The notes under the pieces are model-generated. The model saw nothing but the letters and a program-made list of their open reading frames with translations, was not told the DNA's origin and made no database searches. A DNA stretch of 64,000 bases from a virus. The translations under genes and the position numbers were made by a program. Where the stretch lies: positions 1 through 64,000 of IMG/VR virus record IMGVR_UViG_3300042922_000643, one strand, 5' to 3'. Of this stretch, positions 1-64,000 are shown piece by piece. Each line of letters opens with the position of its first letter. The first letter of the stretch is position 1.

Positions 1-1
1 T

Positions 2-181
2 GCGGGTATAGAATGTACAGCTATGAATATCATAAGCATGATAGTTAAAAAAGCTCCTCCATTAGAATCATTCAATCGCGCTCATGCCTTGTCGTATAGC
101 TTTATCAGCCATCCTGACACCTATGAAGGCTTGCTTACTAGTAACGAAAAATGCATGTTTTTACTGGATGATCAGGAGTGA
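2..181 (+). CDS. hypothetical protein, 3' end only
   Basis: The window opens inside a reading frame that stays open from base 2 to a TGA at 179-181. It gives at least 59 residues with no recognisable motif and an acidic end (LLDDQE). The next gene begins five bases later, the spacing usual for this packed region, which supports it being the tail of a real gene. Its start lies outside the window. Confidence 0.5.
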   Translation, partial: AGIECTAMNIISMIVKKAPPLESFNRAHALSYSFISHPDTYEGLLTSNEKCMFLLDDQE

Positions 182-186
182 TACCT

Positions 187-330
187 ATGATCGATGAATA
201 CAAGCCTATGTCTAGTGAGGAAATAGATCTTTGGATAAAAAAAGTACAGAAGGAAGTTAATGAAACTTTAATCCGATTATTGTGGAGAACGAACGAGGAT
301 TATTCTAAAGATTTACAAGATTGTGAGTAA
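187..330 (+). CDS. small hypothetical protein (47 aa)
   Basis: ATG 187 follows AGGAG at 174-178 with 8 bases between. The 47-residue product is helical and charged. Its last residues (TNEDYSKDLQDCE) resemble the end of the next gene (SNEDYIKNLQDID), so the two proteins share a C-terminal tail and may be related by partial duplication. The function is unknown. Confidence 0.65.
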   Translation: MIDEYKPMSSEEIDLWIKKVQKEVNETLIRLLWRTNEDYSKDLQDCE

Positions 331-342
331 GGAGGTTGGAAT

Positions 343-690
343 ATGTCCTGGGCATGGATCACTGGTGAACTATCGACTAGAGACGTAACTGAAATCGGAT
401 CAAGGAGAGGGAACATTGGATATACTCCGCAGCCTGTCACTTTCCCTGTGTCAAGAGAACAGCAAATAGCTAGACCGCTCAATCAGTCTCATATTTATAC
501 GTCATTAGATGCTACTGAGTATCTAGTGAATAGTAGTAGGAGTATGCACTATTCAGGTTCCCTAGAGGAATTTAATCTCATCGTTCGAGATCGCGCTCGC
601 CTGATAGAAAGAGATATTTACCAAACATTTTTTGCTTTTAGCTCCAGATCGAACGAAGATTATATCAAAAATCTACAAGATATTGATTAG
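343..690 (+). CDS. hypothetical protein (115 aa)
   Basis: ATG 343 sits behind a strong AAGGAGG and 12 bases after the previous stop. The N-terminal half has no recognisable motif. The C-terminal third is helical and ends SNEDYIKNLQDID, matching the tail of the 47-residue protein just upstream. The gene is followed closely by the Tad2-like gene, so the three are probably co-transcribed. The function is unknown. Confidence 0.7.
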   Translation: MSWAWITGELSTRDVTEIGSRRGNIGYTPQPVTFPVSREQQIARPLNQSHIYTSLDATEYLVNSSRSMHYSGSLEEFNLIVRDRARLIERDIYQTFFAFSSRSNEDYIKNLQDID

Positions 691-700
691 GAGGATTCAT

Positions 701-1021
701 ATGGATATCGGTAATGCAATGGGATTAATTAAGGAAGGAAGAAAAGTTGGACGAAAGGCCTGGGGCAAAAACAATGTATTTGCTTCTTCTTCCAATGATC
801 GTACATGGATTGTTCTTATGCCTGAGTTAAAGCTTCCTGCTTACTCCGCTCAAATTGCTGGAGCAAAAGTCAATGACAGAACCGCTAAACATATTGGTCA
901 TGATACACCACTTAATTCCCAGCCTTACATCGCGCTTTGGGTAGGTGATGGTCGTTGGCAGCCAGGCTGGATACCTACACAAGAAGACCTCTTGGCCATG
1001 GATTATTTTATTGTAGATTAA
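701..1021 (+). CDS. tad2: Tad2-like (DUF2829) Thoeris anti-defence protein
   Basis: The 106-residue product has the DUF2829 layout: an N-terminal helix with a basic turn (MDIGNAMGLIKEGRKVGRKAW), a central strand region, and the C-terminal signature YIALW..DGRWQPGWIPTQEDLLAMDYFIV. DUF2829 is the fold of Tad2, a small phage protein known to bind and sequester the gcADPR signal made by Thoeris ThsB proteins. ATG 701 is chosen because AGGAGG at 689-694 sits 6 bases before it; an in-frame ATG 69 bases upstream has no ribosome site and lies within the previous gene. It is slightly longer than typical members (about 90 aa) through a linker around residues 45-70. The family call rests on motif recognition, and anti-Thoeris activity is inferred. 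Confidence 0.7.
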   Translation: MDIGNAMGLIKEGRKVGRKAWGKNNVFASSSNDRTWIVLMPELKLPAYSAQIAGAKVNDRTAKHIGHDTPLNSQPYIALWVGDGRWQPGWIPTQEDLLAMDYFIVD

Positions 1022-1042
1022 ATATGACATGGAGGTAAGACT

Positions 1043-1213
1043 ATGGCAAAAGCAATCATAACTATTGATGCTGAGGAATTTTGGGTAGCACTTCGTGAGT
1101 ATATTCAAAAACATTATGGAATTACTGCTATGGATCTCGTCGTGAAGTATAGCAGAGGAGAAATCACACAGATTATCGCAGAATATGAATTTAAAAAGAT
1201 ACTTGAAAACTAG
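1043..1213 (+). CDS. small hypothetical protein (56 aa)
   Basis: ATG 1043 follows TGGAGG at 1030-1035. The product is a mixed alpha/beta mini-protein with an ordered core (FWVALREYIQKHYGI, then a charged helix near the end) and no recognised domain. Just after the stop lies a small CCCAC/GTGGG hairpin (1214-1227), possibly a processing or translation signal rather than a terminator, since no T-run follows. Confidence 0.65.
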   Translation: MAKAIITIDAEEFWVALREYIQKHYGITAMDLVVKYSRGEITQIIAEYEFKKILEN

Positions 1214-1258
1214 CCCACTAAGGTGGGTATACATAAAGGATTAGGAGGTGCTAAGCAA

Positions 1259-1627
1259 ATGTATCTACTTGAAATCAAATATGAAGATAAAATTCATATT
1301 ATTGAGAAGATCCAAGTTTTGGAGCAATCTTCTGATTACCCAGAAGTTAAGTTTGCTTACATTGAAGTGCCACATAACGTACTTCAGCTTTCTCATAACG
1401 ATAGGTTTCTACGTACTTTTTTTAGCGGTATAGGTTCAAGTTGTTACCCTATTATTTATCAAGACCCTGATTTCCCTATGGATGAAAATGCACAAACCTC
1501 AAGATGTGTGTCTAGTAGTCCGTATCGATGGATTGAAATATCTACTTCGGAAAAAGGAAAACTTGCAACCTTACTTACCGATGCAGTTAATCAAGAATTT
1601 GCTCGTCACTTACCTGATTTTGAGTAG
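1259..1627 (+). CDS. tandem paralogue family protein 1 (YRWIEIS motif)
   Basis: The 122-residue product opens with a beta strand (MYLLEIKYEDKIHII) and carries YRWIEIS at about residues 89-95, then ends in an acidic DFE. The next three family genes share this plan: a short hydrophobic start, a central ID/WAFI-type strand, a [YF][RK]W[IVL] motif and an acidic C-terminal D/E. ATG 1259 has AGGAGGTG 8 bases upstream; an in-frame GTG at 1223 has no ribosome site. The function is unknown. The tandem arrangement suggests duplicated accessory proteins binding varied targets. Confidence 0.75.
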   Translation: MYLLEIKYEDKIHIIEKIQVLEQSSDYPEVKFAYIEVPHNVLQLSHNDRFLRTFFSGIGSSCYPIIYQDPDFPMDENAQTSRCVSSSPYRWIEISTSEKGKLATLLTDAVNQEFARHLPDFE

Positions 1628-1638
1628 GAGGCTTTAAA

Positions 1639-2007
1639 ATGTATACTGTTGAAATTACAGCGAATGGTCTTCATTTGATCAAGGATGTCTTATACCTTGA
1701 AAAGATGACGGATTGGGATAATCAAAGATGGGCGTTTATTAAACTAGATAGTAAAGAAGAACTTCAAAGATATCGACAAGACGATAGCTTGAGGCATATA
1801 TTTGGTGTTTTCGGCTGGACCGCATACACTTTTGAATATATACAGCCAGGTTTTCAACTTGCAGATAAGCATGATGCGACAATGTTTGGACAAGACTCTA
1901 TATATCGATGGATTGAAATATCGAATTCATTAAAAGGTCAACACGCTGTACTCCATCGGGCATTATATAATGAAGAATATTTGCCTATACTATCAGATTA
2001 TGAATAG
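1639..2007 (+). CDS. tandem paralogue family protein 2 (YRWIEIS motif)
   Basis: This is a 122-residue paralogue of the preceding gene. The DNA around YRWIEIS is almost unchanged between the two (a run of about 20 bases near 1523 and 1906 is the same), which points to fairly recent duplication. The N-terminus (MYTVEITANGLHLIKDV) matches the strand-turn-strand start of the family. It has a strong ribosome site (TAGGAGG) and starts 11 bases after the upstream stop. The function is unknown. Confidence 0.75.
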   Translation: MYTVEITANGLHLIKDVLYLEKMTDWDNQRWAFIKLDSKEELQRYRQDDSLRHIFGVFGWTAYTFEYIQPGFQLADKHDATMFGQDSIYRWIEISNSLKGQHAVLHRALYNEEYLPILSDYE

Positions 2008-2018
2008 GAGGTGCTACT

Positions 2019-2408
2019 GTGTATACCGTATACCTGGCATCCGATCCAGAAAAATTTCGATTTAAGGTCTGGGCTTTTGAGAAAGTGCATGGAAATTTGG
2101 ATGCAACTACAAGAGCGTGGGCTTGTATTAAATTCAAAGACAGGGCAGAACATGATAGATTTAAGACTGATCCTATCACTTCAGTTCATTATGAGGGAAG
2201 CGCTGGCCCACCTAAAAACGATGTCTATTACCGCATCGAAGGTTTCAGCATTGAAGATGATAAAATTTTAGAAGAGATGGAACGTGAAAATAGCTGTTAT
2301 CGCTGGTTACTATCTTCTAACAACATAGAAGATGGAACATATTGGATATACGAACTTGAACCTCAATCTAATGAAGATAGTCTATGCTTGCTTTGCGATG
2401 CTGAGTAA
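2019..2408 (+). CDS. tandem paralogue family protein 3
   Basis: The GTG start at 2019 lies 8 bases behind AGGAGG. The 129-residue product begins MYTVYLASDPEKF, has a central WACIKFKDRAEHDRF strand comparable to WAFIKLDSKEELQRY in the preceding paralogue, and carries YRWLLSS as a diverged form of YRWIEIS. It ends in the acidic DAE. It is less alike than copies 1 and 2, so an older duplication is likely. The function is unknown. Confidence 0.75.
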   Translation: MYTVYLASDPEKFRFKVWAFEKVHGNLDATTRAWACIKFKDRAEHDRFKTDPITSVHYEGSAGPPKNDVYYRIEGFSIEDDKILEEMERENSCYRWLLSSNNIEDGTYWIYELEPQSNEDSLCLLCDAE

Positions 2409-2420
2409 GGAGTGTTTCCT

Positions 2421-2735
2421 ATGGTCAATTTATACTGGGTTTATTCGGATCAGAACTGGGTCATTCAAAAGGGCACAGTAAGTTATTGGTTGACTGATCA
2501 TATGTATGAAGCAGTAAGGGATGCTAATGGAAGCTTCCTAATTTCCAGTGAATATGAAAATGTAATTTTCAATGATATGCCGACAGATATGTTTGAGTTT
2601 ATTCCAAGGGAGGAAGTTAAAATGCAACCTGTTCTACAGATCACCTGTCTTGAATGTGGCAAAAATGCGGATATTAAGCCAGGCGAGCATTGGATTTGCG
2701 GCGACTGCAAAAATAAACAGGAAAAAAGCAGTTAA
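2421..2735 (+). CDS. zinc-ribbon protein (104 aa)
   Basis: The product ends in a clear zinc ribbon, CLECGKNADIKPGEHWICGDC, with two CxxC knuckles about 15 residues apart. The N-terminal 75 residues are aromatic-rich (LYWVYSDQNWVIQKG) with no family I recognise. ATG 2421 is preferred over an in-frame GTG at 2412 because AAGGAG at 2407-2412 gives 8-base spacing. It interrupts the tandem paralogue series. It may bind nucleic acid or a protein partner, but no function can be assigned. Confidence 0.7.
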   Translation: MVNLYWVYSDQNWVIQKGTVSYWLTDHMYEAVRDANGSFLISSEYENVIFNDMPTDMFEFIPREEVKMQPVLQITCLECGKNADIKPGEHWICGDCKNKQEKSS

Positions 2736-2747
2736 GAGGTGATGTTA

Positions 2748-3077
2748 ATGAAATTTCTTGTCTATAAAAAGAATCCTGATTTGTTTCGAAAGAGAGTTCT
2801 TGTCATCGATATATGGATGAAAACAGATAAGTATGCCTGCTTTGAACTTGCCGAGGACGAAAGCTGTCCTTTTAGCTGCGGAGAAGGTGCTCCAGGATCT
2901 GATAGTGATATCTTATATGTTGATCCATCTTTTCAGCTCACCGAAGAAATATTAGAAGAAATGGATGCTTCAGATACTCGGTTTAAGTGGGTTAAACTTA
3001 GCAATGAACATGTTGAATTCGTTGATGTCCTTGATACAAATGAATCTATGGTCAGTATTCTACGAGAGTGTGAATAG
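2748..3077 (+). CDS. tandem paralogue family protein 4
   Basis: The 109-residue product starts with the family strand (MKFLVYKKNPDLF), has YACFELAED in place of WAFIKLDSK, and carries FKWVKLSNEHVEF where copies 1 and 2 have YRWIEISNS. It ends RECE. Several start codons lie close together (GTG 2739, ATG 2742, ATG 2748); ATG 2748 is the best spaced from AGAGGTG. This is the most diverged of the four copies. The function is unknown. Confidence 0.7.
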   Translation: MKFLVYKKNPDLFRKRVLVIDIWMKTDKYACFELAEDESCPFSCGEGAPGSDSDILYVDPSFQLTEEILEEMDASDTRFKWVKLSNEHVEFVDVLDTNESMVSILRECE

Positions 3078-3088
3078 GAGGTGTTTAG

Positions 3089-3271
3089 GTGACTGATTAT
3101 ACTCATGTAAAAAAAGAACAATGGACTGCTGAAGAAATTACGGAACATCTTAAAAATATTGGTGTGACTGGGCCTATTGATAAGCCTAAAAGTTCAAAGC
3201 TAGGTACAACAGCGCCACAACAAAAATACGGTAGTTCTCGCTATGTACAGCGCGGCGGAGAACGATGGTAG
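3089..3271 (+). CDS. small hypothetical protein (60 aa)
   Basis: GTG 3089 is preceded by AGGAGGTG. The first half is a charged helix (EQWTAEEITEHLKNIG). The second half is low-complexity and basic (KPKSSKLGTTAPQQKYGSSRYVQRGGERW), probably disordered. This shape is common in phage host-takeover or nucleic-acid-binding peptides, but nothing here proves it. Confidence 0.65.
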   Translation: MTDYTHVKKEQWTAEEITEHLKNIGVTGPIDKPKSSKLGTTAPQQKYGSSRYVQRGGERW

Positions 3272-3283
3272 GAGGTATAGATA

Positions 3284-3427
3284 ATGGAATTCATTGGCGA
3301 AAAGGACCGTCAAATCTGGAAAGCATTGTATTCAACACTTACCACTGCTCAGATTGAAAAAGCTTTACGCAATGCAAAACTCAGCCATGAAGACTGGATC
3401 TTATTTCTTAAAATATTTCACAAATAA
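3284..3427 (+). CDS. small helical hypothetical protein (47 aa)
   Basis: ATG 3284 stands behind GGAGG at 3271-3275. The product looks like two amphipathic helices (RQIWKALYSTL.. and IEKALRNAKLSHEDWILFLKIF) with no known motif. It ends the first run of closely spaced genes, and a 56-base gap with a weak promoter-like pair follows. Confidence 0.6.
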   Translation: MEFIGEKDRQIWKALYSTLTTAQIEKALRNAKLSHEDWILFLKIFHK

Positions 3428-3483
3428 TTTCGTTGCTACAACCATAACCTTATGGTACTATAAAAAGGAAAAGGAGCTCTATT

Positions 3484-3768
3484 ATGGAACGCACTGTACA
3501 AGAATGGATTAAACAACGGCGGCGACAGATGCTTCTCCATTCCTTCATGTATTATCGTATGGGAGAAAGTCTAGTGTCGGATGAACAATTTGATAAGTGG
3601 GCAAGAGAACTACTCTTTCTACAAACGGAATATCCTCAGGAGTCTCTTGAAGTTGAATTCTATGAAGATTTCAAGACGTGGGATGCAACAACAGGCTATC
3701 ATCTTTCTTTCCATGAATATGATTGGCTAGAACCGCTAGCTCGTTCCATGCTTGATTATCATAAATAA
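3484..3768 (+). CDS. hypothetical protein (94 aa)
   Basis: ATG 3484 has AAGGAG 9 bases upstream. The product is mostly helical and rich in Tyr, Trp and Glu (LLHSFMYYRMGESLVSDEQFDKWARELLFLQTEYPQ..). The segment YRMGESLVSDEQFDKW resembles the helix-turn seen at the start of adenylation domains of NAD-dependent DNA ligases (YY..d.p.isD.eYD.L), so it may be a small stand-alone relative. I would not name it as a ligase because the catalytic Lys region is absent. The 56-base gap upstream contains TTGCTA and TACTAT spaced by 17, a weak promoter candidate. Confidence 0.65.
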   Translation: MERTVQEWIKQRRRQMLLHSFMYYRMGESLVSDEQFDKWARELLFLQTEYPQESLEVEFYEDFKTWDATTGYHLSFHEYDWLEPLARSMLDYHK

Positions 3769-3782
3769 GGAGTGATTTATTA

Positions 3783-4022
3783 ATGAAGAAGATTGGCCAT
3801 TTTCTGCTTAGGAATATACACTGGGGATTTATTGCTTGTATGATTTACTGGATATTTAACGGAATCCAGGTGATTAGAGGAGAATGGGTCTTTGACAAAG
3901 GAGATTCTGTATTCTCATGTATTATGGTAGCTCTCTTCTTTGCACAGGCCACTGTTCAACACCTTAGAGATATCAGACGTAATCCTGAGTGGTATGGCAA
4001 AGTAACAAAACGGGATGTATAA
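3783..4022 (+). CDS. small membrane protein (79 aa)
   Basis: Two hydrophobic stretches (about residues 14-30 and 43-58) predict two membrane helices joined by a short charged loop, followed by a basic tail (HLRDIRRNPEWYGKVTKRDV) likely to be cytoplasmic. It starts 14 bases after the upstream gene with AAGGAG nearby. No lysis-protein signature beyond size is visible, so a membrane takeover or superinfection-exclusion role is only a possibility. Confidence 0.65.
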   Translation: MKKIGHFLLRNIHWGFIACMIYWIFNGIQVIRGEWVFDKGDSVFSCIMVALFFAQATVQHLRDIRRNPEWYGKVTKRDV

Positions 4023-4058
4023 TTCAACTACCATCATTGACGAACAGTAGGTGATACT

Positions 4059-4304
4059 ATGCGTGCAAGAGGCGAAAAACATTATAAAGCTGTTTTGACC
4101 GATATGCAAGTAGCCATCATACGGGAAATGATAAACGACGGTATTCGTTTGAACGAAATCCAAGAAAACTTTGGTATTTCCAGAAGTGTTCTTCATAGTA
4201 TTAGTGCGAATTTTAGCTGGAAACATATTGCGCCACCTTCTCGTGCAAAAAAAGGTCGTGCGGATGGTCGATTGAGAGAAAAAGAAACTTCAGAAAACCC
4301 ATAA
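4059..4304 (+). CDS. helix-turn-helix DNA-binding protein (81 aa)
   Basis: Residues about 10-50 read as a helix-turn-helix of the phage type seen in HNH-associated and terminase-small-like proteins: LTDMQVAIIREMINDGIRLNEIQENFGISRSVLHSI, followed by a W-K pair. The C-terminus is strongly basic (PSRAKKGRADGRLREK). ATG 4059 has AGTAGGTG upstream. It probably binds DNA, perhaps as a local regulator. No partner or operator can be identified from sequence. Confidence 0.7.
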   Translation: MRARGEKHYKAVLTDMQVAIIREMINDGIRLNEIQENFGISRSVLHSISANFSWKHIAPPSRAKKGRADGRLREKETSENP

Positions 4305-4317
4305 AGGAGATTCTAGT

Positions 4318-4635
4318 ATGTTTAAACCAAATGTACATTTGAAGTATGTCATGGAAGTAGAAGATCTTCTTATAAAAGCTGTAGCTGCTCTCGATGAAGT
4401 ACAAAGTAAGGATATACTTGATGGTCGCGCTCAATATGCTATTAGCCAAATCCAAAAAATGATTCATGCAGTAGATCACGCCATCATTTCAGAACGTTAT
4501 GTTATGATGAATACGTTTGAAGCTGCAAAAGATAACCAGAAAGAATTATTAAATCGATCTGAACAACAACGTTTAGAACGTCTTGAAGGTATTAAAGAAA
4601 GAGCAAAAGAAGAAGGTAGCACTTATATTAGGTAA
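4318..4635 (+). CDS. helical hypothetical protein (105 aa)
   Basis: AAAGGAG precedes ATG 4318. The whole protein reads as long charged helices, ending in a probable coiled coil rich in Arg, Glu and Lys (NRSEQQRLERLEGIKERAKEEG). No family is recognised. Its stop lies 5 bases before the first stem of the structured RNA candidate at 4641. Confidence 0.65.
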   Translation: MFKPNVHLKYVMEVEDLLIKAVAALDEVQSKDILDGRAQYAISQIQKMIHAVDHAIISERYVMMNTFEAAKDNQKELLNRSEQQRLERLEGIKERAKEEGSTYIR

Positions 4636-4640
4636 AATTT

Positions 4641-4759
4641 CTGGGTGGCGGTATGTTCTATCCAGGCATCGGTGCATGGGGTAGGTAGCCCAAGTGAGAG
4701 GCGGCCTGACAAGGGAGGAGATGGCGGCGAAAACCCGCCCCTACCCCTATACTTTTTTT
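4641..4759 (+). ncRNA. candidate structured RNA or long terminator
   Basis: This stretch has no gene but pairs extensively. CTGGGT 4641-4646 pairs with ATCCAG 4660-4665 (one G-U). GGGGTAGG 4678-4685 pairs perfectly with CCTACCCC 4740-4747. GGCGG 4723-4727 pairs with CCGCC 4735-4739, directly stacked on the previous stem. Seven T residues follow (4753-4759). The closing stem plus T-run is like an intrinsic terminator with a 54-base folded interior. It precedes an NTP pyrophosphatase gene, so a leader or attenuator is possible. I do not recognise it as a known riboswitch class. Confidence 0.45.
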
Positions 4760-4794
4760 ATAGAAGTAGCACTACATAATGGGAGGTGAGATCC

Positions 4795-5121
4795 ATGCAA
4801 AAACTTATTCGTGACAATGAAAAATGGATCATCGAAGAGTTACACGGCAAAGAAGCATACACTCGAACTATTGACGATGATACTTCTTTCATCTATGAAG
4901 GCACTAGAAAGCTTCTTCTTGATGCAGGAGAGTACGCAAGATCCAAAGATGTCTGTGAAAATTTGGAGAAGCTTGCAGATATTCTTGAGATTGTATATGC
5001 ATTAGGTGCTGCAAGCGGATTTTCTCCTGAGTTATTGGATGAAACAAGACAGAGCAAAGCAAAAACATACGGTCGATTTGATAAGAGGATCTTTCTTGTC
5101 GGAATTGATAACGGTCAATAA
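4795..5121 (+). CDS. house-cleaning NTP pyrophosphatase, MazG-superfamily (COG4997-like)
   Basis: The 108-residue product follows the pattern of COG4997 all-alpha NTP pyrophosphatases: KLIRDNEKWII at the start (KLVRDKIPEII in typical members), a central Glu-rich helix, ENLEKLADILEIVYALG as the metal-binding ExxD-type helix, and the closing KTYGRFDKRIFL (family: ERGGFEKRIFL). Such enzymes hydrolyse non-canonical NTPs to the monophosphate and PPi. ATG 4795 has GGGAGGTG 7 bases upstream; GTG 4786 lies inside that site. The second Glu-rich helix is weaker than usual, so activity is likely but unproven. Confidence 0.75.
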   Translation: MQKLIRDNEKWIIEELHGKEAYTRTIDDDTSFIYEGTRKLLLDAGEYARSKDVCENLEKLADILEIVYALGAASGFSPELLDETRQSKAKTYGRFDKRIFLVGIDNGQ

Positions 5122-5133
5122 GGAGATTTTTCT

Positions 5134-5379
5134 ATGAGAGTTAACTTACAAAATAACGCAATGAAGCCGCGAATCAAACTCCTATCTCATAAAGAAATTC
5201 TTACCTGTTCTGACACTCAGTATGTCGTTAAGGAAAACAATGGATACTACTTGGCAACAAGAGAGCCAGAACATCTAGGAAGTAGGCCGACCATGCATGT
5301 TAAATTCCTTCGTGATTTTATAGTCACTTCTAAACCTAATCAGTCATCAAGAATATACAAAATCTTAGGATCGAAGTAA
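5134..5379 (+). CDS. hypothetical protein (81 aa)
   Basis: ATG 5134 follows AAGGAG and the upstream stop by 12 bases. The product is basic and beta-rich (TQYVVKENNGYYLATREPEH..), which resembles a small SH3- or OB-like barrel in outline only. The function is unknown. Confidence 0.65.
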   Translation: MRVNLQNNAMKPRIKLLSHKEILTCSDTQYVVKENNGYYLATREPEHLGSRPTMHVKFLRDFIVTSKPNQSSRIYKILGSK

Positions 5380-5401
5380 ACTGAAATTGGGAGGTGAAGA
5401 A

Positions 5402-5560
5402 ATGAACGAGAATGAAAAGCTATATCTGTGTGATACTATCACTATTCTCATTGATTACGATGGCTTTCGTACACCTGAAGGTTTGATGTCCCTAATCGAT
5501 GAAGTGAAAGAAAGACTCGTTAATATCCGTGACAATAAAGTCACATCGGATACGGTTTAA
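5402..5560 (+). CDS. small hypothetical protein (52 aa)
   Basis: GGGAGGTG lies 8 bases before ATG 5402. The product is acidic and helical (LCDTITILIDYDGFRTPEGLMSLIDEVKERL) with no recognised motif. It is the last gene before the 212-base non-coding stretch that contains a tRNA-like T-arm. Confidence 0.65.
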   Translation: MNENEKLYLCDTITILIDYDGFRTPEGLMSLIDEVKERLVNIRDNKVTSDTV

Positions 5561-5569
5561 CTTTTTAAT

Positions 5570-5749
5570 GTGCGCCTCGCTAGTTGGAGCATCAAGCTGG
5601 TTCGAGTCCAGCAGGCATGGGGTTGTTGGTGACTCACAAGGCAGCTAGAGGAACCAACAAATACTACAGAGGGAGTCCCACCAGAGGGAAATAAGGCTGT
5701 GGTTCAAAACTTCCGACACTGAGGTTTGTCCTGGTTTCTCAGTGTCACC
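5570..5749 (+). ncRNA. tRNA-like structured RNA candidate, no anticodon arm
   Basis: This non-coding interval contains a perfect tRNA T-arm: GCTGG 5596-5600, loop TTCGAGT 5601-5607, CCAGC 5608-5612. Upstream is a D-arm-like element (GCT 5579-5581, loop AGTTGG, AGC 5588-5590), but only five bases lie between the two arms, so there is no anticodon arm. Acceptor pairing is poor (CCG against GGC, then a mismatch and wobbles). Downstream are two strong hairpins, TTGTTGG 5623-5629 with CCAACAA 5654-5660 and GACACTGAG 5715-5723 with CTCAGTGTC 5738-5746. It could be a tRNA mimic, a degenerate tRNA, or part of a larger RNA together with the similar element at 7034. Confidence 0.5.
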
Positions 5750-5772
5750 CTATATATTAAGGAGCAATCATT

Positions 5773-6006
5773 ATGCAGTGGCTATACACAATATTCGAAT
5801 GGACGTGGCATTTGAATTCTTTCGGGAACTTTATGTGGACTGTTTTTCTGATTGCGATCTTTATCTGGTCATTTTTGGGCATGCTATTCATCGCTGGAGC
5901 TAATGATCCTACGTTAGGTAGATTGATTAGATTTTTTACTATATGGTTTACTAGTCCACTGATTGTTCTTTTACTTGTTGGTTACATTGGATATTTGTCA
6001 TTTTAG
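5773..6006 (+). CDS. small membrane protein (77 aa)
   Basis: The product has two or three hydrophobic helices (about residues 19-42 and 52-74) joined by a short GANDPTLGRL loop, with Trp-rich membrane borders. ATG 5773 follows AAGGAG. It begins a run with a lipoprotein gene, so this subregion looks enriched in envelope-directed proteins. No lysis motif is recognised. Confidence 0.7.
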   Translation: MQWLYTIFEWTWHLNSFGNFMWTVFLIAIFIWSFLGMLFIAGANDPTLGRLIRFFTIWFTSPLIVLLLVGYIGYLSF

Positions 6007-6029
6007 GTATGTCTAGGAGGTTATAAACC

Positions 6030-6251
6030 TTGAAAATCGGAACAATTGGTAAAGGAAAGTGGCACCATATCGTAGAATACCGTAAGAGCTACTCAGGTGA
6101 ATATTATTACTGGTATCCTATTTGCCATAGTAGTGGACGATCCATCGAAAAGGCTATTGAATATCATCCTAATCATGAACGCTACCTGTGTCCTTCATGT
6201 GTACGACAAGCTTATCAAGATGGCATTATTCGTATATCCATAGCTGAATAA
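6030..6251 (+). CDS. hypothetical protein with Cys/His pairs (73 aa)
   Basis: The TTG start at 6030 has AGGAGG 9 bases upstream. The sequence carries HHIVEY.., an aromatic stretch (YSGEYYYWYPICHSSG) and YLCPSCVRQAY; the C/H and CPSC pairs could form one zinc site. No family is recognised. Confidence 0.65.
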   Translation: MKIGTIGKGKWHHIVEYRKSYSGEYYYWYPICHSSGRSIEKAIEYHPNHERYLCPSCVRQAYQDGIIRISIAE

Positions 6252-6271
6252 ATATCTGAGGGGGAATCTAA

Positions 6272-6664
6272 ATGAAAAAGAAGCTCGCAATTATGGTTAT
6301 AGCTCTTATGACAATTATCTTAACATCATGTACTAGTGAAGCAGACACCGTATCTCATAACCTATCGAAGTCCGCGGACTCATTTGAAGTACAAAGACGA
6401 GTCGTATTCTTTAATGGGATAACAGATAAATATCTGCTTACTGTTGAAGGTCTATGCTCCCTGAATACTGATAGTGAGAAGAAGTTGACCGTTACTTGTA
6501 AGGTTGGAGACGGTCAATACAAGAAACACTACCTTGGTTTGAGCGATAATGTAAGTTATTTTGTGGAACAAACAGACGCGAAGTATGAAGATGCATTCCA
6601 CTATAAAGTAATATTTAGACCAGAATCAATCATTCCAAATATAGACCTTCAGACAAGTAAGTAA
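6272..6664 (+). CDS. lipoprotein (130 aa)
   Basis: The N-terminus is a classical lipoprotein signal: MKKK, a hydrophobic stretch, and the lipobox LTSC with Cys at about residue 20. The mature part is a small beta-rich domain with one extra Cys pair region (LCSLNTDSEKKLTVTCKVGDG). It is likely anchored outside the membrane by diacylglycerol. In phages such proteins can block superinfection (as Ltp does in a Streptococcus phage), but nothing specific shows that here. Confidence 0.75.
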   Translation: MKKKLAIMVIALMTIILTSCTSEADTVSHNLSKSADSFEVQRRVVFFNGITDKYLLTVEGLCSLNTDSEKKLTVTCKVGDGQYKKHYLGLSDNVSYFVEQTDAKYEDAFHYKVIFRPESIIPNIDLQTSK

Positions 6665-6669
6665 TCATT

Positions 6670-6852
6670 ATGGAAAAGAAGACAAAGCAAGTACGATGTG
6701 ATAATACAAGATGTACAGCGTTGGTCGATGTTCCTGATGATTTTGAATATGAGTTTTGTTGCAATGGTTATATGTGCGGCTGCTATGGATATGCAATTAA
6801 CCCAGTATTTTGTGAAGTCTGCGAGAAAGAAATTCTGGGGAACACGCTCTAG
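6670..6852 (+). CDS. cysteine-rich zinc-binding protein (60 aa)
   Basis: The 60 residues hold eight Cys residues in pairs (VRCDNTRC, FCCNGYMCGC, VFCEVC), consistent with one or two zinc sites. The ribosome site is weak and the gene begins 5 bases after the lipoprotein stop, so translation is probably coupled. The function is unknown. Confidence 0.6.
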   Translation: MEKKTKQVRCDNTRCTALVDVPDDFEYEFCCNGYMCGCYGYAINPVFCEVCEKEILGNTL

Positions 6853-6884
6853 CTGTAACAGAATGAAAAAAGGAGTTGTTATAA

Positions 6885-7028
6885 TTGAAAACATGGAATG
6901 ATATGAAAAAGGAAATTACATCTATAAGTCCGAAGAAAAAAGCATTAATTGCTACTTTAGCAAAGAAAACGAATAATGGTCAGATAACAGAAGAAGAAGC
7001 AATGAGCATCTTATCAAAGATTAAATAA
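6885..7028 (+). CDS. small basic protein (47 aa)
   Basis: The TTG start at 6885 has AAGGAG at 6869-6874. The product is Lys-rich and helical (MKTWNDMKKEITSISPKKKALIATLAKKTNNGQITEEEAMSILSKIK in short segments), consistent with a small winged-helix-like or nucleic-acid-binding peptide. It ends 6 bases before the tRNA-like RNA at 7034. Confidence 0.6.
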   Translation: MKTWNDMKKEITSISPKKKALIATLAKKTNNGQITEEEAMSILSKIK

Positions 7029-7033
7029 AATAT

Positions 7034-7169
7034 GCTGGAAGTAGCTTAGAGGGAGAGCGGCCCTGTGTAGGGGTGTATAAAGGCCGACATGGATATAGTT
7101 TACTGTTCAGACAGTGTTCTAAACATGGCGTCAACCTTAGCAGCGATGGTTCGAGTCCATCCTTCTAGC
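7034..7169 (+). ncRNA. tRNA-like RNA with the anticodon arm replaced by a folded insert
   Basis: The ends fold as a near-canonical tRNA. Acceptor GCTGGAAG 7034-7041 pairs with CTTCTAGC 7162-7169 (one G-U). T7042 and A7043 stand at positions 8 and 9. The D-stem is GCTT 7044-7047 with GAGC 7055-7058 and a G-rich loop. The T-arm is GATGG 7145-7149, TTCGAGT loop, CCATC 7157-7161. In place of a normal anticodon arm lie about 86 bases that fold themselves: GGCC 7059-7062 with 7082-7085, and ACTGT 7102-7106 with ACAGT 7111-7115 inside an outer GTTT/AAAC stem. No CCA is encoded and no anticodon can be assigned. It is either a tRNA split by a short insertion or a true tRNA-like regulatory RNA. Confidence 0.6.
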
Positions 7170-7204
7170 AGTACATATCTTTACCGAAGGGGGTGCTGTA
7201 AATA

Positions 7205-7480
7205 TTGGATTATTTCAACTACAAAACTGCATGTGAATATATGGCTAAAAACTATTTGGTATCTGGCCCAGGTAATTATGATTATTATTTGCTGGTACAA
7301 GACAAACTTTATGGACAGTTTAGCTGTGACGATACTATATATCCTATTAAACATACACCTCAAATGCTTGAAGATATGCAGGATGATGCACTATACTGGT
7401 ATATAGTTGGCGGATGCGGCGTATGGTATGAAAATAAAGCAGAACACGATCCCCGACCTTACGGCATTTCCAGGAGGTGA
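7205..7480 (+). CDS. hypothetical protein (91 aa)
   Basis: The TTG start at 7205 lies behind GGGGGTG. The product is acidic and Tyr-rich (DYFNYKTACEYMAKNYLVSGPGNYDYYLLVQ..), with one Cys in GGCGVWYENK. No motif is recognised. It follows the tRNA-like RNA by 35 bases and may share its transcript. Confidence 0.65.
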   Translation: MDYFNYKTACEYMAKNYLVSGPGNYDYYLLVQDKLYGQFSCDDTIYPIKHTPQMLEDMQDDALYWYIVGGCGVWYENKAEHDPRPYGISRR

Positions 7481-7489
7481 TAAACAACT

Positions 7490-7873
7490 ATGAAATGTCC
7501 TTATTGTCAAGGCGAAGTTATGTTTCTCACCAGTAAACAGTTTTATGGAGTAGACTATGGAACAAACGTTTATTCATGCAAGCCATGTGACGCTTACGTG
7601 GGCACTCACGGTAATACTAAGCAACCTCTAGGAACTCTCGCGAATAAAGAGCTTCGGAAATATCGGAGTCTTGCACATAAAGCATTTGATCCATTGTGGA
7701 AAACTAAAGGAATGACTCGTACTGCTGCTTATCGATGGATGTCTGAACAGATGTCTATTGCGCCGCAGGAAGCGCATATCGGAATGTTTAATATTAATCA
7801 GTGTAAGCAGATAATTGAACTACTCTCAGTAGTAAAATACTTTGTAGAAGGGAATTATGATGAAAGATTCTAA
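7490..7873 (+). CDS. DUF3268 zinc-finger protein
   Basis: The 127-residue product fits DUF3268 (zinc-finger-containing domain). It has an N-terminal CPYCQGEV knuckle, a second YSCKPCDAYVGTHGNTKQPLGTLAN segment with the diagnostic PLGTLANKELR run, then AHKAFDPLWK and a helical tail. The four Cys bind zinc. The family is common in phages and its function is not established. ATG 7490 follows GGAGGTG, and the gene overlaps the next one by 17 bases. Confidence 0.8.
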   Translation: MKCPYCQGEVMFLTSKQFYGVDYGTNVYSCKPCDAYVGTHGNTKQPLGTLANKELRKYRSLAHKAFDPLWKTKGMTRTAAYRWMSEQMSIAPQEAHIGMFNINQCKQIIELLSVVKYFVEGNYDERF

Positions 7874-8012
7874 TTTAGTTATAGACACACACTGTGAAGT
7901 ATGTAAAAGCGATTTTATGATACCTTACAGTACACATCTTGAAAATGATGTATACTGTGATACATGCAAAAGCCTCTTGGTCAAAAAAGGAGAGTTGGTT
8001 TATGAACAATGA
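7857..8012 (+). CDS. small zinc-ribbon protein (51 aa)
   Basis: Two CxxC pairs (HCEVCKSDF and YCDTCKSLL) are spaced about 20 residues apart, making a minimal zinc ribbon with little else. It starts inside the end of the DUF3268 gene (ATG 7857 or 7860, behind AGAAGGG) and overlaps the following gene by 11 bases, so the three are probably translationally coupled. Confidence 0.65.
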   Translation: MMKDSNLVIDTHCEVCKSDFMIPYSTHLENDVYCDTCKSLLVKKGELVYEQ

Positions 8013-8172
8013 TATTGTAGTGCGTATCGTAGATCGAATCCTATCCAACCTTACAAACCGTTCTGGCTTTGGTGAGGTTTGGTGTAGCTGTGAAGAAATC
8101 ACTCATGAAAACATTAAGGCAGACCTGGAGAATATTGTTCGTCGCGAAATGGAAAGAGCGGGTATATCATGA
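8002..8172 (+). CDS. small hypothetical protein (56 aa)
   Basis: ATG 8002 is chosen because AAGGAGAG lies about 8 bases before it; the longer in-frame start at 7939 has no ribosome site. The product is helical with ENIKADLENIVRREMERAG at the end. It overlaps both neighbours. The function is unknown. Confidence 0.6.
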   Translation: MNNDIVVRIVDRILSNLTNRSGFGEVWCSCEEITHENIKADLENIVRREMERAGIS

Positions 8173-8267
8173 GCCGAAAACCAAAGAAAGAATCTTCGTG
8201 GCTGAATATAATTGGAGATATATTTGAAGCCTTGGCAGATCTAGTCGAGGCTATTTTTGTGAAGTAG
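8169..8267 (+). CDS. 32-residue amphipathic microprotein
   Basis: The ATG overlaps the previous stop (ATGA, 8169-8172). The 32 residues are a basic start (MSRKPKKESS) and one amphipathic or membrane-associating helix (WLNIIGDIFEALADLVEAIFVK). This resembles membrane-active small phage or toxin peptides, but evidence is limited to composition and to the tight coupling with its neighbours. Confidence 0.5.
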   Translation: MSRKPKKESSWLNIIGDIFEALADLVEAIFVK

Positions 8268-8277
8268 GAGGACTCTT

Positions 8278-8622
8278 ATGAGTTTCGTTGATCTTAAAAC
8301 AATGGAAGACTTTATTACTTTTGAATTAGGTTCTGATGTAGTAGCTGTTGTCTTTAATAATCAATTTGAAAATCTTCTAAAAAATGGAGAAATCATTTTC
8401 TTTACACTTGAAGATGGGTATGGAACTTGTTACATGAAAAAGGGTTTCGGATTTTCCAAGCCTAAAGTTGAAATGACAATTTTTTCTTTTGACAAGGATG
8501 AATTTCTTTCCTATCGCCACAAGGATATTGGAAAAGCAATAAAGGTGTTTGAACAATTTTACAAGGATGGAACTCGATTTTTTTATGAGCCAGGTCTTCA
8601 ACAAGAAAGGCTGATGAAATGA
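8278..8622 (+). CDS. hypothetical protein (114 aa)
   Basis: ATG 8278 follows AGGAGG. The protein is Phe-rich and mixed alpha/beta (FFTLEDGYGTCYMKKGFGFSKPKVEMTIF), with a helical C-terminal half. No domain is recognised. It overlaps the next start by four bases (ATGA). Confidence 0.65.
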   Translation: MSFVDLKTMEDFITFELGSDVVAVVFNNQFENLLKNGEIIFFTLEDGYGTCYMKKGFGFSKPKVEMTIFSFDKDEFLSYRHKDIGKAIKVFEQFYKDGTRFFYEPGLQQERLMK

Positions 8623-8885
8623 TGTATCAAGATCCTTACGATACACTCCACCTGGACGTATCAGGAATCAAAGTATCCTATGCACTAAAAAGGGATTTTA
8701 AGAATGGAGATATTGTACGATTGAGGGAGCCTTACAAGGGCTATACTCATGGTGTTATTGTTTATCATAACGAAACCTTGGGTGTTCTTGTACGTCTTCC
8801 TGGAACTTGGCAGAATGAACGTGGTGTATGGAATTATCATAAGTATTATTTCGAGCACGAAATTGACTGTGTAAAGGAGAATTGA
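8619..8885 (+). CDS. hypothetical protein with KOW/SH3-like stretch (88 aa)
   Basis: The start is one of two adjacent ATGs at 8619/8622 that overlap the upstream stop. The segment FKNGDIVRLREPYKGYTHGVIVYHNETLGVLVRLPG reads like a small beta-barrel of the kind that begins many phage SH3-type proteins (GD.V......G.I). No catalytic residue is visible. Confidence 0.6.
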   Translation: MMYQDPYDTLHLDVSGIKVSYALKRDFKNGDIVRLREPYKGYTHGVIVYHNETLGVLVRLPGTWQNERGVWNYHKYYFEHEIDCVKEN

Positions 8886-8886
8886 A

Positions 8887-9246
8887 ATGAGTGGTGGAAG
8901 CAACTCTAACGCCGAAGCGGGAGGATTAGCCATATTCCCTCTCGTCGGCCTGATATTTATCATCCTTAAGCTTACTGGAGCAATTGGATGGAGTTGGTGG
9001 TGGGTTACCGTTCCATTTTGGGGGCTTCCAGTACTAGGCGGCGGACTAGTTATTGCAGGCATGATCCTTTATGTTATATTCTCTTTCTTTGGTCTTGTTT
9101 TTTCTTCTTTAGCTCTGAATGTAGCTAACAAAACCTTAGATAAAAAGAAAAAAGAAGTAGAGCTTAAAAGAATGATACAAGAACAGAGTCGTCCATACAG
9201 TGCTGATGAAATTCCGTCAAAAACAACAACAAAACATTATCTTTAA
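8887..9246 (+). CDS. multi-pass membrane protein (119 aa)
   Basis: Three hydrophobic stretches span roughly residues 12-28, 34-58 and 60-78. The WSWWWVTVPFWGLPVLGG core matches the Trp-rich pattern seen in small phage and bacterial proteins described as transmembrane Fragile-X-F-like. A charged, Lys-rich cytoplasmic tail follows. It starts 2 bases after the upstream stop. The function is unknown. Confidence 0.7.
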   Translation: MSGGSNSNAEAGGLAIFPLVGLIFIILKLTGAIGWSWWWVTVPFWGLPVLGGGLVIAGMILYVIFSFFGLVFSSLALNVANKTLDKKKKEVELKRMIQEQSRPYSADEIPSKTTTKHYL

Positions 9247-9263
9247 GTAAGGAGATGATAGTT

Positions 9264-9290
9264 ATGAAAAAGAAGTTTGATCACCTGTAG
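9264..9290 (+). CDS. possible 8-codon leader peptide
   Basis: AAGGAG at 9249-9254 is followed by ATG 9264 and a frame of eight codons (MKKKFDHL) ending TAG at 9288-9290, then a second AAGGAG serving the next gene. It may be a leader peptide or the remnant of a decayed gene. The only support is the strong ribosome site. Confidence 0.3.
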   Translation: MKKKFDHL

Positions 9291-9319
9291 GTAAGTCCAC
9301 CTATAAGGAGATGACTGTT

Positions 9320-9952
9320 TTGAAATATTATATTCACAGCCTGACGAAGAATACGTACTTTACTCTCGATTCTTTTGAAGAGATGATTCAATGGTTTGCT
9401 CGTCAGAATAGGCCGAATCACCGTCAAATTTTTTACGGGAGTCATCCTTGGGAATATCGCCGCGAGGAATTGCCTATCAATCCAAAGATTCATCATTGGT
9501 CACTGTTCAATAGTGCGCTTGCAGAGATTGCAATGAATCCTACAGATGTTCGTCATCGGTATGATTGGGATGGAGCAGGTGGATACATTGCCGTCAGAGA
9601 CATTATGGTGACTGATGAACTGAATCGAACCATTGATCCGCGGCATTACTGGGATAAGATCGCGACTACTGTTGTTAACTACACTTATAGAAGTAACATA
9701 CATCCGTATGTCTACCGCTTTGATCCTGTAGAACGCACGGGAAAGCGTCGCGGAGGACCTTCTTCTAAGCGTATTGCTACATTCCAAGAGCGAAAGCTCT
9801 CTTGCGATCCTGAAATCAAAGAATTTGTTCATCCTAAACGAAACATGATGAATCTTCCTAGTTCTTGGGATCAGCATCCTCGTAATACAAACCACTGCTG
9901 GAAAGCAAAAAAACTAAAGAAGCAGTGGATGAAACACCTAAAAGGAGCTTAA
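9320..9952 (+). CDS. hypothetical protein, basic C-terminus (210 aa)
   Basis: TTG 9320 has AAGGAG 9 bases before it; the ATG at 9311 directly abuts that site and is too close. The N-terminal half includes YDWDGAGGYIAVRDIMV. The C-terminal half is strongly basic with FDPVERTGKRRGG and a tail WKAKKLKKQWMKHLKGA that looks nucleic-acid binding. It may be a conserved phage family, but I cannot name it. Confidence 0.7.
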   Translation: MKYYIHSLTKNTYFTLDSFEEMIQWFARQNRPNHRQIFYGSHPWEYRREELPINPKIHHWSLFNSALAEIAMNPTDVRHRYDWDGAGGYIAVRDIMVTDELNRTIDPRHYWDKIATTVVNYTYRSNIHPYVYRFDPVERTGKRRGGPSSKRIATFQERKLSCDPEIKEFVHPKRNMMNLPSSWDQHPRNTNHCWKAKKLKKQWMKHLKGA

Positions 9953-9956
9953 TGAA

Positions 9957-10145
9957 ATGCAAACCGCCGTATTCGATGCCAATGGTAACATTGTCACTGA
10001 GGGAGATTTTGTACGCTCCCTAAAAACAGGATTTACCTGGGTTGTACTGGGAAGCAATGAAGTGATTGTTTCCTTAGCTTATGGCCCCATACAAGAAGCA
10101 GTCCGTCTTGAGGTATTCCGCACTGAATTTGTGCTTGAAAAATAG
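9957..10145 (+). CDS. small hypothetical protein (62 aa)
   Basis: ATG 9957 lies 4 bases after the upstream stop, with AAGGAG inside the upstream gene. The product is beta-rich (MQTAVFDANGNIVTEGD..VVLGSNEVIVSLAYG) and resembles a compact SH3-like barrel in outline. It is followed by 266 bases with no gene that fold strongly. Confidence 0.6.
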   Translation: MQTAVFDANGNIVTEGDFVRSLKTGFTWVVLGSNEVIVSLAYGPIQEAVRLEVFRTEFVLEK

Positions 10146-10149
10146 AGCA

Positions 10150-10400
10150 TGCTTTTTACGTCCTTCCTCCCCTAAGGTCCTCAGATAAAGGTAGCTTACA
10201 GGTATCTTTATCAATTCTTCATTCATATAACTTACCGAGGGGCAAATCGGTAAGGTGAGGGAGCCGCCTAAAACTGTTGACCACAGCAGAAGGTTGGAAT
10301 CGTGGCGGTGAGCGGAACCGTAATAATCCGTTAGCTCTGGAGGTGGGATGTCTTGGTCGGCATTCATGTCGCCACCTCTGGGGCGAATCTTTTAAAAAAG
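10150..10400 (+). ncRNA. candidate large structured RNA
   Basis: No gene lies between 10146 and 10411, yet the sequence has five strong helices in series. GATAAAGGTA 10184-10193 pairs with TATCTTTATC 10203-10212 (one G-U). CTTACCGA 10231-10238 pairs perfectly with TCGGTAAG 10247-10254. GCCGCC 10263-10268 pairs with GGCGGT 10304-10309, enclosing a CTGT/ACAG hairpin. GAGC 10310-10313 pairs with GCTC 10334-10337. GAGGTGG 10340-10346 pairs perfectly with CCACCTC 10372-10378. The ribosome site of the next gene lies just beyond. It may be a regulatory leader or an independent RNA. It does not match RNase P, tmRNA or a riboswitch I know. Confidence 0.5.
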
Positions 10401-10411
10401 GGGGTATATTT

Positions 10412-10687
10412 ATGAGTGACTTTAGCAAGTTAGACCTCGTACATGCCACGCTAAGCGCTTTAAGGGACGGGTATAGACCGTCTATTCTATCTCCCGTAAA
10501 AACTCATGACGTAAAGCGACAGTGGCACTGTTGCCATATTACATGTGACAATCTGGCTGACTTTGTATTACATAGTGATAATCACTTCGAGGATTACACT
10601 CATATGTGTACTGACCACGTTGCACATTATCAAGAAGATTATGACCATAAGACGCCTATTACTCGGCCAGAGAGAGGAGAAACTTAA
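10412..10687 (+). CDS. Cys/His-rich hypothetical protein (91 aa)
   Basis: ATG 10412 has AAGGGGG 9 bases upstream. The product is rich in His and Cys (RQWHCCHITCDNLADF.. and HMCTDHVAHYQEDYDH), which suggests a metal site although no standard zinc-finger spacing is met. It follows the structured RNA, which may regulate it. Confidence 0.65.
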   Translation: MSDFSKLDLVHATLSALRDGYRPSILSPVKTHDVKRQWHCCHITCDNLADFVLHSDNHFEDYTHMCTDHVAHYQEDYDHKTPITRPERGET

Positions 10688-10690
10688 AAA

Positions 10691-10777
10691 ATGATATTTA
10701 TTAATGCACTAGAAAAGTTCGTCAATTTTCTTGCTCTTATAGAAATGGTTCTTTTGGAACACGAGGATAACTCTTGA
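10691..10777 (+). CDS. 28-residue hydrophobic microprotein
   Basis: ATG 10691 follows GAGAGGAG at the end of the upstream gene. The frame gives 28 residues with a hydrophobic stretch (IFINALEKFVNFLALIEMVLL) and an acidic end, compatible with a membrane-associated helix. Support is the spacing and composition only. Confidence 0.4.
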   Translation: MIFINALEKFVNFLALIEMVLLEHEDNS

Positions 10778-10818
10778 AGTCTGTATAATCAAAATCTTGA
10801 TATGGGAGGTGATATAAG

Positions 10819-11337
10819 ATGGCAAGTAGAAAAATGTTCAAAACTTCACTGTCATGGAGTAATTATCTTTGGGTTTTTGCTGTAGAACCTAAACCTCGAC
10901 CAGATATCATGAGAGGAATTACATCTCGTGGATCGATAAGTCCTTATGAAACTTACAATGCTAGAAGTTATGTTATTGTAACTGTCGATTCACCATTGGC
11001 AAGAACTTTGGGTGTCAGCATTCCAGACATACCTGTTATTCAAGCAATCCTTGATATGGGTTTTCGTAATGATAAAAAGAGCTCACATTATCCTGGCCAC
11101 CATTACATTCCAGGACTACGTGTTGAACGTATCGGAGAACAAAGAGCCCATCAAATTGTCAGTGAACCTGAACGATTCTTTAGGCAGGATGTCATTGAAT
11201 TTTATAAGGAGAGAGGAATTACATTGGACCAAATGGTAATAGAACTATTGCAACCTATGGAATCATACGAACTACCCATATCTTTTGAATTACCCAGATA
11301 TCACAAGCTTGGTCCAGAATGGACCCACTTAGAATGA
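10819..11337 (+). CDS. hypothetical protein (172 aa)
   Basis: ATG 10819 follows GGGAGGTG. The protein has a central HYPGHHYIPGLRVERIGEQRAHQIV segment with clustered His and a C-terminal Pro-rich beta region. No family is recognised. It comes just before the replication genes. Confidence 0.7.
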   Translation: MASRKMFKTSLSWSNYLWVFAVEPKPRPDIMRGITSRGSISPYETYNARSYVIVTVDSPLARTLGVSIPDIPVIQAILDMGFRNDKKSSHYPGHHYIPGLRVERIGEQRAHQIVSEPERFFRQDVIEFYKERGITLDQMVIELLQPMESYELPISFELPRYHKLGPEWTHLE

Positions 11338-11358
11338 TCATAAAGGAGAGGAAACGTT

Positions 11359-11820
11359 ATGGAAGAGAGGGGGACGAGTCAGAACCTATTCTACGAAGCT
11401 GAATTCGATGGTTCTTCAAAACCTGATATACAATTTTCTAGTGTTGGCGGTGTGATCTATAACCCCGCTGGCGATATTATTTGTGAATATGGACGCGAAG
11501 TACCTTTCACGAATAATATTTACGAGCTTGAATATTTAGCACTTATTGAAATCATGAAAGAGCTACATCGTTTAAACGTGAAGAATGTTATCATCTCTGG
11601 CGATAGCAAATGGGTTATCTACAAAGTTTATCTTGGTAGCTCCAGATTAAAACTCCATGAAGAAAACCTTAAGCGTGTTCACGAAAAGGCTAGAAATTTA
11701 TTCCGAGATTTCGATTATTGCAGACTCAAGTGGGTTTCCCGAGATCTTAATTGCTATGCTCATAATCTATGTAATTCAGTTACCCAAAAAGAGAAAGACG
11801 AGCAGAAGAGCATAATGTAA
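11359..11820 (+). CDS. ribonuclease H-like protein
   Basis: The 153-residue product matches the RNase HI-like (RVT_3) fold: first strand FYEAEFDGSSKP with the first Asp, GGVIYNPAGDII, the helix YELEYLALIEIMKEL with the catalytic Glu, and IISGDSKWVI with the second Asp. Family members usually end with NxxAD, whereas this one reads NCYAHNLC, so the last metal-binding Asp appears replaced by His. It would remove RNA primers or process RNA in hybrids, but may be weak or altered in activity. Its 3' end is part of a terminator stem. AAAGGAG precedes ATG 11359. Confidence 0.75.
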   Translation: MEERGTSQNLFYEAEFDGSSKPDIQFSSVGGVIYNPAGDIICEYGREVPFTNNIYELEYLALIEIMKELHRLNVKNVIISGDSKWVIYKVYLGSSRLKLHEENLKRVHEKARNLFRDFDYCRLKWVSRDLNCYAHNLCNSVTQKEKDEQKSIM

Positions 11821-11842
11821 TCCCTTCGTCTTTCTCTTTTTG
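11786..11842 (+). terminator. strong intrinsic terminator overlapping the RNase H-like stop
   Basis: The left arm 11786-11801 (AAAAAGAGAAAGACGA) and right arm 11826-11841 (TCGTCTTTCTCTTTTT) are perfect 16-base complements with a 24-base loop, and the right arm itself ends in five T residues. The left arm lies in the last codons of the RNase H-like gene. The mirrored A-run would also allow it to work in the reverse direction. Confidence 0.8.
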
Positions 11843-11890
11843 GGGTCCTGTAAATTTATTTCGGGATCGCAAATAATGTACTTCCCTTAC

Positions 11891-11910
11891 CTAGTATATT
11901 TTGCTATGAT
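11891..11910 (+). promoter_or_regulatory. extended -10 promoter for ssb-recA
   Basis: TTGCTATGAT at 11901-11910 gives a TATGAT -10 with TG one base upstream, an extended -10. The -35 region is poor (TTCCCT). CTAGTATAT at 11891-11899 recurs at other intergenic sites. It lies between the terminator and the SSB gene and is the likely start of the recombination/replication transcript. Confidence 0.55.
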
Positions 11911-11961
11911 ATCTATAGTAAAGTTATGGATAAGGGTAATCAGAAGAGGAGTGTGAATGTA

Positions 11962-12366
11962 TTGAGTTATTCGTCTCATAGTTTTATCGGTCGATTGACT
12001 AGAGATCCTGAAGGCCGCAATGTGAATGCTGGCGGCGAAGAAGCCCGTGTAGTAAACTTCACAGTTGCAGTGGATCGCCCAGGCGTTAACAAAGGCGCTG
12101 ACTATTATCCCGTTGTTGTTTGGCGGAAACTGGCTGAAAATTGTGAACGTTACCTAGGGAAAGGTCGTCTAGTACATGTTGAAGGCCGTCCTCAGCAACG
12201 TAGTTATAAGACTCAGAAAGACGGCGTGGAAGTTACTGTGAATGTAACTGAAATTATCGCCAATGATGTTCAGTTCTTAGACCGTGCAGATGCGCCAGCA
12301 GCTCAGACACCTCCACCTGAAACGGACTATGCTCTAAATATCAGTGATGACGATTTGCCATTCTGA
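11962..12366 (+). CDS. ssb: single-stranded DNA-binding protein
   Basis: The OB-fold signature is clear: FIGRLTRDPEGR, VVNFTVAVDRPG, YYPVVVWRKLAENCERYLGKGRLVHVEGRPQQRSY in order, then a Pro/Gln linker and the acidic tip DDDLPF that recruits partner proteins. The product is about 134 residues from TTG 11962, chosen because AGAGGAG sits 10 bases upstream. An ATG at 11926 would add 12 residues but lies almost at the predicted transcript start and has no ribosome site. It coats single-stranded DNA during phage replication and works with RecA and primase encoded nearby. Confidence 0.93.
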   Translation: MSYSSHSFIGRLTRDPEGRNVNAGGEEARVVNFTVAVDRPGVNKGADYYPVVVWRKLAENCERYLGKGRLVHVEGRPQQRSYKTQKDGVEVTVNVTEIIANDVQFLDRADAPAAQTPPPETDYALNISDDDLPF

Positions 12367-12378
12367 GGAGGTACACTC

Positions 12379-12696
12379 TTGTCTGACCAAAGAAGAGATC
12401 GTATCGAGATGCGCCAAGGATTTCACCAATTCATGATGCATATGTATCAATCATATCTTCAGTCTAATTCCGAACAAAAAGCTAAAGAGATCGTCGCCGA
12501 GTGTATTAAGGAGCAGCTAAACTTGCTAATTGGCGACGATTTTCTGTCCTCTTCGGAGTGTGCAAAGCTAAAAGAACGGAAAGAAGCTTTGGATAAAGAA
12601 CTTGCTGCTTCTGACAATTACGACATGCAGCTTTATCTAGCGGAGAAGATTGATACTTTGCAAGGCGCAATCGATATAATGACTGAATCGTATTAA
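12379..12696 (+). CDS. helical hypothetical protein (105 aa)
   Basis: TTG 12379 follows AGGAGG by 8 bases, and the gene lies between ssb and recA. The product is entirely helical with charged heptads (KLKERKEALDKELAASDNYDMQLYLAEKIDTLQGA), possibly a coiled-coil adaptor for the recombination proteins. That role is inferred from position only. Confidence 0.7.
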   Translation: MSDQRRDRIEMRQGFHQFMMHMYQSYLQSNSEQKAKEIVAECIKEQLNLLIGDDFLSSSECAKLKERKEALDKELAASDNYDMQLYLAEKIDTLQGAIDIMTESY

Positions 12697-12733
12697 ACCC
12701 TTGGTTTCAAACAGTATAAAGGAGTAGTGATAT

Positions 12734-13861
12734 ATGGATAGCGATCTGGTCAAACTCTTTAGCACTATTAATAAAAATTATGACAAATCCTTGAAGCATC
12801 AAACAATTCGAATGTTAACAAAAGAAAACATGCCAGAGATTAAGACTTTCCCTTCAGGTTCTTTAAATCTTGACCTTGCGATAGGTCGTGGCGGTCTTCC
12901 TCGTGGACGTATTATCGAAGTATTTGGTCCTGAAAGTTCGGGTAAAACAACAGTATGCCTACTGCACATCGCTGAAGTTCAGAAAGCAAATGAAGGCTTG
13001 TGCGCTTTCGTGGATGCGGAGCACGCTTTTGACCCCATGCTTGCCCATGATTACGGAGTTGACCTCGACAATCTTGCTTACGTTGATGCTCTCACTGCGG
13101 AGCAATCTCTTGATACCGTAGAAGCACTTGTCCGCACAGGGAAATTTCGATTGGTTGTTGTAGATTCAGTGTCTGCACTTACGCCTACAGTTATTGCAGA
13201 AAGTTCTATCGAGAAGCAAACGATGGGTCTTCAAGCTAGACTAATGTCTACAGCGATGATGAAACTCAATGGTGTTGCCTATCAAAACGATTGTAGCGTT
13301 ATCTTCATCAATCAGCTTCGTGAAAAAGTGGGCGCATTCAGTCCAATCCCTGGACAGGCTGCTACAACTACTTCTGGTGGGCGTGCTCTTCCTTTCTATA
13401 GCTCTGTACGTCTGAGAGTTACACGCGTAGAAAATATTGGAGAGAAAGAAAACGTTATCGGTCATGTCATGAAAGTAAAAGTCGTCAAAAATAAGATCGG
13501 AGTACCTTTCAAAGAGGCTACTTTCCCAATCTACTATAATGTCGGTGTTGATAAAGTCTACGAAATTGTAACCATCGCCATTCTTGCTGGAATCATTTAT
13601 AAATCTAGTGGCTGGTATAGCTATCGTGACGGAAACAACGAGATTATTATTCGAGATGGAGAGAAGTATCAGTGGAATGGTGAATCTTCTGTTATCGACT
13701 TTGTTCGTTCTCACGAAACCTTTATGAACGAACTGGAATCCCGTGTACGTGGAGTAGAGGTAGAGGCTCCGACAGGTGCTCCTGAGTCTGAAGATGGCTA
13801 TAGCATCGAAGAGGCGGCCGCAGCCGCGGTAGCAGCTGGATTGGAGACCCCTAATGAGTGA
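12734..13861 (+). CDS. recA: RecA recombinase
   Basis: The 375-residue product has the RecA core. Walker A is GPESSGKT at 65-72, followed by the FVDAEHAFDP segment, VVVDSVSALTP as Walker B, MGLQARLMSTAMMKL, and the SVIFINQLREKVG loop that leads into L2. It forms filaments on single-stranded DNA and drives strand exchange and double-strand-break repair, probably feeding replication by recombination and the RuvC-type resolvase at 53.7 kb. Its C-terminal 100 residues differ from the standard bacterial domain and end with an Ala/Glu-rich tail. It overlaps the next gene by 8 bases. Confidence 0.93.
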   Translation: MDSDLVKLFSTINKNYDKSLKHQTIRMLTKENMPEIKTFPSGSLNLDLAIGRGGLPRGRIIEVFGPESSGKTTVCLLHIAEVQKANEGLCAFVDAEHAFDPMLAHDYGVDLDNLAYVDALTAEQSLDTVEALVRTGKFRLVVVDSVSALTPTVIAESSIEKQTMGLQARLMSTAMMKLNGVAYQNDCSVIFINQLREKVGAFSPIPGQAATTTSGGRALPFYSSVRLRVTRVENIGEKENVIGHVMKVKVVKNKIGVPFKEATFPIYYNVGVDKVYEIVTIAILAGIIYKSSGWYSYRDGNNEIIIRDGEKYQWNGESSVIDFVRSHETFMNELESRVRGVEVEAPTGAPESEDGYSIEEAAAAAVAAGLETPNE

Positions 13862-14204
13862 GGAGCCCATCCATATCAATGATTCTGAAATGATTGCGTA
13901 TATCACGAAGCGTGTACTAGAGGAGTATCATTATAAGATATCTCCTAGAGTAGTCTCTATCGTGATCGACATGGAATCTGAATACTATGATTCTATAGGG
14001 CTTTCAATGTCAGAAGAAGAATTTGATGCGGAGGTAGAAGTTATAGACCAGAAATGGTCTATGGCTCTACTTAACATCGAAAACATCATCGATGATATCA
14101 TTGAAATGAGACGAAACGAATCCTTTGACAACTACGAGTCTTTACAGGTTGAAGCAAAAAATTTACAGGACATTCTACTCGATCTTTCTGGTAAAAAACT
14201 GTAA
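13854..14204 (+). CDS. acidic helical hypothetical protein (116 aa)
   Basis: ATG 13854 lies inside the end of recA, so translation is probably coupled. The protein is strongly acidic and helical (IDMESEYYDSIGLSMSEEEFDAEVEVI..IENIIDDIIEMRRNESF). It could be a RecA modulator or DNA mimic, but this is inferred only from composition and position. Confidence 0.65.
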   Translation: MSEEPIHINDSEMIAYITKRVLEEYHYKISPRVVSIVIDMESEYYDSIGLSMSEEEFDAEVEVIDQKWSMALLNIENIIDDIIEMRRNESFDNYESLQVEAKNLQDILLDLSGKKL

Positions 14205-14266
14205 TAATTGACAATATTTACCTATAGGGGTTTCAAAATTTCAATATTTTTGGAGGCGATTTTGCG

Positions 14267-14437
14267 ATGGAAGAGTTTGAAAATGTAACAATTGACTTTA
14301 CCTCTCCTGAATTTATCATCAAGACCCTGAATCTTCTTATTGAAGAAGGGCAAACTCAGTTTAGTTATGATGATATTCAACTGATCGCGTCTGCTATGAT
14401 TACTCTTGCTATTGGAGTAGCACATGGGGAAGTTTGA
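14267..14437 (+). CDS. small hypothetical protein (56 aa)
   Basis: ATG 14267 follows TGGAGG by about 9 bases. The product has an acidic start and a hydrophobic helix (LIASAMITLAIGVAHG) near its end. It overlaps the thymidylate synthase start by 14 bases, suggesting coupling. The function is unknown. Confidence 0.65.
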   Translation: MEEFENVTIDFTSPEFIIKTLNLLIEEGQTQFSYDDIQLIASAMITLAIGVAHGEV

Positions 14438-15356
14438 TCATTGGTATGATGAACATGTAAAATACATCCTAGAAAACGGGACTTGGGATACAAGTACAGA
14501 TGTCCGTACGAAATGGGCAGATGGAACTAGCGCCTATACGATTAGTACTGTAGGCTGCCAAGCCCGTTTTGACAACAGTGAGCTCCTTATCCCAACCAAG
14601 AAACGGCTTGCATGGAAGAGCGCTATTCATGAGGGACCTATCTGGTTCTATATTAAGCGCACAAGCGATGTCACTTACTTGAAGGAAAATAAGGTAAAGA
14701 TCTGGGATGAGTGGACGCGGCCAGATAATACTATTGGCCGAGCCTACGGATATCAGCTAGGAAAAGCTATACCAGATATGAAGACGATTCGTAAGGATAA
14801 ATATGGAACCTCTTATTCCACAACAAATCAAATTCATCAATTGCTTGAGGGATTGAAGAATAACCCTGCCTCCAGGCGACATATCACTACGCTATGGGAT
14901 GCTAAAGAGATCTGGGATATGGCTCTAGCTCCCTGCTGGTGGAATACTCAATGGCTTGTGAAAGAAGGCAAACTGTACTTGATAGTGCAGTCTAGATCTT
15001 CTGACACAGGTTTGGGTCTATCTTTTAATATCTTCCAGTATCAAGTACTGCTGAGAATGGTAGCACAAGTAACGGGATATGAAGTTGGAGAACTGATCTG
15101 TAATATCAGCGATGCTCATATTTATGATCGTCACGTTGAACCTCTTAGCCAGTTAGCAAAACGTAAAGATTTCCCAGCTCCGAAGCTATGGATTAATCCG
15201 AACATCGAAGAGTTCGATCATTTTACAATCGATGACTTTGTACTGGTGCATTATGCTTTTGAAGATGAGGAAATCAAAAAATGGTCCCGACAAGATGCAT
15301 TACTTCACGCATATTACGAGCATGGCGGCAACCTGGAAATGGAAGTTGCCATCTAA
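14424..15356 (+). CDS. thyA: thymidylate synthase
   Basis: The 310-residue product has ThyA motifs in order: the catalytic Cys in LAPCWW, the dUMP phosphate/base motif QSRSSDTGLGLSFNIFQY with the Asn that selects uracil, and NISDAHIYDRHVEPL. It methylates dUMP to dTMP using methylene-tetrahydrofolate. The dihydrofolate it releases can be recycled by the DHFR encoded 2 kb downstream. Trp replaces the common His after the catalytic Cys. The Asn in SFN argues against a dCMP hydroxymethylase. The 14-base overlap with the preceding gene suggests coupled translation. Confidence 0.9.
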   Translation: MGKFDHWYDEHVKYILENGTWDTSTDVRTKWADGTSAYTISTVGCQARFDNSELLIPTKKRLAWKSAIHEGPIWFYIKRTSDVTYLKENKVKIWDEWTRPDNTIGRAYGYQLGKAIPDMKTIRKDKYGTSYSTTNQIHQLLEGLKNNPASRRHITTLWDAKEIWDMALAPCWWNTQWLVKEGKLYLIVQSRSSDTGLGLSFNIFQYQVLLRMVAQVTGYEVGELICNISDAHIYDRHVEPLSQLAKRKDFPAPKLWINPNIEEFDHFTIDDFVLVHYAFEDEEIKKWSRQDALLHAYYEHGGNLEMEVAI

Positions 15357-15403
15357 GTGTGAATATGTGGATAATCTTGGGGATAACCAAGGAGGTGCCA
15401 GTC

Positions 15404-15583
15404 ATGGCAAAGGATCACGATTGTCAAAGTTGTTCATGGTGCCATGACTTTGGCACTTTCGGTTTCTGTACAAATATAGATATAAAAAGCCCCAAAGATC
15501 TTCAAAATCGATTAACATATGAGGACCTCGTTACACAGAACGAATGTCCTGGTTTTGCCGATAATCTTTGGTTTGGCGGATAA
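15404..15583 (+). CDS. cysteine-rich small protein (59 aa)
   Basis: ATG 15404 has AAGGAGGTG upstream. The start is Cys-dense (CQSCSWCHDFGTFGFC), with one more Cys near the end (NECPGF), suggesting a zinc or iron-sulphur site. Similar Cys-rich mini-proteins occur in several places in this window. The function is unknown. Confidence 0.65.
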   Translation: MAKDHDCQSCSWCHDFGTFGFCTNIDIKSPKDLQNRLTYEDLVTQNECPGFADNLWFGG

Positions 15584-15603
15584 AGATAAAAGGGGAAATG
15601 AAC

Positions 15604-15780
15604 GTGAATCGTATTGATGAAATCCTTGAAGAACTAGCACAGCGTCCTGATGTTACGATTACTTATGTAGATCGAGGTGCTTCATGGAATGTTAGCAACT
15701 TTAAAGGTAGCGAAGGCGTTAGCTATGTAGGTGATGGCAAGGCTGCTATCGTTATTGTTGAATTTGAGGAGGAATTGTAA
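15604..15780 (+). CDS. small hypothetical protein (58 aa)
   Basis: GTG 15604 is preferred because AAAAGGGG lies 9 bases upstream; an ATG at 15598 is in frame but only 3 bases from that site. The product is a helix followed by beta strands (VTITYVDRGASWNVSN..KAAIVIVEFEEEL). It abuts the next ATG at 15781. Confidence 0.6.
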   Translation: MNRIDEILEELAQRPDVTITYVDRGASWNVSNFKGSEGVSYVGDGKAAIVIVEFEEEL

Positions 15781-15954
15781 ATGCCAAAAGAACAAGGTGT
15801 TTGCTACAGCACCTGCATCATGAAGGAGCTCGATTATTTTCTTTCTATACTTAGTACGCAGAATCTGTCGGAAGAAAATATCATTATCGTGAATGGGCTC
15901 ATATCGCATCTTCTTCATATGTATGCAGAACCTAATGTTGTGATAACTGTATAA
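15781..15954 (+). CDS. small helical protein (57 aa)
   Basis: The ATG directly follows the previous stop. The product has two Cys near the start (VCYSTCIMKELDYF) and then helices with hydrophobic faces. An intrinsic terminator follows 6 bases after its stop, closing the thyA transcription unit. Confidence 0.6.
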   Translation: MPKEQGVCYSTCIMKELDYFLSILSTQNLSEENIIIVNGLISHLLHMYAEPNVVITV

Positions 15955-15959
15955 AGATT

Positions 15960-15985
15960 TGGGGCGCTTCGGCGCTCCTTTTATT
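15960..15985 (+). terminator. intrinsic terminator
   Basis: GGGGCGC 15961-15967, tetraloop TTCG, then GCGCTCC 15972-15978 (one G-U) followed by TTTT make a compact, very stable stem-loop. It separates the thyA group from the following regulators. Confidence 0.8.
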
Positions 15986-15996
15986 TGGAGGATGCT

Positions 15997-16134
15997 ATGT
16001 CCGTAAATAAACCGAGCGCTGTGCTTCCACCTAAGTCATTAATCGCTACTAAGAAAAATAATAAAACTCCAAAAACCGTATACCGAGTGGGCTATATCGA
16101 GAGGAGAGTTGGGTTTGAGTCGTCTATGGACTAA
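15997..16134 (+). CDS. small basic protein (45 aa)
   Basis: ATG 15997 follows TTGGAGG by 5 bases and gives a Lys/Pro-rich, probably unstructured 45-residue product (KPSAVLPPKSLIATKKNNK..). The next gene starts inside it by 20 bases. A basic disordered protein beside a DNA-binding gene is plausible, but evidence is thin. Confidence 0.5.
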   Translation: MSVNKPSAVLPPKSLIATKKNNKTPKTVYRVGYIERRVGFESSMD

Positions 16135-16711
16135 AGAAGAGGATGAGATCGCTATTTATTGTTTGGGCCGTATGACTTATGACGCGATAGGGAAAAAGCT
16201 AGGTCGTACAGCGCAAGGTGTTGAGAAGCGTATGATTAAGCTTGGTTACTCAAGCACAAGAGAATGTTGTCCGTATCTTACCATGCGTCAATTCCAAATG
16301 GCGATACGTACTGATCATCATATTGTTACACGCTGGATCAAAAAACACGGTATGCCTATTAAAAACATGAGGATCGCTTATAAACGAGACCTTAAATATA
16401 AGAGTTTGTTTGTTGATCCCGAAGAATTCTGGATTTGGGCTGAGCAAAATAAATCCTTGGTCGATTTTTCACGAATAGAAAAACATGCTTTACTTCCAGA
16501 ACCTGATTGGGTTGAAGAGGAAAGAATTAAAGGTCCAATTTCAAAGATTAGAGAATGGACTGCTGAGGATGACCAAGAACTTTTCGAATTATATTATAAA
16601 CAGTGTAATAGCCAGAAGGAAGTAGCCAGAATCATGGGGCGATCACATACTGTTATTGGAGAGAAAGTTGCTTTGCTGCGAAATACGCAGAAGAAAAAAC
16701 ATACGGGATAG
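16115..16711 (+). CDS. Myb/SANT-like DNA-binding protein
   Basis: Two Myb-like helix-turn-helix units are visible: residues 4-45 (LWTKEEDEIAIYCLGRMTYDAIGKKLGRT in segments) and the C-terminal REWTAEDDQELFELYYKQCNSQKEVARIMGRS. Each shows the W-x5-D/E-x-E start and the AxxLGR/MGR recognition helix. A central segment (MRQFQMAIRTDHHIVTRWIKKHG) may be a third HTH. TTG 16115 is best spaced from AGGAG (16102-16106). Similar proteins in phages act as regulators or homing-endonuclease relics; no nuclease motif is present. Confidence 0.75.
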   Translation: MSRLWTKEEDEIAIYCLGRMTYDAIGKKLGRTAQGVEKRMIKLGYSSTRECCPYLTMRQFQMAIRTDHHIVTRWIKKHGMPIKNMRIAYKRDLKYKSLFVDPEEFWIWAEQNKSLVDFSRIEKHALLPEPDWVEEERIKGPISKIREWTAEDDQELFELYYKQCNSQKEVARIMGRSHTVIGEKVALLRNTQKKKHTG

Positions 16712-16723
16712 GAGATGCGGTTG

Positions 16724-17026
16724 ATGAATCAAATACCTTTAGAATGCGTAATACCAGGAATGCGCGTAAGGCTATCACCACAATCTCCATTTCACGAAGC
16801 TGGTCAGTCTTGTGATTGGGAAGGAAACGAATATGATGGGACCGTAACTTATGTTCACAAGGCTAATATAGATTGGTTCCCTATCAATGTAATATGGGAC
16901 GGCGAGCTAGATCATTCTATTCCAGTCCTTGAACAAAAAGGAGAGTATTGTTATGGTGTTTCTGATTTGATTTTTCTCCTTGTAAATAATGAACAGCTTA
17001 CACTATTCCTGGAAGATTTCGATTGA
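16724..17026 (+). CDS. paralogue pair member A, WFPINV motif (100 aa)
   Basis: The protein shares a full-length pattern with the next gene: G.RV..S..S.F...QS.D..GNE..GTV......WFPINV.WD.E followed by Y.YG..DL. This looks like a beta-barrel (SH3- or KOW-like). ATG 16724 has TAGGAG 9 bases upstream. The role is unknown. Confidence 0.7.
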   Translation: MNQIPLECVIPGMRVRLSPQSPFHEAGQSCDWEGNEYDGTVTYVHKANIDWFPINVIWDGELDHSIPVLEQKGEYCYGVSDLIFLLVNNEQLTLFLEDFD

Positions 17027-17036
17027 GAGGTGCATT

Positions 17037-17333
17037 ATGCAGAATATCCTATCGGATTTCAAACCTGGTACGCGAGTCGGGATGTCGAAGAACTCTGCAT
17101 TTTCCCATTTAAATCAATCTTTTGATGCTAGGGGAAATGAATGTCTTGGAACAGTAATAACTATCAGCTCTAGTGGAAGATGGTTTCCAATCAATGTTCT
17201 ATGGGATTACGAGGTAAGTCCTGGTTGGAAAGCATCCTGGCACCGAGGTACCTATAGTTACGGCCCAACAGATCTTGTGATTATTGGCGACAGTAATAGT
17301 AGTATGGTAGAATATCTATTAGATATAGAATAG
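17037..17333 (+). CDS. paralogue pair member B, WFPINV motif (98 aa)
   Basis: ATG 17037 follows AGAGGTG. It aligns throughout with the upstream gene (RVGMSKNSAF, GNECLGTV, RWFPINVLWDYEV, YSYGPTDLV), so the two arose by tandem duplication. It lies 12 bases before the DHFR gene and is probably in the same transcript. Confidence 0.7.
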   Translation: MQNILSDFKPGTRVGMSKNSAFSHLNQSFDARGNECLGTVITISSSGRWFPINVLWDYEVSPGWKASWHRGTYSYGPTDLVIIGDSNSSMVEYLLDIE

Positions 17334-17345
17334 GGAGTCGATAGT

Positions 17346-17840
17346 ATGATATCTATAATTACAGCGATGGATAGAAACTATTTAATAGGGAAAGAGAATG
17401 GCTTGCCATGGAATCTACCTGCTGATATGACACATTTTAAACGGAATACCCTTGGAAAGACAATTGTAATGGGTAGAAAGACAGCAGATTCCCTTCCGAA
17501 TCCTTTGGTGGGCCGCAACAACATTGTCCTGAGTAGACAGCAGATGGCGATGAAAGGTTTTGTAATAGAAAATTCAGTTGAGAATATATTAAAGCATTAT
17601 CGCGGTAGTGACATCTTTGTAATCGGCGGGGCTGAGATTTACAGGGCTTTCCTACCTTATGCAGATCGCTTAATCATCACTCGAATACTCGATTATTTCG
17701 AAGGAGATACACACTTTCCTATTGAAGATGTTAAGTGGGAACAATGGGACCTTTCGCATGCTGAATCTCATATGCCAGACGAAAGAAACAAATATAGTTA
17801 CATCTTTCAGACATATACAAAACGCAGAAATGTGACTTAA
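17346..17840 (+). CDS. folA: dihydrofolate reductase
   Basis: The 164-residue product is a normal-length DHFR: ISIITAMDRNYLIGKENGLPWNLPADMTHFKRNT carries the substrate-site Trp and Asp, then VMGRKTADSLP, the NADPH-binding FVIGGAEIYRAFLPYAD and TRI. It reduces dihydrofolate to tetrahydrofolate, regenerating the cofactor spent by the phage ThyA upstream. AGGGAGTCG precedes the ATG. Confidence 0.93.
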   Translation: MISIITAMDRNYLIGKENGLPWNLPADMTHFKRNTLGKTIVMGRKTADSLPNPLVGRNNIVLSRQQMAMKGFVIENSVENILKHYRGSDIFVIGGAEIYRAFLPYADRLIITRILDYFEGDTHFPIEDVKWEQWDLSHAESHMPDERNKYSYIFQTYTKRRNVT

Positions 17841-17863
17841 ATCACACCAGTTTTTCCCTGTTT

Positions 17864-17923
17864 GGATTATGATGAAAGTCCACTATATTTTTATCTAGTA
17901 TATAAACTTTCATCATATAATCC
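17864..17923 (+). repeat. 16-bp inverted repeat in the nrdD leader
   Basis: GGATTATGATGAAAGT 17864-17879 is mirrored by ACTTTCATCAT-AT-AATCC 17906-17923 with only a 2-base insertion. The loop contains CTAGTATAT (17895-17903), a word repeated in other intergenic regions. A TATAAT lies in the right arm. It could be an operator or an mRNA hairpin controlling the anaerobic reductase genes. It does not match the classic NrdR box closely. Confidence 0.6.
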
Positions 17924-17942
17924 CAAAGAAGAGGTGTCCGAG

Positions 17943-19901
17943 ATGCACGAAAAGCACGTTGAATCACTACATCAAATGGCAGAAAACATTATCCAAGTTC
18001 AAGATGTTGATCTGGCAAGAGAAAACGCTAACCTGAATGGGGAGTCTTTCTCTGGCAAGATGAGCAAGATGGGTAGTGAGTTCTCCAAATGGTATGCAAA
18101 ATCGGTAATGATGCCAAGCAAATTGGTCAACGCCATTGACGAAAACTTTGTTTATGTTCATGATTTAGACCAATATGTATTAGGTACTACCAATTGTATC
18201 TTTATACCGTTTGGAAAGCTTCTTGAACGCGGATTTAATACAGGGAATGGTAGTGTACGGCCACCGAATTCGATCATGACAGCAATGTCTTTGGTCGCCA
18301 TCATCTTTCAGTCTCAACAGAACTCTCAATACGGCGGAGTCTCAGGAAACAAAATTGATTGGGACCTTGCTCCGTATGTAGACAAATCTTTTGCAAAGCA
18401 TTTCCTGGTAGGACTAGAGTTCCTGGAAGAAACTCTGCCACATCCTTTCACTATAGAAAACAAAGCTGACCTTACGTTCGACAATGCAATGCTTCGCGCT
18501 GTGTGCCCTAAGGCTTTTTCATATGCAGAAAAGCTGACTATCAATGAAACAAACCAAGCCGCCGAGAGTATGATCCACAATTTGAATACAATGTCGAGTC
18601 GTGCTGGTGGACAGATTCCTTTCACTAGTATCAACTATGGAACATGTACTTCACCTCAAGGGCGATTGGTTATCCGTGCAATCTTAAGAGCAACCATGAA
18701 TGGACTTGGGAATGGAGAAACTCCGATTTTCCCGCAACATATTTTCAAATGTAAAAAAGGTGTGAACCAATCTACAGAAGATCCAAACTATGATCTGTTC
18801 CTCGAAGCAATTGAGTGTTCGTCGAAGCGTCTTTACCCTAACTTTGCGAATATTGATGCACCATTCAATCTTCAATACTATAACCCCGAAGATCCTGATA
18901 CAGAGTTTGCAACAATGGGCTGCCGTACACGCGTAATTTCTGATCGCTTCGGCTACAACCATCTTTCAGGTAAGGGAAACCTTTCTTTCAACACTCTGAA
19001 TCTAGTAAAGCTAGGGCTGGAATATGGTATCGCTTTAGGAGAACGTTCAGAAGCGGACTTAGAAAGTTTCTATTACGAACTCTATCACTATATGGATCTA
19101 TCTTTAGAAGGTTTGATTCATCGCTTTGAGATTCAAGCGGAGCAACAAGCCAAGGCCTCTGATTTCATGATGCGTGAAGGTGTCTGGGAAAATGGCGAGA
19201 AGCTTGAACCAGAAGATAAGGTTCGTGAACATATCAAACATGGTTCCTTGTCTATTGGTTTTATTGGAGTCGCTGAGTGTATGAAGGCACTCTTTGGCAA
19301 GCACCATGGTGAGGACCCTGAAGTAATGAAGTTTGCAGTTGATCTCATCGATACGATTCGACAATATTGTGATCGTAAATCAGACGAGCACAACCTGAAC
19401 ATTACACTATTTGCTACACCTGCTGAAGGACTATCTGGTAAGTTTACCAAGAGTGATCGTCAGTACTATGGAAACATAGAAGGCGTAACAGACCGTGAAT
19501 ACTATACAAATTCGTTCCATATCCCTGTATACTACGATATGAAAGCTGCTGATAAGATTCGCGCCGAAGCACCGTTCCATGAACTGTGTAACGCAGGAGC
19601 TATCTCTTATATCGAACTAGACGGAAACGCACGGAACAATCAACTGGCTTTCTTAAAGATCGTACAGTACGCATTGTCTCAAAACATCAGTTATTTTAGC
19701 GTTAATCATCCCGTAGATCGATGCCCTTCCTGCGGCTACGAGGGCTCTATTGGAGACACTTGTCCGAACTGTGCAGCAGATGAATCTACTCATCCTTTCA
19801 GACGCTTACGCCGTGTCACAGGCTACCTGACAGGAGACTATACGACTCGATTCAATAGTGCGAAACAAGCTGAGGTTAGAGATCGGGTTAAACATCTATG
19901 A
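17943..19901 (+). CDS. nrdD: anaerobic ribonucleoside-triphosphate reductase, large subunit
   Basis: The 652-residue product is a class III reductase. It has the glycine-rich barrel region (TTNCIFIPFGKLLERGF..), the Cys in MGCRTRV, the C-terminal zinc ribbon CPSC 594-597/CPNC 607-610, and the glycyl-radical site in RRVTGYLTG (Gly about 627). It converts NTPs to dNTPs under anoxic conditions after activation by NrdG, whose gene overlaps by four bases. ATG 17943 has AAGAGGTG 8 bases upstream; the frame is open further upstream through the inverted repeat but without a good start. It implies infection of a host that grows without oxygen. Confidence 0.93.
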   Translation: MHEKHVESLHQMAENIIQVQDVDLARENANLNGESFSGKMSKMGSEFSKWYAKSVMMPSKLVNAIDENFVYVHDLDQYVLGTTNCIFIPFGKLLERGFNTGNGSVRPPNSIMTAMSLVAIIFQSQQNSQYGGVSGNKIDWDLAPYVDKSFAKHFLVGLEFLEETLPHPFTIENKADLTFDNAMLRAVCPKAFSYAEKLTINETNQAAESMIHNLNTMSSRAGGQIPFTSINYGTCTSPQGRLVIRAILRATMNGLGNGETPIFPQHIFKCKKGVNQSTEDPNYDLFLEAIECSSKRLYPNFANIDAPFNLQYYNPEDPDTEFATMGCRTRVISDRFGYNHLSGKGNLSFNTLNLVKLGLEYGIALGERSEADLESFYYELYHYMDLSLEGLIHRFEIQAEQQAKASDFMMREGVWENGEKLEPEDKVREHIKHGSLSIGFIGVAECMKALFGKHHGEDPEVMKFAVDLIDTIRQYCDRKSDEHNLNITLFATPAEGLSGKFTKSDRQYYGNIEGVTDREYYTNSFHIPVYYDMKAADKIRAEAPFHELCNAGAISYIELDGNARNNQLAFLKIVQYALSQNISYFSVNHPVDRCPSCGYEGSIGDTCPNCAADESTHPFRRLRRVTGYLTGDYTTRFNSAKQAEVRDRVKHL

Positions 19902-20392
19902 ACATTTGCGGATACTACCCAGAAAGCATTAACGAGGGTCACGGCTTACGAGCCGTGATCTTTATTAGTGGTTGTAAACATGCCTGTAAGGGTTGCTTCA
20001 GTGAGAAAACATGGGGCTTCGATGTGGGAGAGCCACTAGATCTTGCAAAGCAATTGGAGCTAATTGAGGATATGAATAATAATGGTCTTCTCCAAGGAGT
20101 TACATTCTGTGGAGGAGATCCTTTTTTCTCTGCTAAAGAGCTTGTTCCATTCGTTGAAATGATACGAGAGCTGGCACCCCATCTAGATGTATGGTCTTAC
20201 ACAGGGTTTACTTTTGAAGCTCTTATTAAAAATAAAGAAATGTCTAGCTTCTTAAGCCTTTGTGATGTTATTATAGATGGAAAATACGTCCAAGATAAAA
20301 AGGATTTAACCTTACTTTATCGCGGTTCTTCTAATCAGAGAATCATAAATGTCCGCGCCAGCTTACAATCAGGTCAAGTTGTCGAACTATAA
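19898..20392 (+). CDS. nrdG: anaerobic ribonucleotide reductase activase
   Basis: The 164-residue radical SAM protein has the NrdG iron-sulphur motif in SGCKHACKGCF (Cx3Cx2C), then GVTFCGGDPFF for SAM binding. It makes the 5'-deoxyadenosyl radical that installs the glycyl radical in NrdD. The start overlaps the nrdD stop (ATGA), ensuring co-production. Length is typical of the family. Confidence 0.92.
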   Translation: MNICGYYPESINEGHGLRAVIFISGCKHACKGCFSEKTWGFDVGEPLDLAKQLELIEDMNNNGLLQGVTFCGGDPFFSAKELVPFVEMIRELAPHLDVWSYTGFTFEALIKNKEMSSFLSLCDVIIDGKYVQDKKDLTLLYRGSSNQRIINVRASLQSGQVVEL

Positions 20393-20405
20393 TTGACGAA
20401 TCTAT

Positions 20406-20462
20406 AAAGGTACAGACAGTACATTAAAGAAAGAAGAAAATACTTGTACTGTCTGTACCTTT
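20406..20462 (+). repeat. 17-bp perfect inverted repeat after nrdG
   Basis: AAAGGTACAGACAGTAC 20406-20422 and GTACTGTCTGTACCTTT 20446-20462 are exact complements with a 23-base A-rich loop. Each arm is itself a GTAC-N5-GTAC quasi-palindrome. The right arm ends 17 bases before the next start codon and directly before its ribosome site, and has only three T residues at its end. It may be a terminator, an RNA switch on the downstream ribosome site, or a pair of repressor operators. Confidence 0.7.
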
Positions 20463-20479
20463 ATGAAGGAGGAGATTAA

Positions 20480-20671
20480 ATGCAGGTTCAGCACAAAGGA
20501 AGAGTGACAGATACAGGTAAGCATAATGGGACGGGGATGGTATTTATGAAGCTCACTTCTGCCCCAGGTGTAAACTTTCGTACGGACTTTATGTCTAAGG
20601 AAGAAATCGAAGAAGAAAGTGGCCCATGCGTAGTTATTGTGCCAAAAAAGGAGGGTGATAAAAATGATTAA
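20480..20671 (+). CDS. small hypothetical protein (63 aa)
   Basis: ATG 20480 follows AAGGAGGAG. The product is a small beta-rich domain (RVTDTGKHNGTGMVFMKLTSAPGVNF..) with an acidic KEEIEEESGP segment. The next gene starts within its end. Translation could be masked or exposed by the inverted repeat just upstream. Confidence 0.6.
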   Translation: MQVQHKGRVTDTGKHNGTGMVFMKLTSAPGVNFRTDFMSKEEIEEESGPCVVIVPKKEGDKND

Positions 20672-21377
20672 TAAACCAAGAAGTGAATTGCTGTGGTTCA
20701 ATCAGATCATGGAAATGAAACTGGCTAAAAATGATGATCGTGATGGATGGAGACATGAAAGGTTCTCTTATCTTCTTACAAGACTAAAAGATGAAGTTGA
20801 AGAGCTTGAAACTCTTCTTCAAATTTCAGGTGGATCTACTGATAATATGGCTCAAATCATGGAAGAATCTGCTGATATTGCAAATTTCGCTATGATGATC
20901 GCGGATAAGATTGCTTCAGAAGCATCTTACAGAGAGGCCTGGGATCAAGCTGTTGTAAGAGGGAACGTCCCTAAAGAGCAGACAAACTTAGCTGTAGATT
21001 ACTGGGTTAATATTGAAGGTACCAAATTCTATCCAGGTGATATGACTAATGCTCATCTTCAAAACACAATCAATCTGATTGAGCGAAAAATGCCAGTTGT
21101 CAAATTTTTAGATCCACTAGTGGATCGTCAGGAGTATCTAATCTATTTCCTTCTTAAAGAAGAGAAACAATTTCGTGAAAACAAGTCAAAGATGAAAACT
21201 TATCAATTCACTGTCACCTGGTTAAAGGGCTGTATCGTTGAGATCCTTGCTGAAGATTCCATTCAAGCAGAAAGAATGATACATGAACATAATGAGTCTT
21301 GTAAAGATGAACCATACGAAGGTCATTATATCGAAGGAAGCTTTGAAATTGATTACATTCAAGAGAAGGAGTCTTAA
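20664..21377 (+). CDS. MazG-like NTP pyrophosphohydrolase domain protein
   Basis: The N-terminal part has an all-alpha NTP-PPase metal motif: RLKDEVEELETLL then IMEESADIANFAMMIADKI, matching ExxE followed by ExxD. The C-terminal 60 residues (YQFTVTWLKGCIVEILAEDSIQAERMIHEHN) form a separate DpnD-like alpha/beta unit of the kind that stands alone elsewhere in this window, so the protein looks like a fusion. ATG 20664 has AAGGAGGG upstream. It likely trims nucleotide pools, and the substrate is unknown. Confidence 0.7.
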   Translation: MINKPRSELLWFNQIMEMKLAKNDDRDGWRHERFSYLLTRLKDEVEELETLLQISGGSTDNMAQIMEESADIANFAMMIADKIASEASYREAWDQAVVRGNVPKEQTNLAVDYWVNIEGTKFYPGDMTNAHLQNTINLIERKMPVVKFLDPLVDRQEYLIYFLLKEEKQFRENKSKMKTYQFTVTWLKGCIVEILAEDSIQAERMIHEHNESCKDEPYEGHYIEGSFEIDYIQEKES

Positions 21378-21380
21378 AAA

Positions 21381-21833
21381 TTGAAAAGTACGCTCAGGCT
21401 GATAATGATATTATCTATCAGTCTTTTAAGTGCATGTAATTTTGAATATAGTTCTGAGCCTAAGCCTACTCACTCTGATCAAACAATAACTGTGCATGGA
21501 GAAGTATACGATGTCATACTGTACTTCCCGACAGATAGGTATCCTAAGACAGCTGAGCACATCACAGAAGCTATTGAGAGTGGAGAGTCTGATATATGTA
21601 CCATCGATAGAGAGGGAGCAGATGAGAACCGTCAGGAGTCTCTGAAGGGCATTCCTACTAAGGATGGATATGATCGTGACGAATGGCCAATGGCAATGTG
21701 TGCAGAGGGCGGCGAGGGAGCCGACATTGAATATGTACCACCAAAAGATAATAGAGGTTCGGGTAGCTGGGTAGGGCATCAACTAGATGACTATCCTGAC
21801 GGCACAAAAGTTTTATTTGTGTTAAAACCATAG
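21381..21833 (+). CDS. lipoprotein (150 aa)
   Basis: TTG 21381 begins a typical signal ([19 protein letters not shown]) with the lipobox LSAC. The mature part starts with a Ser/Pro/Asp linker and is acidic, with many Gly and Asp, and is presumably displayed outside the membrane. It follows the MazG-like gene by 3 bases. It is the second lipoprotein in the window. The role is unknown. Confidence 0.75.
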
Positions 21834-21862
21834 TATATATACTGGAGATGTTATATCATAAT

Positions 21863-22321
21863 ATGAGATACACAAATAGAATGTTTGAATCATTGTGCGC
21901 CCAATGTGGTTCTAGTTTTATGGTTACTATAGGCGACGACTTTAATCAATACTGTTCTGATATTTGTAGTGGAAAAGGTTCTAATGATAATAGGCTGCAA
22001 CAACTTAGCAGAGTCTTAAGAGCAAGAGAAGCTTGGAGATATGTACAGCTTAATACTTATCTCAATGAACATAACATTCCACATCAGTTTGAGTTCCCCT
22101 TAGGAAATTACGTCTTCGATTTGGCACTTACAGATGAACAACTACTTATTGAATTTGACGAACCGTATCATGAAGGATTAACACAGGCCAGTAAAGACCT
22201 TCAAAAAGATTCTTACGCCGAACAGCATAAGTTCTCAATCGTTCGAATTCCCGTTGGTGTTAATACCATCATTTCAGCTGAGCTTATTGAACCTATCATC
22301 AATATCTGTAGGGGGAATTGA
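21863..22321 (+). CDS. zinc-finger plus Vsr/DUF559-like nuclease
   Basis: An N-terminal zinc finger (LCAQCGSSFMVTIGDDFNQYCSDIC) is followed by a PD-(D/E)xK-type core: FPLGNYVFDLALTDEQLLIEFDEPYH supplies D and ExD-like residues, and KDSYAEQHKFSIVRIP the closing helix and strand, as in Vsr and DUF559 endonucleases. It probably nicks or cuts DNA. ATG 21848 abuts its GGAG, while ATG 21863 is spaced 15 bases from it, so the start is uncertain. A related architecture occurs on the other strand at 51.9 kb. Confidence 0.65.
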   Translation: MRYTNRMFESLCAQCGSSFMVTIGDDFNQYCSDICSGKGSNDNRLQQLSRVLRAREAWRYVQLNTYLNEHNIPHQFEFPLGNYVFDLALTDEQLLIEFDEPYHEGLTQASKDLQKDSYAEQHKFSIVRIPVGVNTIISAELIEPIINICRGN

Positions 22322-22324
22322 AGA

Positions 22325-22588
22325 GTGTCTACGTATCACTATGTAGCTTGTCACGACTGTAAGCAGTATGGAATGCTACCAAAGAGTAGTGTGCCACATA
22401 TCTTTGCTGTAAAATGGATTGAAAAATATGGTCATGCTTCTCACAATACCCAATGGGCCAGTGAGTATGATGAAGAATTTGAGGCAAGAGTACATGGTTC
22501 AGAGATAATCTCCTATGGGTACTACGGACCCGAAACTAGGCGCGTTGCTGAACCTTATAACGATGTAACGAAACAAACATTGGAGTAA
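22325..22588 (+). CDS. hypothetical protein with CxxC (87 aa)
   Basis: GTG 22325 has TAGGGGG 8 bases upstream. The start YHYVACHDCKQYGML has one CxxC. The rest is aromatic and His-rich (KYGHASHNTQWASEYDEEF). It may bind a metal. No family is recognised. Confidence 0.6.
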   Translation: MSTYHYVACHDCKQYGMLPKSSVPHIFAVKWIEKYGHASHNTQWASEYDEEFEARVHGSEIISYGYYGPETRRVAEPYNDVTKQTLE

Positions 22589-22600
22589 GGAGGATTAGGC

Positions 22601-22783
22601 ATGAGTCATATGGGTGAGGTTAAAATCACTATGGATGAAGTTCATAAAGCTATTAGTGAGTATGTTGAACGAAAATATAGTGTCAAAGCAACTGGTAATT
22701 CTATACATTATACATCCTATGGAAGCGTGACCTTTCAAGGTGCTACAGTCAAATACCAGATGATCCCGAAAGATATAACATAA
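22601..22783 (+). CDS. small hypothetical protein (60 aa)
   Basis: ATG 22601 follows AAGGAGG. The product has a helix (DEVHKAISEYVERKY) followed by beta strands (SIHYTSYGSVTFQGATVKYQM). It lies 12 bases before the phosphoesterase gene. The function is unknown. Confidence 0.6.
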   Translation: MSHMGEVKITMDEVHKAISEYVERKYSVKATGNSIHYTSYGSVTFQGATVKYQMIPKDIT

Positions 22784-22795
22784 GGAGGTGAATTC

Positions 22796-23509
22796 ATGAG
22801 TAGGATATTTATCACGGGCGATCTTCATGGTGAAGTGGATATTCACCGTCTCAATACTGGGGGATTTGTTGAGCAGAAAGATCTTACAAGAGACGATTAC
22901 CTAATTATTGCTGGTGATTTTGGACTCGTCTGGAACATGGATAAAACAGATCAATACTGGCTGAAGTGGATGAATGAAAAGAACTTCACTACACTTTTTA
23001 TTGATGGCAACCATGAAAACTTTGATCTGCTAGATGCTTATCCTGTAAAGGAATGGAATGGCGGAAAGGTACATCAGATCATGCCGAACATCTATCACTT
23101 GATGCGTGGACAAATGTTTACGATCCATGGTAAAAACTTCTTTACCTTTGGTGGAGCATCCTCTGTAGATATCGAGAGAAGAACAGAAGGAAAGTCCTGG
23201 TGGCCTAGAGAAATTCCTTCATATGCTGAGTTCGAAGAAGGACTGGCTACGCTAGAGAAACATGGCTGGAAAACAGACTATGTTATTACACATAATTGCC
23301 CGACAAAAACACTAGAGTGGATGGCTGCAAAGTATGGGTTCTATTTGAAGCCACCTGATGCTGTTAATGCTTACTTGGATCGAATCAAAGAGAACTTGGA
23401 ATACAAACACTGGTTTTTCGGCCACTTCCATGAGAATTTAAATCTTCCAGACAACTTGGCCATGTTATACTACGACATTGTCGAGCTGAAAGGAGAAGAG
23501 AACTCATGA
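22796..23509 (+). CDS. metallophosphoesterase
   Basis: The 237-residue product has the full calcineurin-like metal-site set: GDLHG near the start, IIAGDFGLVW, FIDGNHENF, ITHNCP and GHFHEN. Such enzymes use a two-metal centre to cleave phosphomonoesters, phosphodiesters or nucleotides. The substrate cannot be told; phage members can act on nucleic-acid ends or signalling nucleotides. AAGGAGGTG precedes the ATG. It overlaps the next gene by four bases. Confidence 0.85.
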   Translation: MSRIFITGDLHGEVDIHRLNTGGFVEQKDLTRDDYLIIAGDFGLVWNMDKTDQYWLKWMNEKNFTTLFIDGNHENFDLLDAYPVKEWNGGKVHQIMPNIYHLMRGQMFTIHGKNFFTFGGASSVDIERRTEGKSWWPREIPSYAEFEEGLATLEKHGWKTDYVITHNCPTKTLEWMAAKYGFYLKPPDAVNAYLDRIKENLEYKHWFFGHFHENLNLPDNLAMLYYDIVELKGEENS

Positions 23510-23691
23510 AGATCGCTTTAATCATTCTAATCATTACTCAACTAGTGTCTATCCTGATTATTATTGATCACAAAATAGCAATTAAAATGTTGCAAGAAAT
23601 GGTCCATGATTATATGAATAGATATTGGCTCCAGAGTATGAAAGATGCAGGTGCCGAAATTGTTTCTATTGATAAGGAGGACATGTTGTGA
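23506..23691 (+). CDS. single-pass membrane protein (61 aa)
   Basis: The first 24 residues are a membrane helix (MKIALIILIITQLVSILIII), followed by a charged helical cytoplasmic part (MLQEMVHDYMNRYWLQSMKDAG). The ATG overlaps the upstream stop and its own stop overlaps the next start, so it is tightly coupled on both sides. Confidence 0.65.
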   Translation: MKIALIILIITQLVSILIIIDHKIAIKMLQEMVHDYMNRYWLQSMKDAGAEIVSIDKEDML

Positions 23692-23882
23692 AAGAAGTTG
23701 GCAAGTGTGATGAATGCTTAAGCCTTGAAGAACTAACACCTTACGAAAACTCAGACGGTTTTGTTTCTTATCTCTGCAACGATTGTATTGGTGACTATGT
23801 TTTTCACGATTTTATTAAGGAACTAGAAGAAGAAGATAATGAAGAGCTGGAAGAAGACCTGGATGGAGAAGACGAAGATTAA
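23688..23882 (+). CDS. zinc-binding acidic-tail protein (64 aa)
   Basis: GTG 23688 overlaps the upstream stop. CDECLSLEELTPYENSDGFVSYLCNDC forms a two-CxxC zinc module, followed by a run of Glu and Asp at the end. The acidic tail could mimic nucleic acid or bind a basic partner. The last codons form the left arm of a terminator. Confidence 0.65.
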   Translation: MKEVGKCDECLSLEELTPYENSDGFVSYLCNDCIGDYVFHDFIKELEEEDNEELEEDLDGEDED

Positions 23883-23894
23883 GTCTTCTTTTTT
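23867..23894 (+). terminator. intrinsic terminator overlapping the stop codon
   Basis: AGAAGAC 23867-23873 pairs with GTCTTCT 23883-23889 across a 9-base loop, followed by a T-run to 23894. It ends the nrdDG-to-phosphoesterase transcription unit. Confidence 0.75.
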
Positions 23895-23902
23895 CTTTGC
23901 TC

Positions 23903-23913
23903 TGTGGTATAAT
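23903..23913 (+). promoter_or_regulatory. extended -10 promoter
   Basis: TGTGGTATAAT at 23903-23913 contains a consensus TATAAT preceded by TGTGG, an extended -10. No clear -35 is seen, because the T-run of the terminator occupies that place. It would drive the DUF7352-like gene and the VWA/helicase group. Confidence 0.55.
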
Positions 23914-23937
23914 ATGAAAACGAAAGAAGGTTTATCC

Positions 23938-24231
23938 ATGAGTCAAGTATGGAAGTTCCCTCTAGTGCCAATTGGAAATTCAAACATCGTTGAGGTTGAT
24001 ATGCCGTTTTACAGTAGCCCGATATCTGTTACCAATCAACATGGAGATATCATGCTCTATGCACTCGTAACGCCTCCATTAGAGAATGAGCCTAAAGTAA
24101 AGCGCCGTTTTCTAGTTGCACCTACAGGTGGGGAGATCCCCGAGTGGCCCGAAGATCGTTTTATTGGAACTGTCACGATAACTAATATTTACAATATGCA
24201 GTATGTGTTTCACATCTTTGAGGTTGACTAA
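23938..24231 (+). CDS. DUF7352-like small phage protein
   Basis: The 97-residue product matches the pattern of a widespread phage family (DUF7352): an opening WKFPL, a DMPFYSSPISVTNQHGDIMLYALV stretch (typical: MP..A.IL.VQ.Q....LWALV), then EDRFIGTVTIT and a closing FHIFEV. ATG 23938 has AGAAGG upstream; a longer in-frame extension overlaps the terminator and promoter and is rejected. The function of the family is not known. Confidence 0.7.
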   Translation: MSQVWKFPLVPIGNSNIVEVDMPFYSSPISVTNQHGDIMLYALVTPPLENEPKVKRRFLVAPTGGEIPEWPEDRFIGTVTITNIYNMQYVFHIFEVD

Positions 24232-24248
24232 GCTAGGAGGTGATGAAG

Positions 24249-24404
24249 TTGGAAACCACAAGAATCAATGAGAAACAATTACTAGAGTACCTTGATACCC
24301 TCTACGCTCGTTCGGAAGCACATCGCAGAGCAGGTGAAAAGGATATTGGAGAGGCTCTATTTCGTGTGACCAATGAAATTCTTCATCTGCTCGGCCATAT
24401 TTAA
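24249..24404 (+). CDS. small helical protein (51 aa)
   Basis: TTG 24249 lies 8 bases after AGGAGG, while ATG 24243 overlaps the site. The product is two charged helices (INEKQLLEYLDTLYARSEAHRRAG and DIGEALFRVTNEILHLLGHI). The function is unknown. Confidence 0.6.
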   Translation: METTRINEKQLLEYLDTLYARSEAHRRAGEKDIGEALFRVTNEILHLLGHI

Positions 24405-24425
24405 CAAAACTGGGGAGGTTTATTC

Positions 24426-25199
24426 ATGAGTATTGATTTAGCAAAGAAGCACTTGATTGATCTGACGAAGAAAGCAACAGAGGTTGTTCAAAAGGTTGGG
24501 TTGGGAGATCAAAAAGCTAAAGTCGCCGTTGCTTTTGATGTCTCTGGATCTATGAGTGATCGCTATCGTAAAGGTGAAGTACAAGAAGCAGTGGATCGTA
24601 TCTTGGCTCTTGCTGTAAATTTTGATGACAACCGAGCGCTAGATATGTTTGCTTTTGATACTCGCGGCCATAGCATTGGTGAAATTAGTGAAGAAAACTT
24701 CTATCAATTCATTAATAAGAATGTGCAACCTCTAGTGGGTGGCGGCACAGCGTATGCTCCTGTCATGAAAATGATATTAGCTAGCTATGGGATTTCGATT
24801 GATGGAGAGACTGCTCCACAACCAGTAGTAAAGAAACGTTTCGGGTTCTTCGGTAAGAAAGAAGAAGCTCCTGTGGTAACACAGAGCAATGGGCCACTGG
24901 ATGAGCCCATCTTTATTATCTTCGTAACCGACGGGGAAAACGGGGACCATCAAGCCACTGAGCATGTTGTTCGGGAAGCCTCTAAGTATGGTGTGTTCTT
25001 CAAGTTTGTAGGTATTGGAAATGAACGTTTCTACTTCTTGGATAAACTGGATAACCTTACAGGTCGTTTGATTGACAATGCTAACTTCATTAAAGTGAAT
25101 GACATTGCAAATATTAATGAAGAAGATTTATATGCTGATCTTCTCAAAGAATTTCCTGAGTGGCTCGTCGAAGCACGTAGCAACAATTTGATTAAGTAA
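24426..25199 (+). CDS. von Willebrand factor A domain protein
   Basis: The 257-residue protein has a MIDAS metal site, FDVSGSMSDRYRKGEV (DxSxS) near residue 38, a Thr/Gly-rich GGGTAYAPVMKM loop supplying the conserved Thr, and IFVTDGENGDHQAT with the MIDAS Asp. It resembles TerF-type cytoplasmic VWA proteins. A basic linker (KKRFGFFGKKEE) interrupts the domain at about residue 135. Such domains mediate protein assembly, and the partner here is unknown. GGGAGG precedes the start. Confidence 0.8.
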   Translation: MSIDLAKKHLIDLTKKATEVVQKVGLGDQKAKVAVAFDVSGSMSDRYRKGEVQEAVDRILALAVNFDDNRALDMFAFDTRGHSIGEISEENFYQFINKNVQPLVGGGTAYAPVMKMILASYGISIDGETAPQPVVKKRFGFFGKKEEAPVVTQSNGPLDEPIFIIFVTDGENGDHQATEHVVREASKYGVFFKFVGIGNERFYFLDKLDNLTGRLIDNANFIKVNDIANINEEDLYADLLKEFPEWLVEARSNNLIK

Positions 25200-25216
25200 G
25201 ACAAAGGAGCGAGGAT

Positions 25217-27142
25217 ATGCGTGATCTTTTAGACAAGCTAGATCCCAGACAGCGAGAGATTGTTCAAGATACCGAAGGCCAAGTACTTGTATTGAGTGGT
25301 GCTGGCAGCGGTAAAACACGCGTTCTTACTTATCGCATTGCTTACTTGATAGAGAATGGTGTACCGCCATGGGCAATCCTGGCGGTCACCTTCACTAACA
25401 AGGCGAAAAGAGTCATGGAAGAACGTATTCAGGAGCTAGTGGGTGACCAAGGTAACGAAGTGTGGATGGGTACTTTCCATAGTATCTGTATTCGTATACT
25501 ACGCCGCTTTGGTGGTCAGATAGGATTGGCTCCTAACTTTACGATCATTGACGACAAAGAACGCACTAAGATTTTGAAGGATGCTATTGAAAAAGCGGAG
25601 TGCCAGTATGAACCAGAAGTAATGGCTTCAATTATAGGTAATGCAAAGAATGATCTGCTTACACCAGCAGAACTTCGAATGAATGCTTCCAACAGATACG
25701 AAAGAGATGCAGCTTATGTTTACGAAATATATGAAGAAAAGAAAGACAAGTCTGGTTATGTTGATTTTGATGACATGATTATGAAAACGGTTCGTCTTCT
25801 TCAAAATTCAACAGAAGCTCGTGATCTTTACCAGAAACAGTTCCGCTATATACTTGCAGACGAAGGGCAGGATACAAACACCGCGCAGTATACTTTGCTC
25901 AACTTGCTGATGGGCGAACATCAAAATCTGTTCGTTGTAGGAGACATTGACCAGAGTGTGTACCGCTGGCGTGGAGCAAAGATCGAAAACATGATCAAGT
26001 TTCAAGAGGTTTATCCCGAATCTCGTATCCATCAGCTGGATCAGAACTATCGTTCCACTGCTAATATTGTCAACGCAGCTAACGCAGTGATTGAGCATAA
26101 CGTAGAACGTCTTGAGAAGACGGCCTGGACGAGCAAAGAAGCTGGACCACCTATTGTTCTCTATGAAGCAGAGGATGACTCTCGCGAGGCAGAGTTCGTT
26201 GTGAGTGCTATCCAGCGTATGGTGGACGTAGAAGGACAGTCGTATAATAACTTTGCAATTCTTTACCGTATGGGTAGACAGTCAAGACTGATTGAAGTGG
26301 CGCTTACTCAAGCGGGGATTCCATACAAAGTTGTTGGCGGCAAATCGTTCTATGATCGGAAAGAAATCAAAGACCTGGTAGCGTATCTTCGTATCATTGC
26401 TAATGAGTTTGATGCCTTAGCTATGGAGCGTATCATTAATGTTCCAAAGCGTGGGATTGGGGACACAACGGTAAAGAAGATTGATCAATACGCTAAGGAC
26501 TGTTCTATCCCGTTTCCTAAAGCGCTGGAGTATATTGATGACATCCCTAAGATTTCCAAGGGCACCAAGCTTAAGATTGAAAATTTCGATCACTTCATAC
26601 TTAGTCTTCGTGAGTTTGCTTGTGTCCCTGGGGTTAGTATTCCTGAAATTATTCAGCACATCTTGAGTCAGACAGGATATCTAACCGAGCTTGATCCTGA
26701 TAAAGAAGAGGATGAAAGTCGGATTGGAAACATCCGTGAATTGATTAAGGTTGCCGAAGAATGGGAAAACACAACCTCTAATCCTGGTTGTATCTCAGAC
26801 TTCTTAAGCGAGACTACCCTCTCAGGAATTGAGGAAGGCGAAGAGGAAGTCGATTCTGTGACTTTGATGACAGCACACTCTTCAAAAGGACTTGAATTCC
26901 CATGTGTCTTTATGGTAGGTATGGAAGAGAATATCTTCCCACACTCCAGATCGTCTAATGATCCAAAGAACATGGAAGAGGAAAGACGCCTTGCTTATGT
27001 CGCAATTACTCGCGCTGAGTATAGACTTTTCATTACTTACTGTTTCAATCGGTATGAATATGGCGATCCTAGACCTAAGAGAAGTAAGGTTTCGAGATTC
27101 GTCCTTGAAATTCCCAGCGAATTAGTTAGGAAAATAGGTTAA
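25217..27142 (+). CDS. UvrD/PcrA-type superfamily 1 DNA helicase
   Basis: The 641-residue product has the SF1A motif set: Q-motif LDPRQREIV, Walker A GAGSGKT 28-34, motif Ia FTNKAKRVMEERI, motif II ILADEGQD near 213, motif III VGDIDQSVYRWRGA, the QNYRST motif, LMTAHSSKGLEF and YVAITRAEYRLF. It would unwind DNA 3' to 5' in replication or recombination. Motif II is usually DEYQD or DEFQD, and Gly in the third position is unusual. It lacks the C-terminal tail of cellular PcrA. Its stop codon lies in the loop of a 12-bp inverted repeat. Confidence 0.92.
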   Translation: MRDLLDKLDPRQREIVQDTEGQVLVLSGAGSGKTRVLTYRIAYLIENGVPPWAILAVTFTNKAKRVMEERIQELVGDQGNEVWMGTFHSICIRILRRFGGQIGLAPNFTIIDDKERTKILKDAIEKAECQYEPEVMASIIGNAKNDLLTPAELRMNASNRYERDAAYVYEIYEEKKDKSGYVDFDDMIMKTVRLLQNSTEARDLYQKQFRYILADEGQDTNTAQYTLLNLLMGEHQNLFVVGDIDQSVYRWRGAKIENMIKFQEVYPESRIHQLDQNYRSTANIVNAANAVIEHNVERLEKTAWTSKEAGPPIVLYEAEDDSREAEFVVSAIQRMVDVEGQSYNNFAILYRMGRQSRLIEVALTQAGIPYKVVGGKSFYDRKEIKDLVAYLRIIANEFDALAMERIINVPKRGIGDTTVKKIDQYAKDCSIPFPKALEYIDDIPKISKGTKLKIENFDHFILSLREFACVPGVSIPEIIQHILSQTGYLTELDPDKEEDESRIGNIRELIKVAEEWENTTSNPGCISDFLSETTLSGIEEGEEEVDSVTLMTAHSSKGLEFPCVFMVGMEENIFPHSRSSNDPKNMEEERRLAYVAITRAEYRLFITYCFNRYEYGDPRPKRSKVSRFVLEIPSELVRKIG

Positions 27143-27158
27143 CAATCCTATTTTCCTA
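27127..27158 (+). repeat. 12-bp perfect inverted repeat overlapping a promoter
   Basis: TAGGAAAATAGG 27127-27138 and CCTATTTTCCTA 27147-27158 are exact complements around an 8-base loop. The loop contains TTAACA, the -35 of the promoter below, and the right arm fills the promoter spacer. It may be a repressor operator or a weak terminator for the helicase gene; no T-run follows the stem. Confidence 0.65.
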
Positions 27159-27167
27159 TGCTATAAT
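27139..27167 (+). promoter_or_regulatory. sigma-A-like promoter with extended -10
   Basis: TTAACA 27139-27144, 17 bases, then TATAAT 27162-27167 with TATGC directly before it. Both boxes are close to consensus, so this is one of the strongest promoters in the window. It drives the 313-residue protein and dUTPase genes. Confidence 0.75.
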
Positions 27168-27197
27168 GATTTTACAATTAAAGAGGAGGCTGTTCAA

Positions 27198-28139
27198 ATG
27201 ACAAGAAGAATTGTTACTAAGCCTATGATGAGAAAAATACAATCTGCTTTTGAACGTATGCTCGAAAGTGGTAATTTTGGTGATAGCTACGAACGCCTTA
27301 CTTTCGGATACAAAGATGTTATCGAATACTCTAACGGTAACTTTGCATTCGCAAGTGATGTTAGTGGATTGATGAAGGCATTTGAGGCGATCAACTACGT
27401 TGTTCGGCTGCGCAGAGGAACTCAGGGTGTTAAATCAGAGTTTAACATTGCAAAGCTTATGAATTCTTCACCTATTCGTGTTGATGCTACTGGTCCAGAG
27501 CCAATCATTCAGGCCGACAACAAATTCAATCATCGAGACACTGTTAATGTGCCCGAATCATCTTTGAATATTCCTGAATCTGAGGAAGAAGTTGTAGTAA
27601 CAGAGGAAGAGCAAGTTATTGTAGAGACTGTTGAAGAAGCTGTTGAAGCCGAAGTTGTTGAGCCAGTTCTAAGTATTCCTGTGGTAGCTCCTGAAGTTAT
27701 CAAGGTCAGCCGCGAAGAATTTAAGAATGAGATTCGTGAAATGGTCACATTTATGCAGTCCATTCCTAAACAAATGGTTGGTAGTTTAACTGAAATGCTG
27801 ACTCAACTTGATAGCCAAGACCCTGCCTATGTTGCCGAGTTGGAGAACATGCTTGATAATACCCTGAAGGAAAGAGACCAGGCACGTAAGGAAAAAGAAG
27901 ACGCCTTATTCGAAGTTGCAGTTCTTAAAGAACAGCTGCGTAGCTCTAATGGCATTTCCGACATTGACCTGCATGAACTGTATCGTGTTCGTAACTCAAT
28001 CTTGGATGAAATGGAACGGTATATTTACACTCCAGGATGGAAGAAACAACCGTCTGCTGAAAGTTTCAGAAAAGCTATAACTTCTAAACTGGATAGCATC
28101 TTTGATAAGATCTCGCCTAAAGAAGAAACAGCTGTCTAA
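27198..28139 (+). CDS. acidic hypothetical protein with coiled coil (313 aa)
   Basis: ATG 27198 follows AGAGGAGG. Residues 1-100 form a basic, structured start. Residues about 115-165 are a Glu/Val-rich low-complexity stretch. Residues about 200-260 read as a coiled coil (ELENMLDNTLKERDQARKEKED..). The C-terminus is helical. No family is recognised. It has its own strong promoter and looks well expressed, and might be an organiser of replication proteins. Confidence 0.7.
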   Translation: MTRRIVTKPMMRKIQSAFERMLESGNFGDSYERLTFGYKDVIEYSNGNFAFASDVSGLMKAFEAINYVVRLRRGTQGVKSEFNIAKLMNSSPIRVDATGPEPIIQADNKFNHRDTVNVPESSLNIPESEEEVVVTEEEQVIVETVEEAVEAEVVEPVLSIPVVAPEVIKVSREEFKNEIREMVTFMQSIPKQMVGSLTEMLTQLDSQDPAYVAELENMLDNTLKERDQARKEKEDALFEVAVLKEQLRSSNGISDIDLHELYRVRNSILDEMERYIYTPGWKKQPSAESFRKAITSKLDSIFDKISPKEETAV

Positions 28140-28176
28140 TCGTGCGACTAAAATAATTTCATGGGGGAATCGTTTA

Positions 28177-28644
28177 ATGCATGAGCTTCACTACTTGCCA
28201 ATTCATATCAAGTTTTTGAGTAACTATAAAGGGCCAAAGGAAGGTCCTAAGTATGGGTCTGATCTGGCCGCTGCATTTGACTTTAATGCAGGGATTGAAG
28301 GGGTAATTGAAATTGCACCAGGAGAAACAAAGTTGATCCCCGCGGGGTTCTCTCTGGCCCTACCAGCTAGTATTGCGCTACTCCCTGTCCCTCGATCTGG
28401 ATTGGCACTTAAATTCCAGGTGGGCGTTGGTAATAGTCCAGGTGTTGTAGATGCTGACTACAGAGGTGAAGTTGGTATTATCGTACAAAACCTTGGTAGC
28501 GCAGTATTTACTGTATACCCAGGTGATCGTATCGCTCAAGGACTCTTGGTGGATACGTACCGAGCTCAGTGGCTTGAAGTTGATGAGCTTCCTGAAACAG
28601 AACGAGGCTCTGGCGGATTCGGTTCAACAGGTGTACAAGCTTAG
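28177..28644 (+). CDS. dut: dUTP diphosphatase
   Basis: All five trimeric dUTPase motifs are present in about 155 residues: GSDLAAAFD, PRSGLALK, NSPGVVDADYRGEVGI, GDRIAQ and RGSGGFGSTG. It splits dUTP to dUMP and PPi, keeping uracil out of DNA and supplying the ThyA substrate. ATG 28177 has GGGGG 9 bases upstream; an in-frame extension to 28102 overlaps the previous gene and is less likely. Confidence 0.93.
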   Translation: MHELHYLPIHIKFLSNYKGPKEGPKYGSDLAAAFDFNAGIEGVIEIAPGETKLIPAGFSLALPASIALLPVPRSGLALKFQVGVGNSPGVVDADYRGEVGIIVQNLGSAVFTVYPGDRIAQGLLVDTYRAQWLEVDELPETERGSGGFGSTGVQA

Positions 28645-28673
28645 TTGACCTAAGCGTTACTCTTTGATAGAAT
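28645..28673 (+). promoter_or_regulatory. sigma-A-like promoter
   Basis: TTGACC 28645-28650, 17 bases, TAGAAT 28668-28673: a near-consensus promoter placed directly after the dut stop codon. Transcription would begin near 28680 and meet a terminator hairpin within about 15 bases. Confidence 0.7.
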
Positions 28674-28691
28674 GAAAGACCAGGTTTGAGT

Positions 28692-28734
28692 AGGTGCTAT
28701 CGGGTGAACCAATCACCTTGTAGCACCTTTTTTT
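28692..28734 (+). terminator. intrinsic terminator or attenuator
   Basis: AGGTGCTA 28692-28699 pairs with TAGCACCT 28721-28728, with an inner GGTGA/TCACC stem, followed by seven T residues. It ends the dut transcript. It also lies just inside the transcript from the promoter at 28645, so it may act as an attenuator for the primase operon or yield a roughly 55-base RNA. Confidence 0.8.
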
Positions 28735-28754
28735 ATAGAAAGGAGTCAATGAAA

Positions 28755-28925
28755 ATGAGAGAAATGAATATCAAGCCTTTAAGATGTGAGGTTCTTCGTC
28801 AGCAACTTTGGGAAATCCAGTTCGCTGAAGACCCTGCAAAACATGTCGCTAAACTTGCAAGGGTATTAGAGGAAATTATTGATATGATTGACCCATTACC
28901 TGGTGCGCCAAAGGAGGAAGTATGA
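28755..28925 (+). CDS. small helical protein (56 aa)
   Basis: AAAGGAG lies at 28738-28744; ATG 28755 is spaced 10 bases and ATG 28749 only 4, so the first residue is uncertain. The product is helical (EVLRQQLWEIQFAEDPAKHVAKLARVLEEIIDMI). It overlaps the next gene by four bases. Confidence 0.6.
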   Translation: MREMNIKPLRCEVLRQQLWEIQFAEDPAKHVAKLARVLEEIIDMIDPLPGAPKEEV

Positions 28926-29239
28926 TGTTTGATCTTCGAAACGACTTTAAAACAAGACTTAATCTGCCTGATGATACAAGTTTTAGTTTTAAAGAAATTC
29001 GATTATATGAAAAAATTGATTGGTGGACTAAAAAATTTAAAAATGGTGATGAAACCAAAGCTATTGACTTGAAAAACCTTCTTGATACAAAACATGAATA
29101 TGATACTAGCATACTGTTATTGAAAGATCTTCTCAATGATTATGTTAATCACGGTAAATATGAAGAAGTTTCTAACGTTGTTACCCGTATGAAAATACTT
29201 GAACATCGCTGGAATTGTTTTAATATGATCCAAATTTAA
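28922..29239 (+). CDS. hypothetical protein (105 aa)
   Basis: Two adjacent ATGs (28922, 28925) follow AAGGAGG. The protein is helical and Lys/Asp-rich with WWTKKFKNGDETKAIDLKNLLD in the middle. It lies upstream of the primase gene in the same direction. No domain is recognised. Confidence 0.65.
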   Translation: MMFDLRNDFKTRLNLPDDTSFSFKEIRLYEKIDWWTKKFKNGDETKAIDLKNLLDTKHEYDTSILLLKDLLNDYVNHGKYEEVSNVVTRMKILEHRWNCFNMIQI

Positions 29240-29252
29240 AGGAGGAAATATA

Positions 29253-29441
29253 ATGTTTGGGCAAAAGAAAAAAAAGGTTGAGAATGCATACACTCTTGTA
29301 ATTGATTGGGACAAGGTAAAGACGGTAGAAGATATGACGTCTATCCTAAGACTGATACACCCATTTTCTTTTATCGTTCTTAACGAAGAAGCAGCTGAAA
29401 AAGGTCGTATACTTCATCTTACGAAAAAAGTAATAAAATAG
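29253..29441 (+). CDS. small basic protein (62 aa)
   Basis: AAAGGAGG precedes ATG 29253. It has a Lys-rich start (MFGQKKKKVENAY), then an alternating beta-alpha-beta stretch (LVIDWDKVKTVEDMTSILRLI..FIVLNEEAAEKG). The shape is that of a small ferredoxin-like domain. The function is unknown. Confidence 0.6.
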   Translation: MFGQKKKKVENAYTLVIDWDKVKTVEDMTSILRLIHPFSFIVLNEEAAEKGRILHLTKKVIK

Positions 29442-29451
29442 GAGGCACCAT

Positions 29452-30651
29452 ATGATTCCACAAAAGTTTGTTGAAGAGCTTAAGAGCAAGATTAACATCC
29501 TTGATGTCGCTTCTAGCTACTTTGACATTGAGAAATCTGGATCGGTTTATCAGGCTTACTGCCTCCATGGAGATAAGAATACAAAGTCTTTAACGTTTTT
29601 TCCTGAAACGAATACCTTCCATTGTTTTGGATGCGGTGCGGGTTCAAAGCAGGTTACAGACGGATCAGATATTGTATCCTTCATGATGTGGGTAGAGAAA
29701 TGTAACTTTCCAGAGGCTGTAGAGAAACTTGCAGCTCTAGGTGGAGTCGAGGTTCCTCAGAAAGATTTGAATGCAGAAGAAAAGAAGCGGCAAACGATGC
29801 TGTTCAAAACACTTCAAGAAAATCGACAGTATTATAACACTCTACGTGGTAATGAGGAGATGCTTAAGTATCTCTGGGGACGTGGTATTGGGAATATGGA
29901 GATCGAGAAATGGAGAATCGGATACGTCGGCAAGGACGATGTCACCAAGGCAGCAGGACGTATTGCTTTTGCGATCATGGATAGCTGGGGAGATACAGTT
30001 GGATTCTCTTATCGAAACATGGAATCCTACATACCCTCTGCGGACAATCCAGATACGGGTCCGAAGTATATTAACTCTCCGAAGTCAGCCCTATTCGACA
30101 AGGGAGCGATCCTGTACGGACTGAACTTTATCAAGAAGATGATCCGCGAGAGGGATTATGTAGTCATCGTAGAGGGGTTCGGCGATGCGATCATTGGTCA
30201 GAAATATGACTGTCCATTTGTAGGCCTCATGGGGACCTCGTTAACTCAGGCTCATTTGGATCTACTTAGCCTCTATACTAAGAACATTTATGTCTGGTTT
30301 GACGGTGATGCTGGAGGACTGAATGCATCTCTTCGTCATATCGACGCGCTACGTTCCAGAGGTTTCTTGGTTAAAGTTATCTACACACCGAATAATGATC
30401 CTGATGATGTCATTCAGGGTGTTGGTTCTGATCTTGAAGAATGGATTATGGATAACGCTATTCTTGCAGGACAATTTCAGATCAATCTCATCATGAATAA
30501 GCACAATTCGGCGATGACAGAACAGAAAATCAAAACAGTTTCTCTCATTAAAAATCTGCTTGCTGGAATCTCTGATGGACACGAGAAAGAAATCTACTGT
30601 AATCAGGTTGCTGAACATTTGGGTGTAGATCCAATCACTTTAAGGAGGTAG
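29452..30651 (+). CDS. DnaG-type DNA primase
   Basis: The 399-residue product has the primase zinc-binding domain (Cys at YCLHGDKNTKS and FHCFGCGAG in the first 65 residues), then a RNA-polymerase-type core with Toprim motifs VEGFGDAI near 240 and FDGDAGG near 284. It makes RNA primers for lagging-strand synthesis. It stops short of a full helicase-interaction domain, being about 200 residues smaller than cellular DnaG, so it may pair with a different phage helicase. AGGAGG precedes ATG 29452. Confidence 0.9.
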   Translation: MIPQKFVEELKSKINILDVASSYFDIEKSGSVYQAYCLHGDKNTKSLTFFPETNTFHCFGCGAGSKQVTDGSDIVSFMMWVEKCNFPEAVEKLAALGGVEVPQKDLNAEEKKRQTMLFKTLQENRQYYNTLRGNEEMLKYLWGRGIGNMEIEKWRIGYVGKDDVTKAAGRIAFAIMDSWGDTVGFSYRNMESYIPSADNPDTGPKYINSPKSALFDKGAILYGLNFIKKMIRERDYVVIVEGFGDAIIGQKYDCPFVGLMGTSLTQAHLDLLSLYTKNIYVWFDGDAGGLNASLRHIDALRSRGFLVKVIYTPNNDPDDVIQGVGSDLEEWIMDNAILAGQFQINLIMNKHNSAMTEQKIKTVSLIKNLLAGISDGHEKEIYCNQVAEHLGVDPITLRR

Positions 30652-30655
30652 AGAT

Positions 30656-30943
30656 ATGAAACGAACTAAAACAAAAATTAAACTGGAGAAGCTGGATGAT
30701 CTGGCTTCTTCTATTATTTTTTATACTCAAGGTGATCGAAAATATTTCACAGAAAAACACCTTGAAGGGTATAGATTTAAAGCAGGCGCAAACTTTCAAA
30801 CTCTTATTGATTTGGGTTTTAGAGCTCGTAAGCATGGTGGGTTTAAGTTTGAGCGTGAAGTTTCTTATGTTCGAGCAGAGTTAGAGCAATATATTGAACC
30901 GTTAAGAGTTAGGGATCGATGGTTCTTCCCCTGGAATTCATGA
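30656..30943 (+). CDS. hypothetical protein (95 aa)
   Basis: The ribosome site AAGGAGG lies in the end of the primase gene, 4 bases before this start region. The product is basic (MKRTKTKIKLEKLDD at the start, RKHGGFKFERE in the middle) and might bind nucleic acid beside the primase. No family is recognised. Confidence 0.65.
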   Translation: MKRTKTKIKLEKLDDLASSIIFYTQGDRKYFTEKHLEGYRFKAGANFQTLIDLGFRARKHGGFKFEREVSYVRAELEQYIEPLRVRDRWFFPWNS

Positions 30944-30944
30944 C

Positions 30945-31205
30945 ATGGATGCTCCAAAATTCAACGTAAGGGATGAGGTTGTTGTCACTTTTCCTGACGG
31001 ATCTAGGATCAGAGGGAAAATATATCCTATTCCTGGGGCTTTTTTAAATGAGAAAGGCTACCTCGTGCTATATGAACATACAAGATTTTATATTGAAAAT
31101 GGGAAACGTTATTTCACAAGCGGAGCAAGACACCCTGAGTATATGATCACTTTATTCATAGAGAACAATGACTACTACCACCTTCAACTCGACGACCTGG
31201 AATAG
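30945..31205 (+). CDS. hypothetical beta-barrel-like protein (86 aa)
   Basis: It starts one base after the preceding stop. FNVRDEVVVTFPDGSRIRGKIYPIPGAF resembles an SH3/KOW-type barrel start (V.V.FPDG..I.G.I), and the rest is Tyr-rich strands. No catalytic motif is present. Confidence 0.65.
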   Translation: MDAPKFNVRDEVVVTFPDGSRIRGKIYPIPGAFLNEKGYLVLYEHTRFYIENGKRYFTSGARHPEYMITLFIENNDYYHLQLDDLE

Positions 31206-31211
31206 CAAACA

Positions 31212-31240
31212 TTGCCAAATTCCATGATATGTTATATAAT
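31212..31240 (+). promoter_or_regulatory. strong sigma-A-like promoter
   Basis: TTGCCA 31212-31217, 17 bases, TATAAT 31235-31240, followed at 31245 by CTAGTATAT. It drives the 3D-domain gene and possibly genes beyond it. Confidence 0.8.
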
Positions 31241-31314
31241 TCATCTAGTATATGGGTGTGTTTTAAATAGATTGCAATCCTTGAGACGACCAATGAAATA
31301 AGGAGGACGCATGA

Positions 31315-32091
31315 ATGGGTTCTAAGCATTCAGGGCGAGCCTATCGTTTCCTTGTACCTATTGTGATTATTGTAGTTCTATTAATTGCATGGGGCACTAG
31401 AGAACATAGTCTAAGCCAGAAGCACCAGTCTACGATCTCTTCCCTTAAATCAGAACTAAGTAGCAAGGGTCAGGTTATTGAGAATAAGAATATCCTCATT
31501 CAGCAGAAACAAGCTGAACTTGATCTCCAGTCTTCGCTGCTGGAACAACAGCAAAAGAAGCTAGACAAAAGACAGGCTATTATCGAGCTGAATATTAAGG
31601 AGGCGCAAGTCTCCGATAATAAGATCGAAGCTCAAAAGAAGACTATCAATCAATTGCAAAAGAAGTTGTCTTCGGAACAGTCCAATACCAGTTTGAAAGC
31701 CAAGCCAACCACTGTAAATGCTACTACAGTCTCGGCAAAAGCATCAGGAAGCTTTCAATCTGGATGGACTGCAACTTACTATTCGCTAAGCGTGGCTTCC
31801 ACTGGGAAGAGACCAGGTCACCCTGGCTACGGAATCACGGCTAGCGGACGTAAGGTAGTAGACGGTGTTACGATTGCCGTTGATCCACGATACATTCCTT
31901 TGGGAACTTGGATCGAAATTAAAATGCCTAACGGCGAAGTCATCAAACGAAGAGCCGACGATACAGGCTCCGCCATTAAAGGACATAAGCTAGATATTTA
32001 TGTGGCTGGCGTCAGTGACTCATACATCTATCAAGAACTTGGTAAGAAACAAATCTCTATCCGTATTCTCGGAAAGGGAGAACTGAACTAA
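31315..32091 (+). CDS. membrane-anchored 3D-domain cell-wall protein
   Basis: The 258-residue product has an N-terminal membrane helix (FLVPIVIIVVLLIAWG, about 11-26), a long coiled coil (about 35-125) and a C-terminal 3D domain: DPRYIPLGTWIEI and RADDTGSAIKGHKLDIY, with the three Asp residues that name the fold. 3D domains resemble MltA-type lytic transglycosylase cores and occur in proteins such as YabE and YocH. It may remodel peptidoglycan from a membrane anchor. ATG 31315 is used because ATG 31311 leads to a stop after four codons. Confidence 0.85.
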   Translation: MGSKHSGRAYRFLVPIVIIVVLLIAWGTREHSLSQKHQSTISSLKSELSSKGQVIENKNILIQQKQAELDLQSSLLEQQQKKLDKRQAIIELNIKEAQVSDNKIEAQKKTINQLQKKLSSEQSNTSLKAKPTTVNATTVSAKASGSFQSGWTATYYSLSVASTGKRPGHPGYGITASGRKVVDGVTIAVDPRYIPLGTWIEIKMPNGEVIKRRADDTGSAIKGHKLDIYVAGVSDSYIYQELGKKQISIRILGKGELN

Positions 32092-32123
32092 AAATCTGTA
32101 AAAATATACTAGACGCTCTGGGA

Positions 32124-32250
32124 TTGCGTTACTTTGTACTGCTGCGATATAATGTTGGTATAGCGAGAACACACCCTCTCGCTGTGCCGATCTGTGGTTG
32201 CAACCAGCAGAACAGCATCAAGGGTTTCTCACTAGAGAGCCCTTTTTGTT
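32124..32250 (+). ncRNA. putative small RNA with own promoter and terminator
   Basis: A promoter (TTGCGT 32124-32129, 18 bases, TATAAT 32148-32153) would start a transcript near 32160. It would contain a 7-bp hairpin (AGCGAGA 32162-32168 with TCTCGCT 32177-32183), a TGG/CCA hairpin near 32196-32206, and end in a terminator at about 32221-32247 (GGG/CCC and TTCTC/GAGAG stems, then TTTTT). No open frame with a ribosome site fits inside. The RNA would be about 90 bases. Its function is unknown. Confidence 0.6.
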
Positions 32251-32268
32251 TGTAAATTTTTGAAGACG

Positions 32269-32291
32269 TATATAGAAATATAAGGTATAAT
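32269..32291 (+). promoter_or_regulatory. promoter candidate for the basic 60-aa protein
   Basis: TATAAT at 32286-32291 is consensus. The best -35 with a 17-base spacer is only AAGACG at 32263-32268. It lies right after the small RNA terminator and 34 bases before the next start codon. Confidence 0.45.
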
Positions 32292-32324
32292 ACTGTTACT
32301 ACCATAACACGGAGGTTATGAACC

Positions 32325-32507
32325 ATGGCAAAAAGCAGTGCAAGAAAGAAGAGAGAACATAGGGTGCGACAAGGAAAATTAAATCCTGAGAATTCCAGAG
32401 GCAGTTGGAATGGTGTTATGCCTGTGACTAAGGTGAAACCAAACAAGAAAAAAGATCACCGCTTTGGTGATTATGATCGAGCTTACAACATTGTTGTAGG
32501 TTGGTAA
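32325..32507 (+). CDS. small basic protein (60 aa)
   Basis: ATG 32325 follows GGAGG. A third of the product is Lys/Arg (MAKSSARKKREHRVRQGKLN and KPNKKKDHR), as in small nucleic-acid-binding or ribosome-associated proteins. It ends YNIVVGW. The function is unknown. Confidence 0.6.
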   Translation: MAKSSARKKREHRVRQGKLNPENSRGSWNGVMPVTKVKPNKKKDHRFGDYDRAYNIVVGW

Positions 32508-32532
32508 ATAATCATGAGAGAGGAGACCAACA

Positions 32533-32850
32533 ATGTGGTGTAGAATCATGGAGAACACGGAGAATCCTTCTAATATCTTTGAATTTGAAAGCAACAATGA
32601 TTTAATTGTTCATTATACCGTATCGAAAGAAACAAGCACTCCAGTTGTTGAGATTACAAAGTTAGCTACTATTGAAAATAGACTGGAAACATGTGCTATT
32701 AGTCTTATCAAAAATGAAATTCAGATCCACCTATATACAGGAGAACAGTTATTCAGAGTTTGCGTAGGTGGAATCAGAAGATTCATGTTGTTTGAGCATA
32801 ATGATACAGTTCATGAACGACTAATTATTGATGTAACGAAAGACTTGTAG
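32533..32850 (+). CDS. hypothetical protein (105 aa)
   Basis: GAGGAG lies 8 bases before ATG 32533. The sequence is a beta-rich domain with alternating hydrophobics (LIVHYTVSKETSTPVVEITKLATI..IQIHLYTGEQLFRVCVGG). It sits 11 bases before the repeat protein of the radical SAM cassette, so it could be a fourth member of that group, though no motif ties it in. Confidence 0.65.
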   Translation: MWCRIMENTENPSNIFEFESNNDLIVHYTVSKETSTPVVEITKLATIENRLETCAISLIKNEIQIHLYTGEQLFRVCVGGIRRFMLFEHNDTVHERLIIDVTKDL

Positions 32851-32861
32851 GAGGAGTAGAA

Positions 32862-33392
32862 ATGGCCGTACCAGGCAGCCTGTGGGTTCAAGGGACCCAG
32901 CTTCGTTTTACGAGTCAAAGCGGAGTCAACTTTGCATATGAAGGTACTTATAGTAGCTCGCCTGCTGGAGCTAAACCAGGCAGCTCATGGATCGAAGGCG
33001 ATAACTTCGCTTATATCGACCAGTATGGTTCTAAAAGACTCGTTATTAATTATACTGCTACTAATATTCCCGCCGCAGTTGCAGGCAGCTTATGGATTTA
33101 TGGCAATTATCTTTATTGGATTAACACTAATAAGAATAAAACCTACGGACATGGAGATGCAACTCATCAGAATACAAGCTATAATGATGGTAGTTATAAC
33201 GATTATAATAATTCATCAACATCCCATGGTGATTCTACGGTAACTTTCCAAGATTCGCCGACACATGGTAATCATGTACCCTACCATGCGGACTGGCCTG
33301 CTTCACATACGGATAGCTATAACTATCAAGATACACACAACAATAGCTACCATACGGATACTCCACATGCTGATTATCCTATTCAAGTGTAG
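32862..33392 (+). CDS. repeat protein with His/Tyr-x-Asp/Asn tail, likely radical SAM substrate
   Basis: The 176-residue product has two parts. Residues 1-95 hold three copies of a 35-residue beta repeat: GSLWVQG at 5, GSSWIEG at 40 and GSLWIYG at 75, an exact 35-residue period. Residues 97-172 are built from short [H/Y/F]-x-[D/N] units every 5-7 residues: nine H-x-D/N (97, 102, 122, 135, 142, 149, 159, 164, 169) plus YND, YNN, FQD and YQD. The gene precedes a radical SAM/SPASM gene by 15 bases. By analogy with His-Xaa-Ser (Hxs) repeat systems it is the probable modification target. It could instead be an unmodified virion appendage with a metal-binding tail. Confidence 0.7.
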   Translation: MAVPGSLWVQGTQLRFTSQSGVNFAYEGTYSSSPAGAKPGSSWIEGDNFAYIDQYGSKRLVINYTATNIPAAVAGSLWIYGNYLYWINTNKNKTYGHGDATHQNTSYNDGSYNDYNNSSTSHGDSTVTFQDSPTHGNHVPYHADWPASHTDSYNYQDTHNNSYHTDTPHADYPIQV

Positions 33393-33407
33393 GGAGGAGA
33401 GAACACA

Positions 33408-34628
33408 TTGACAACAGAAGTGAGACCTATGGGTGTTTCGTGTCCTTTAAAATGTGTTTATTGCTATCAAGAACCCCAGAGGGTTGCGGGAAATACTAAT
33501 GCAAAATATGATTTGGCGAAGATGATTCAGGAGATCTCAAAGACTCGAACAAAGAATATTAATTTCTTTGGTGGCGAGATCTTAATGATGCCTATAGAAG
33601 ATCTAGAGGTACTGCTGGCTTACGCTCATGTTAAGTTCGGTGGATCAGGTGTTCAAACCAGCGGATCTATCATGAGAGATGAACATATTGAACTCTTCAA
33701 AAAGTACAATGTTCAGCTGGGCTTCTCCATTGACGGTCCTAACGAGCTAAACAGTCTCCGAGTTCCACGCAATCCAAAGACTCCTATTGAAAGTACAACG
33801 GATAATACAATGAAATATATCAAGCTATCAAAAGAAGCTGGGCTTGATGTAGGCCTTATTATTACCCTTCATAGAGAAAACTCTACTCCAGAACGTATTC
33901 CACGGTTGTTTAATTTTATCAAGTGGTTATGGGATCTTGGTATTCGTAGCGGGAATATTCATACTCTAGAAATTGAATCTACAATGCCGAACCACGACTT
34001 TGTATTGACACAAGAAGAGAACATCTGGGCTTACACCCAACTTGCCGAGTTCTTTAAAACGCTTCCTGACCATGGATGGAATCCTTTCGCAGAGATTAAA
34101 GACTTACTGATGGGTAACGATCAAAAAACTCTTTGTTATTGGCACCGATGCGATCCATTGAATACTCAAGCTGTCCACGGAATCGAAGGTGACGGTGCAA
34201 TCTCTAACTGTGGACGAGCAAATAAAGAAGGAATTGACTGGGTCAAAGCTCCTGATAATTATTATGCAAGATACATCAGCTTCTATCATACGCCTCAAGA
34301 TATGGGTGGCTGTAATGGATGCCGCTTCTGGACAGTATGCGGAGGAAGTTGCCCAGGTGAATCCGATCAGGGGGATTTCAGAAATAAAACAACACATTGC
34401 TCTACTCAGAAAGCAATACTTTCCTATTATGAAAAAGAACTTATTGATGAAGGCAAGCTACCCATTACGACATCGCCTTTGCTTCCTCTTGTTGAACAGC
34501 TCGTTCTTAATGGTCTTGAAAGAGGAGAGAACTTATATCTTAATACTGTTATTTCAATGATTGAAGAGATGAGAACAGAAGTCATCCAACTGGAAGTCGT
34601 AGAGGAGGATATCAATGAAACTACTTGA
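33408..34628 (+). CDS. radical SAM/SPASM peptide-modifying enzyme
   Basis: The 406-residue product has the radical SAM cluster motif CPLKCVYCY (Cys 12, 16, 19), a GGE-type SAM motif (NFFGGEILMM) and a C-terminal SPASM region with CYWHRC near 242, SNCGRAN near 265 and CNGCRFWTVCGGSCPGE near 300-318, enough Cys for auxiliary clusters. SPASM enzymes mature peptides (sactipeptides, ranthipeptides, Hxs) or sulphatases. TTG 33408 has GGAGGAG upstream. It lies directly after the repeat protein and overlaps the next gene by 14 bases, a cassette-like layout. The chemistry is unknown. Confidence 0.85.
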   Translation: MTTEVRPMGVSCPLKCVYCYQEPQRVAGNTNAKYDLAKMIQEISKTRTKNINFFGGEILMMPIEDLEVLLAYAHVKFGGSGVQTSGSIMRDEHIELFKKYNVQLGFSIDGPNELNSLRVPRNPKTPIESTTDNTMKYIKLSKEAGLDVGLIITLHRENSTPERIPRLFNFIKWLWDLGIRSGNIHTLEIESTMPNHDFVLTQEENIWAYTQLAEFFKTLPDHGWNPFAEIKDLLMGNDQKTLCYWHRCDPLNTQAVHGIEGDGAISNCGRANKEGIDWVKAPDNYYARYISFYHTPQDMGGCNGCRFWTVCGGSCPGESDQGDFRNKTTHCSTQKAILSYYEKELIDEGKLPITTSPLLPLVEQLVLNGLERGENLYLNTVISMIEEMRTEVIQLEVVEEDINETT

Positions 34629-35559
34629 TTTTAGTATGCCACCATTTGCAAGAACGGTTTGGGCCTCTCAAGAAATAGAGAAGGAGTGGCGTCCCAAACT
34701 GGCTTTAGCCTCTCAAGCTTATGAGCGTTTAGAGTATGAAACGGTTGTTCATGGCCTTAGAGCCTGTACAACAGCACATTGTACTCCTGATGATATGGTT
34801 CGTCGGATTCAATTTTATGCAAAGAAAGGTCTTATGTATCATCCCTTACAGCAAGTAGGTGCTTATACAGGGTTCGCTCATACACACCCTCCAGTTATTC
34901 CAGGAAAACCTTGGACCTGGTTCGGTGTTGTAGCTAAAGACCCTCTTGATGCTTACACCTTTGCTGAGGCATCTGCATTGACAGAAGATTCCGCGGGTAA
35001 GGAAATAGATCACTCAACGATTGGCACTCTTCTTGGATACCCTGAATGCTGCCGAAAGTTCTTCACAGATGTATGGGCCGCGGGATATGTTGATCCTGTA
35101 TGGCAACAAGCAGAAAACTGTGAAGGTGAATACGTAGTGAAGAAAGAAGAGCATCTTATTCAGCTAAGCAAGGAGACTCCATGGGAGACTTCACCACTAC
35201 TGAGATACATTGGAGTACGTATCATGCCTCACATTCCATGCTCTCATGATTGTAAACCTTCTCTGGTTATCGCAAGAAGTTGGTTGGATCTTGGTAGAGA
35301 GTTGGCCATACCAGGCATGGAAGAGCTTGAGCAATTTCTTCGGATGCCAGTAGAATGGGATTGCTTGAAGGGGATAGCCTATGTGTCTACTCCAATCTTC
35401 AAGATTGAAACGAATTCCATGACATGTTATCCACGGCATGTTGTTCAAAAGGAAGGAACATTTAGACCAAAGAGTGGAGCAAAAGGACTGAAGTTTCCTT
35501 TTATTCCGCTAGGATCTGATAAGTTTGCTCACCTCTTTGGAGGAGGAAGCGGGTGCTAA
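34615..35559 (+). CDS. GYPxCC-motif protein (DUF483-like) of the radical SAM cassette
   Basis: The 314-residue product has LLGYPECCRKFFTDVW near 139-154 and PCSHDCKPSLVIARSW near 206-221. These resemble the lGYPxCC and CxxxCxxS signatures I associate with DUF483-like proteins, which are often near radical SAM genes. The central THPPVIPGKPWTWFG segment is conserved-looking. The Cys pairs suggest a metal or iron-sulphur site. It starts inside the radical SAM gene, so the two are surely co-translated. It may be a partner enzyme or substrate carrier. Confidence 0.65.
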   Translation: MKLLDFSMPPFARTVWASQEIEKEWRPKLALASQAYERLEYETVVHGLRACTTAHCTPDDMVRRIQFYAKKGLMYHPLQQVGAYTGFAHTHPPVIPGKPWTWFGVVAKDPLDAYTFAEASALTEDSAGKEIDHSTIGTLLGYPECCRKFFTDVWAAGYVDPVWQQAENCEGEYVVKKEEHLIQLSKETPWETSPLLRYIGVRIMPHIPCSHDCKPSLVIARSWLDLGRELAIPGMEELEQFLRMPVEWDCLKGIAYVSTPIFKIETNSMTCYPRHVVQKEGTFRPKSGAKGLKFPFIPLGSDKFAHLFGGGSGC

Positions 35560-35562
35560 TTC

Positions 35563-35808
35563 ATGTTTAAACAACGTTTATGGGATTGCCTTTTGGCAGT
35601 CCTTTCTTTTATTGTAGCAATAGTATTAATCATTGGTATAGCTTTTCTAGCTGTTTTCTTGTCAGACATCTATTGGTTTAAGATACTTGTAAGTACTGTT
35701 GTTATTCTTATCTTGTCCTTCGTTGTTATTATCGCTCTTTCACTGTTTGTTAACTGGCTGTTTATTGAACCATACAAACATTGGAAAGAAGAAAATAAAA
35801 ACAGATAG
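35563..35808 (+). CDS. two-helix membrane protein (81 aa)
   Basis: Two long hydrophobic helices (about 9-32 and 38-66) are separated by a short loop (LSDIYWFK), and a charged tail ends KHWKEENKNR. It starts 3 bases after the cassette. Its size and topology would fit a holin, but no endolysin gene is near. A membrane partner for the cassette is equally possible. Confidence 0.65.
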   Translation: MFKQRLWDCLLAVLSFIVAIVLIIGIAFLAVFLSDIYWFKILVSTVVILILSFVVIIALSLFVNWLFIEPYKHWKEENKNR

Positions 35809-35822
35809 ATCAAAGATGATCC

Positions 35823-35851
35823 TTGCCAAAATTTGTATTCTGTATTAAAAT
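35823..35851 (+). promoter_or_regulatory. sigma-A-like promoter
   Basis: TTGCCA 35823-35828, 17 bases, TAAAAT 35846-35851. It starts a separate transcript for the AhpD-like gene after the radical SAM cassette. Confidence 0.7.
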
Positions 35852-35921
35852 GGTAATTATTACAGGACCTATAAGTTTCGTAGTTCCTAGTGATTAAATT
35901 CACTAAGATGAAGGGATGTTG

Positions 35922-36245
35922 ATGAGATTGAGTTCGCAAAATGTAAGTAATGCTTTTATGACGTTCATGAAAGAGGCTCCTAAACAATACGAAGCTTGGC
36001 AAGAAATGATTATGAAACTTGACGTAGCAAGCGCACTTGTCAATAAGACAGAGGAGCTTGCCTATATTTCAGTTCTTGCCGCTGTTAGACTAGAAAGCGG
36101 TTTGGAGTTCCATGTAAAACAAGCAAAATCTTTTGGAGCTACGCGGGATGAAATCATTAGTGCAATTCTATTACCACTTCCCGCTGTTGGTAATGTAGCC
36201 ATTCAATCTCTACCAATCGCATTACAAGCTTACGATGTGTCATAA
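35922..36245 (+). CDS. carboxymuconolactone decarboxylase/AhpD-like protein
   Basis: The 107-residue helical product matches the CMD/AhpD fold: NKTEELAYISVLAAVRLESGLEFHVKQAKSFGATRDEIISAILLPLP. The conserved His and GATxxEI are present, but the CxxC expected in AhpD before that His is replaced by ESGLEF, so it cannot act as a thiol peroxidase partner. It may be a CMD-type scaffold with another role. Starts at ATG 35916, ATG 35922 and TTG 35928 are all possible; 35922 has the best spacing from AAGGG. Confidence 0.7.
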   Translation: MRLSSQNVSNAFMTFMKEAPKQYEAWQEMIMKLDVASALVNKTEELAYISVLAAVRLESGLEFHVKQAKSFGATRDEIISAILLPLPAVGNVAIQSLPIALQAYDVS

Positions 36246-36299
36246 TCTTCAAAATTATACAGAAGAAAAACAGGGTTTACTATATAGGCTCTAAAGGTT

Positions 36300-36330
36300 A
36301 TAGTGCTTGTGTTCAATCAGTTTGCACTAT
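36300..36330 (+). repeat. hairpin in leader of the 118-aa protein
   Basis: ATAGTGC 36300-36306 pairs with GCACTAT 36324-36330. It lies between the AhpD-like stop and the ribosome site of the next gene and may stabilise its mRNA or take part in regulation. Confidence 0.4.
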
Positions 36331-36350
36331 TTACATAAGGAGGATGTACA

Positions 36351-36707
36351 GTGAAACTTGTATTTACCAAGACACTACTGAACAACATCTACACAGTTAA
36401 TTTGGCTGTCGAAGAAGTTGAGGACACCGACACTGCTCTGTTCGCAGATTTCGGCGAACCTTCCATCAACATCGGTGGAGAGATCAAGTCAGGCGCTACC
36501 ACACTAGCGACATTGCCTGCGAACTTCCGTAAGGTTGTATCTCAGATGCCTGTCGTCATGCGGTTTGCTGACAAGGATTATTCCAACAATGCCAAAGCCG
36601 TAGCTGAAGCATGGGTGTTGACCGTCGAAGGTCGCATCAACACAGAGATGACAACTATCCGCGCAAAGACTGATGACTTTAGCGGTCCTGAGGAATTCAT
36701 CATCTAA
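36351..36707 (+). CDS. hypothetical, probably highly expressed protein (118 aa)
   Basis: GTG 36351 follows AAGGAGGA. Codons are richer in C and G at third positions than those of the neighbours, and the gene stands alone between a leader hairpin and a terminator. These are signs of a strongly expressed single cistron. The product is Ala/Thr-rich, alpha/beta, with no motif I recognise. A virion or abundant early protein is possible. Confidence 0.7.
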   Translation: MKLVFTKTLLNNIYTVNLAVEEVEDTDTALFADFGEPSINIGGEIKSGATTLATLPANFRKVVSQMPVVMRFADKDYSNNAKAVAEAWVLTVEGRINTEMTTIRAKTDDFSGPEEFII

Positions 36708-36718
36708 TATCTACTTGC

Positions 36719-36749
36719 GCAAAGAGGGGCCGAAAGGCCTCTTTTTTAT
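36719..36749 (+). terminator. intrinsic terminator
   Basis: AAAGAGG-GG-CC, GAAA loop, GGCCTCTTT makes a GC-rich stem with a small bulge, followed by T residues. It isolates the 118-residue gene. Confidence 0.8.
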
Positions 36750-36752
36750 CTC

Positions 36753-36781
36753 TTGATTTTACCTACCATGATTTGTATAAT
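36753..36781 (+). promoter_or_regulatory. strong sigma-A-like promoter
   Basis: TTGATT 36753-36758, 17 bases, TATAAT 36776-36781, followed by CTAGTA. The transcript would begin near 36788 and carry a 9-bp hairpin (GGGTTTCGT 36793-36801 with ACGAGACCC 36807-36815) close to its 5' end, a common mRNA-stabilising arrangement. It drives the dNMP kinase group. Confidence 0.8.
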
Positions 36782-36866
36782 TAAATCTAGTAGGGTTTCG
36801 TGGATTACGAGACCCATTGTTGCTATCGTTTAGTTTCAATAGGTTAATATGGTCGGGGGGATCATC

Positions 36867-37196
36867 GTGAAGAAAAAACTAGAAAAAGCTTGGACACTGG
36901 AACCAGGACAAAGGTACCTACTGGACAAGAAGCTTGAGCGGATTATTGATACGTACCATTCAGAAAACCAAGGAAAAAATATTCTGATCTCCAACCAGCA
37001 TGAAGACGGCATTTATTTTATGATTCTAAATTCAGATGGTACGGTTATCGATGCAGATGTCGCCCTATTATTTCAGGACGACTATTCTTTTTTACAGAAG
37101 GAAAAAGCGCTTACCTTAACCCAGTCGTACATGAGGTACATGAGGTTGCTGGGCGAAGCAATTAACCAGCTTGAAGAAGAGAGTGACCAGCCATGA
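36867..37196 (+). CDS. hypothetical protein (109 aa)
   Basis: GTG 36867 has GGGGGG about 7 bases upstream; an ATG at 36849 would precede that site and lacks its own. The product has a charged start (MKKKLEKAWTLEPGQRY), a strand-rich middle and a helical end (YMRYMRLLGEAINQLEEESDQ). Its stop overlaps the dNMP kinase start. Confidence 0.65.
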   Translation: MKKKLEKAWTLEPGQRYLLDKKLERIIDTYHSENQGKNILISNQHEDGIYFMILNSDGTVIDADVALLFQDDYSFLQKEKALTLTQSYMRYMRLLGEAINQLEEESDQP

Positions 37197-37900
37197 AACA
37201 GCTGGTTGCTATCTCTGGCAAGATCGCCTCGGGAAAGACCACAGTGTCGGATTATTTTGTACGGGAGTATGAATACCAACGGGTATCCTTTTCTTCTCCA
37301 TTTAAGTGGATCGTCGAGCACTGGTATAAAACTCAATACAATACAATGTTTGCAGATGAAAGAGGGTATTACACTGGTCTTTTTGAAAAAATGGATCTTC
37401 AAATTCATTTGAGTCAAGTGTGTGATTCTCCTGTCTCTGCAAATAAAGCTTACAATATTTTAATGTACGAGATTTTTCCCAGCACTCCTGATATAGATTG
37501 GGAAGTGGAAAAGAATCTTGAATGGAGACAACTTCTTCAGCGGGTTGGGAATACGTTAAGAGATCAAGTCGATCCAGACATATGGGTAAAAGCTTTAGTT
37601 CGTAGTCTTTCACCTGGTAATCTTTACATCTGCGATGATGTACGATATCCTAATGAATATTTTGGACTAGAAGAAGCTGGATTTGTGAACATTAGACTAG
37701 ACATCTCTCCTGAAGAACAGGCTCGGAGAATTAAAAGGAAATACGGTGAGCTGCCCCGCGAACGACTGGAGCATATCTCAGAAGTCGCACTAGACAATCA
37801 TCCTTTTCCTTATCGCGTTAATGCAGACATGCCTCTAGCTGATGTTATTAACGAGGTGAGTATTATAACGCAAATGGGGGATATGGATGACAGTTATTGA
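37193..37900 (+). CDS. deoxynucleoside monophosphate kinase
   Basis: The 235-residue product has a P-loop at SGKIASGKTTV, then ICDDVRYPNEYFGLEEAG for the base/acceptor site and LDISPEEQARRIKRKYG as the arginine-rich lid, a layout like T4 gp1-type dNMP kinases. It phosphorylates dNMPs, linking ThyA and the thymidine kinase-like protein to the triphosphate pool. It overlaps both neighbouring genes (4 and 14 bases). Confidence 0.8.
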   Translation: MKQLVAISGKIASGKTTVSDYFVREYEYQRVSFSSPFKWIVEHWYKTQYNTMFADERGYYTGLFEKMDLQIHLSQVCDSPVSANKAYNILMYEIFPSTPDIDWEVEKNLEWRQLLQRVGNTLRDQVDPDIWVKALVRSLSPGNLYICDDVRYPNEYFGLEEAGFVNIRLDISPEEQARRIKRKYGELPRERLEHISEVALDNHPFPYRVNADMPLADVINEVSIITQMGDMDDSY

Positions 37901-38345
37901 GCTTTCTGATGATCAGTGGAACATAAGAAAGAGGGAATACAAAGCAAGAATCTCTTCTATCATTATTCCACTGGACATTAACACAGGAGTTGCGCTGGGT
38001 TTGCTCTCACGGATCGACAGTTTCTTCTCTGAAGTCCGAGTTGAATTTGGCGAAGTAGAAGAACAAAAGGAAATCATCGAAGGTATTATTTATGAATGGG
38101 AACGCACAAAGATTGAGGGTACGAACGATATGATCCGCAAGAAAAGCGCTTCAGTTGCCATTCAGAATTACGAGATGGCAGGGGAGCTGATCAACCTCTA
38201 TGAGGTCCAGAGACAGGTCCGAAGTCGCCAGGCATATCTGAAGGGAGTACTCAGCTCTCTTGAAGGAAAACAGTCTCGATTGATCACCATTCTTGGCTTG
38301 TTGAAGATCGAAAATAATTTAACTCCTTTCTCAAAAAATGATTGA
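37887..38345 (+). CDS. helical hypothetical protein (152 aa)
   Basis: ATG 37887 lies inside the end of the kinase gene behind a GGGGGATATGG region. The product is almost wholly helical, with probable coiled coil (VEEQKEIIEGIIYEWERTKIEG.. and LYEVQRQVRSRQAYLKGVL). A tail-related or chromatin-organising role cannot be excluded, but no family is recognised. Confidence 0.65.
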   Translation: MTVIELSDDQWNIRKREYKARISSIIIPLDINTGVALGLLSRIDSFFSEVRVEFGEVEEQKEIIEGIIYEWERTKIEGTNDMIRKKSASVAIQNYEMAGELINLYEVQRQVRSRQAYLKGVLSSLEGKQSRLITILGLLKIENNLTPFSKND

Positions 38346-38352
38346 TTTTATG

Positions 38353-38382
38353 AGGACAAGCGTTCTCTGGTTATGCTATAAT
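38353..38382 (+). promoter_or_regulatory. extended -10 promoter
   Basis: TATGCTATAAT at 38372-38382 is an extended -10 of the same form as at 27157-27167. AGGACA at 38353-38358 is a partial -35 with an 18-base spacer. It drives the nuclease gene at 38403. Confidence 0.6.
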
Positions 38383-38402
38383 TACCAACAAGGAGTCTTT
38401 CT

Positions 38403-39038
38403 ATGGAATACAAATGTAATGTAGAGATGCACAAAGTGTGTACAAATAGCGCTATATGTCATCTCTGTGACGGCGAGCGATTATTCAAAGACCCTGTTGC
38501 TGAACGTAAAGCAAAAGAAGAAGCTAAGATTCAGCGACAGGTGGAAAAAAGAAACGCTCCACATAAGGTACATTCCCGAGAGAAGAAAGAAGGTATGGGG
38601 TTTGAGAAACAGGTTGCTAAAAAGTGGAACAGCGCCTTTAGTCAGCAAAGAAAACCCATAACTGATAAGCCGCGTTTCCAGGTCGAAAGCGATGAAGCCC
38701 AACGACAGCCAAACTCAGGTGCAACCTGGAGAGCAAAGGGCGATATCAAACTTTACCATGCACTGATGGAATGCAAACAACGAGGAACACTCTCCAGCAA
38801 AGGGGAGAAACAAATTGCAATCATGAAGGACTGGCTAGACAAGCTGGAGATTGAAGCCTTTCAAGAGAATCGGGAATTCTGGTATCTACCTTTTGGTTTT
38901 AAAGGTAGCGATGACATCTACCTTGTCAAACCCTATGAGCATGAAATCCAGATGGTCTTGGAGCTTCGTCAAGCTAGAGAACGTATCGAAGAATTGGAAT
39001 CCCGAGTAGGAGGTGAAAATAATGGGAGTAATAACTGA
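38403..39038 (+). CDS. PD-(D/E)xK-type nuclease with N-terminal zinc finger
   Basis: The 211-residue product has an N-terminal Cys/His cluster (CNVEMHKVCTNSAICHLC), a basic coiled region, and the nuclease core SGATWRAKGDIKLYHALMECKQRG, where GD.. and ExK form the metal site as in Holliday-resolvase-like and VRR-type nucleases. A C-terminal coiled coil follows. It probably acts in recombination or DNA processing. AAGGAG precedes the ATG. Confidence 0.75.
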   Translation: MEYKCNVEMHKVCTNSAICHLCDGERLFKDPVAERKAKEEAKIQRQVEKRNAPHKVHSREKKEGMGFEKQVAKKWNSAFSQQRKPITDKPRFQVESDEAQRQPNSGATWRAKGDIKLYHALMECKQRGTLSSKGEKQIAIMKDWLDKLEIEAFQENREFWYLPFGFKGSDDIYLVKPYEHEIQMVLELRQARERIEELESRVGGENNGSNN

Positions 39039-39201
39039 AGATTTCCATCGTTGTACTGAATGTGGTAATCCATATTTCGTTATAAACGAAGTAGTTCTCA
39101 TTAGTAAGGAATCTACCTATAGTGATCCTAAGGTCATTAAAAGAGTTTCCGAATATAAATGTAGCCAATGCGGAGCTGTCGAATACAAAGCACGAGAATA
39201 G
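39022..39201 (+). CDS. small zinc-ribbon protein (59 aa)
   Basis: ATG 39022 lies 8 bases after AGGAGG inside the end of the nuclease gene. The whole protein is a zinc ribbon: HRCTECGNPYFV at the start and YKCSQCGAVEY at the end. It is probably coupled to the nuclease. Confidence 0.7.
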   Translation: MGVITEDFHRCTECGNPYFVINEVVLISKESTYSDPKVIKRVSEYKCSQCGAVEYKARE

Positions 39202-39217
39202 TTTAGGAGGCCACATA

Positions 39218-39685
39218 ATGTCAGACTTTTTACGTAACCCGCAGTTTCAACCTGACGAAGAAATGAAGAAATTCATTGAAGGACTCTTCGCTGAAGCACC
39301 AAAGAAACCTTCTAAACCAAAAGGTAAGATTTCACCGCCAGCACCAGAGAGCATGCCGACTTTAGAACTATCTATGGACTATGACGACGATCTTCCTCAG
39401 TTCGATATGGATCTAGCAACAAAGTATGCCAAAGAAGAGATGGAGAGTATTCGTGTTATCTATCTTGAGTTCCAAGATAAAATATCGGATATGGCAATCT
39501 ATCCTTATCTGTATCCAGGCATACAAGATCTGGGAGAGATTTGCAGAGACATGGACAGCATGATTGAAAACACCTTCGATACCGAAGAGCTCAGCTCTAT
39601 GGGCGAAGTTGACTATAAAAAAATGCTGAAGATTCGGGCTCGTATTCTAGCATCAGTATTTAACAAATACAAAGGTAAAAAATAG
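39218..39685 (+). CDS. hypothetical protein (155 aa)
   Basis: TAGGAGG precedes ATG 39218. The N-terminal 55 residues are Pro/Lys-rich and probably disordered, and an acidic DYDDDLPQFDMDL patch follows. The C-terminal 100 residues are helical. The acidic patch loosely recalls SSB-tip-like interaction motifs. The function is unknown. Confidence 0.65.
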   Translation: MSDFLRNPQFQPDEEMKKFIEGLFAEAPKKPSKPKGKISPPAPESMPTLELSMDYDDDLPQFDMDLATKYAKEEMESIRVIYLEFQDKISDMAIYPYLYPGIQDLGEICRDMDSMIENTFDTEELSSMGEVDYKKMLKIRARILASVFNKYKGKK

Positions 39686-39696
39686 GGGGAATCGAA

Positions 39697-40014
39697 ATGA
39701 GTTCAGTCGTAGAAAGAGCAAAGTTGGTTCGGGCAAATGTCTTTGAGATCCTGTCTAAGTTTCCTGAAACAAGAGATAGTGATCGTCGGCTCCTCCTTCG
39801 GTATTGGAACCATGTTGACGGACTCCAATTCGATTTTACATTCCCTGAACAATTCGCAACTACTGGGACATCTGCTGAAAGTATTACCCGCGCCCGTAGG
39901 CAGATTCAGAAAGAAGGTCACTTCGTAGCTTCTCAAGAAGTTTTGGAGCGCCGAGAAGAAAGTCGTAGCGGAATGCGAGAATACTTTATCGGTTCTGAAG
40001 TATCCAGAGCTTAG
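39697..40014 (+). CDS. phage family protein, ITRARRxIQ motif, copy 1 (105 aa)
   Basis: The product has KFPETRDSDRRLLLRYWNHVDG in the middle and SAESITRARRQIQKEGHF toward the end. This is a pattern I associate with a small, widespread Gram-positive phage family of unknown function (ETRxSDxxL...W then P.TI.RARR.iQ). The basic ITRARR helix looks DNA-binding. The next gene is a diverged copy. Confidence 0.7.
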   Translation: MSSVVERAKLVRANVFEILSKFPETRDSDRRLLLRYWNHVDGLQFDFTFPEQFATTGTSAESITRARRQIQKEGHFVASQEVLERREESRSGMREYFIGSEVSRA

Positions 40015-40019
40015 TCTTT

Positions 40020-40301
40020 ATGGCTGAGCAAGAGTTCAAAAGGGCAGATCAAAAAGCTGCCTACCTGATGGACGCAGCCCCGCAAACAAGACAGGACCAT
40101 TTGCTACTCATCCTAATGTACTGGCAGATATTCGACAATATTGATTTGCCTGACACAGTGGTAAAAGAAATTATAGAGAAAGCCACTGCACCCGAGACCA
40201 TTACACGTTCTAGGAGAAAGGTCACGGAAAAGTTAAGGTACAAACAATTGTTTGAACTTCAAAGGATGATAAGGGAACAGGTACAGGAAGAGGCTCCTTG
40301 A
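40020..40301 (+). CDS. phage family protein, ITRSRRKV motif, copy 2 (93 aa)
   Basis: It starts 5 bases after the previous stop with no strong ribosome site, so translation is probably coupled. PQTRQDHLLLILMYWQIFD and PETITRSRRKVTEKL align with ETRDSDRRLLLRYWNHVDG and AESITRARRQIQKEG of copy 1. This is a tandem duplication of a putative DNA-binding protein. Confidence 0.7.
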   Translation: MAEQEFKRADQKAAYLMDAAPQTRQDHLLLILMYWQIFDNIDLPDTVVKEIIEKATAPETITRSRRKVTEKLRYKQLFELQRMIREQVQEEAP

Positions 40302-40321
40302 AAAATTGAGGAGGACTTCTA

Positions 40322-40618
40322 TTGTCTAGTGAAAATAAATCTTACGATTATAACAACCAATCCCGCGGTCATAAAACCAAAGGGGCTTCCTACAAGGAGC
40401 GTTATGTGAATGACGTCGTTTGTCCAAATCCAATCTGCGGTCACAACAAGGCATACAAGGATACATGGACAACACGCATCGTGTACACCTGCATGAAGCG
40501 GGACTGCCGTACCAAATGGTATGTAGCATTGACACAGGAAGAAATTCAGGCTAACAATGCGGCCAAAGAACAAGCTGCTTTGCTCGAAAAAGAAAACAAT
40601 CAGGAGATGGAGGGCTAA
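40322..40618 (+). CDS. zinc-ribbon protein (98 aa)
   Basis: TTG 40322 follows GAGGAG. VCPNPICGHNKAYKDTWTTRIVYTCMKRDCRTKW has four Cys in the Cx4C...Cx4C arrangement of a TFIIS-like or transcription-related zinc ribbon, followed by a charged helix. It could bind nucleic acid or RNA polymerase; this is inferred. Confidence 0.7.
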   Translation: MSSENKSYDYNNQSRGHKTKGASYKERYVNDVVCPNPICGHNKAYKDTWTTRIVYTCMKRDCRTKWYVALTQEEIQANNAAKEQAALLEKENNQEMEG

Positions 40619-40660
40619 GCCCCTCTGGGCCCTGCTCTTTCTCGACAAAGGAGAGTTCAT

Positions 40661-41248
40661 ATGAAAGGCACATTAACAGTCATCACAGGTAGTATGTATG
40701 GTCGCAAGTCTCTTGATCTAATTGAAGAGATTAAGAGCTGGGAGTATCAAAGTATTCCATATGTTGCTTTCTCTCCTATCAAGTCTAGTATTACCTCAAG
40801 AGGATCAAACACATCGATTCCAGCAGTTCATATTGTTCGTCAACATGCTGCTATCATCTCTTACTATATTGGATCTTTAATTCAAAAAGGTCAACTGGTA
40901 AAAGCTGTCGCTATCGACGAGGTAAGTTTCTATGACGAAGGGATTGTGTCTGTTGTTGACATCCTACTGGAAGAGGGAATCGATGTTATTGTCGCAGGAC
41001 TAGACCTCGATTTTGCTAACCAGCCCTTTGGCTACATCGGCGATTTGATGACTATGGCTGTAGATGTACGAAAAAAATATAGCGTTTGCATGAAATGTAA
41101 GACAGCTCTAGCAACAAAAACTCAGAGGCTTCTGAATGGACAACCTGCACCACTGGATAGTCCATTAATAGTTGTCGAAAGTGAGACGGAGCAGTATACT
41201 TATGAATGCAGATGCAAAGACTGCTACGAACGGAGCACACTACTATGA
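40661..41248 (+). CDS. thymidine kinase-like protein with altered P-loop
   Basis: The 195-residue product follows type II thymidine kinases: a P-loop at 10-17, IDEVSFYD for the Mg/Walker B region (DEAQFF in typical members), VIVAGLDLDFANQPFG (GLDxDFrgxPF) and a zinc lasso (CMKCKTA.. and CRCKDC). It would phosphorylate thymidine. The P-loop reads GSMYGRKS instead of GPMFxGKS/T, with Arg in place of the invariant Gly before Lys, so activity or substrate may differ. AAAGGAG precedes the ATG. Confidence 0.75.
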   Translation: MKGTLTVITGSMYGRKSLDLIEEIKSWEYQSIPYVAFSPIKSSITSRGSNTSIPAVHIVRQHAAIISYYIGSLIQKGQLVKAVAIDEVSFYDEGIVSVVDILLEEGIDVIVAGLDLDFANQPFGYIGDLMTMAVDVRKKYSVCMKCKTALATKTQRLLNGQPAPLDSPLIVVESETEQYTYECRCKDCYERSTLL

Positions 41249-41589
41249 GTCGAGAAAAGGAGAAAGAAGTTGCGCAATCGACACGGCACTCTAAACAGCG
41301 TACGAAGGACAGGCTAGGCTTAAGCAAGAAACTCGCTGACAAAAAAGCTCAAGAAGCTCTTGATCATGGTCTACGCCATAAAGAACTTACGGGTGGGCTC
41401 AAAAAGTATATTACGTCTTTGTACTTCTATAATGAAACCGCAAATAACATTCGTGTATATCAACAGAAGGTATATATATTTAGAGACACGAAGTGTATTA
41501 CGATTCTAAATTTACCTCAGAACTTGTGTAATGTAGCTAATAAGTTACAAAAACGTAAAGATTCTTTGAGAAATAACGAAGCGATTTAA
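41245..41589 (+). CDS. basic hypothetical protein (114 aa)
   Basis: The ATG overlaps the kinase stop (ATGA). The N-terminal 60 residues are very basic and helical (MSREKEKEVAQSTRHSKQRTKDRLG..), while the C-terminal half has beta strands (VYQQKVYIFRDTKCITILNLP). It is likely a nucleic-acid-binding protein. No family is recognised. Confidence 0.65.
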   Translation: MSREKEKEVAQSTRHSKQRTKDRLGLSKKLADKKAQEALDHGLRHKELTGGLKKYITSLYFYNETANNIRVYQQKVYIFRDTKCITILNLPQNLCNVANKLQKRKDSLRNNEAI

Positions 41590-41608
41590 CTATGAAGAGG
41601 TGGTCCCA

Positions 41609-43441
41609 TTGTTCTCTGTTCGTCTGAAAGGCGATTTCTTAGATATTCGATTTGAAACTTACCTATCTCCTAGGGAATATGCACTCACCAGTCAGATTTT
41701 CGAGGGAATGAAGGGATCATTTTTTCACGAACCGACTAATTCTTGGCGCATACCGAAGGAATTTGTAGACGATATCAACGATGCGTTCACTGATAAAGTC
41801 GCATGGTATACTTCTATCAATGAAATCAAAGGGATTCGTGAAGTTATTTTACCTAAGTTCACCGTATATTCAGAAGGGCTGGAAGATTTAAAGCTCCAGC
41901 CTTATCCTTTTCAAGTGGTAGGTGCTAGCTTCTTCCATGATTTAATGCAGGGATTACTTGCTGATGAGATGGGATTAGGAAAAAGCTTACAGTCAATTGC
42001 AGCTACCCACCTTCTTTGGAAAGAAGGACATGTTCATAAAGCTTTGGTGATCTGTCCATCTTCATTAAAATATCAATGGGCAAACGAGATTGAAAAGTTT
42101 ACTGATCATAAAGCCGTTGTTATTGATGGCACACCATCAGGACGCAAGAAACAGCTTCTTCAGTGGTTTGAAGGAGATGAATTTCTTTTTGCAGTCATTA
42201 ACTATGAGCTTGTTCGTAATGACTTAGAGCTAATCAAAGCGATTCCTGTTGATGTCATTATTGCTGATGAAGTCCATAAGATTAAGAATCATCTGACAAA
42301 GACTAGCATAGCTTTAAAACAGTTACGATCCAAATATAAGTTTGGAATGACAGGCACTCCTGTACAGAACAAGCCCGAAGAATTATATAATATTATGGAT
42401 TTCTTGAATCCGACAATTCTTGGAAACTTCTGGGCATTTCGTAATCGATATGTCGTTACAGGAGAAAAGTTTGGTCAGAAGAACGTGGTCATTGGATACA
42501 AGAATCTTGATGAACTCCGTAAGCGTGTTTCACCTTACATGCTACGACGCATGAAAAAAGACGTAGCTCCTGAGCTTCCTGATATTACAATCAGTGACTA
42601 TCCTGTTGAGATGACATCCGAACAGAGACGTATCTCAGAGGCGATGTCAGAGGACTTACTTGAACTCCTTAAAGAGATTACCGAATGGAGGAAAAGCCAG
42701 CCAGCAGGAGCGCAGGACGGCTCTGACGGCGAGGTAAAGCATCCGAAGGAAGGTCAGCAGATGGGATACTTCACTATGATGCTTGAAGTTTGTGATTCAC
42801 CTCAGCTACTACTCATGAGTGATGCAAATATGCCCAAACGTTATGCTGAAGGTATTGATGCGTCTAATGTTAGAAGTCCTAAACTAGATGAGATCTATGA
42901 TCTTTGCACTGACCTTATTGATTCTGGCAATAATAAAATCATGATTTTTACACAGTTCACAAGTATGCAAAAGTTGGTTGTTGACCGTCTTAGTAAAATT
43001 GGAAAATGTGAGATCATCAATGGATCGATGAAGCCTTTCGAAAGACAAGCATCGTTGGACCGTCACAAGTATGATGAAGAAATAAACTTCCTTGTCTGTA
43101 CAGATGCTGCAAACTATGGTCTTAATGCTCAGCACTGTAGTGTTCTGATCCATGTGGATCAACCATGGAATCCTGCAACTTACGACCAGCGTAATGGACG
43201 TATCCATCGTATTGGTTCAGCATTTAAAGAGGTTAACATTATCAATTTGATTACCCGCGGCGGGATTGATGAGCGTATCCAGGAAGTACTCTATAAGAAA
43301 AGAGAATTCTCTAATCAGCTGGTTGAGAAAAACGCTGATGAACGCGCTGAATTAGGACGACTAAACAGCAATGTCATGAAGTCCTTGCTCAAGCAGCCTG
43401 CCAAACGGGGCAGAAAGAAAAAAGAAGAGGAGGTTGAGTGA
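41609..43441 (+). CDS. SNF2-family helicase/ATPase
   Basis: The 610-residue product has SNF2 motifs in order: LLADEMGLGKSLQSIA (motif I), VICPSSLKYQW, VIIADEVHKIKN (motif II, DEVH rather than DEAH), GMTGTPVQNKPEELY (motif III), then FTQFTSM, YGLNAQHC and the DQRNGRIHRIGS motif VI. It translocates on duplex DNA and may remodel protein-DNA complexes during phage replication. TTG 41609 is favoured by spacing from AGAGGTGG; GTG 41600 overlaps that site. The C-terminus is a basic GRKKKEEE tail. It overlaps the next gene by one base. Confidence 0.9.
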   Translation: MFSVRLKGDFLDIRFETYLSPREYALTSQIFEGMKGSFFHEPTNSWRIPKEFVDDINDAFTDKVAWYTSINEIKGIREVILPKFTVYSEGLEDLKLQPYPFQVVGASFFHDLMQGLLADEMGLGKSLQSIAATHLLWKEGHVHKALVICPSSLKYQWANEIEKFTDHKAVVIDGTPSGRKKQLLQWFEGDEFLFAVINYELVRNDLELIKAIPVDVIIADEVHKIKNHLTKTSIALKQLRSKYKFGMTGTPVQNKPEELYNIMDFLNPTILGNFWAFRNRYVVTGEKFGQKNVVIGYKNLDELRKRVSPYMLRRMKKDVAPELPDITISDYPVEMTSEQRRISEAMSEDLLELLKEITEWRKSQPAGAQDGSDGEVKHPKEGQQMGYFTMMLEVCDSPQLLLMSDANMPKRYAEGIDASNVRSPKLDEIYDLCTDLIDSGNNKIMIFTQFTSMQKLVVDRLSKIGKCEIINGSMKPFERQASLDRHKYDEEINFLVCTDAANYGLNAQHCSVLIHVDQPWNPATYDQRNGRIHRIGSAFKEVNIINLITRGGIDERIQEVLYKKREFSNQLVEKNADERAELGRLNSNVMKSLLKQPAKRGRKKKEEEVE

Positions 43442-43506
43442 TGTTTACATTCATTTTTGGAGTTGTAGTCGGCGCTTTTGGATATCGTTTCTTTGCAAAA
43501 AAATAG
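43441..43506 (+). CDS. 21-residue membrane microprotein
   Basis: TGATG joins the SNF2 stop to this start. The 21 residues are one membrane helix with a basic end (MFTFIFGVVVGAFGYRFFAKK, positive-inside). The coupling and hydrophobic composition argue for translation despite its size. The function is unknown. Confidence 0.5.
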   Translation: MFTFIFGVVVGAFGYRFFAKK

Positions 43507-43519
43507 ACTAGGAGGCGAA

Positions 43520-43732
43520 ATGCTAGAACATTTGATTGGACACGTTCGTAGATGGCAAATTGGCAGCACTCATTTCAAAGAAAGAATTATTCGCATTGAA
43601 AAGGATGGTGCTGTCGCTGAGCTACAGGCTGTAGATCGAAGCAAGAATCGCTCCTCGATTACCATGATTAAACTTGATTACCGCGAACTTATAAGTCGCG
43701 GCTTGATTACTACTGAAGGGGACTGGCTATAA
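43520..43732 (+). CDS. small hypothetical protein (70 aa)
   Basis: AGGAGG lies 4 bases before ATG 43520. The product is basic and beta-rich (HFKERIIRIEKDGAVAELQAVDRSKNRSSITMIKLDY). It resembles a small barrel, and no family is recognised. Confidence 0.6.
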   Translation: MLEHLIGHVRRWQIGSTHFKERIIRIEKDGAVAELQAVDRSKNRSSITMIKLDYRELISRGLITTEGDWL

Positions 43733-43766
43733 AGCGAGTCTCTTTCTCTTTACAAGGAGGGATAAT

Positions 43767-44033
43767 ATGGTACAATATCGAATATTAAAGGCTGTCACGG
43801 CGACTCAGGAATACATTGTAGAGGCAGATAGCCAGGCTGAAGCCGTTCATCTAGTATACTCCGACACTGTTAATCCCGTTTCTATAGAAATCGGGGGCCT
43901 AGATTACACTAGAGGTCTTGATTTAAGTGTTATTGACAGAGACCTGATGCTTGAAATTCTAGAGCATGGTTACATTTACACTGAAGGTATCCTAGAAGGA
44001 ATCACTTTGATCGAAGAAGTGGAGGAAAAGTAA
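43767..44033 (+). CDS. DpnD-like small protein (88 aa)
   Basis: AAGGAGGG precedes ATG 43767. VQYRILKAVTATQEYIVEADSQAEAVHLVYSD fits the beta-hairpin plus helix (x-V-E-A-x-s-x-x-E-A) seen in DpnD/PcfM-like units and in the tail of the MazG-like protein at 20.7 kb. The rest is acidic. The function is unknown. Confidence 0.65.
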   Translation: MVQYRILKAVTATQEYIVEADSQAEAVHLVYSDTVNPVSIEIGGLDYTRGLDLSVIDRDLMLEILEHGYIYTEGILEGITLIEEVEEK

Positions 44034-44644
44034 TGTCTACCTCAAACACTCTGGCAATTTACGCTGGAGAAGAAGTCTCTCTAGAGCAATACATTATTAA
44101 TTGCTCCTATTCTTTTGGAGCTATGCGTGGTCTTGCGGGTTCTGATATTCCTCAAAAGTTTGAACCTAGCACATATCACCCTAGAGCCATAGAAAAAATC
44201 GAGAAAGAATTGGCGGAATTCCTTTCTAAAAGTAAAGACGAACACGAAGCTGATCGCCAAACCTCATATGAAGAAGATATATATGAGCTCGAAAAAACGA
44301 TAGCAGACAATGATTCAGCAAAGTCACGGTACGAAGCAATGATCGAAAAAGTTAAGGGTTGGACACCGCCGACTCCAGATCATGATAAGTTAAAAGAAGT
44401 AGCAATCAAAGAGCTCGAAGAAAGTATCGCATTCGATTGCAATAATAATTGGGTTGCTACAAACCTTAGCCAAATCAAAGAAAGATATGAAACGACTACA
44501 ACAGATCGGTGGATTGCAGAAAAAGTCGAAAGATTTAAAAGAGATATTGAATACCACGAAATAGCATACAAAGAAGAGATTCGGTTCACAGATGAAAGAA
44601 GCAAGTGGGTTCAGGCATTAATCAATAGCTTTACTAACAACTAG
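44033..44644 (+). CDS. conserved phage protein, coiled coil (203 aa)
   Basis: The ATG overlaps the upstream stop. The N-terminus (SLEQYIINCSYSFGAMRGLAGSDIPQKFEPSTYH) has the layout of a phage family of unknown function. The remaining 130 residues are charged helices, probably a long coiled coil, ending ERSKWVQALINSF. It could be a host-interaction or structural spacer protein. Confidence 0.65.
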   Translation: MSTSNTLAIYAGEEVSLEQYIINCSYSFGAMRGLAGSDIPQKFEPSTYHPRAIEKIEKELAEFLSKSKDEHEADRQTSYEEDIYELEKTIADNDSAKSRYEAMIEKVKGWTPPTPDHDKLKEVAIKELEESIAFDCNNNWVATNLSQIKERYETTTTDRWIAEKVERFKRDIEYHEIAYKEEIRFTDERSKWVQALINSFTNN

Positions 44645-44657
44645 GGGAGCTGATATC

Positions 44658-44825
44658 ATGAGTGAGTGTGCTCACGAAGGTGAAGCTCTTTTGATTGATA
44701 AGCAGGAGGGCTATGGCATCTATCTTTGTACATGCGGACAAAGTTTTATCCGATTGGATGAGGAGGAACAAAGTGATTGTTTCAATATGCTGTCAGGCCC
44801 AGACCCTAAAGGGAACTTATACTAG
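44658..44825 (+). CDS. small Cys-containing protein (55 aa), overlapping
   Basis: ATG 44658 follows GGGGAG. The product has CAHEGEALL and YLCTCGQSF, a possible C/H/C/C zinc site. Its last 53 bases are shared with the next gene in another frame. It is the first step of a three-gene overlapping staircase. Confidence 0.6.
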   Translation: MSECAHEGEALLIDKQEGYGIYLCTCGQSFIRLDEEEQSDCFNMLSGPDPKGNLY

Positions 44826-44991
44826 ACTTATTAATGGAGCTTTGAAATTAACAGAAAGAGAAGAAGATATTACAATCTGCTGTTCATGTTGCAAGCCCTG
44901 TGAAACGATGATGAAGGAGGAAGATAAATATGTCTCAACCAGATTCAATGGTATTAAGATCCCAAAGTTCTATAAACGCGTACAGATCTAG
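44773..44991 (+). CDS. Cys-rich protein (72 aa), overlapping
   Basis: GTG 44773 lies 7 bases after AGGAGG, which itself is inside the preceding gene. The protein carries CC near the start and CCSCCKPC in the middle, a dense metal-binding pattern. It overlaps the upstream gene by 53 bases and the downstream gene by 62 bases, an unusual amount for this window. A longer in-frame start at 44695 has no ribosome site. Confidence 0.55.
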   Translation: MIVSICCQAQTLKGTYTRLINGALKLTEREEDITICCSCCKPCETMMKEEDKYVSTRFNGIKIPKFYKRVQI

Positions 44992-45103
44992 TCATGTTCA
45001 TTACCTTCTTCGCCGAGCTGAAGGCCTTCGTAAACGGGCAGAAGCAATCGAAGCTGACGCCCTTAAGCTACTAGCTAATACTAAAAAAGAGGAGGAAGTT
45101 TAA
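44930..45103 (+). CDS. small helical protein (57 aa), overlapping
   Basis: ATG 44930 lies 9 bases after AAGGAGG within the Cys-rich gene. The product is a basic/acidic helix (YLLRRAEGLRKRAEAIEADALKLLANTKKEEEV), probably a coiled coil. It ends one base before the next start. Confidence 0.6.
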   Translation: MSQPDSMVLRSQSSINAYRSSHVHYLLRRAEGLRKRAEAIEADALKLLANTKKEEEV

Positions 45104-45104
45104 G

Positions 45105-45299
45105 ATGAAAGAACCAATCGTAAAAAGTAGAGAAGATCTTGTAGGACTTACAGGTAGTTATACTCGAACTTTTGAGATCATTGAAGCTAAAGAGTATGTA
45201 TATGAAAGCGGAAATCTTGGAGGTGTTGAAGTTCGTATCTCTGACGATATGGGTAACACTTTCTGGACGAGCTACGATAATGCTTTGAGTATGGACTAG
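45105..45299 (+). CDS. small hypothetical protein (64 aa)
   Basis: GAGGAGG precedes ATG 45105. The product is beta-rich (LTGSYTRTFEIIEAKEYVYES..GVEVRISDDMGNTFW), consistent with a small barrel. The function is unknown. Confidence 0.6.
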   Translation: MKEPIVKSREDLVGLTGSYTRTFEIIEAKEYVYESGNLGGVEVRISDDMGNTFWTSYDNALSMD

Positions 45300-45310
45300 G
45301 AGTGAAAAAT

Positions 45311-45592
45311 ATGAGACTGGAATCATTTAATCTTAACAACGATGTCTATATGAGGTTGACTCCTACAGGAAAAAAGATATTGAATACTCAGCCATATAAG
45401 TTAAGTGCTTGGAAAACGGATGATGAAGGATATATTCATATACCGCTTTGGGAAGTCATGAGGATTTTCGGCAAAGAAATGCGAATGGGAATGTCGGAAG
45501 TTCCTTTTGTCAATAATGAGATTATGATCGATACTGATAAGTTTGAAAGAGCTTCCCAAAGGGAGGCTCTTTACTTTAAGGAGGATGTATGA
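45311..45592 (+). CDS. hypothetical protein (93 aa)
   Basis: ATG 45311 is about 8 bases after TAGGAG; GTG 45302 overlaps the site. The sequence has RLTPTGKKILN and HIPLWEVMRIFGKEM, which read as a beta-alpha domain without a known family. It overlaps the next start. Confidence 0.6.
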   Translation: MRLESFNLNNDVYMRLTPTGKKILNTQPYKLSAWKTDDEGYIHIPLWEVMRIFGKEMRMGMSEVPFVNNEIMIDTDKFERASQREALYFKEDV

Positions 45593-45912
45593 TGAGGAAA
45601 TTTATTATTCCAGTTTTCTGGACAATGTCTAACGATTTGGAAATCGAAGCAGAAACTTTGGATGAGGCCATTATAAAAGCAAGAGAATGGACTAATATCC
45701 CTGAGCAGGGTTCTGAATATGTTGCTGATAGTTACACTGTAAATACTGAATGTGCAGAGATGCTAAATGATCCAAGTCCTGGCAATACTAAAGATAGTCG
45801 GCAAATTCTAAGAACTATCTATCGATACAGTGAAGATGTATTAATGCAAATGACTGATGAACAGTGCGAAGAGGAAGTATCCGCGAATCAAATGTACCCA
45901 GAAAACTGGTAA
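45589..45912 (+). CDS. DpnD/PcfM-like protein (107 aa)
   Basis: Adjacent ATGs at 45589 and 45592 follow AAGGAGG. KFIIPVFWTMSNDLEIEAETLDEAIIKAREW is the beta-hairpin/helix unit seen in DpnD/PcfM-like proteins, followed by EYVADSYTVNTE. The rest is acidic. It is related in pattern to the protein at 43767. The function is unknown. Confidence 0.65.
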   Translation: MMRKFIIPVFWTMSNDLEIEAETLDEAIIKAREWTNIPEQGSEYVADSYTVNTECAEMLNDPSPGNTKDSRQILRTIYRYSEDVLMQMTDEQCEEEVSANQMYPENW

Positions 45913-45929
45913 AATGAGGAGGATTCGTC

Positions 45930-46103
45930 ATGGATAAAACAAAAGAACGATTATTGATCTATACTCAGGTCCGTAAACAACATCCAGAATATAATGATTA
46001 CCAAATGGCAAAAACTGTTGAAGATATCATGAGTATGATGGAGCAAGTTGAGGAGGTCAAAGAATATGGATCTTATATCTATGGCTCACTCGGAGAGTAC
46101 TAA
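45930..46103 (+). CDS. small helical protein (57 aa)
   Basis: GAGGAGG precedes ATG 45930. The product is helical (MDKTKERLLIYTQVRKQH..YQMAKTVEDIMSMMEQVEEV) with a Tyr/Gly-rich end. The next gene begins 38 bases before its stop, the same overlapping style as at 44.7-45.1 kb. Confidence 0.6.
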   Translation: MDKTKERLLIYTQVRKQHPEYNDYQMAKTVEDIMSMMEQVEEVKEYGSYIYGSLGEY

Positions 46104-46416
46104 TTACGGGGGAGCAGGCATTAGTCGTTATATGCAGCAGTATATAGATGAAGGGCTTGAAGTTAGAAATCGAGCGATTGAAAATATTGTTCGTGGATAT
46201 TTGGAGGCTCTGGATATTGAATACGATAAAGAAAATATTCAGGAAATAAATCAGTTCCTTAGGGATAATGGATACTCTATTCTTGCTCGCGGAATTCCAT
46301 CTGAGAATCTTGGAGTCGAAAGAATGTTTATTGATCTTGTTCGTACGAAGAACACTGGACATTACGTAGAAAAGTTCACAGTTCAATCCAGGGTTGTTGA
46401 AGTTAGATATCTTTAA
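46066..46416 (+). CDS. hypothetical protein (116 aa)
   Basis: ATG 46066 is preceded by GAGGAGG, which codes for residues of the overlapping upstream gene. The protein has a helical centre (YIDEGLEVRNRAIENIVRGYLEALDIEYDKENIQEI) and a beta-rich end. No family is recognised. Confidence 0.65.
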   Translation: MDLISMAHSESTNYGGAGISRYMQQYIDEGLEVRNRAIENIVRGYLEALDIEYDKENIQEINQFLRDNGYSILARGIPSENLGVERMFIDLVRTKNTGHYVEKFTVQSRVVEVRYL

Positions 46417-46436
46417 AGAAGGAACGAGGAGTTACC

Positions 46437-46793
46437 ATGTCGATTACTTTATATGAACAACCGAAGGGAAAATGTTTACACTGCGGACACATAGGACGTA
46501 TAAATACTCTACAGATTAATGGGATAAGTGGAGGATCAATAATTAGTTTATGTGATCAGTGTAAAGGGATGGTGAGTAACTTGTTGACAAAAGATACAGA
46601 AGAAAAAGATATTAAAGAGCTATTGATAAATATGGGGATGGATTACATGGCAGCTTCATTATCTGCTTATGGTTTTATACCTACAGACAAGTTGCTTGAA
46701 GATACCTCTATTGAAGCTGTAAAATTAATGACGAAACATATTGATGACGCTGTTCGAGATATCGTGAATAAGATGAGGGGAGGATTACAGTGA
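46437..46793 (+). CDS. zinc-knuckle protein (118 aa)
   Basis: ATG 46437 follows GAGGAG. The N-terminus has CLHCGHIGRINT and ISLCDQCKGMV, a four-Cys zinc ribbon, followed by a helical domain. It overlaps the next start by four bases. The function is unknown. Confidence 0.65.
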   Translation: MSITLYEQPKGKCLHCGHIGRINTLQINGISGGSIISLCDQCKGMVSNLLTKDTEEKDIKELLINMGMDYMAASLSAYGFIPTDKLLEDTSIEAVKLMTKHIDDAVRDIVNKMRGGLQ

Positions 46794-47047
46794 CTTGGGA
46801 AGAAGAAACTATAAAAACGATTCGTAATAGTGGTGCAATTTACAGATATTACGCGCACATTCTAGATGAAGTTTGTGAGGGTATTGAGCTGATGGCTGAC
46901 CATGAAGATGCGGAAGAGATGTTGTATTTCCTTGAGAAGAAGAAAGAATGGATGGAGAGCAATTCCTTCTCTGTCCACTACCTTTGGCTAAAAGGTATTC
47001 TAACTTACCTGCGTGATTCATATTTAGATAAGGAGGATATGGGATGA
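46790..47047 (+). CDS. helical hypothetical protein (85 aa)
   Basis: GTG 46790 has GGGAGG 8 bases upstream. The product is entirely helical with acidic clusters (ILDEVCEGIELMADHEDAEEMLYFLEKKKEWM). It overlaps the next start by four bases. Confidence 0.6.
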   Translation: MTWEEETIKTIRNSGAIYRYYAHILDEVCEGIELMADHEDAEEMLYFLEKKKEWMESNSFSVHYLWLKGILTYLRDSYLDKEDMG

Positions 47048-47277
47048 TGAAAGAAGTCGGCTATGTTATTATATGGAGAGACACAAACAAGCAGGAACAT
47101 TCAGAATATATTCATATTAATCAGGCCGACGAGCTAGTGGCCAAGTATGAAGAAGCTCTGACAATGTGCGGGGAAGAACATATCTATATTTATCCCGTTA
47201 GTGATATCCTGTCTATGTGGCAAACCCGTAATTTAATTGTAGAACTCAAAAACAATACAGCAGGAGTGGAAGCTTAA
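47044..47277 (+). CDS. hypothetical protein (77 aa)
   Basis: Adjacent ATGs 47044/47047 follow AAGGAGG. VGYVIIWRDTNKQEHSEYIHINQADELVAKYEEALTMCGEEHIYIYPV looks like a small ferredoxin-like domain, similar in outline to the protein encoded at 47587 (ITYMVCWHDETGQKEWESM.. VFIYNEV). The two are probably related and flank the IDEAL-domain gene. Confidence 0.65.
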   Translation: MMKEVGYVIIWRDTNKQEHSEYIHINQADELVAKYEEALTMCGEEHIYIYPVSDILSMWQTRNLIVELKNNTAGVEA

Positions 47278-47594
47278 TGGTTCAATTCAAAACAGGTGAA
47301 TGGGTTTATGGAATTATCGGGATGCGCAAAATGACAGGTTATCTTCTTGAGGTAGGCGAGACTCAGTCTCTCATGCGAATAACGCTGCCTGAGGAAGATA
47401 AGGATCTTTCCGTCATTGTGGAAACGAGGGATTTGATTCCTTCTGCATACACTGTGCATCCTGATGACATTCCGAATCTAATTGATCTTGCTCTAAGCAT
47501 GAAAGACAAAGAATGGTTTGACCAACTGACACATGAACTTAGCTTGTGGAAGAGCGCAACAGAATATTTTGGAGGAGGTGGAATTATTGGTTGA
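47277..47594 (+). CDS. IDEAL-domain protein (105 aa)
   Basis: The ATG overlaps the previous stop by one base. NLIDLALSMKDKEWFDQLTHELSLW at about residues 63-87 fits the IDEAL domain (LID.ALd..D.e.F..L...L), a short helical module otherwise found in Firmicutes proteins such as YpiB. The N-terminal half is a barrel-like region. It may mediate protein-protein contact. The next gene overlaps its end by 8 bases. Confidence 0.65.
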   Translation: MVQFKTGEWVYGIIGMRKMTGYLLEVGETQSLMRITLPEEDKDLSVIVETRDLIPSAYTVHPDDIPNLIDLALSMKDKEWFDQLTHELSLWKSATEYFGGGGIIG

Positions 47595-47799
47595 GTCGAT
47601 CACTTATATGGTATGCTGGCACGACGAGACTGGTCAAAAAGAATGGGAGTCTATGACACCTCAAGAATTGTTTAATTTTTTGCAAGATAAGTTCATAGAG
47701 TATGGTCTTGCTATCGATGATGTATTTATTTATAACGAAGTTTCATATCAAGATCCAGCAGAGCTCTTTTTAAAGCTATTAAAAGAATGGGGAGAATAA
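47587..47799 (+). CDS. hypothetical protein (70 aa)
   Basis: TTG 47587 has GGAGGAGG 7 bases upstream, in the Gly-rich end of the preceding gene. It resembles the protein at 47044 (aromatic WHDETGQKEWESM against WRDTNKQEHSEYI, and DDVFIYNEV against EHIYIYPV), so the pair probably arose by duplication with the IDEAL gene between them. Confidence 0.6.
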   Translation: MVESITYMVCWHDETGQKEWESMTPQELFNFLQDKFIEYGLAIDDVFIYNEVSYQDPAELFLKLLKEWGE

Positions 47800-47800
47800 T

Positions 47801-48700
47801 ATGCCAACAATGATTTTTAGCCACACCGATCTCGATGGAGTTGGTCCAATTGTGATTGCCAAAAAATATTTTGATGAAACTGTAGACTATAAGATGTGTA
47901 ACTATGATCGAATCGATGAAACGGTTCAGGAGTTTATTACTAGCGGCTCTTATATGAAATATGATAGAGTCATTATCACGGATATTTCGGTCAATAAAGA
48001 GACCGCTGGCCTTATTGATCACGTCACGAAAAATAACTGGCTCTTATTTGACCACCACCCGACGGCTCTTTGGCTCCATGACGCTTATTCTTGGGCGAAT
48101 GTGCGTGAGTATGAAGAAGATGGTGTTACCAAAACCTGTGGAACAAAGATGTTTTATGATTCCCTTGTAAGACACAATGAAATTATTGGTGGTGCTTCTG
48201 CATTCGTTTATCTGGTTCAGCAGTATGATACATGGGCCTGGAAAGAAACTAACAATCAGCAGGCTAAGAGATTGAACGATCTTTATTATCTGATTGGCCC
48301 TTCGAAGTTCATTGCTAGATTCTCTAATGAGATATCAACTACGCTTACCTATGAAGAAGAAACAATCCTTGATATCGAGAATGAAAAGATTGAAAAGTAT
48401 ATCAAGAAAAAGGCAGACGAAGTCTTAGCTCATAACATTGGAAAATATTCAGCGGGTGTTGTCTTTGCTGATCGTTACATTTCTGAGCTTGGTAATAAAC
48501 TTGCTGAAGCTTACCCTCAATTTGATTTCATTGCTATGGTAGATATGTCTAGTAAGAAGGTTAGCTACCGTACAGTTAGAGATGATATTAATGTTAGCGA
48601 GATTGCACAATATTATGGTGGCGGCGGACATCCAAAAGCTTCAGGCTCTCAGTTCAACCATAGACTGATTACACGTTTTCTAGACAATATATTTGAATAG
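47801..48700 (+). CDS. DHH-family phosphoesterase
   Basis: The 299-residue product has the DHH motif set: FSHTDLDGVGP for the first metal Asp residues, ITDISV, the DHH triad in LLFDHHPTAL, and the DHHA1 substrate motif GGGGHPKASGSQF near the end. It resembles NrnB-type oligoribonucleases/nanoRNases. It could degrade short RNAs or cyclic dinucleotides, recycling host RNA or blunting cyclic-nucleotide defence. The specific substrate is inferred only. GGGGAG precedes the ATG. Confidence 0.85.
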   Translation: MPTMIFSHTDLDGVGPIVIAKKYFDETVDYKMCNYDRIDETVQEFITSGSYMKYDRVIITDISVNKETAGLIDHVTKNNWLLFDHHPTALWLHDAYSWANVREYEEDGVTKTCGTKMFYDSLVRHNEIIGGASAFVYLVQQYDTWAWKETNNQQAKRLNDLYYLIGPSKFIARFSNEISTTLTYEEETILDIENEKIEKYIKKKADEVLAHNIGKYSAGVVFADRYISELGNKLAEAYPQFDFIAMVDMSSKKVSYRTVRDDINVSEIAQYYGGGGHPKASGSQFNHRLITRFLDNIFE

Positions 48701-48712
48701 GAGGATACTCTC

Positions 48713-49003
48713 ATGGACGAATTATTAGAGCGCGTCAAGAAACTTGAATTCGTGGACACTTCTTTTTCTGGTGGAGAGGTTGAATACATGATGATTGAGA
48801 ATAGCATTGAGAATGTTGAGCTTCTTAGAGAGATTGGTATTCCCGAATTTGAAATCTGGTCATCTACAGATACTGATAGCGCAACGATTGATGTGGCTAT
48901 GTACATCTTTGACTTTTTATCAAGGTATAATATTACCCATTACCATACCAATCAAGGGTTTATGACTGAAAAAGAATATAGGTTGGTGACAGAAGATGAG
49001 TAG
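48713..49003 (+). CDS. acidic hypothetical protein (96 aa)
   Basis: TAGGAGG precedes ATG 48713. The product is acidic with Asp/Glu/Ser clusters (IWSSTDTDSATIDVAMYIFDFL) and no recognised domain. It overlaps the next start by 8 bases. Confidence 0.65.
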   Translation: MDELLERVKKLEFVDTSFSGGEVEYMMIENSIENVELLREIGIPEFEIWSSTDTDSATIDVAMYIFDFLSRYNITHYHTNQGFMTEKEYRLVTEDE

Positions 49004-49418
49004 AGGTAGATATATGTTCATCGTTCAAACAGATAAGTATGCTGGAAACTTTGAACGTGAGATGTGTGCATATATGACAGGGCAATATGGCGAATGCGAA
49101 GTTGGCGATAGGGAAGCTGATGAGTTCACTGAAAGCGAAGGGGACGATCTCAAGAAATTGTTTGAGACTTTTATCCTTCAAGTTCCCGATGAACATGCAA
49201 TTGAGCGCCCTGTTGAAATTTCGAACATACATGATGATGGACACAAATCCTTTGCTATATTCTTCAGTAAAATACCACCTCGTAAGCTAGTAAAGATTAT
49301 GAAACATCGTGGTGATGAATATGCAGAGGAACATAATTTCAATGTATTAGGATACTCTCTGTATCTAGAGAGAAAAATAGTAGAAAGAATCGAATTGGAG
49401 CTGGATAAAGATGAATAA
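48996..49418 (+). CDS. hypothetical protein (140 aa)
   Basis: ATG 48996 lies inside the end of the previous gene. The protein is alpha/beta and acidic with a C-terminal helix (LYLERKIVERIELELDKDE). No motif is recognised. It overlaps the next gene by 8 bases. Confidence 0.65.
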   Translation: MSRGRYMFIVQTDKYAGNFEREMCAYMTGQYGECEVGDREADEFTESEGDDLKKLFETFILQVPDEHAIERPVEISNIHDDGHKSFAIFFSKIPPRKLVKIMKHRGDEYAEEHNFNVLGYSLYLERKIVERIELELDKDE

Positions 49419-49662
49419 ATTTGTTTTCCGCGATGTGGAAGTTGAAGGTATCGCTGCTCGTATCCCAAAAAAAGACAGAGACCCTGAGTATTACTACTAT
49501 GAATTACGCCACGGAGATGAACCTCACCCGCCATTAACTATTGAACATGCTGTGATGGTGAATTTTTATGGAACTATCCGATCAGTTCTACCTATCCTTG
49601 TTGACGGAGAAGTTATTGATCTTACCGAAGACGAATCCTACGATATCGGATCAGAGATGTAA
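49411..49662 (+). CDS. LPD28-like small protein (83 aa)
   Basis: The sequence EYYYYELRHGDEPHPPLTIEHAVMVNFYGTIRSVLPI matches the pattern of the LPD28 module (YxYDLRH....P.TIE..V.VN..GTI), a small domain found alone in phages and within large polyvalent proteins of mobile elements. The function is unknown. It is the last plus-strand gene before the strand switch. Confidence 0.65.
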   Translation: MNKFVFRDVEVEGIAARIPKKDRDPEYYYYELRHGDEPHPPLTIEHAVMVNFYGTIRSVLPILVDGEVIDLTEDESYDIGSEM

Positions 49663-49707
49663 AGGAGAAATAACAGGGAATGATAGAGTAATTACTTGAC
49701 CTGTAAA

Positions 49708-49738
49708 AGAAAAAGGCCCCTACTCGGGGGCCTCTTCT
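49708..49738 (-). terminator. terminator between convergent genes
   Basis: AGGCCCC and GGGGGCCT form a GC-rich stem around TACTC. Read on the minus strand the stem is followed by TTTTT, so it ends the minus-strand gene at 49720. It could also stop plus-strand readthrough. Confidence 0.75.
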
Positions 49739-50142
49739 GTGGCTTCTGGGAGCCATTCTCCTGCTCTGATCTTCTCTTGCTCCCTAGCTTCCATCCAAAG
49801 ACGAACGGTGTCTTCAGGGACCTCACGGAAGTTGATGTTGTCTACTAGACCTTCAACTTGGTTATGTATATCATGTGCATCAAGATCGGGTTCATGCCAA
49901 ATCTTCCTACACGTACCACACTGCAAGATCACCGTATCTGTCTTTTCTCGGTATTCAAAGAACTTCAAATGGCCTGCGCATTTTGGGCAGTCACGACCTG
50001 TAGACCATTGGCTTTCAGCCACAGGCTGACCAGTTGTGCTTGGAGCTTGGATAATCTGTCTCCATATCGCACCAACTTGATCTAGTAGCTCCTCAGTTAA
50101 ACCATCATCGTTATTATAGGGGGTTCCTTTATTAATTGGCAT
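49720..50142 (-). CDS. zinc-ribbon hypothetical protein (140 aa)
   Basis: This is a lone minus-strand gene within the plus region. DCPKCAGHLKFFEYREKTDTVILQCGTCRKIW is a C-terminal-type zinc ribbon resembling TFIIS/RPB9-like ribbons, preceded by a helical start and followed by an acidic helix. AAAGGAG precedes the ATG. Its opposite orientation and own promoter region suggest expression at a different time from its neighbours. A transcription-related role is possible. Confidence 0.7.
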   Translation of the reverse strand: MPINKGTPYNNDDGLTEELLDQVGAIWRQIIQAPSTTGQPVAESQWSTGRDCPKCAGHLKFFEYREKTDTVILQCGTCRKIWHEPDLDAHDIHNQVEGLVDNINFREVPEDTVRLWMEAREQEKIRAGEWLPEATEEAPE

Positions 50143-50153
50143 CGGGATTCTCC

Positions 50154-50182
50154 TTTACGTATTGGTATAAAAATGGTATAAT
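50154..50182 (+). promoter_or_regulatory. promoter in divergent intergenic region
   Basis: TTTACG 50154-50159, 17 bases, TATAAT 50177-50182 with TGG just before it. The word GGTATAA occurs twice in direct repeat (50164-50170 and 50175-50181). It lies between the minus-strand gene at 49720-50142 and the plus-strand nuclease. Confidence 0.6.
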
Positions 50183-50250
50183 TCTTTATGACAAGTGTTT
50201 ACATTCCAGACTAAGCATAAGCGATTCAGGGTAAGGAAATCAATATATAA

Positions 50251-51117
50251 ATGGGGAATCAAGATATGACTGATGATTTTAAAAGACGTTACGATCAATT
50301 TGGTGACAACGCAAACCTAATCAATATGGTACACAACTTCTTACAGGAAGAAGGCCGTGCAAACCATCAGAAGCGTATCGACGAAGGACGCACAGGTAAA
50401 TTTTACCCTAGTTCTGTAGGCCGCTGTAATCGTCAAATTGCGTATCAGATGCTGGGCTACCCTGGAGCAGATAAAGCAGGGCAAACCATTCTGATTATGG
50501 ATAATGGAACCTACTTTCATAATCGTATGGAGGATATGTTTGAGCGTATGGGAATATTAGTAGCTCCTGAACTCAAGCTCGTTGATCCCGACCTAAGAAT
50601 TAGTGGTAGATCCGATGCGATCATCTGGAACTTTTTAAAAGAAGAAGATGAGCCTGACGGTGAGATCATTAGTCTGTACCAACCTAAAGCGATATTCGTG
50701 GCTGACGGAGAAGATATAGAGGTAATCTCTGAAGTCTATCATGGTCCCGCCAATAATGTTATGATCGTAGAATTTAAAAGCATTAAGAGTAAGAACTATG
50801 ACAAGCTTCCCAAGTCTAAGCCTAAAAAAGAACATGCTATGCAGTTACAGCTGTATATGTATATGACAGGAATTCGCAAGGGGCTTGTATACTACGAGAA
50901 TAAAGATACGCAGGAACAAAAATATTTCATCGTTGATTATGACCAGTCTGTCGTCGATGGTGTGATCAGCTCGATCCGCTCCATCATTGCTATGGTGGAC
51001 ATTGGCCAGCTTCCTGACAGAGAACACCCACCTATTAGCTTTGAATGCATGTATTGTGACTTCAAAGACATCTGCTATCCACAAAAACAAGAATTCAATA
51101 TTGACGATATATTTTAG
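50251..51117 (+). CDS. Cas4/RecB-like PD-(D/E)xK nuclease with Fe-S cysteines
   Basis: The 288-residue product has SSVGRCNRQIAYQML with the first cluster Cys, GRSDAII with the metal Asp, MIVEFKSIKS as the ExK motif, the QLQLYMYMTG helix, and FECMYCDFKDICYP with three C-terminal Cys. This is the Cas4-type four-Cys iron-sulphur nuclease layout. It would resect or trim DNA ends, a partner for recombination. There is no CRISPR array or cas1. ATG 50251 and ATG 50266 are both possible, each with a modest ribosome site. Confidence 0.82.
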   Translation: MGNQDMTDDFKRRYDQFGDNANLINMVHNFLQEEGRANHQKRIDEGRTGKFYPSSVGRCNRQIAYQMLGYPGADKAGQTILIMDNGTYFHNRMEDMFERMGILVAPELKLVDPDLRISGRSDAIIWNFLKEEDEPDGEIISLYQPKAIFVADGEDIEVISEVYHGPANNVMIVEFKSIKSKNYDKLPKSKPKKEHAMQLQLYMYMTGIRKGLVYYENKDTQEQKYFIVDYDQSVVDGVISSIRSIIAMVDIGQLPDREHPPISFECMYCDFKDICYPQKQEFNIDDIF

Positions 51118-51171
51118 AATATGATACAATACTTCTATAAGGATCGCTATCTTACCAAGATCACCTCAAAG

Positions 51172-51216
51172 AAAAGCCAGGGCCCGTCTAGTCAACGGAA
51201 GTCCTGGCTTTTGTCA
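51172..51216. terminator. bidirectional terminator at the strand switch
   Basis: AAAAGCCAGG near 51173-51182 pairs perfectly with CCTGGCTTTT near 51203-51212 around a 20-base loop. It has A-runs and T-runs on both sides, so it can stop the plus-strand nuclease transcript and the minus-strand late block that converges on it. Confidence 0.8.
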
Positions 51217-51219
51217 TGT

Positions 51220-51897
51220 CTATTCGTAATCAGGTAAATACTTGAGGAAGTCTTCGTTGGTATAACCAGCGAGCGACTCGTATGGACCAAGTTCTTGAGC
51301 AAAGGCTTCGGGACTATAGACTTCTCGCAAATGTTTAAGCTCGTCTTCATCATAGAGTCCTAGTCGTAATGCATCTCGATAATCATATTGTAAACATAAG
51401 AATTCATTTAGTGATTTCCCTTTGTTCTCTTCAATAAGCCGATCCATGAATGAACCTTTATGTAAGTAGCTGCCTGTAACTAAAAGTTTTGCCTGTGGGA
51501 AGTATCTTAGAATATCATCATCATTCATTCGAGGACCTTCTATAGCTCGTTTATATCCGCCCTCGTCAACTGCGATTCTTTCGAGTCGCAAACCTCTCAT
51601 TTCTTCCAGGTTCGAAGCAAAACGAATTGTAGATCCATTCTTAAGTACGATAATATCCCGATTACATATCTCAATTTGGTCTGCGTATCTATCCATGACA
51701 TCAACAACAATATGGTTTATCACATGCTTCCATTGTGTGAAATACAAAGCGTTTCCCTTTGTCTCTGCCAACCAATCAACAAGCATTGTTGTTTTTCCCA
51801 TCCGTCGTGCCATACGAACGATTGAGATTTTTGCGTCACTCTCATACAAAGCTGTCCGAATATCTTTCCCCAGTTCTAAAAGTCTTGCCTCACTCAT
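51220..51897 (-). CDS. terminase-large-subunit-like ATPase, no nuclease domain
   Basis: The 225-residue product has the terminase-style Walker A ARRMGKT at 30-36 and Walker B-like RIAVDEGGY at about 107-115 (DE at 111-112), with an adenine-type Q/W motif before it (TQWKHV). Full TerL proteins are over 400 residues and carry an RNase H-like nuclease domain, which is absent here. It may be an ATPase piece of a split terminase or an independent ATPase. It is the last gene of the minus block and directly follows a Vsr/DUF559-like nuclease gene. The start overlaps the upstream stop region. Confidence 0.6.
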   Translation of the reverse strand: MSEARLLELGKDIRTALYESDAKISIVRMARRMGKTTMLVDWLAETKGNALYFTQWKHVINHIVVDVMDRYADQIEICNRDIIVLKNGSTIRFASNLEEMRGLRLERIAVDEGGYKRAIEGPRMNDDDILRYFPQAKLLVTGSYLHKGSFMDRLIEENKGKSLNEFLCLQYDYRDALRLGLYDEDELKHLREVYSPEAFAQELGPYESLAGYTNEDFLKYLPDYE

Positions 51898-52437
51898 CTA
51901 CTTTTCCTCCCCAAATAATTGGATGCCGAGCTTTGCGTCGGCTGCATAAATCTTTCCTTTAACCAATTCCTCTGTGATCTTTTCATTGTGCGCAATGCGA
52001 ATTAATGTGACGTTATTCTTTTTACACCCGATATCTTTCAGGCGATCACATTCTTGATAGTACTGGAAGTTCTTCACGCTTTTATGTATGTATTTTTTAT
52101 ACTCCGTATGTGTAGAGCCATCGAACTCAAAGCCAAGCCGAAGCTGTGGGTAGTAACGATCTATCTGTAGCTCACTGTTTTTAGGGCTGCGTAGGAATGA
52201 GTAGAAGCCGTGGTTGATATATTCGTAGCTTCCAAGGAGAGGTTCTAATACGGAGAATAAAGAGAGTTCACCTTCGGTGTTCTTGTTCTTAGGATAGCGG
52301 CGCTTACCTCGCTTGCTTTTAGACTTAGCTTTCGGAGGAGCTTCTTTCTTAACCGATTTACACTCCTCGCATTTGAGCGGCTTCTTCGTTGTGTATTCCA
52401 TAACGATGCCGCAGTTGATACACTTTGTATACTTCAC
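51898..52437 (-). CDS. zinc-finger plus Vsr/DUF559-like nuclease
   Basis: The 179-residue product starts with a zinc ribbon (CINCGIVMEYTTKKPLKCEEC), then a very basic linker, then a nuclease core: SELQIDRYYPQLRLGFEFDGSTHTEY (D and ExD) and CDRLKDIGCKKNNVTLIRIAH, matching Vsr/DUF559-type PD-(D/E)xK folds. It overlaps the sigma factor gene by four bases and abuts the terminase-like ATPase gene, so the two could form one DNA-processing complex. Confidence 0.7.
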   Translation of the reverse strand: MKYTKCINCGIVMEYTTKKPLKCEECKSVKKEAPPKAKSKSKRGKRRYPKNKNTEGELSLFSVLEPLLGSYEYINHGFYSFLRSPKNSELQIDRYYPQLRLGFEFDGSTHTEYKKYIHKSVKNFQYYQECDRLKDIGCKKNNVTLIRIAHNEKITEELVKGKIYAADAKLGIQLFGEEK

Positions 52438-53285
52438 TGGTATCCTTCCTTTGAAATCCTCTCCATAGCGATTTGGATTAGATTGATCGCTTTCTGTCTG
52501 TACTTGAATATTGTGTTCAGATGCATCCCCATAGACTTGGCAATATCTTTATCAGCCATTTTGTCTTCATAATGCATCTTCAATATCATGCGGTAAAGCG
52601 GTGATAAACCCTCAAATTCTTCTCCACAGGTCAACCCTCGTACCCAAGCATTTCCCAGATCATCATCCTCAACTAGCAAAGGCGTGTTCACCATAATCTG
52701 TTTGTTATATTCTTCTTCGCTTTTTTCGTCAACGGCAAAAGCTTCGTTCATCACAACAAATTTTGATTTGCGATACTGTAGATTATAAGGTTCCATTTTT
52801 CTCACATGGCGCTGAATATAATCAATGATTGCATAGTTATAAGAGTTGTAAAGATAGCCTTGGAAGTAAACGCTTTTCTTAATATGTCGATAGCGATACA
52901 TCTGCTTTATAAAGAGGCATCGAAGTTCTTGTTTCAAATCCTCGTCAGGCACAGAGCTTAAGTAAGAGACGATCATGTCCACAGTTTCATAGACCTTTAA
53001 GCGAACATCGGTGTATTGGAAGAAGCGTTTCATCGCATTACGTGTTTCGACTTCCTTAATGAAACAGTTTATGAACTCTCTAGCGTCACGATCCTTGAAA
53101 GGGAATCTTCCCTTCCGTAAGATCTGATAATATTTACCTACATAAAGACTCATAGGTTCATCGGGATGACAACCAAAACGTCTCATTACTTCTTCGCCTG
53201 CTTCATGATCGCCTGATTGGAATCGTAACACGAGCTCGTCAACTTCGAGCATCTTTTGTTTTTGGTATCCACTCGCGACTTTCAT
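52434..53285 (-). CDS. phage RNA polymerase sigma factor
   Basis: The 283-residue product ends in a sigma region 4 helix-turn-helix: LSPLYRMILKMHYEDKMADKDIAKSMGMHLNTIFKYRQKAI, where DKDIAKSMGMHLNTI is the recognition unit. The N-terminal part is diverged but helical, with possible region 2 features (YNYAIIDYIQRHVRKM). It probably directs host polymerase to late phage promoters, matching its place at the head end of the minus-strand block. The divergence means the exact sigma family is uncertain. Confidence 0.72.
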   Translation of the reverse strand: MKVASGYQKQKMLEVDELVLRFQSGDHEAGEEVMRRFGCHPDEPMSLYVGKYYQILRKGRFPFKDRDAREFINCFIKEVETRNAMKRFFQYTDVRLKVYETVDMIVSYLSSVPDEDLKQELRCLFIKQMYRYRHIKKSVYFQGYLYNSYNYAIIDYIQRHVRKMEPYNLQYRKSKFVVMNEAFAVDEKSEEEYNKQIMVNTPLLVEDDDLGNAWVRGLTCGEEFEGLSPLYRMILKMHYEDKMADKDIAKSMGMHLNTIFKYRQKAINLIQIAMERISKEGYQ

Positions 53286-53306
53286 GTATTGACCTCAGCT
53301 TTCTTC

Positions 53307-53699
53307 TTAGATGTCTCCAAAGTGATCTATGATGCGGATAATTGTGTGTTCGTCCTCAGAAATGTGTCCTTCGGGACCGAAAATTTTACTTAGAGGACTC
53401 TCTCCAAAAGAAGAATTTCCATCAAAATCTATGACTTCAAACCCCTCCATATTCAATAGCTGATCAATAAAATCATTCATGCCGCCCATTTCACTAGCAT
53501 CAATCTCAATGACCTGGTAACCAATCTGTTCGCCTTCACCGTCAAAGCTAGTAAAGAAAGGGTTTTTTGCTATTTCCTGATCAGCTTCAGAAAGATCAAG
53601 GATCATCGTAATGAGATCCCCTGCTTGATTATTATCTAGCATCTCGGCCAATTCATCAACACTTATTTCAACAGAGATACTTCCTTTTTGGATCTTCAT
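53307..53699 (-). CDS. acidic hypothetical protein (130 aa)
   Basis: The protein is strongly acidic (ISVDELAEMLDNNQAGDLITMILDLSEADQ.., MEGFEVIDFDGNSSFG). It sits between RuvC and the sigma factor, so it may be an anti-sigma or DNA-mimic protein, but only composition and position suggest that. Confidence 0.65.
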   Translation of the reverse strand: MKIQKGSISVEISVDELAEMLDNNQAGDLITMILDLSEADQEIAKNPFFTSFDGEGEQIGYQVIEIDASEMGGMNDFIDQLLNMEGFEVIDFDGNSSFGESPLSKIFGPEGHISEDEHTIIRIIDHFGDI

Positions 53700-53714
53700 T
53701 ATGTATGCCCCCTG

Positions 53715-54209
53715 TTATGCCTGATTTTCTTTAGCTTTACTCACACATACATGCGCCATAGCCAAGGCTTCTGCAATATCATTCTGAACAAATTTTAGTT
53801 TAAGGCCATACATATCATTAATTGCGCGGACACAATCCTTCTTGTTTGCTTTACCACTTTGTAAACCTATGAATGCTTTCCGCCAGGAGCTAGGTGCCAT
53901 TGTGCGGAAAGGAATTTGTTTCTGTGCAGCAAGCAGCATGATTGCGCCACGGTTCTGTGACAGCTTCTTTAAGGTGTCTACGTTGCATCCTTGGTATTGG
54001 TCTTCACAGAGGATACTAGACACACTATACTTAGCAAGAAGCTCGGAGAGGAAGCGGTACTGCACCTCAACCACCTCGTGGATAGCTAGGTGCTTATCAG
54101 CCTTGATCCTACCATAATCTACAATCTCGTGATTACCATTCAGTAGTCCCCAGCCTGTAGACCATATGCTTGGATCAATACCTAGGTAGTACTCTTCCAT
54201 CTCCGCCAT
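53715..54209 (-). CDS. RuvC-like Holliday junction resolvase
   Basis: The 164-residue product has the RuvC/RNase H-fold catalytic set: YLGIDPSIWSTGWGLL with the first Asp, ILCEDQYQGCN with the Glu, and QNDIAEALAMAHV with the last Asp in its helix. It cuts four-way junctions so replicated DNA can be packaged, complementing RecA encoded on the plus strand. Size is normal. It follows the NAGPA-like gene by 8 bases. Confidence 0.88.
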   Translation of the reverse strand: MAEMEEYYLGIDPSIWSTGWGLLNGNHEIVDYGRIKADKHLAIHEVVEVQYRFLSELLAKYSVSSILCEDQYQGCNVDTLKKLSQNRGAIMLLAAQKQIPFRTMAPSSWRKAFIGLQSGKANKKDCVRAINDMYGLKLKFVQNDIAEALAMAHVCVSKAKENQA

Positions 54210-54217
54210 CTCCCTGT

Positions 54218-54658
54218 CTATTCTACCTTTTTCTTTGCAGATGTTTTCTTCTTCGGAGCAGTCTGTTCTTCTGCTTTCTCAAGAGCTTCTACTTCTGCAT
54301 CATAATTTGTATTGAAGGATACATAGTAATCAATGATCGGGCTAGATAATGCACAAGCATAGCTACAACCCATTTCTAGCATGTACTGAGCTAGTTCCCT
54401 GGCTGTGACACCACGAGAATCTTTCCCACTCTCCACCTGTACTAGAATTGTTTTGCCGTCTTTAACACCGATACTAGATTTAGCTGTAGGTGTATGAGTT
54501 TCCTCGCGGAACCCCTCTACATTGTATTCAATATCAACTTCCCCGTTCTTTACGATTCTAGGATAAGTACCTATAGAATAGGCAGAAGTGCCGTCCTCAG
54601 GGATTACATCCAATTCCAAAATCTTCATGTTACTATTATACTTTCTTTCTTCTCTCAC
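54218..54658 (-). CDS. NAGPA/phosphodiester glycosidase-like protein
   Basis: TPTAKSSIGVKDGKTILVQVESGKDSRGVTARELAQYMLEMGCSYACAL follows the core of NAGPA-type phosphodiester glycosidase domains (T.iGi.dG..l.vvv.G....G.T..ELA..m..lG...A..LD). The usual DGGGSS that follows is not preserved (SSPIIDYYV), so catalysis is doubtful. GTG 54658 is used because AAGGAGG lies 10 bases upstream; an ATG at 54628 has no ribosome site. The C-terminus is Lys-rich. It may be a virion or DNA-associated protein. Confidence 0.55.
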   Translation of the reverse strand: MREERKYNSNMKILELDVIPEDGTSAYSIGTYPRIVKNGEVDIEYNVEGFREETHTPTAKSSIGVKDGKTILVQVESGKDSRGVTARELAQYMLEMGCSYACALSSPIIDYYVSFNTNYDAEVEALEKAEEQTAPKKKTSAKKKVE

Positions 54659-54718
54659 GTATATCCATCCTCCTTGATATTTTTGTAACCCTAAATCTAC
54701 TACTTTGTAAACCTTTTT

Positions 54719-55807
54719 TTATTTTAACTCTTTATACCGTTCCTTTGCTACAATATAAAGAGCATTACTCCAACCCAAAGGCGTATTGCCATTATAGTTA
54801 CCATCTGCACCAGAATAGTATAACTCTGGAAGGGCGCTGCCTTCTAGCATGATTGATTCTGTGAGCTTAATATAATGCTTAGCTTTAGCCATGTCACCCA
54901 TTTCCATATAGCAAAGAGCTAGCCATGGAAGTCCGAAGGTCCACTCTGCTTCTCCACCCTTATAATATTCTCTAGGCATATCTCTGCCAGCGATCATCTC
55001 ACCTAGAGAGTAATAGCTATCCCCTTCATAGCGGATCACTCCGTGGCTTCTCAGAAGCTGTTCTTCAACACTTCTAACTATGTCTGCGAAGTGATTATAT
55101 CCAAGACCCTTAACGCGGTATGGATATACAAGAGACAACATTGCTAGATCTATCTTTTTATCAACACTTTCCCGCGGGAGGAGTCTGTAAAGCGCTGTTA
55201 CGCCAAACTCAATCCACTCCTGAGGCACTTTGAACTCCCACCCTAGCAACCTTCTGTTAACCCTCTTAATCGCCTCTAAACCAGCCACACAAGCTCCTAC
55301 GCTAGATGCATGAACTTCTCGCCACTCTTCCCACATTCCATTATCAGGATCTTCCCAGTACCTGCAACACCCAAGATAGTCTACGAGCTTCTGCACAATA
55401 CGAAAGTCGTCAGGGCCACGGAACATCGCCTTACCTTCTTCAAAACCTTGAGCTATGCCGAATAGGAAAGCACCCACTGCATCATGCTGTGCATGTCCCC
55501 ATTCTTGATGGTGTATCTCTGTGACACTATCTGCATCGTATTTAGCATGTATGTATTCCCAGATATGTACAGGGCGCTGTGCGGTATGTATCGTAATCTT
55601 ATCTTCAAGAGAAAGGAACAGGTCTAACATTCGCCAGTAAGCCTTTTCATAATAGCCATCCTTCTTGTCTAGATATGGCATCGACATATAGACGCTATCC
55701 CGTAACCATACATAGCTATAGTCATCAGAAGGGCTTGCTAGATAAAGTCCATGGTCCAGCCTAAGACTGTCTAGTATCTTATAGCTTTCTTTTACATGTT
55801 TATTCAT
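54719..55807 (-). CDS. GH15-like (glucoamylase-type) glycoside hydrolase
   Basis: The 362-residue product has (alpha/alpha)6-barrel GH15 signatures: YVWLRDSVYM near 32-41, WGHAQHDAVGAFLFG, MWEEWREVHASSVGACVAGLEA with the candidate catalytic Glu, YYSLGEMIAGRDMPREYY, GGEAEWTFGLPWLAL and a final TPLGWSNA. It is shorter than bacterial glucoamylases because the N-terminal beta domain is missing. It may cut or bind host glycans such as teichoic-acid sugars or alpha-glucans, and lies beside virion-like genes. A glycosidase in a phage tail region is plausible for surface recognition. Confidence 0.75.
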   Translation of the reverse strand: MNKHVKESYKILDSLRLDHGLYLASPSDDYSYVWLRDSVYMSMPYLDKKDGYYEKAYWRMLDLFLSLEDKITIHTAQRPVHIWEYIHAKYDADSVTEIHHQEWGHAQHDAVGAFLFGIAQGFEEGKAMFRGPDDFRIVQKLVDYLGCCRYWEDPDNGMWEEWREVHASSVGACVAGLEAIKRVNRRLLGWEFKVPQEWIEFGVTALYRLLPRESVDKKIDLAMLSLVYPYRVKGLGYNHFADIVRSVEEQLLRSHGVIRYEGDSYYSLGEMIAGRDMPREYYKGGEAEWTFGLPWLALCYMEMGDMAKAKHYIKLTESIMLEGSALPELYYSGADGNYNGNTPLGWSNALYIVAKERYKELK

Positions 55808-55811
55808 CTCT

Positions 55812-56153
55812 TTACTCCTTTATATATCCAAAGTATGCCAATGGAGTGTTAGAAAGTTTTTTATCAATCTTTGCAGTCTCCAGTAGCTCAACGTTTTCGA
55901 TGAGTATGATACTTTTTTCACCAGACTCATTTGCGTGTGTAATTTCAATTTCACCGCAATCAAGATAATGATCTAATGATTCAAAAAGGAGAGTGCCTCT
56001 TACTTGTCCAGTTTTTTTATTGTGTATATATGAAAGAATTTGAATCTTACCCACTGTAACGGTAACGCACAAAACTGGATTATTTTTACTAATCGTTCTT
56101 TTAATATATTTGATAGGCATTTCCTGTGAGGATGTATAAGTCTCTATTTGCAT
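55812..56153 (-). CDS. paralogue family protein, virion-like, diverged (113 aa)
   Basis: ATG 56153 is chosen over an upstream in-frame ATG at 56201 that lies inside the next gene. NKKTGQVRGTLLFESLDHYLDCGEIEITHAN parallels EETGKASGSIIFCKLDRWVQNGKIQINFCN of its neighbour, showing a family with the three following genes. The pattern of a beta-rich domain with G.l.f..fd is seen in phage tail-tube-like proteins. It is the smallest and most diverged copy. Confidence 0.6.
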   Translation of the reverse strand: MQIETYTSSQEMPIKYIKRTISKNNPVLCVTVTVGKIQILSYIHNKKTGQVRGTLLFESLDHYLDCGEIEITHANESGEKSIILIENVELLETAKIDKKLSNTPLAYFGYIKE

Positions 56154-56476
56154 AGTTCGTCCACTTCCAATTCCCCAACAAATGTAATTACAGTAGACCA
56201 AAGCTTATTGTTAATCTCTGGGGTTTCATCAAACTGAATGTCTTTGAAATAAACTCTTGCTGTCTGCCTATACTCATTACAGAAATTGATTTGAATTTTC
56301 CCGTTCTGGACCCATCGATCTAGCTTGCAAAAAATAATGCTTCCAGAAGCCTTCCCTGTCTCTTCATCATACCGATAAGTGATCGCCTGCATCTCCCCTA
56401 GGACATTAATCTTTTCAGTACCATCACAATAGATCATGTCGCATCCGCCAAAAGCTGTTAAGCTTCTTCTAATCAT
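56144..56476 (-). CDS. paralogue family protein, virion-like (110 aa)
   Basis: The product begins SLTAFGGCDMIYCDG and has VLGEMQAITYRYDEETGKASGSIIFCKLD. This resembles the SFGGxDMI and LGELQAxxY pattern of the larger copies at 57211 and 57794, and of phage structural proteins (f.G.Di.......l..lq.isys...e......G.ivf..fd). It overlaps the previous copy by 10 bases. A virion role is inferred. Confidence 0.65.
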   Translation of the reverse strand: MIRRSLTAFGGCDMIYCDGTEKINVLGEMQAITYRYDEETGKASGSIIFCKLDRWVQNGKIQINFCNEYRQTARVYFKDIQFDETPEINNKLWSTVITFVGELEVDELCK

Positions 56477-56521
56477 TACTTCTCCTCCTTATAAGAAAGG
56501 CAGGGTTTCCCCCGCCCACGT

Positions 56522-57187
56522 TTAGTCTGTCAGATCAACAAGAGATGAAACCATATTTCTTACTCTATCTTCGACATCTGCTTCGGCCCACTCAGGGACG
56601 ACAATCCCTTTCGAAGAACTACCATAACCAATGATTCGTTGCAATTGGTATGCCCTGTCTCTGAGATCATCGATCTCTTTCTGGACAGGCTCTCTTAGTT
56701 TCCATGGCAAACTACGAAGAGCCTCTTCAAGATCATCCACACTTTTTTCAATCTCATTGATAACTTTTCGGCAAGCTTTGCGAACAAAATAATGAGATAT
56801 GATCTTCATATAAGGATCAGCCTGGATAACCCCTTCAACATTACCCGTAAAGGTTTTGTTCTCAACAATCTCAATCACATCTGGAGTTAACTTCTTAACC
56901 TGAGCGACAGAGAGATCTACATTATATACTTCCTCTTCTGTTTCTTCTTCTACGGCGTTATTCGAAAGAGCATCTTGCTGTGGGTTATTGATCGCAAACT
57001 TATCGATATGTGAGAATAGCTTCTTATCTTCTTGTTCACCAATAGCTTTAAGTTCTTCAGGTGTCATATCATTTCGAGGATCACCTTCAGGAAAGACAAA
57101 TTTCTTTGTAAGGACTTCTTTAGCCACAAGGCTTCCCTTCGGACTATTATCACCGAGTACATAAATATCGTTCTTCTTCTTCGTCAT
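56522..57187 (-). CDS. hypothetical late protein (221 aa)
   Basis: The product is acidic in its first half (EEETEEEVYNVDLSVAQVKKLTPDV) and helical in its second (CRKVINEIEKSVDDLEEALRSLPWKLREPVQKEIDDLRDRAYQLQRIIGYG). It lies between virion-like paralogues and may be an assembly factor. No family is recognised. Confidence 0.65.
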   Translation of the reverse strand: MTKKKNDIYVLGDNSPKGSLVAKEVLTKKFVFPEGDPRNDMTPEELKAIGEQEDKKLFSHIDKFAINNPQQDALSNNAVEEETEEEVYNVDLSVAQVKKLTPDVIEIVENKTFTGNVEGVIQADPYMKIISHYFVRKACRKVINEIEKSVDDLEEALRSLPWKLREPVQKEIDDLRDRAYQLQRIIGYGSSSKGIVVPEWAEADVEDRVRNMVSSLVDLTD

Positions 57188-57210
57188 TTCTTTTTCCTCC
57201 CCAGGATGTA

Positions 57211-57780
57211 TTACTTGAAATTATTTTCAAGACACAACAGCACTGTTTCTTCAAGAATACCCTCGTCAACAGCTCGCCGAATAAAATACTCATAAGCTCT
57301 ACGATAAGGGTCATCAAGATAAGTCTCGACATCCGTATTTACATTCATGATATGATCTAGAATTTCTTGGAATCCTTTTGATTTTTTAATGGATTCATAG
57401 CTCATTGTACGTACTTTTTCAGCAGCGAATGTGAATTTATCTTCCAGTACATAACCATCAATAGAAACAACAGATTCCAAGGTTAAGAATTCAACGTCTT
57501 CAACAACTCGTACTAAGGAAAACATCTTGTCATTGTGCATCTGGATGAACTCAATTACGATATCATAAGTTCCTTCGCCAGAGAAATGCTCATTGAATAA
57601 TGAAAGTATGACCTCTCCGTCTACGCCGCTGCCAAGAGTCTCTGTAAATCTTAGATATCGAAAGTCATAAAAAACTCGACTTTTCCCCGTGCTCTTATCT
57701 ACAAGATGCGCGATAAGATCTGAACCGCCAAAACTAGAGAATGTAGAGGTATGTTTTTTCCCATTCATTAATTCAGCCAT
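57211..57780 (-). CDS. paralogue family protein, virion-like (189 aa)
   Basis: It shares TFSSFGGSDLIAHLVDKSTGKSRVFYDFRYLRF with the 57794 gene's TSFGGADMILFYKDQTTGVTKTLGELQAF, then LVRVVEDVEFLTLESVVSIDG against FREIEDVVFTNVSSTSSIDD, and both end in helices with YDPYRRAYEYFIRRAVDEG and YDPYKATFRMFIERALQDG. This is clearly a duplication. The beta-rich core fits a tail or neck protein. Confidence 0.7.
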   Translation of the reverse strand: MAELMNGKKHTSTFSSFGGSDLIAHLVDKSTGKSRVFYDFRYLRFTETLGSGVDGEVILSLFNEHFSGEGTYDIVIEFIQMHNDKMFSLVRVVEDVEFLTLESVVSIDGYVLEDKFTFAAEKVRTMSYESIKKSKGFQEILDHIMNVNTDVETYLDDPYRRAYEYFIRRAVDEGILEETVLLCLENNFK

Positions 57781-57793
57781 TTGCTATATCCTC

Positions 57794-58486
57794 CTATAGA
57801 ACATCTTCAGCAGTAAGTTTGCCATCTTGTAAAGCTCTTTCGATAAACATTCTGAAAGTTGCTTTATAAGGGTCATAAAAATCATCTGTATGGTCTCTAG
57901 CGTACTTTACAATTTCTTTCCATCGACGATTATCCGTAATACTACTATAGTTGACAGTCTCTACGCCTTTTGCACTCGCGCTTCTAAAGTCGTACTTCAA
58001 TGTAAACGAGATGTCGTCAATCGAAGACGTTGAACTTACGTTCGTAAATACCACATCCTCAATCTCACGGAAAAAAGCTTGACCAAATTCATTGAGATAC
58101 ACTAGTGTTAATGTCGTCAAACCTCTTGGCTTGAAATTTGTATCATCAAAGACGGTAATCACCAAGTCTCCATAGACTGTGTCTTGATCCGAATCTCCTG
58201 CTAATGTCCATGCTGAATTGCGCGGGCGTTCCAAAATCTCATGATAATTAAACGCTTGTAGCTCTCCAAGAGTCTTAGTTACTCCTGTTGTTTGATCCTT
58301 GTAAAACAGAATCATATCGGCACCGCCAAAACTTGTATACGTTTTTTTGATAGGCAGCTGTACGGTCTTCTCTATAAAATCATTAGATTTAAGAGAAGAC
58401 CCCGCAATCAGATTAGATGCAAACGTAGTTGTCGTAATACCACCACCTGTAACCTCTTTTGTATAATTAACTTGCTCTTCTGACAT
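57794..58486 (-). CDS. paralogue family protein, virion-like (230 aa)
   Basis: This is the largest family member. It has SFGGADMILF, LGELQAFNYHEILERP, DTVYGDLVITVFDDTNF, EIEDVVFTNVSSTSSID and a C-terminal FIERALQDGKLTAEDVL. The order (FGGaD, lgeLqa, G.lvitvfdd) resembles phage tail-tube or related structural proteins. Its stop overlaps the next gene upstream in the block. The structural role is inferred, not shown. Confidence 0.7.
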   Translation of the reverse strand: MSEEQVNYTKEVTGGGITTTTFASNLIAGSSLKSNDFIEKTVQLPIKKTYTSFGGADMILFYKDQTTGVTKTLGELQAFNYHEILERPRNSAWTLAGDSDQDTVYGDLVITVFDDTNFKPRGLTTLTLVYLNEFGQAFFREIEDVVFTNVSSTSSIDDISFTLKYDFRSASAKGVETVNYSSITDNRRWKEIVKYARDHTDDFYDPYKATFRMFIERALQDGKLTAEDVL

Positions 58487-59022
58487 TATTTTTTCCCCTT
58501 TCGTTTTCCCTTTTTCTCTTGAGCCATTTTCTCCATACGCTTCTTTGCCAGGTCAAGTACATTTCCCTTTTCCATCAACTGATCAATCTGAGCTACCGCA
58601 GCAACCAGAGCTTCTTTGTCATTTTCACTCATAGCCTTTTCAGCTGCACGGCGTTGTTCACGACTCATATTTGTGTAGTAAGCTTCAACTACAATAGAGC
58701 CTTCATCATCAATACCCGTCTCGATAACGTCTACCTGCGGACGGATCGTTTCAATACACTCCAGATAGTAGATCGTAGTCTCAATAGTGAGTACTGTTTT
58801 AATCTTCTCTACCTGCTCTTCGGTTTCGAGTTCTTTCCAGTTCGGCGTACGGCGCACCAAATCATCGACAGCTTCTTCTTGATCCTTTAAAGGCAGCTTG
58901 ATAAGCTCAAGGATCTGTAAGGTTGCAGGCAAGCTCACAACGATACGCTGTAGGGTCATATTCGAGATAGGATGCTCCGTAACAAAAATACCACTGACAC
59001 TATTCTTCGCTAGTTGTTCCAT
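58486..59022 (-). CDS. hypothetical late protein (178 aa)
   Basis: The protein has a structured N-terminal half (VSGIFVTEHPISNMTLQRIVVSLPATLQILELIKLPLKDQEEAV) and a long basic/acidic helical tail (MEKMAQEKKGKRKGKK). Its gene overlaps the small gene upstream by 23 bases. It could be a tail assembly chaperone by position, but no frameshift site or motif confirms that. Confidence 0.65.
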   Translation of the reverse strand: MEQLAKNSVSGIFVTEHPISNMTLQRIVVSLPATLQILELIKLPLKDQEEAVDDLVRRTPNWKELETEEQVEKIKTVLTIETTIYYLECIETIRPQVDVIETGIDDEGSIVVEAYYTNMSREQRRAAEKAMSENDKEALVAAVAQIDQLMEKGNVLDLAKKRMEKMAQEKKGKRKGKK

Positions 59023-59146
59023 CTTCTTTCTCCTTTACATCTTCTTGTACGTCGCCCAAACCTGAGAGCTTCGCATCTAGTATGATTAGGTCTCCGTTGT
59101 CTTTAATCTCCAGCATCTTCTTACCGTTCTTTACTACCTTGATCAT
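59000..59146 (-). CDS. small protein (48 aa)
   Basis: On the minus strand CGGAGG lies about 9 bases before the ATG at 59146. The product is a beta-hairpin start (MIKVVKNGKKMLEIKDNGDLIILDAKL) with an acidic tail. It overlaps genes on both sides (26 and 23 bases), so it is part of a coupled series. Confidence 0.65.
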   Translation of the reverse strand: MIKVVKNGKKMLEIKDNGDLIILDAKLSGLGDVQEDVKEKEDGTTSEE

Positions 59147-59564
59147 TAGAAGTACCTCCGTTTCTTATAGACTCATTAAGTCCGCTATATATTTCATTAA
59201 TGGTATCTAGGAAAATAGATGCGATAGAACCTTCCTTAATATCTAGTCCTGTATATTTTTCAATATCTCTACGAGCATTTTCTTTGTCCGTCTTCTCAGA
59301 AGAAGTTTTTATTTTCTCTTGAAGGTTCTGCATTTTTTGGATAGCCTGATCGATGGTGATTAAGAAACACCTTGCTTCACTACCTTCTTCTGTCGGAAAG
59401 GTGTAATGAGGTTCCTCCTGTTCGCTCTCCACATAAAAAGTAATGATTTGTCGATTCCTATCTACCTCAATATCGCTGAGTATAACTTCGTCTGGCAACC
59501 CTAGTATGTCTGACATCTTAGTATAAGTGACGCTCGTTTTTCCTCGGTTGCGTTTATTCTTCAT
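59121..59564 (-). CDS. paralogue triplet member 1 (147 aa)
   Basis: It starts with a basic stretch then YTKMSDILGLPDEVILSDIEVDRNRQIITFYVES. The next gene has YEWLSSLLGFPEHLTITDFDVDRDRQIISTYVTS and the third HNDEIRVQLGLPKDVNIRIIQDPLYDECDILLLS, so all three share one N-terminal domain. The middle of each has a helix (TIDQAIQKMQNLQEKI). The function is unknown, and the late-region location suggests a virion or packaging role. Confidence 0.65.
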   Translation of the reverse strand: MKNKRNRGKTSVTYTKMSDILGLPDEVILSDIEVDRNRQIITFYVESEQEEPHYTFPTEEGSEARCFLITIDQAIQKMQNLQEKIKTSSEKTDKENARRDIEKYTGLDIKEGSIASIFLDTINEIYSGLNESIRNGGTSNDQGSKER

Positions 59565-59919
59565 TGTTTAAACTTTCCTTCCACCGAAGCTCTTCAATTA
59601 CAGCAGCTTCTTCGCAACGCTTTTTTACTTCTTCTACTTCTGGATTCGATGCGACGTATTCATCATAGGCAGTTACGATTTTACGCATTTGAACAACAGC
59701 ATTGTCTAGCGTCATATCGAACTTTGGAGTACTTGCATGTTCATCAACTTCTTTAGTATAAAAGCTTCTCATAGTACTAGTTACATAAGTAGAGATAATT
59801 TGCCGATCTCTGTCCACATCAAAGTCTGTGATTGTAAGATGCTCGGGAAAACCTAAAAGGCTGGATAACCACTCATACGAAAAATCAACTCTACCACGGA
59901 ACTTCTTTTTACTTTTCAT
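59554..59919 (-). CDS. paralogue triplet member 2 (121 aa)
   Basis: ATG 59919 is 9 bases from GGAGG, whereas an ATG at 59928 overlaps it. It carries LLGFPEHLTITDFDVDRDRQIISTYV, the clearest shared motif with member 1, and a helical C-terminal half. It overlaps its neighbours by 11 bases on each side. Confidence 0.65.
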   Translation of the reverse strand: MKSKKKFRGRVDFSYEWLSSLLGFPEHLTITDFDVDRDRQIISTYVTSTMRSFYTKEVDEHASTPKFDMTLDNAVVQMRKIVTAYDEYVASNPEVEEVKKRCEEAAVIEELRWKESLNNEE

Positions 59920-60370
59920 TTGCTTCATCCTCCACTTTCATTCTCTGTTCTAGTTCTGCAACTTGTTGTTTTAAATCCTCTAACTTTGACTCGTCCCACC
60001 GACGCTGCATATCTGGCGTGATTGTGATATAAGTTTGGCCTTGTAGATCGTCAATACTGACTTGTGGATGTAGCAAATCTTTCAGTTTCTGAAGCCAAGC
60101 TTCACTTTTCTCATTCCAGCCAGCTGCACAGATGCGTTTTGTCTTTTCCATCTTCGCAATTTGGAGGGTAGCATATTCTATCTTTAAAGGTCTACCATCC
60201 CCGTTGTATGTTGTAAAGTTTGGAACTGAATAATTGCTTAATAGTAAGATATCACACTCATCATATAACGGGTCTTGGATGATTCGAATGTTAACATCCT
60301 TTGGTAATCCTAGCTGAACACGTATCTCGTCATTATGAATACGGTAAGTACCTTTTGAAAAGTTTGGCAT
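59909..60370 (-). CDS. paralogue triplet member 3 (153 aa)
   Basis: GGGAGGGG precedes the ATG. The LGLPKDVNIRIIQDPLYDECDILLLSNY region matches the shared domain in outline though VDRxRQII has diverged. The C-terminus is a coiled coil (WDESKLEDLKQQVAELEQRMKVEDEANEK). It is the first gene of the triplet in transcription order. Confidence 0.65.
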   Translation of the reverse strand: MPNFSKGTYRIHNDEIRVQLGLPKDVNIRIIQDPLYDECDILLLSNYSVPNFTTYNGDGRPLKIEYATLQIAKMEKTKRICAAGWNEKSEAWLQKLKDLLHPQVSIDDLQGQTYITITPDMQRRWDESKLEDLKQQVAELEQRMKVEDEANEK

Positions 60371-60419
60371 GTGGTTCCCCTCCCACGAAAATAGGGGCAG
60401 TTGCCTGCCCCATCAGTTT

Positions 60420-60644
60420 CTATTCTTTACCTTTGATAAGATTTTCCCACATCTGGTCTTTACGCTGACCAAAGTAATCATGCAGTCCAGCGATAGTAAT
60501 GAGGTTTTGATTCGTACCATAAATATAAAAGAATACAGAACCATCCGCATTCAATCCAACACGAACCTCACAAACAACTTCTGGTGTTACAACTGGAGCA
60601 GAGGGTGCAAATTCTCCTTCTACTACCTTACGTTCTTCCTTCAT
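60420..60644 (-). CDS. hypothetical protein (74 aa)
   Basis: AAGGAGG, in the end of the upstream gene, serves this ATG. The product has a Pro/Val-rich start and a beta-hairpin (VRVGLNADGSVFFYIYGTNQN), then a helix. No family is recognised. Confidence 0.6.
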   Translation of the reverse strand: MKEERKVVEGEFAPSAPVVTPEVVCEVRVGLNADGSVFFYIYGTNQNLITIAGLHDYFGQRKDQMWENLIKGKE

Positions 60645-60646
60645 TT

Positions 60647-60808
60647 CTATTCTTCCTCCTTGATTCTATTCTCTAGTATAGTTGTATATATTTCGTAATC
60701 CCATACTGCTGCACAGCTTGTGCAAGCAACGATCTTTTGCTTCTCGCCATTCCATACATTCTTACCATCTAGCACTACTACTTTTTCCCCACAATAGAAA
60801 CAATCCAT
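60647..60808 (-). CDS. small zinc-ribbon protein (53 aa)
   Basis: On the minus strand AAAGGAG precedes the ATG at 60808. The protein is a simple zinc ribbon, CFYCGEKVVVLDGKNVW.. and IVACTSCAAVWDYE, followed by a helix. It lies 2 bases before the next gene of the block. Confidence 0.7.
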   Translation of the reverse strand: MDCFYCGEKVVVLDGKNVWNGEKQKIVACTSCAAVWDYEIYTTILENRIKEEE

Positions 60809-60821
60809 GCGATACACTCCT

Positions 60822-61628
60822 TTAGAATTTCACCCGATCACACATATCCTTATAGCTACATGCCTTGCACATATGACTCTGTCTAGGATAATGAAGCTCA
60901 GCCTGAATGCCTTGTTTCACACCACCAATGATAGATTTCATTCGAGCGAAGTCGGATTCTTGTTTGTGTATGATGATATCTCTACCTGTCTTCAGATAGT
61001 GATATTTCACATGGTCTTCTGTCGATTGAAAAAGTTCTCGGAAGGCATAGGACGCGAGGGATAGATCCAAGTCATGTTTTACTAGAAAAGGATCTATAGT
61101 GTCCGTTCCAGTCTTGAAGTCTACTATCTCAATATATCGCTTCCCGCTAGTGCTGTCAATAATTTCCCTTACAAGTTCAAAACTTCCTATAATTGTAACA
61201 TCATCTAGTGCGACTCTGTAAGGTAAATCGACACCAATAATATTCCCAGGATTGTCTTTGTTGAAGCGATAGAAGTTGTAGATCATTTCAATACCACTCA
61301 TCTGATACTTTGTGGATTCAGGATCTTTCTGCTGAACATTTCCTTTTTGTTTGTAATGAAAACTTGGATGTACTGATAAAATCTCATCGATCATAGACCT
61401 TGGATTGTAAGTTTCTTCCCACATCGCGGACCACTTCTCTTTCATCTGGCCAAGAGAGGGGAGCGTGCCATTCATTACGCTGAAAAAGAAGAAAGAAATT
61501 GTTTTATGTATTGCCTCTTTAAAGATAATACTATTTGTTTTTGCAATGGAAGATTCGTCTTTATGTACAAACTTATATTTCAAAGGGCATTCAAGATAAG
61601 AGTGTAATTCATTAAGGTTCAATTCCAT
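60822..61628 (-). CDS. RecB/AddB-like PD-(D/E)xK nuclease with Fe-S cysteines
   Basis: The 268-residue product has YLECPLKYKF at the start (first Cys of the cluster), IIGSFELVREI and IEIVDFKTGTD as the metal-binding D and DxK, and a C-terminal HMCKACSYKDMC completing four Cys. This is the PDDEXK_1/Cas4-like plan. It is the second such nuclease in the window after the one at 50.3 kb and lies in the late block, so it may process DNA ends in packaging or recombination. It overlaps the next gene by 17 bases. Confidence 0.8.
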   Translation of the reverse strand: MELNLNELHSYLECPLKYKFVHKDESSIAKTNSIIFKEAIHKTISFFFFSVMNGTLPSLGQMKEKWSAMWEETYNPRSMIDEILSVHPSFHYKQKGNVQQKDPESTKYQMSGIEMIYNFYRFNKDNPGNIIGVDLPYRVALDDVTIIGSFELVREIIDSTSGKRYIEIVDFKTGTDTIDPFLVKHDLDLSLASYAFRELFQSTEDHVKYHYLKTGRDIIIHKQESDFARMKSIIGGVKQGIQAELHYPRQSHMCKACSYKDMCDRVKF

Positions 61629-61866
61629 AGCTTGTCATCCTTTGCTGGAAGCAACCAGCATGTATTTGATTCTGTATTTCCCAGTCATAGTATTGACCGC
61701 CCTGTTGAATGTCTCTGCCGCATTCGACGCAGTAGGTAATATGATTTTCAAGAACTGACTTCTGCCAATCTGCAAATCCTTCTTTCCAGTTCTCTGGATT
61801 AATAGACTTTTTGGGATCTTTATGATCAAGAAAGTCGCCCCACATGCCGTGTTTAATACCAGCCAT
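61612..61866 (-). CDS. hypothetical protein with Cys pairs (84 aa)
   Basis: ATG 61866 follows AGAAGG and overlaps the end of the small gene upstream. A longer in-frame version (to 61983) would run through that gene and is not preferred. ITYCVECGRDIQQGGQYYDW plus IHAGC suggests a zinc site. The start has MWGDFLDHKDPKKSINPENWKEGF, helical and charged. The function is unknown. Confidence 0.6.
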   Translation of the reverse strand: MAGIKHGMWGDFLDHKDPKKSINPENWKEGFADWQKSVLENHITYCVECGRDIQQGGQYYDWEIQNQIHAGCFQQRMTSYGIEP

Positions 61867-62014
61867 ATTCCTTCTCCCCCAGTTTTTCAGTTGAACTAAC
61901 TCTTCGGCGGATATCCTCTTTGGTTTCACGCTCTTTTTGGACTGCCTTCCAATACTCATCCCACCACTCTTGGTTGTAAACATGAGCGTCTACATATGGT
62001 GGCCGCTTAAACAT
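61853..62014 (-). CDS. small charged protein (53 aa)
   Basis: The ATG at 62014 overlaps the stop of the zinc-ribbon gene upstream, and its own stop overlaps the next start by 14 bases. The product is aromatic and charged (VYNQEWWDEYWKAVQKERETKEDIRRRV), an amphipathic helix. Evidence is the coupled overlap and sensible composition; the same DNA is open in another frame. Confidence 0.55.
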   Translation of the reverse strand: MFKRPPYVDAHVYNQEWWDEYWKAVQKERETKEDIRRRVSSTEKLGEKEYGWY

Positions 62015-62198
62015 AGTAATCATCGTCCCTCAGATAAAGTAATGGGTAGGACTCTGCGGGTTCATGTTCTTTACTTTCGCAAATCGGACATTCTGGATCA
62101 ATCTCATAAGACTCAATATAATACTCATGCCCACAGGATATGCAAGCTACCCATATGTCTGTCGTTACTCTCTTTTTGAATCTCTTTCGTGTTGTCAT
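62007..62198 (-). CDS. zinc-ribbon protein (63 aa)
   Basis: The ATG overlaps the stop of the PhoH-like gene (ATGA). IWVACISCGHEYYIESYEIDPECPICESKE is a rubredoxin-like zinc ribbon, preceded by a basic start (MTTRKRFKKRV) and followed by an acidic end. The function is unknown. Confidence 0.7.
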   Translation of the reverse strand: MTTRKRFKKRVTTDIWVACISCGHEYYIESYEIDPECPICESKEHEPAESYPLLYLRDDDYYV

Positions 62199-63532
62199 TG
62201 CAATTTTTCCACTCCCAGTTGAGCCAGTTTGGAGCGGACCACTGTTTCCAATGTGATGTGACCAACGATATCTTCACCTTTGAATTTATCCACCGTGTAT
62301 GTAAGACCATTGCTGCTTGGCGTTAGTCGATGATCATCGATCTGTTGTGAGCTAATGTCTCCCAGGAAGACTACCTTACTACCCTCAGCAGCACGAGTAA
62401 TGATTGTCGCAGCTTCATGTGCTGTTAAGTTTTGTGCGTCATCCACAATGATGAACTGACCAGGAATACTTCTACCACGAAGATGAGCCAACGCTTCAAG
62501 CTCTAGAAATTTATTGTCAATGAGTCTTTGAATCTTATCACTTGAAGCCATGAATTTATCATCTTTATCTTCTTCTTTTTCAAGAAGGTACTCTAGTGCG
62601 TCAAAGGTGGAAGCCATCCATGGACTTAGCTTTTCAAGCTTATTCCCAGGTAGATAGCCAATATCTTTACCCACAGGAATCAGTGGCCGCATTACTACGA
62701 CTCTATTATATATTCCGTCTTTTCCTAATACTTGTTCTAGCGCTGCTGCCAATGTAAGTAATGTCTTTCCTGATCCAGAAGGACCGATTGCTGAAACAAA
62801 TTCAATACTTGGGTCAAGCAAGAGATGGAGCAAGAACTTTTGTTCTAGAACTTCATTGCCTTCTTTATCTTTTTTCGGCTTAATTCCCCACGCACGATAT
62901 TCATGTTTCAATGCTTGGATACTATGTGTTCCCGAATCATAAATACCTTGATGAATACCACCCGCTGGATCTTTCATAATTACAAACTGATTATGTACTA
63001 ATCTACGAGTACCTACATCAAAGCCCTGGATCGGATATGAACTATAGAACTCTTTTAATTCTTCTTTTGTAATATCGATATGTCGTACACCTGAATAAAG
63101 TTTACTTACGTTTACATCTTCAGGAGCGAAGTTCTGAGTATCAATTTTCAGAGAGTCTGCAATAACTCGAACATTAATATCTTGGCTGATTAAGGCCGCA
63201 TCTTCATCTCGCGCTGCTTTAATGATTTGGTGATCGTTCTTCTTCAGATCAAGGTCTTCCGCCTTGACAAGGACCTGAACCCAATGGCCTTCGTATGGAA
63301 CACCCGCATCCAGCTGGCCTCTTGTACGAAGCTCATCCAAGAATCTTGTAGTTGCTCGGCAATGTTCATTGATAGGGTCGTGACCCTTCTTGAACTTGTC
63401 TAGCTCGTTTAAAACTACTAGAGGAATAATTACATGAGTGGGTTCACCAAAACTCTTCAGTACGTCATACAGTGGCCGATCTAAAAGCACATTGGTATCA
63501 ACCACGACGCGTTTCAATTGTTGCGCTGCCAA
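62195..63532 (-). CDS. PIN-PhoH family ATPase/RNase
   Basis: The 445-residue product joins two domains. Residues 1-130 are a PIN nuclease (VVVDTNVLLD first Asp, VVLNELDKFK, KNDHQIIKAA and ALISQD acidic residues). Residues about 230-440 are PhoH (Walker A GPSGSGKT 250-257, MRPLIPVGKDIGYLPG, FIIVDDAQNLT Walker B, VFLGDISSQQID). This PhoH2 arrangement combines ATP-driven RNA unwinding with cleavage. In phages it is common, with a role in RNA turnover suspected. TTG 63532 follows AAGGAGG. Confidence 0.9.
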   Translation of the reverse strand: MAAQQLKRVVVDTNVLLDRPLYDVLKSFGEPTHVIIPLVVLNELDKFKKGHDPINEHCRATTRFLDELRTRGQLDAGVPYEGHWVQVLVKAEDLDLKKNDHQIIKAARDEDAALISQDINVRVIADSLKIDTQNFAPEDVNVSKLYSGVRHIDITKEELKEFYSSYPIQGFDVGTRRLVHNQFVIMKDPAGGIHQGIYDSGTHSIQALKHEYRAWGIKPKKDKEGNEVLEQKFLLHLLLDPSIEFVSAIGPSGSGKTLLTLAAALEQVLGKDGIYNRVVVMRPLIPVGKDIGYLPGNKLEKLSPWMASTFDALEYLLEKEEDKDDKFMASSDKIQRLIDNKFLELEALAHLRGRSIPGQFIIVDDAQNLTAHEAATIITRAAEGSKVVFLGDISSQQIDDHRLTPSSNGLTYTVDKFKGEDIVGHITLETVVRSKLAQLGVEKLQ

Positions 63533-63618
63533 TAAGGTTGCCTCCTTAGAATATCTTCATTAGTTATAGGTATCGGGATAATCCAAAATCTAGTGGCAAC
63601 ACCTCTCTCTCTAGTTCC

Positions 63619-63647
63619 ATTCAAAACGTTTTTAAGACGTAAGTCAA
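63619..63647 (-). promoter_or_regulatory. promoter candidate for the PhoH operon
   Basis: On the minus strand TTGACT (63647-63642), 17 bases, TTGAAT (63624-63619). The -35 is good and the -10 moderate. It lies between the terminator of the upstream gene and the PIN-PhoH start. Confidence 0.5.
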
Positions 63648-63661
63648 TACGAAAACAAAAA

Positions 63662-63688
63662 TAAAAAAAGACCCCTTTTCAGGAGTCC
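63662..63688 (-). terminator. intrinsic terminator
   Basis: On the minus strand GACTCC, loop TGAAAA, GGGGTC (one G-U) is followed by seven T residues. It closes the transcript of the 73-residue gene at 63698. Confidence 0.75.
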
Positions 63689-63697
63689 TTACATGGG

Positions 63698-63919
63698 TTA
63701 TACTGTCCATTCTTCAGCTACGATTTCAATATGAATCCAGCCTGCGCGGACTATGTGTAACTTGCCTGAACTATCTTTTAGCCTATGGTTCCCTGATTCC
63801 CTCACAGAGAGTTCAACAACACCTACTATACGTACAAATTCATCCCCAGGGAAACGATAAGTTCTTTGTCTCTCACCGTGAATAAGAGTTGGTGCAAAGG
63901 ATGTAACAGATACAGCCAT
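63698..63919 (-). CDS. small beta-rich hypothetical protein (73 aa)
   Basis: AAGGAGG precedes the ATG. The product has strands throughout (RTYRFPGDEFVRIVGVVELSVRES, KLHIVRAGWIHIEIVAEEW), like a small barrel. It is followed by a terminator on its strand. Confidence 0.6.
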   Translation of the reverse strand: MAVSVTSFAPTLIHGERQRTYRFPGDEFVRIVGVVELSVRESGNHRLKDSSGKLHIVRAGWIHIEIVAEEWTV

Positions 63920-63921
63920 AC

Positions 63922-64000
63922 TTAGACCTCCTTGTCTTTCGTCAGGTCTTCGCCATTAGTCCAGTCACCAACAGTACCTTTGGAACGGTAATTGGAAACA
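63922..64000 (-). CDS. hypothetical protein, C-terminal end only
   Basis: A minus-strand frame stays open from the window edge to TAA at 63924-63922 and ends GDWTNGEDLTKDKEV. Its last codons contain the ribosome site of the next gene, the usual packing here. Only about 25 residues are visible. Confidence 0.5.
   Translation of the reverse strand, partial: VSNYRSKGTVGDWTNGEDLTKDKEV

Follow-up and report, generated by a model that had tools for sequence, protein, structure and literature searches.

Radical SAM enzymes that form three-residue cyclophanes join the ring of a Trp, Phe, Tyr or His residue at position i to the β-carbon of an Asn, Asp, Arg, Ala or Ser residue at position i+2 (PMC11002830). 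Like the triceptide maturases (XncB, OscB, YxdB, HaaB and YhhB) and the related DynA and AmcB, the enzyme described here is a radical SAM protein with a SPASM region, and the array proteins encoded beside it and its relatives carry the same motif in 1,990 units, with an aromatic residue at i and Asp or Asn, two of the triceptide partners, at i+2. It differs from those enzymes in falling far short of the cut-offs of the curated models, in having a DUF483-like partner, in being mostly virus-borne, and in its substrate, which instead of a small precursor peptide would be a protein associated with the virion and bearing up to dozens of units. The Hxs system likewise combines a repeated His-x-residue substrate with a radical SAM enzyme, although its repeat is H-x-S and its enzymes are the pair HxsB and HxsC, whereas here the repeat is H-x-D/N and there is usually one radical SAM enzyme. 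The iron needle of T4 gp37 is also a histidine-rich fibre tip, but it has H-x-H in place of aromatic-x-D/N and no enzyme. Direct homologues of all three genes of our cassette were described in 2024 in phages Cumys and phiMa as a radical SAM module with a guessed role in DNA modification, and the parts of that account drawn on here make no mention of an H-x-D array, a fibre tag or a substrate role (PMC11437467).

The window, the whole stretch of DNA analysed, comprises bases 1–64,000 of a virus record of 251,543 bases (G000). Three genes transcribed in the same direction occupy positions 32862–35559 (Table 1), and direct reading confirmed base for base the layout given in an earlier note on this DNA, including the repeats, the units, the motifs, the 15 bases between the stop codon of the substrate candidate and the TTG start of the radical SAM gene at 33408, and the 14 bases that this gene shares with the third ORF, which encodes a GYPECC protein; the description of the setting as a lytic phage found no such confirmation. 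The start at 33408 agrees with the N-termini of relatives (MSIEVRPLGVRCN). The cassette sits amid replication genes and away from the virion genes, the terminase, portal and structural genes of the record lying at about 78–175 kb on the opposite strand. The window also encodes an anaerobic ribonucleotide reductase, NrdD (17841–19898), which suggests that the phage has anaerobic hosts, and growth in such hosts would suit an oxygen-sensitive radical SAM enzyme.

Table 1. Features of the three-gene cassette (positions in the window)
Feature	Position	Strand	Basis
Substrate candidate, 176 aa, GSxW repeat domain and [HYF]-x-[DN] tail	32862..33392	+	Direct reading; relatives
N-terminal domain, three 35-residue beta-hairpin repeats, probable fibre-tip docking domain	32862..33155	+	AlphaFold2; tag co-occurrence
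Tail with 14 [HYF]-x-[DN] units, inferred modification sites	33150..33374	+	Motif counts
Ribosome-binding site GGGAGGAG ahead of the TTG start of the radical SAM gene	33393..33400	+	Direct reading
Radical SAM/SPASM maturase, 406 aa, TTG start	33408..34628	+	PF04055; invariant Cys
DUF483-like partner, 314 aa	34615..35559	+	P143, C145, C146, D160 and C213 invariant

The first protein repeats GSxW with a period of exactly 35 residues (positions 5, 40 and 75), and its tail (residues 94–176) contains non-overlapping [HYF]-x-[DN] units in a number that none of 20,000 residue shuffles reached (4.5 ± 1.6 units in the shuffled tails). Asp or Asn stands at +2 of nine of the ten His residues of this tail, and the C-terminal end is conserved as HxD-[QYKFH]-P. 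The GSxW domain is modelled by AlphaFold2 as all-beta (pLDDT 91.8), with no significant match among PDB folds; a likeness to glucan/choline-binding repeats was weak (E about 0.2–0.7) and was set aside. Relatives of the 176-residue protein are encoded by phiMa, Cumys, a Halomicrococcus plasmid and more than 25 viral contigs. There is also a second type of H-x-D protein (e.g. VVVQHADTTHNDTTHAD), found on four contigs (L264, L291, L313 and L319), one of which carries the enzyme.

The second protein matches PF04055 (radical SAM; E=7.5e-16). The CxxxCxxC cysteines (C12, C16 and C19) and all seven SPASM cysteines (C248, C268, C302, C305, C311, C315 and C331) are invariant in 46 sequences, as is an additional Cys243, and with both cysteine patterns present the protein is a member of the radical SAM/SPASM superfamily. 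Its top curated models are AmcB and DynA, and the DynA, AmcB, YhhB, GrrM and XyeB models match 46 of the 46 enzyme sequences. The window enzyme nevertheless scores under every NCBIfam cut-off (72.5 bits against 425 at best), and anaerobic sulfatase maturases, among which is the best solved structure (4k36), match about equally well. The parallel with Hxs systems drawn in the earlier note does not extend to membership, with a score of 36.1 bits against 370 for HxsB and almost no H-x-S in the arrays. No known peptide-recognition domain was identified. To judge from these comparisons the enzyme belongs to a separate family, which probably works like a cyclophane maturase. In the tree it pairs with an enzyme of Chengkuizengella (Paenibacillaceae), to which it is 51% identical, with full support. 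Many of the enzymes (31 of 46, including those of L003, L007, L017, L025, L044, L046, L047, L057 and L245) have H-x-D units at their own C-termini (consensus HGDHxD), as if they were self-modified or mimicked the substrate; the window enzyme has none. At four loci (L044, L045, L046 and L047) the enzyme gene is present in two tandem copies beside one or more arrays.

The third protein is modelled with confidence (AlphaFold2 pLDDT 92.9), and searches of the PDB and viral fold libraries with the model gave no match at E<=0.001. Its likeness to DUF483 (PF04467) is confined to the GYPxCC stretch and at 19.8 bits lies below the gathering score of 25 bits, although 22 of 36 relatives match PF04467 at E<=0.001. 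About a third of the relatives are fused to a methyltransferase domain. At two loci (L089 and L093), both on metagenome-assembled contigs, titled Bacillota and Pirellulales, the enzyme and DUF483-like parts are joined in a single ORF and the array is attached to large proteins. Our guess is that the DUF483-like protein presents the substrate to the enzyme, though it may instead serve through a cofactor.

When IMG/VR was scanned with the enzyme or the DUF483-like protein as single sequences no relatives were found, but a profile of six enzymes succeeded and gathered 56 viral and 10 genome loci, about 66 in all, spanning phages from a wide range of bacteria, prophages and one haloarchaeal plasmid provirus. 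Among 50,697 phage records, relatives of the enzyme over most of its length occur in three Thermus phages only, phiLo, Cumys and phiMa; Cumys and phiMa have all three genes in the same order as the window, and their array proteins contain more than 50 H-x-D units.

A genome-neighbourhood survey of the kind called for in the earlier note was run on loci that were well flanked, that is with a distinct enzyme, at least 4.5 kb upstream and at least 2.5 kb downstream. An array lies near the enzyme in 32 of these 35 family loci, 31 of them recognized by a looser cluster detector and one (L026) by the first detector, which required at least eight [HYFW]-x-[DN] per 60 residues and at least three H-x-D. 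Applied to 42 loci of less closely related radical SAM proteins from the same scans, the first detector found no arrays, and the looser one fires in four control loci; the linkage is highly significant (32/35 family against 0/30 control loci, Fisher test 2e-15). The DUF483-like gene is present in 34 of the 35 family loci and in none of the controls. The reverse test searched blind for runs of H-x-D with two DNA patterns and returned 51 genuine arrays, partly non-independent since some loci share contigs, of which 45 share their record with the enzyme (39 within the fetched stretch and six elsewhere); the other six are on records without the enzyme, all possibly fragments. Several blind-pattern matches, L226, L295 and L345 among them, were DNA-repeat or pentapeptide-repeat artefacts and were excluded. 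Homologues of the repeat protein that were common without the enzyme would have spoken against a functional pairing, and every phage record in which the repeat domain was found also has the enzyme, these records being phiMa and Cumys only. The array is missing from three well-flanked loci, two from Pseudoalteromonas (L091 and L092) and one from Halorussus (L094), with enzyme and DUF483-like partner both present; a further candidate exception, L016, was rejected, as it has an array of Phe with Asn, Gln, Ser, Thr and Asp. In L091 and L092 (about 6000–13000) a TP_methylase protein and a PhyH dioxygenase accompany the enzyme and a DUF483-like/DUF364 protein, and the cluster may represent a different peptide pathway. 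We consider it very likely that the array protein is the substrate of the radical SAM enzyme. The proposal of the earlier note that the tail is modified, perhaps unit by unit, to give a surface appendage is strongly supported by the co-occurrence, by the repeat statistics and by the fibre-tip context.

The units were analysed in 64 non-redundant tails from 50 loci. Asp or Asn stands at +2 of 84% of aromatic residues, against a base rate of 23%, and of 97% of His residues, absolute frequencies that are inflated because the tails were chosen by motif, an effect that the offset control reduces without abolishing it. In that control, clusters at offset 2 were present in 55 of 66 loci and those at offsets 1, 3–6 and 8 in 0–8 loci; the 24 loci with clusters at offset 7 reflect the next unit. 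Interleaved units are scarce (1.3%, against 5.7% in shuffles). The unit counts (HD 1424, HN 182, FN 157, FD 43, YD 143, YN 27, WD 10 and WN 4) reveal a paired swap, His going with Asp and Phe with Asn (odds ratio 28.6). His is followed at +2 by Ser in 3 of 1,649 cases and by His in 4 of 1,649, so that the tails have neither the Hxs nor the metal-fibre pattern. Between phiMa and Cumys, codon comparison gave three amino-acid changes in 116 unit positions and 11 in 133 other tail positions, a suggestive difference that is too small in number to carry weight.

This spacing of an aromatic residue and Asp or Asn is the pattern of the triceptide maturases, and on this ground we propose an enzyme that works like a cyclophane maturase; a cross-link within each unit appears probable. 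It is unlikely, though worth retaining as an alternative, that the enzyme alters each unit without a cross-link, for instance by epimerization or by another change at Cβ or Cα of the Asp or Asn. All of the linkage evidence would fit that equally well, the reactions of SPASM enzymes are diverse, and one radical SAM enzyme makes cyclopropyl groups in TVGG-peptide repeats (PMC11002830); but it leaves unexplained why an aromatic residue should be required at −2 and why H–D and F–N swap as pairs, and a Pfam search of the window enzyme revealed no extra domain, such as a B12-binding one.

A metal-binding appendage was also suggested in the earlier note, and tail fibres with H-x-H iron sites are known (PMC11705849). 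His and Asp are metal ligands, and the array might be a metal-binding fibre like the T4 gp37 needle, with the enzyme having some other target. The arrays of L013 and L016, however, are nearly all F-x-N and F-x-N/Q/S/T respectively, which are non-chelating, and are encoded with enzymes of the same family. L013 (F-rich tail) and L010 (H-rich tail) have sister enzymes that are 70% identical, and F-rich arrays are scattered across the enzyme tree without clustering. Since Phe and Asn side chains of the F-x-N kind form no metal site, metal binding is not the role that the arrays share; it would, moreover, give no reason for the linkage to a radical SAM gene, and we regard this explanation as very improbable.

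The cross-linking reading also accords with where the array genes are found. At L087 the array gene comes after genes for a tail protein, a baseplate wedge, a tail fibre, a baseplate protein and another tail fibre, in that order, and is followed by those for the enzyme and then the DUF483-like protein, and in phiMa and the haloarchaeal Halomicrococcus plasmid the same trio similarly follows baseplate or tail-fibre genes. L017 has the array grafted to a J-like tail protein, and L008, L012 and L062 have it joined to proteins with a lectin-like domain. Of 69 family loci, 39 have fibre-like genes, usually immediately upstream of the array gene, that encode a short C-terminal tag, [VIL]xPVGx[DN]x[WFY]; the 42 control loci have none, and several tagged genes match tail-fibre families. 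The tag and the GSxW domain occur together (35 loci with both, 25 with neither, seven discordant; Fisher test 3e-11), and at L039 they are fused in one protein. The window phage has a single tagged ORF, outside the window at 86,266–87,315 (L116:2266–3315) on the minus strand; it lies amid virion genes 53 kb from the cassette, ends in LVIPVGNDMYAT and is weakly similar to tail-fibre proteins. A Nitratiruptor fibre that resembles it has no tag. With this one distant tagged fibre, a cassette amid replication genes could still serve the virion, and the array is likely to be at the fibre tip in most members of the family.

This context also bears on two other readings. Radical SAM/SPASM maturases often process RiPP precursors, and the array could be the precursor of a released peptide, a toxin or antibiotic, borne by phages; the TP_methylase and PhyH genes at the Pseudoalteromonas loci would fit that reading. 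Long arrays grafted onto large structural proteins and the fibre context do not, and no protease or exporter was recognized next to the window genes, which makes a released peptide highly improbable. The DNA modification proposed for phiMa and Cumys scarcely seems credible: the parts of that account drawn on here place relatives near deazapurine genes in some cyanobacteria (PMC11437467) and the DUF483-like proteins have methyltransferase fusions, but QueC was found in one of 12 virus records and a TGT-family gene in none of the 12, 7-deazapurine genes (QueC/TGT-type) were absent from the window-phage record, and the arrays, whose proteins belong to tail-fibre modules, would be left unexplained.

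Our best reading of the cassette, and a probable one, is a virus-encoded fibre-tip bristle stapled by its own enzyme. We infer its docking, modification and role in the virion as follows. The GSxW-repeat domain would dock onto the tagged C-terminus of the tail-fibre protein, so displaying a flexible chain of [H/F/Y]-x-[D/N] units. The enzyme, whose nearly constant partner is the DUF483-like protein, would abstract a β-hydrogen from the Asp or Asn of each unit; the resulting radical would attack the ring of the aromatic residue at −2, and the electron would pass to the auxiliary iron–sulphur clusters. Closure of each three-residue ring would cost about 2 Da, at up to 14 units in the window protein, and the virion would thereby carry a poly-cyclophane rod that is stiff and resists proteases.

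We know of no virus structural protein that is matured by radical SAM cross-linking. Within the open literature we found no paper that joins radical SAM enzymes and cyclophanes with tail fibres or bacteriophages, subscription papers being mostly outside that scope and priority uncertain. More generally, it seems somewhat more probable than the contrary that poly-cyclophane rods, stapled by a virus-encoded radical SAM system that matures structural proteins, form the fibre tips of many tailed viruses, bacterial and archaeal alike; array, docking domain and fibre tag would be interchangeable modules, and the enzyme would often bear a modifiable tail of its own. If this is so, radical SAM chemistry would yield a structural material of viruses, beyond small peptide products, and the cassette would be a natural, genetically encoded means of stapling long protein fibres. 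The many natural substrate sequences would reveal what the enzymes tolerate (His, Phe, Tyr and Trp with Asp and Asn), and the published module would gain a testable function, for which Cumys and phiMa, with Thermus thermophilus HB8 as host, would be tractable test cases. Phages and a haloarchaeal provirus would then have in common a device for receptor binding or stability.
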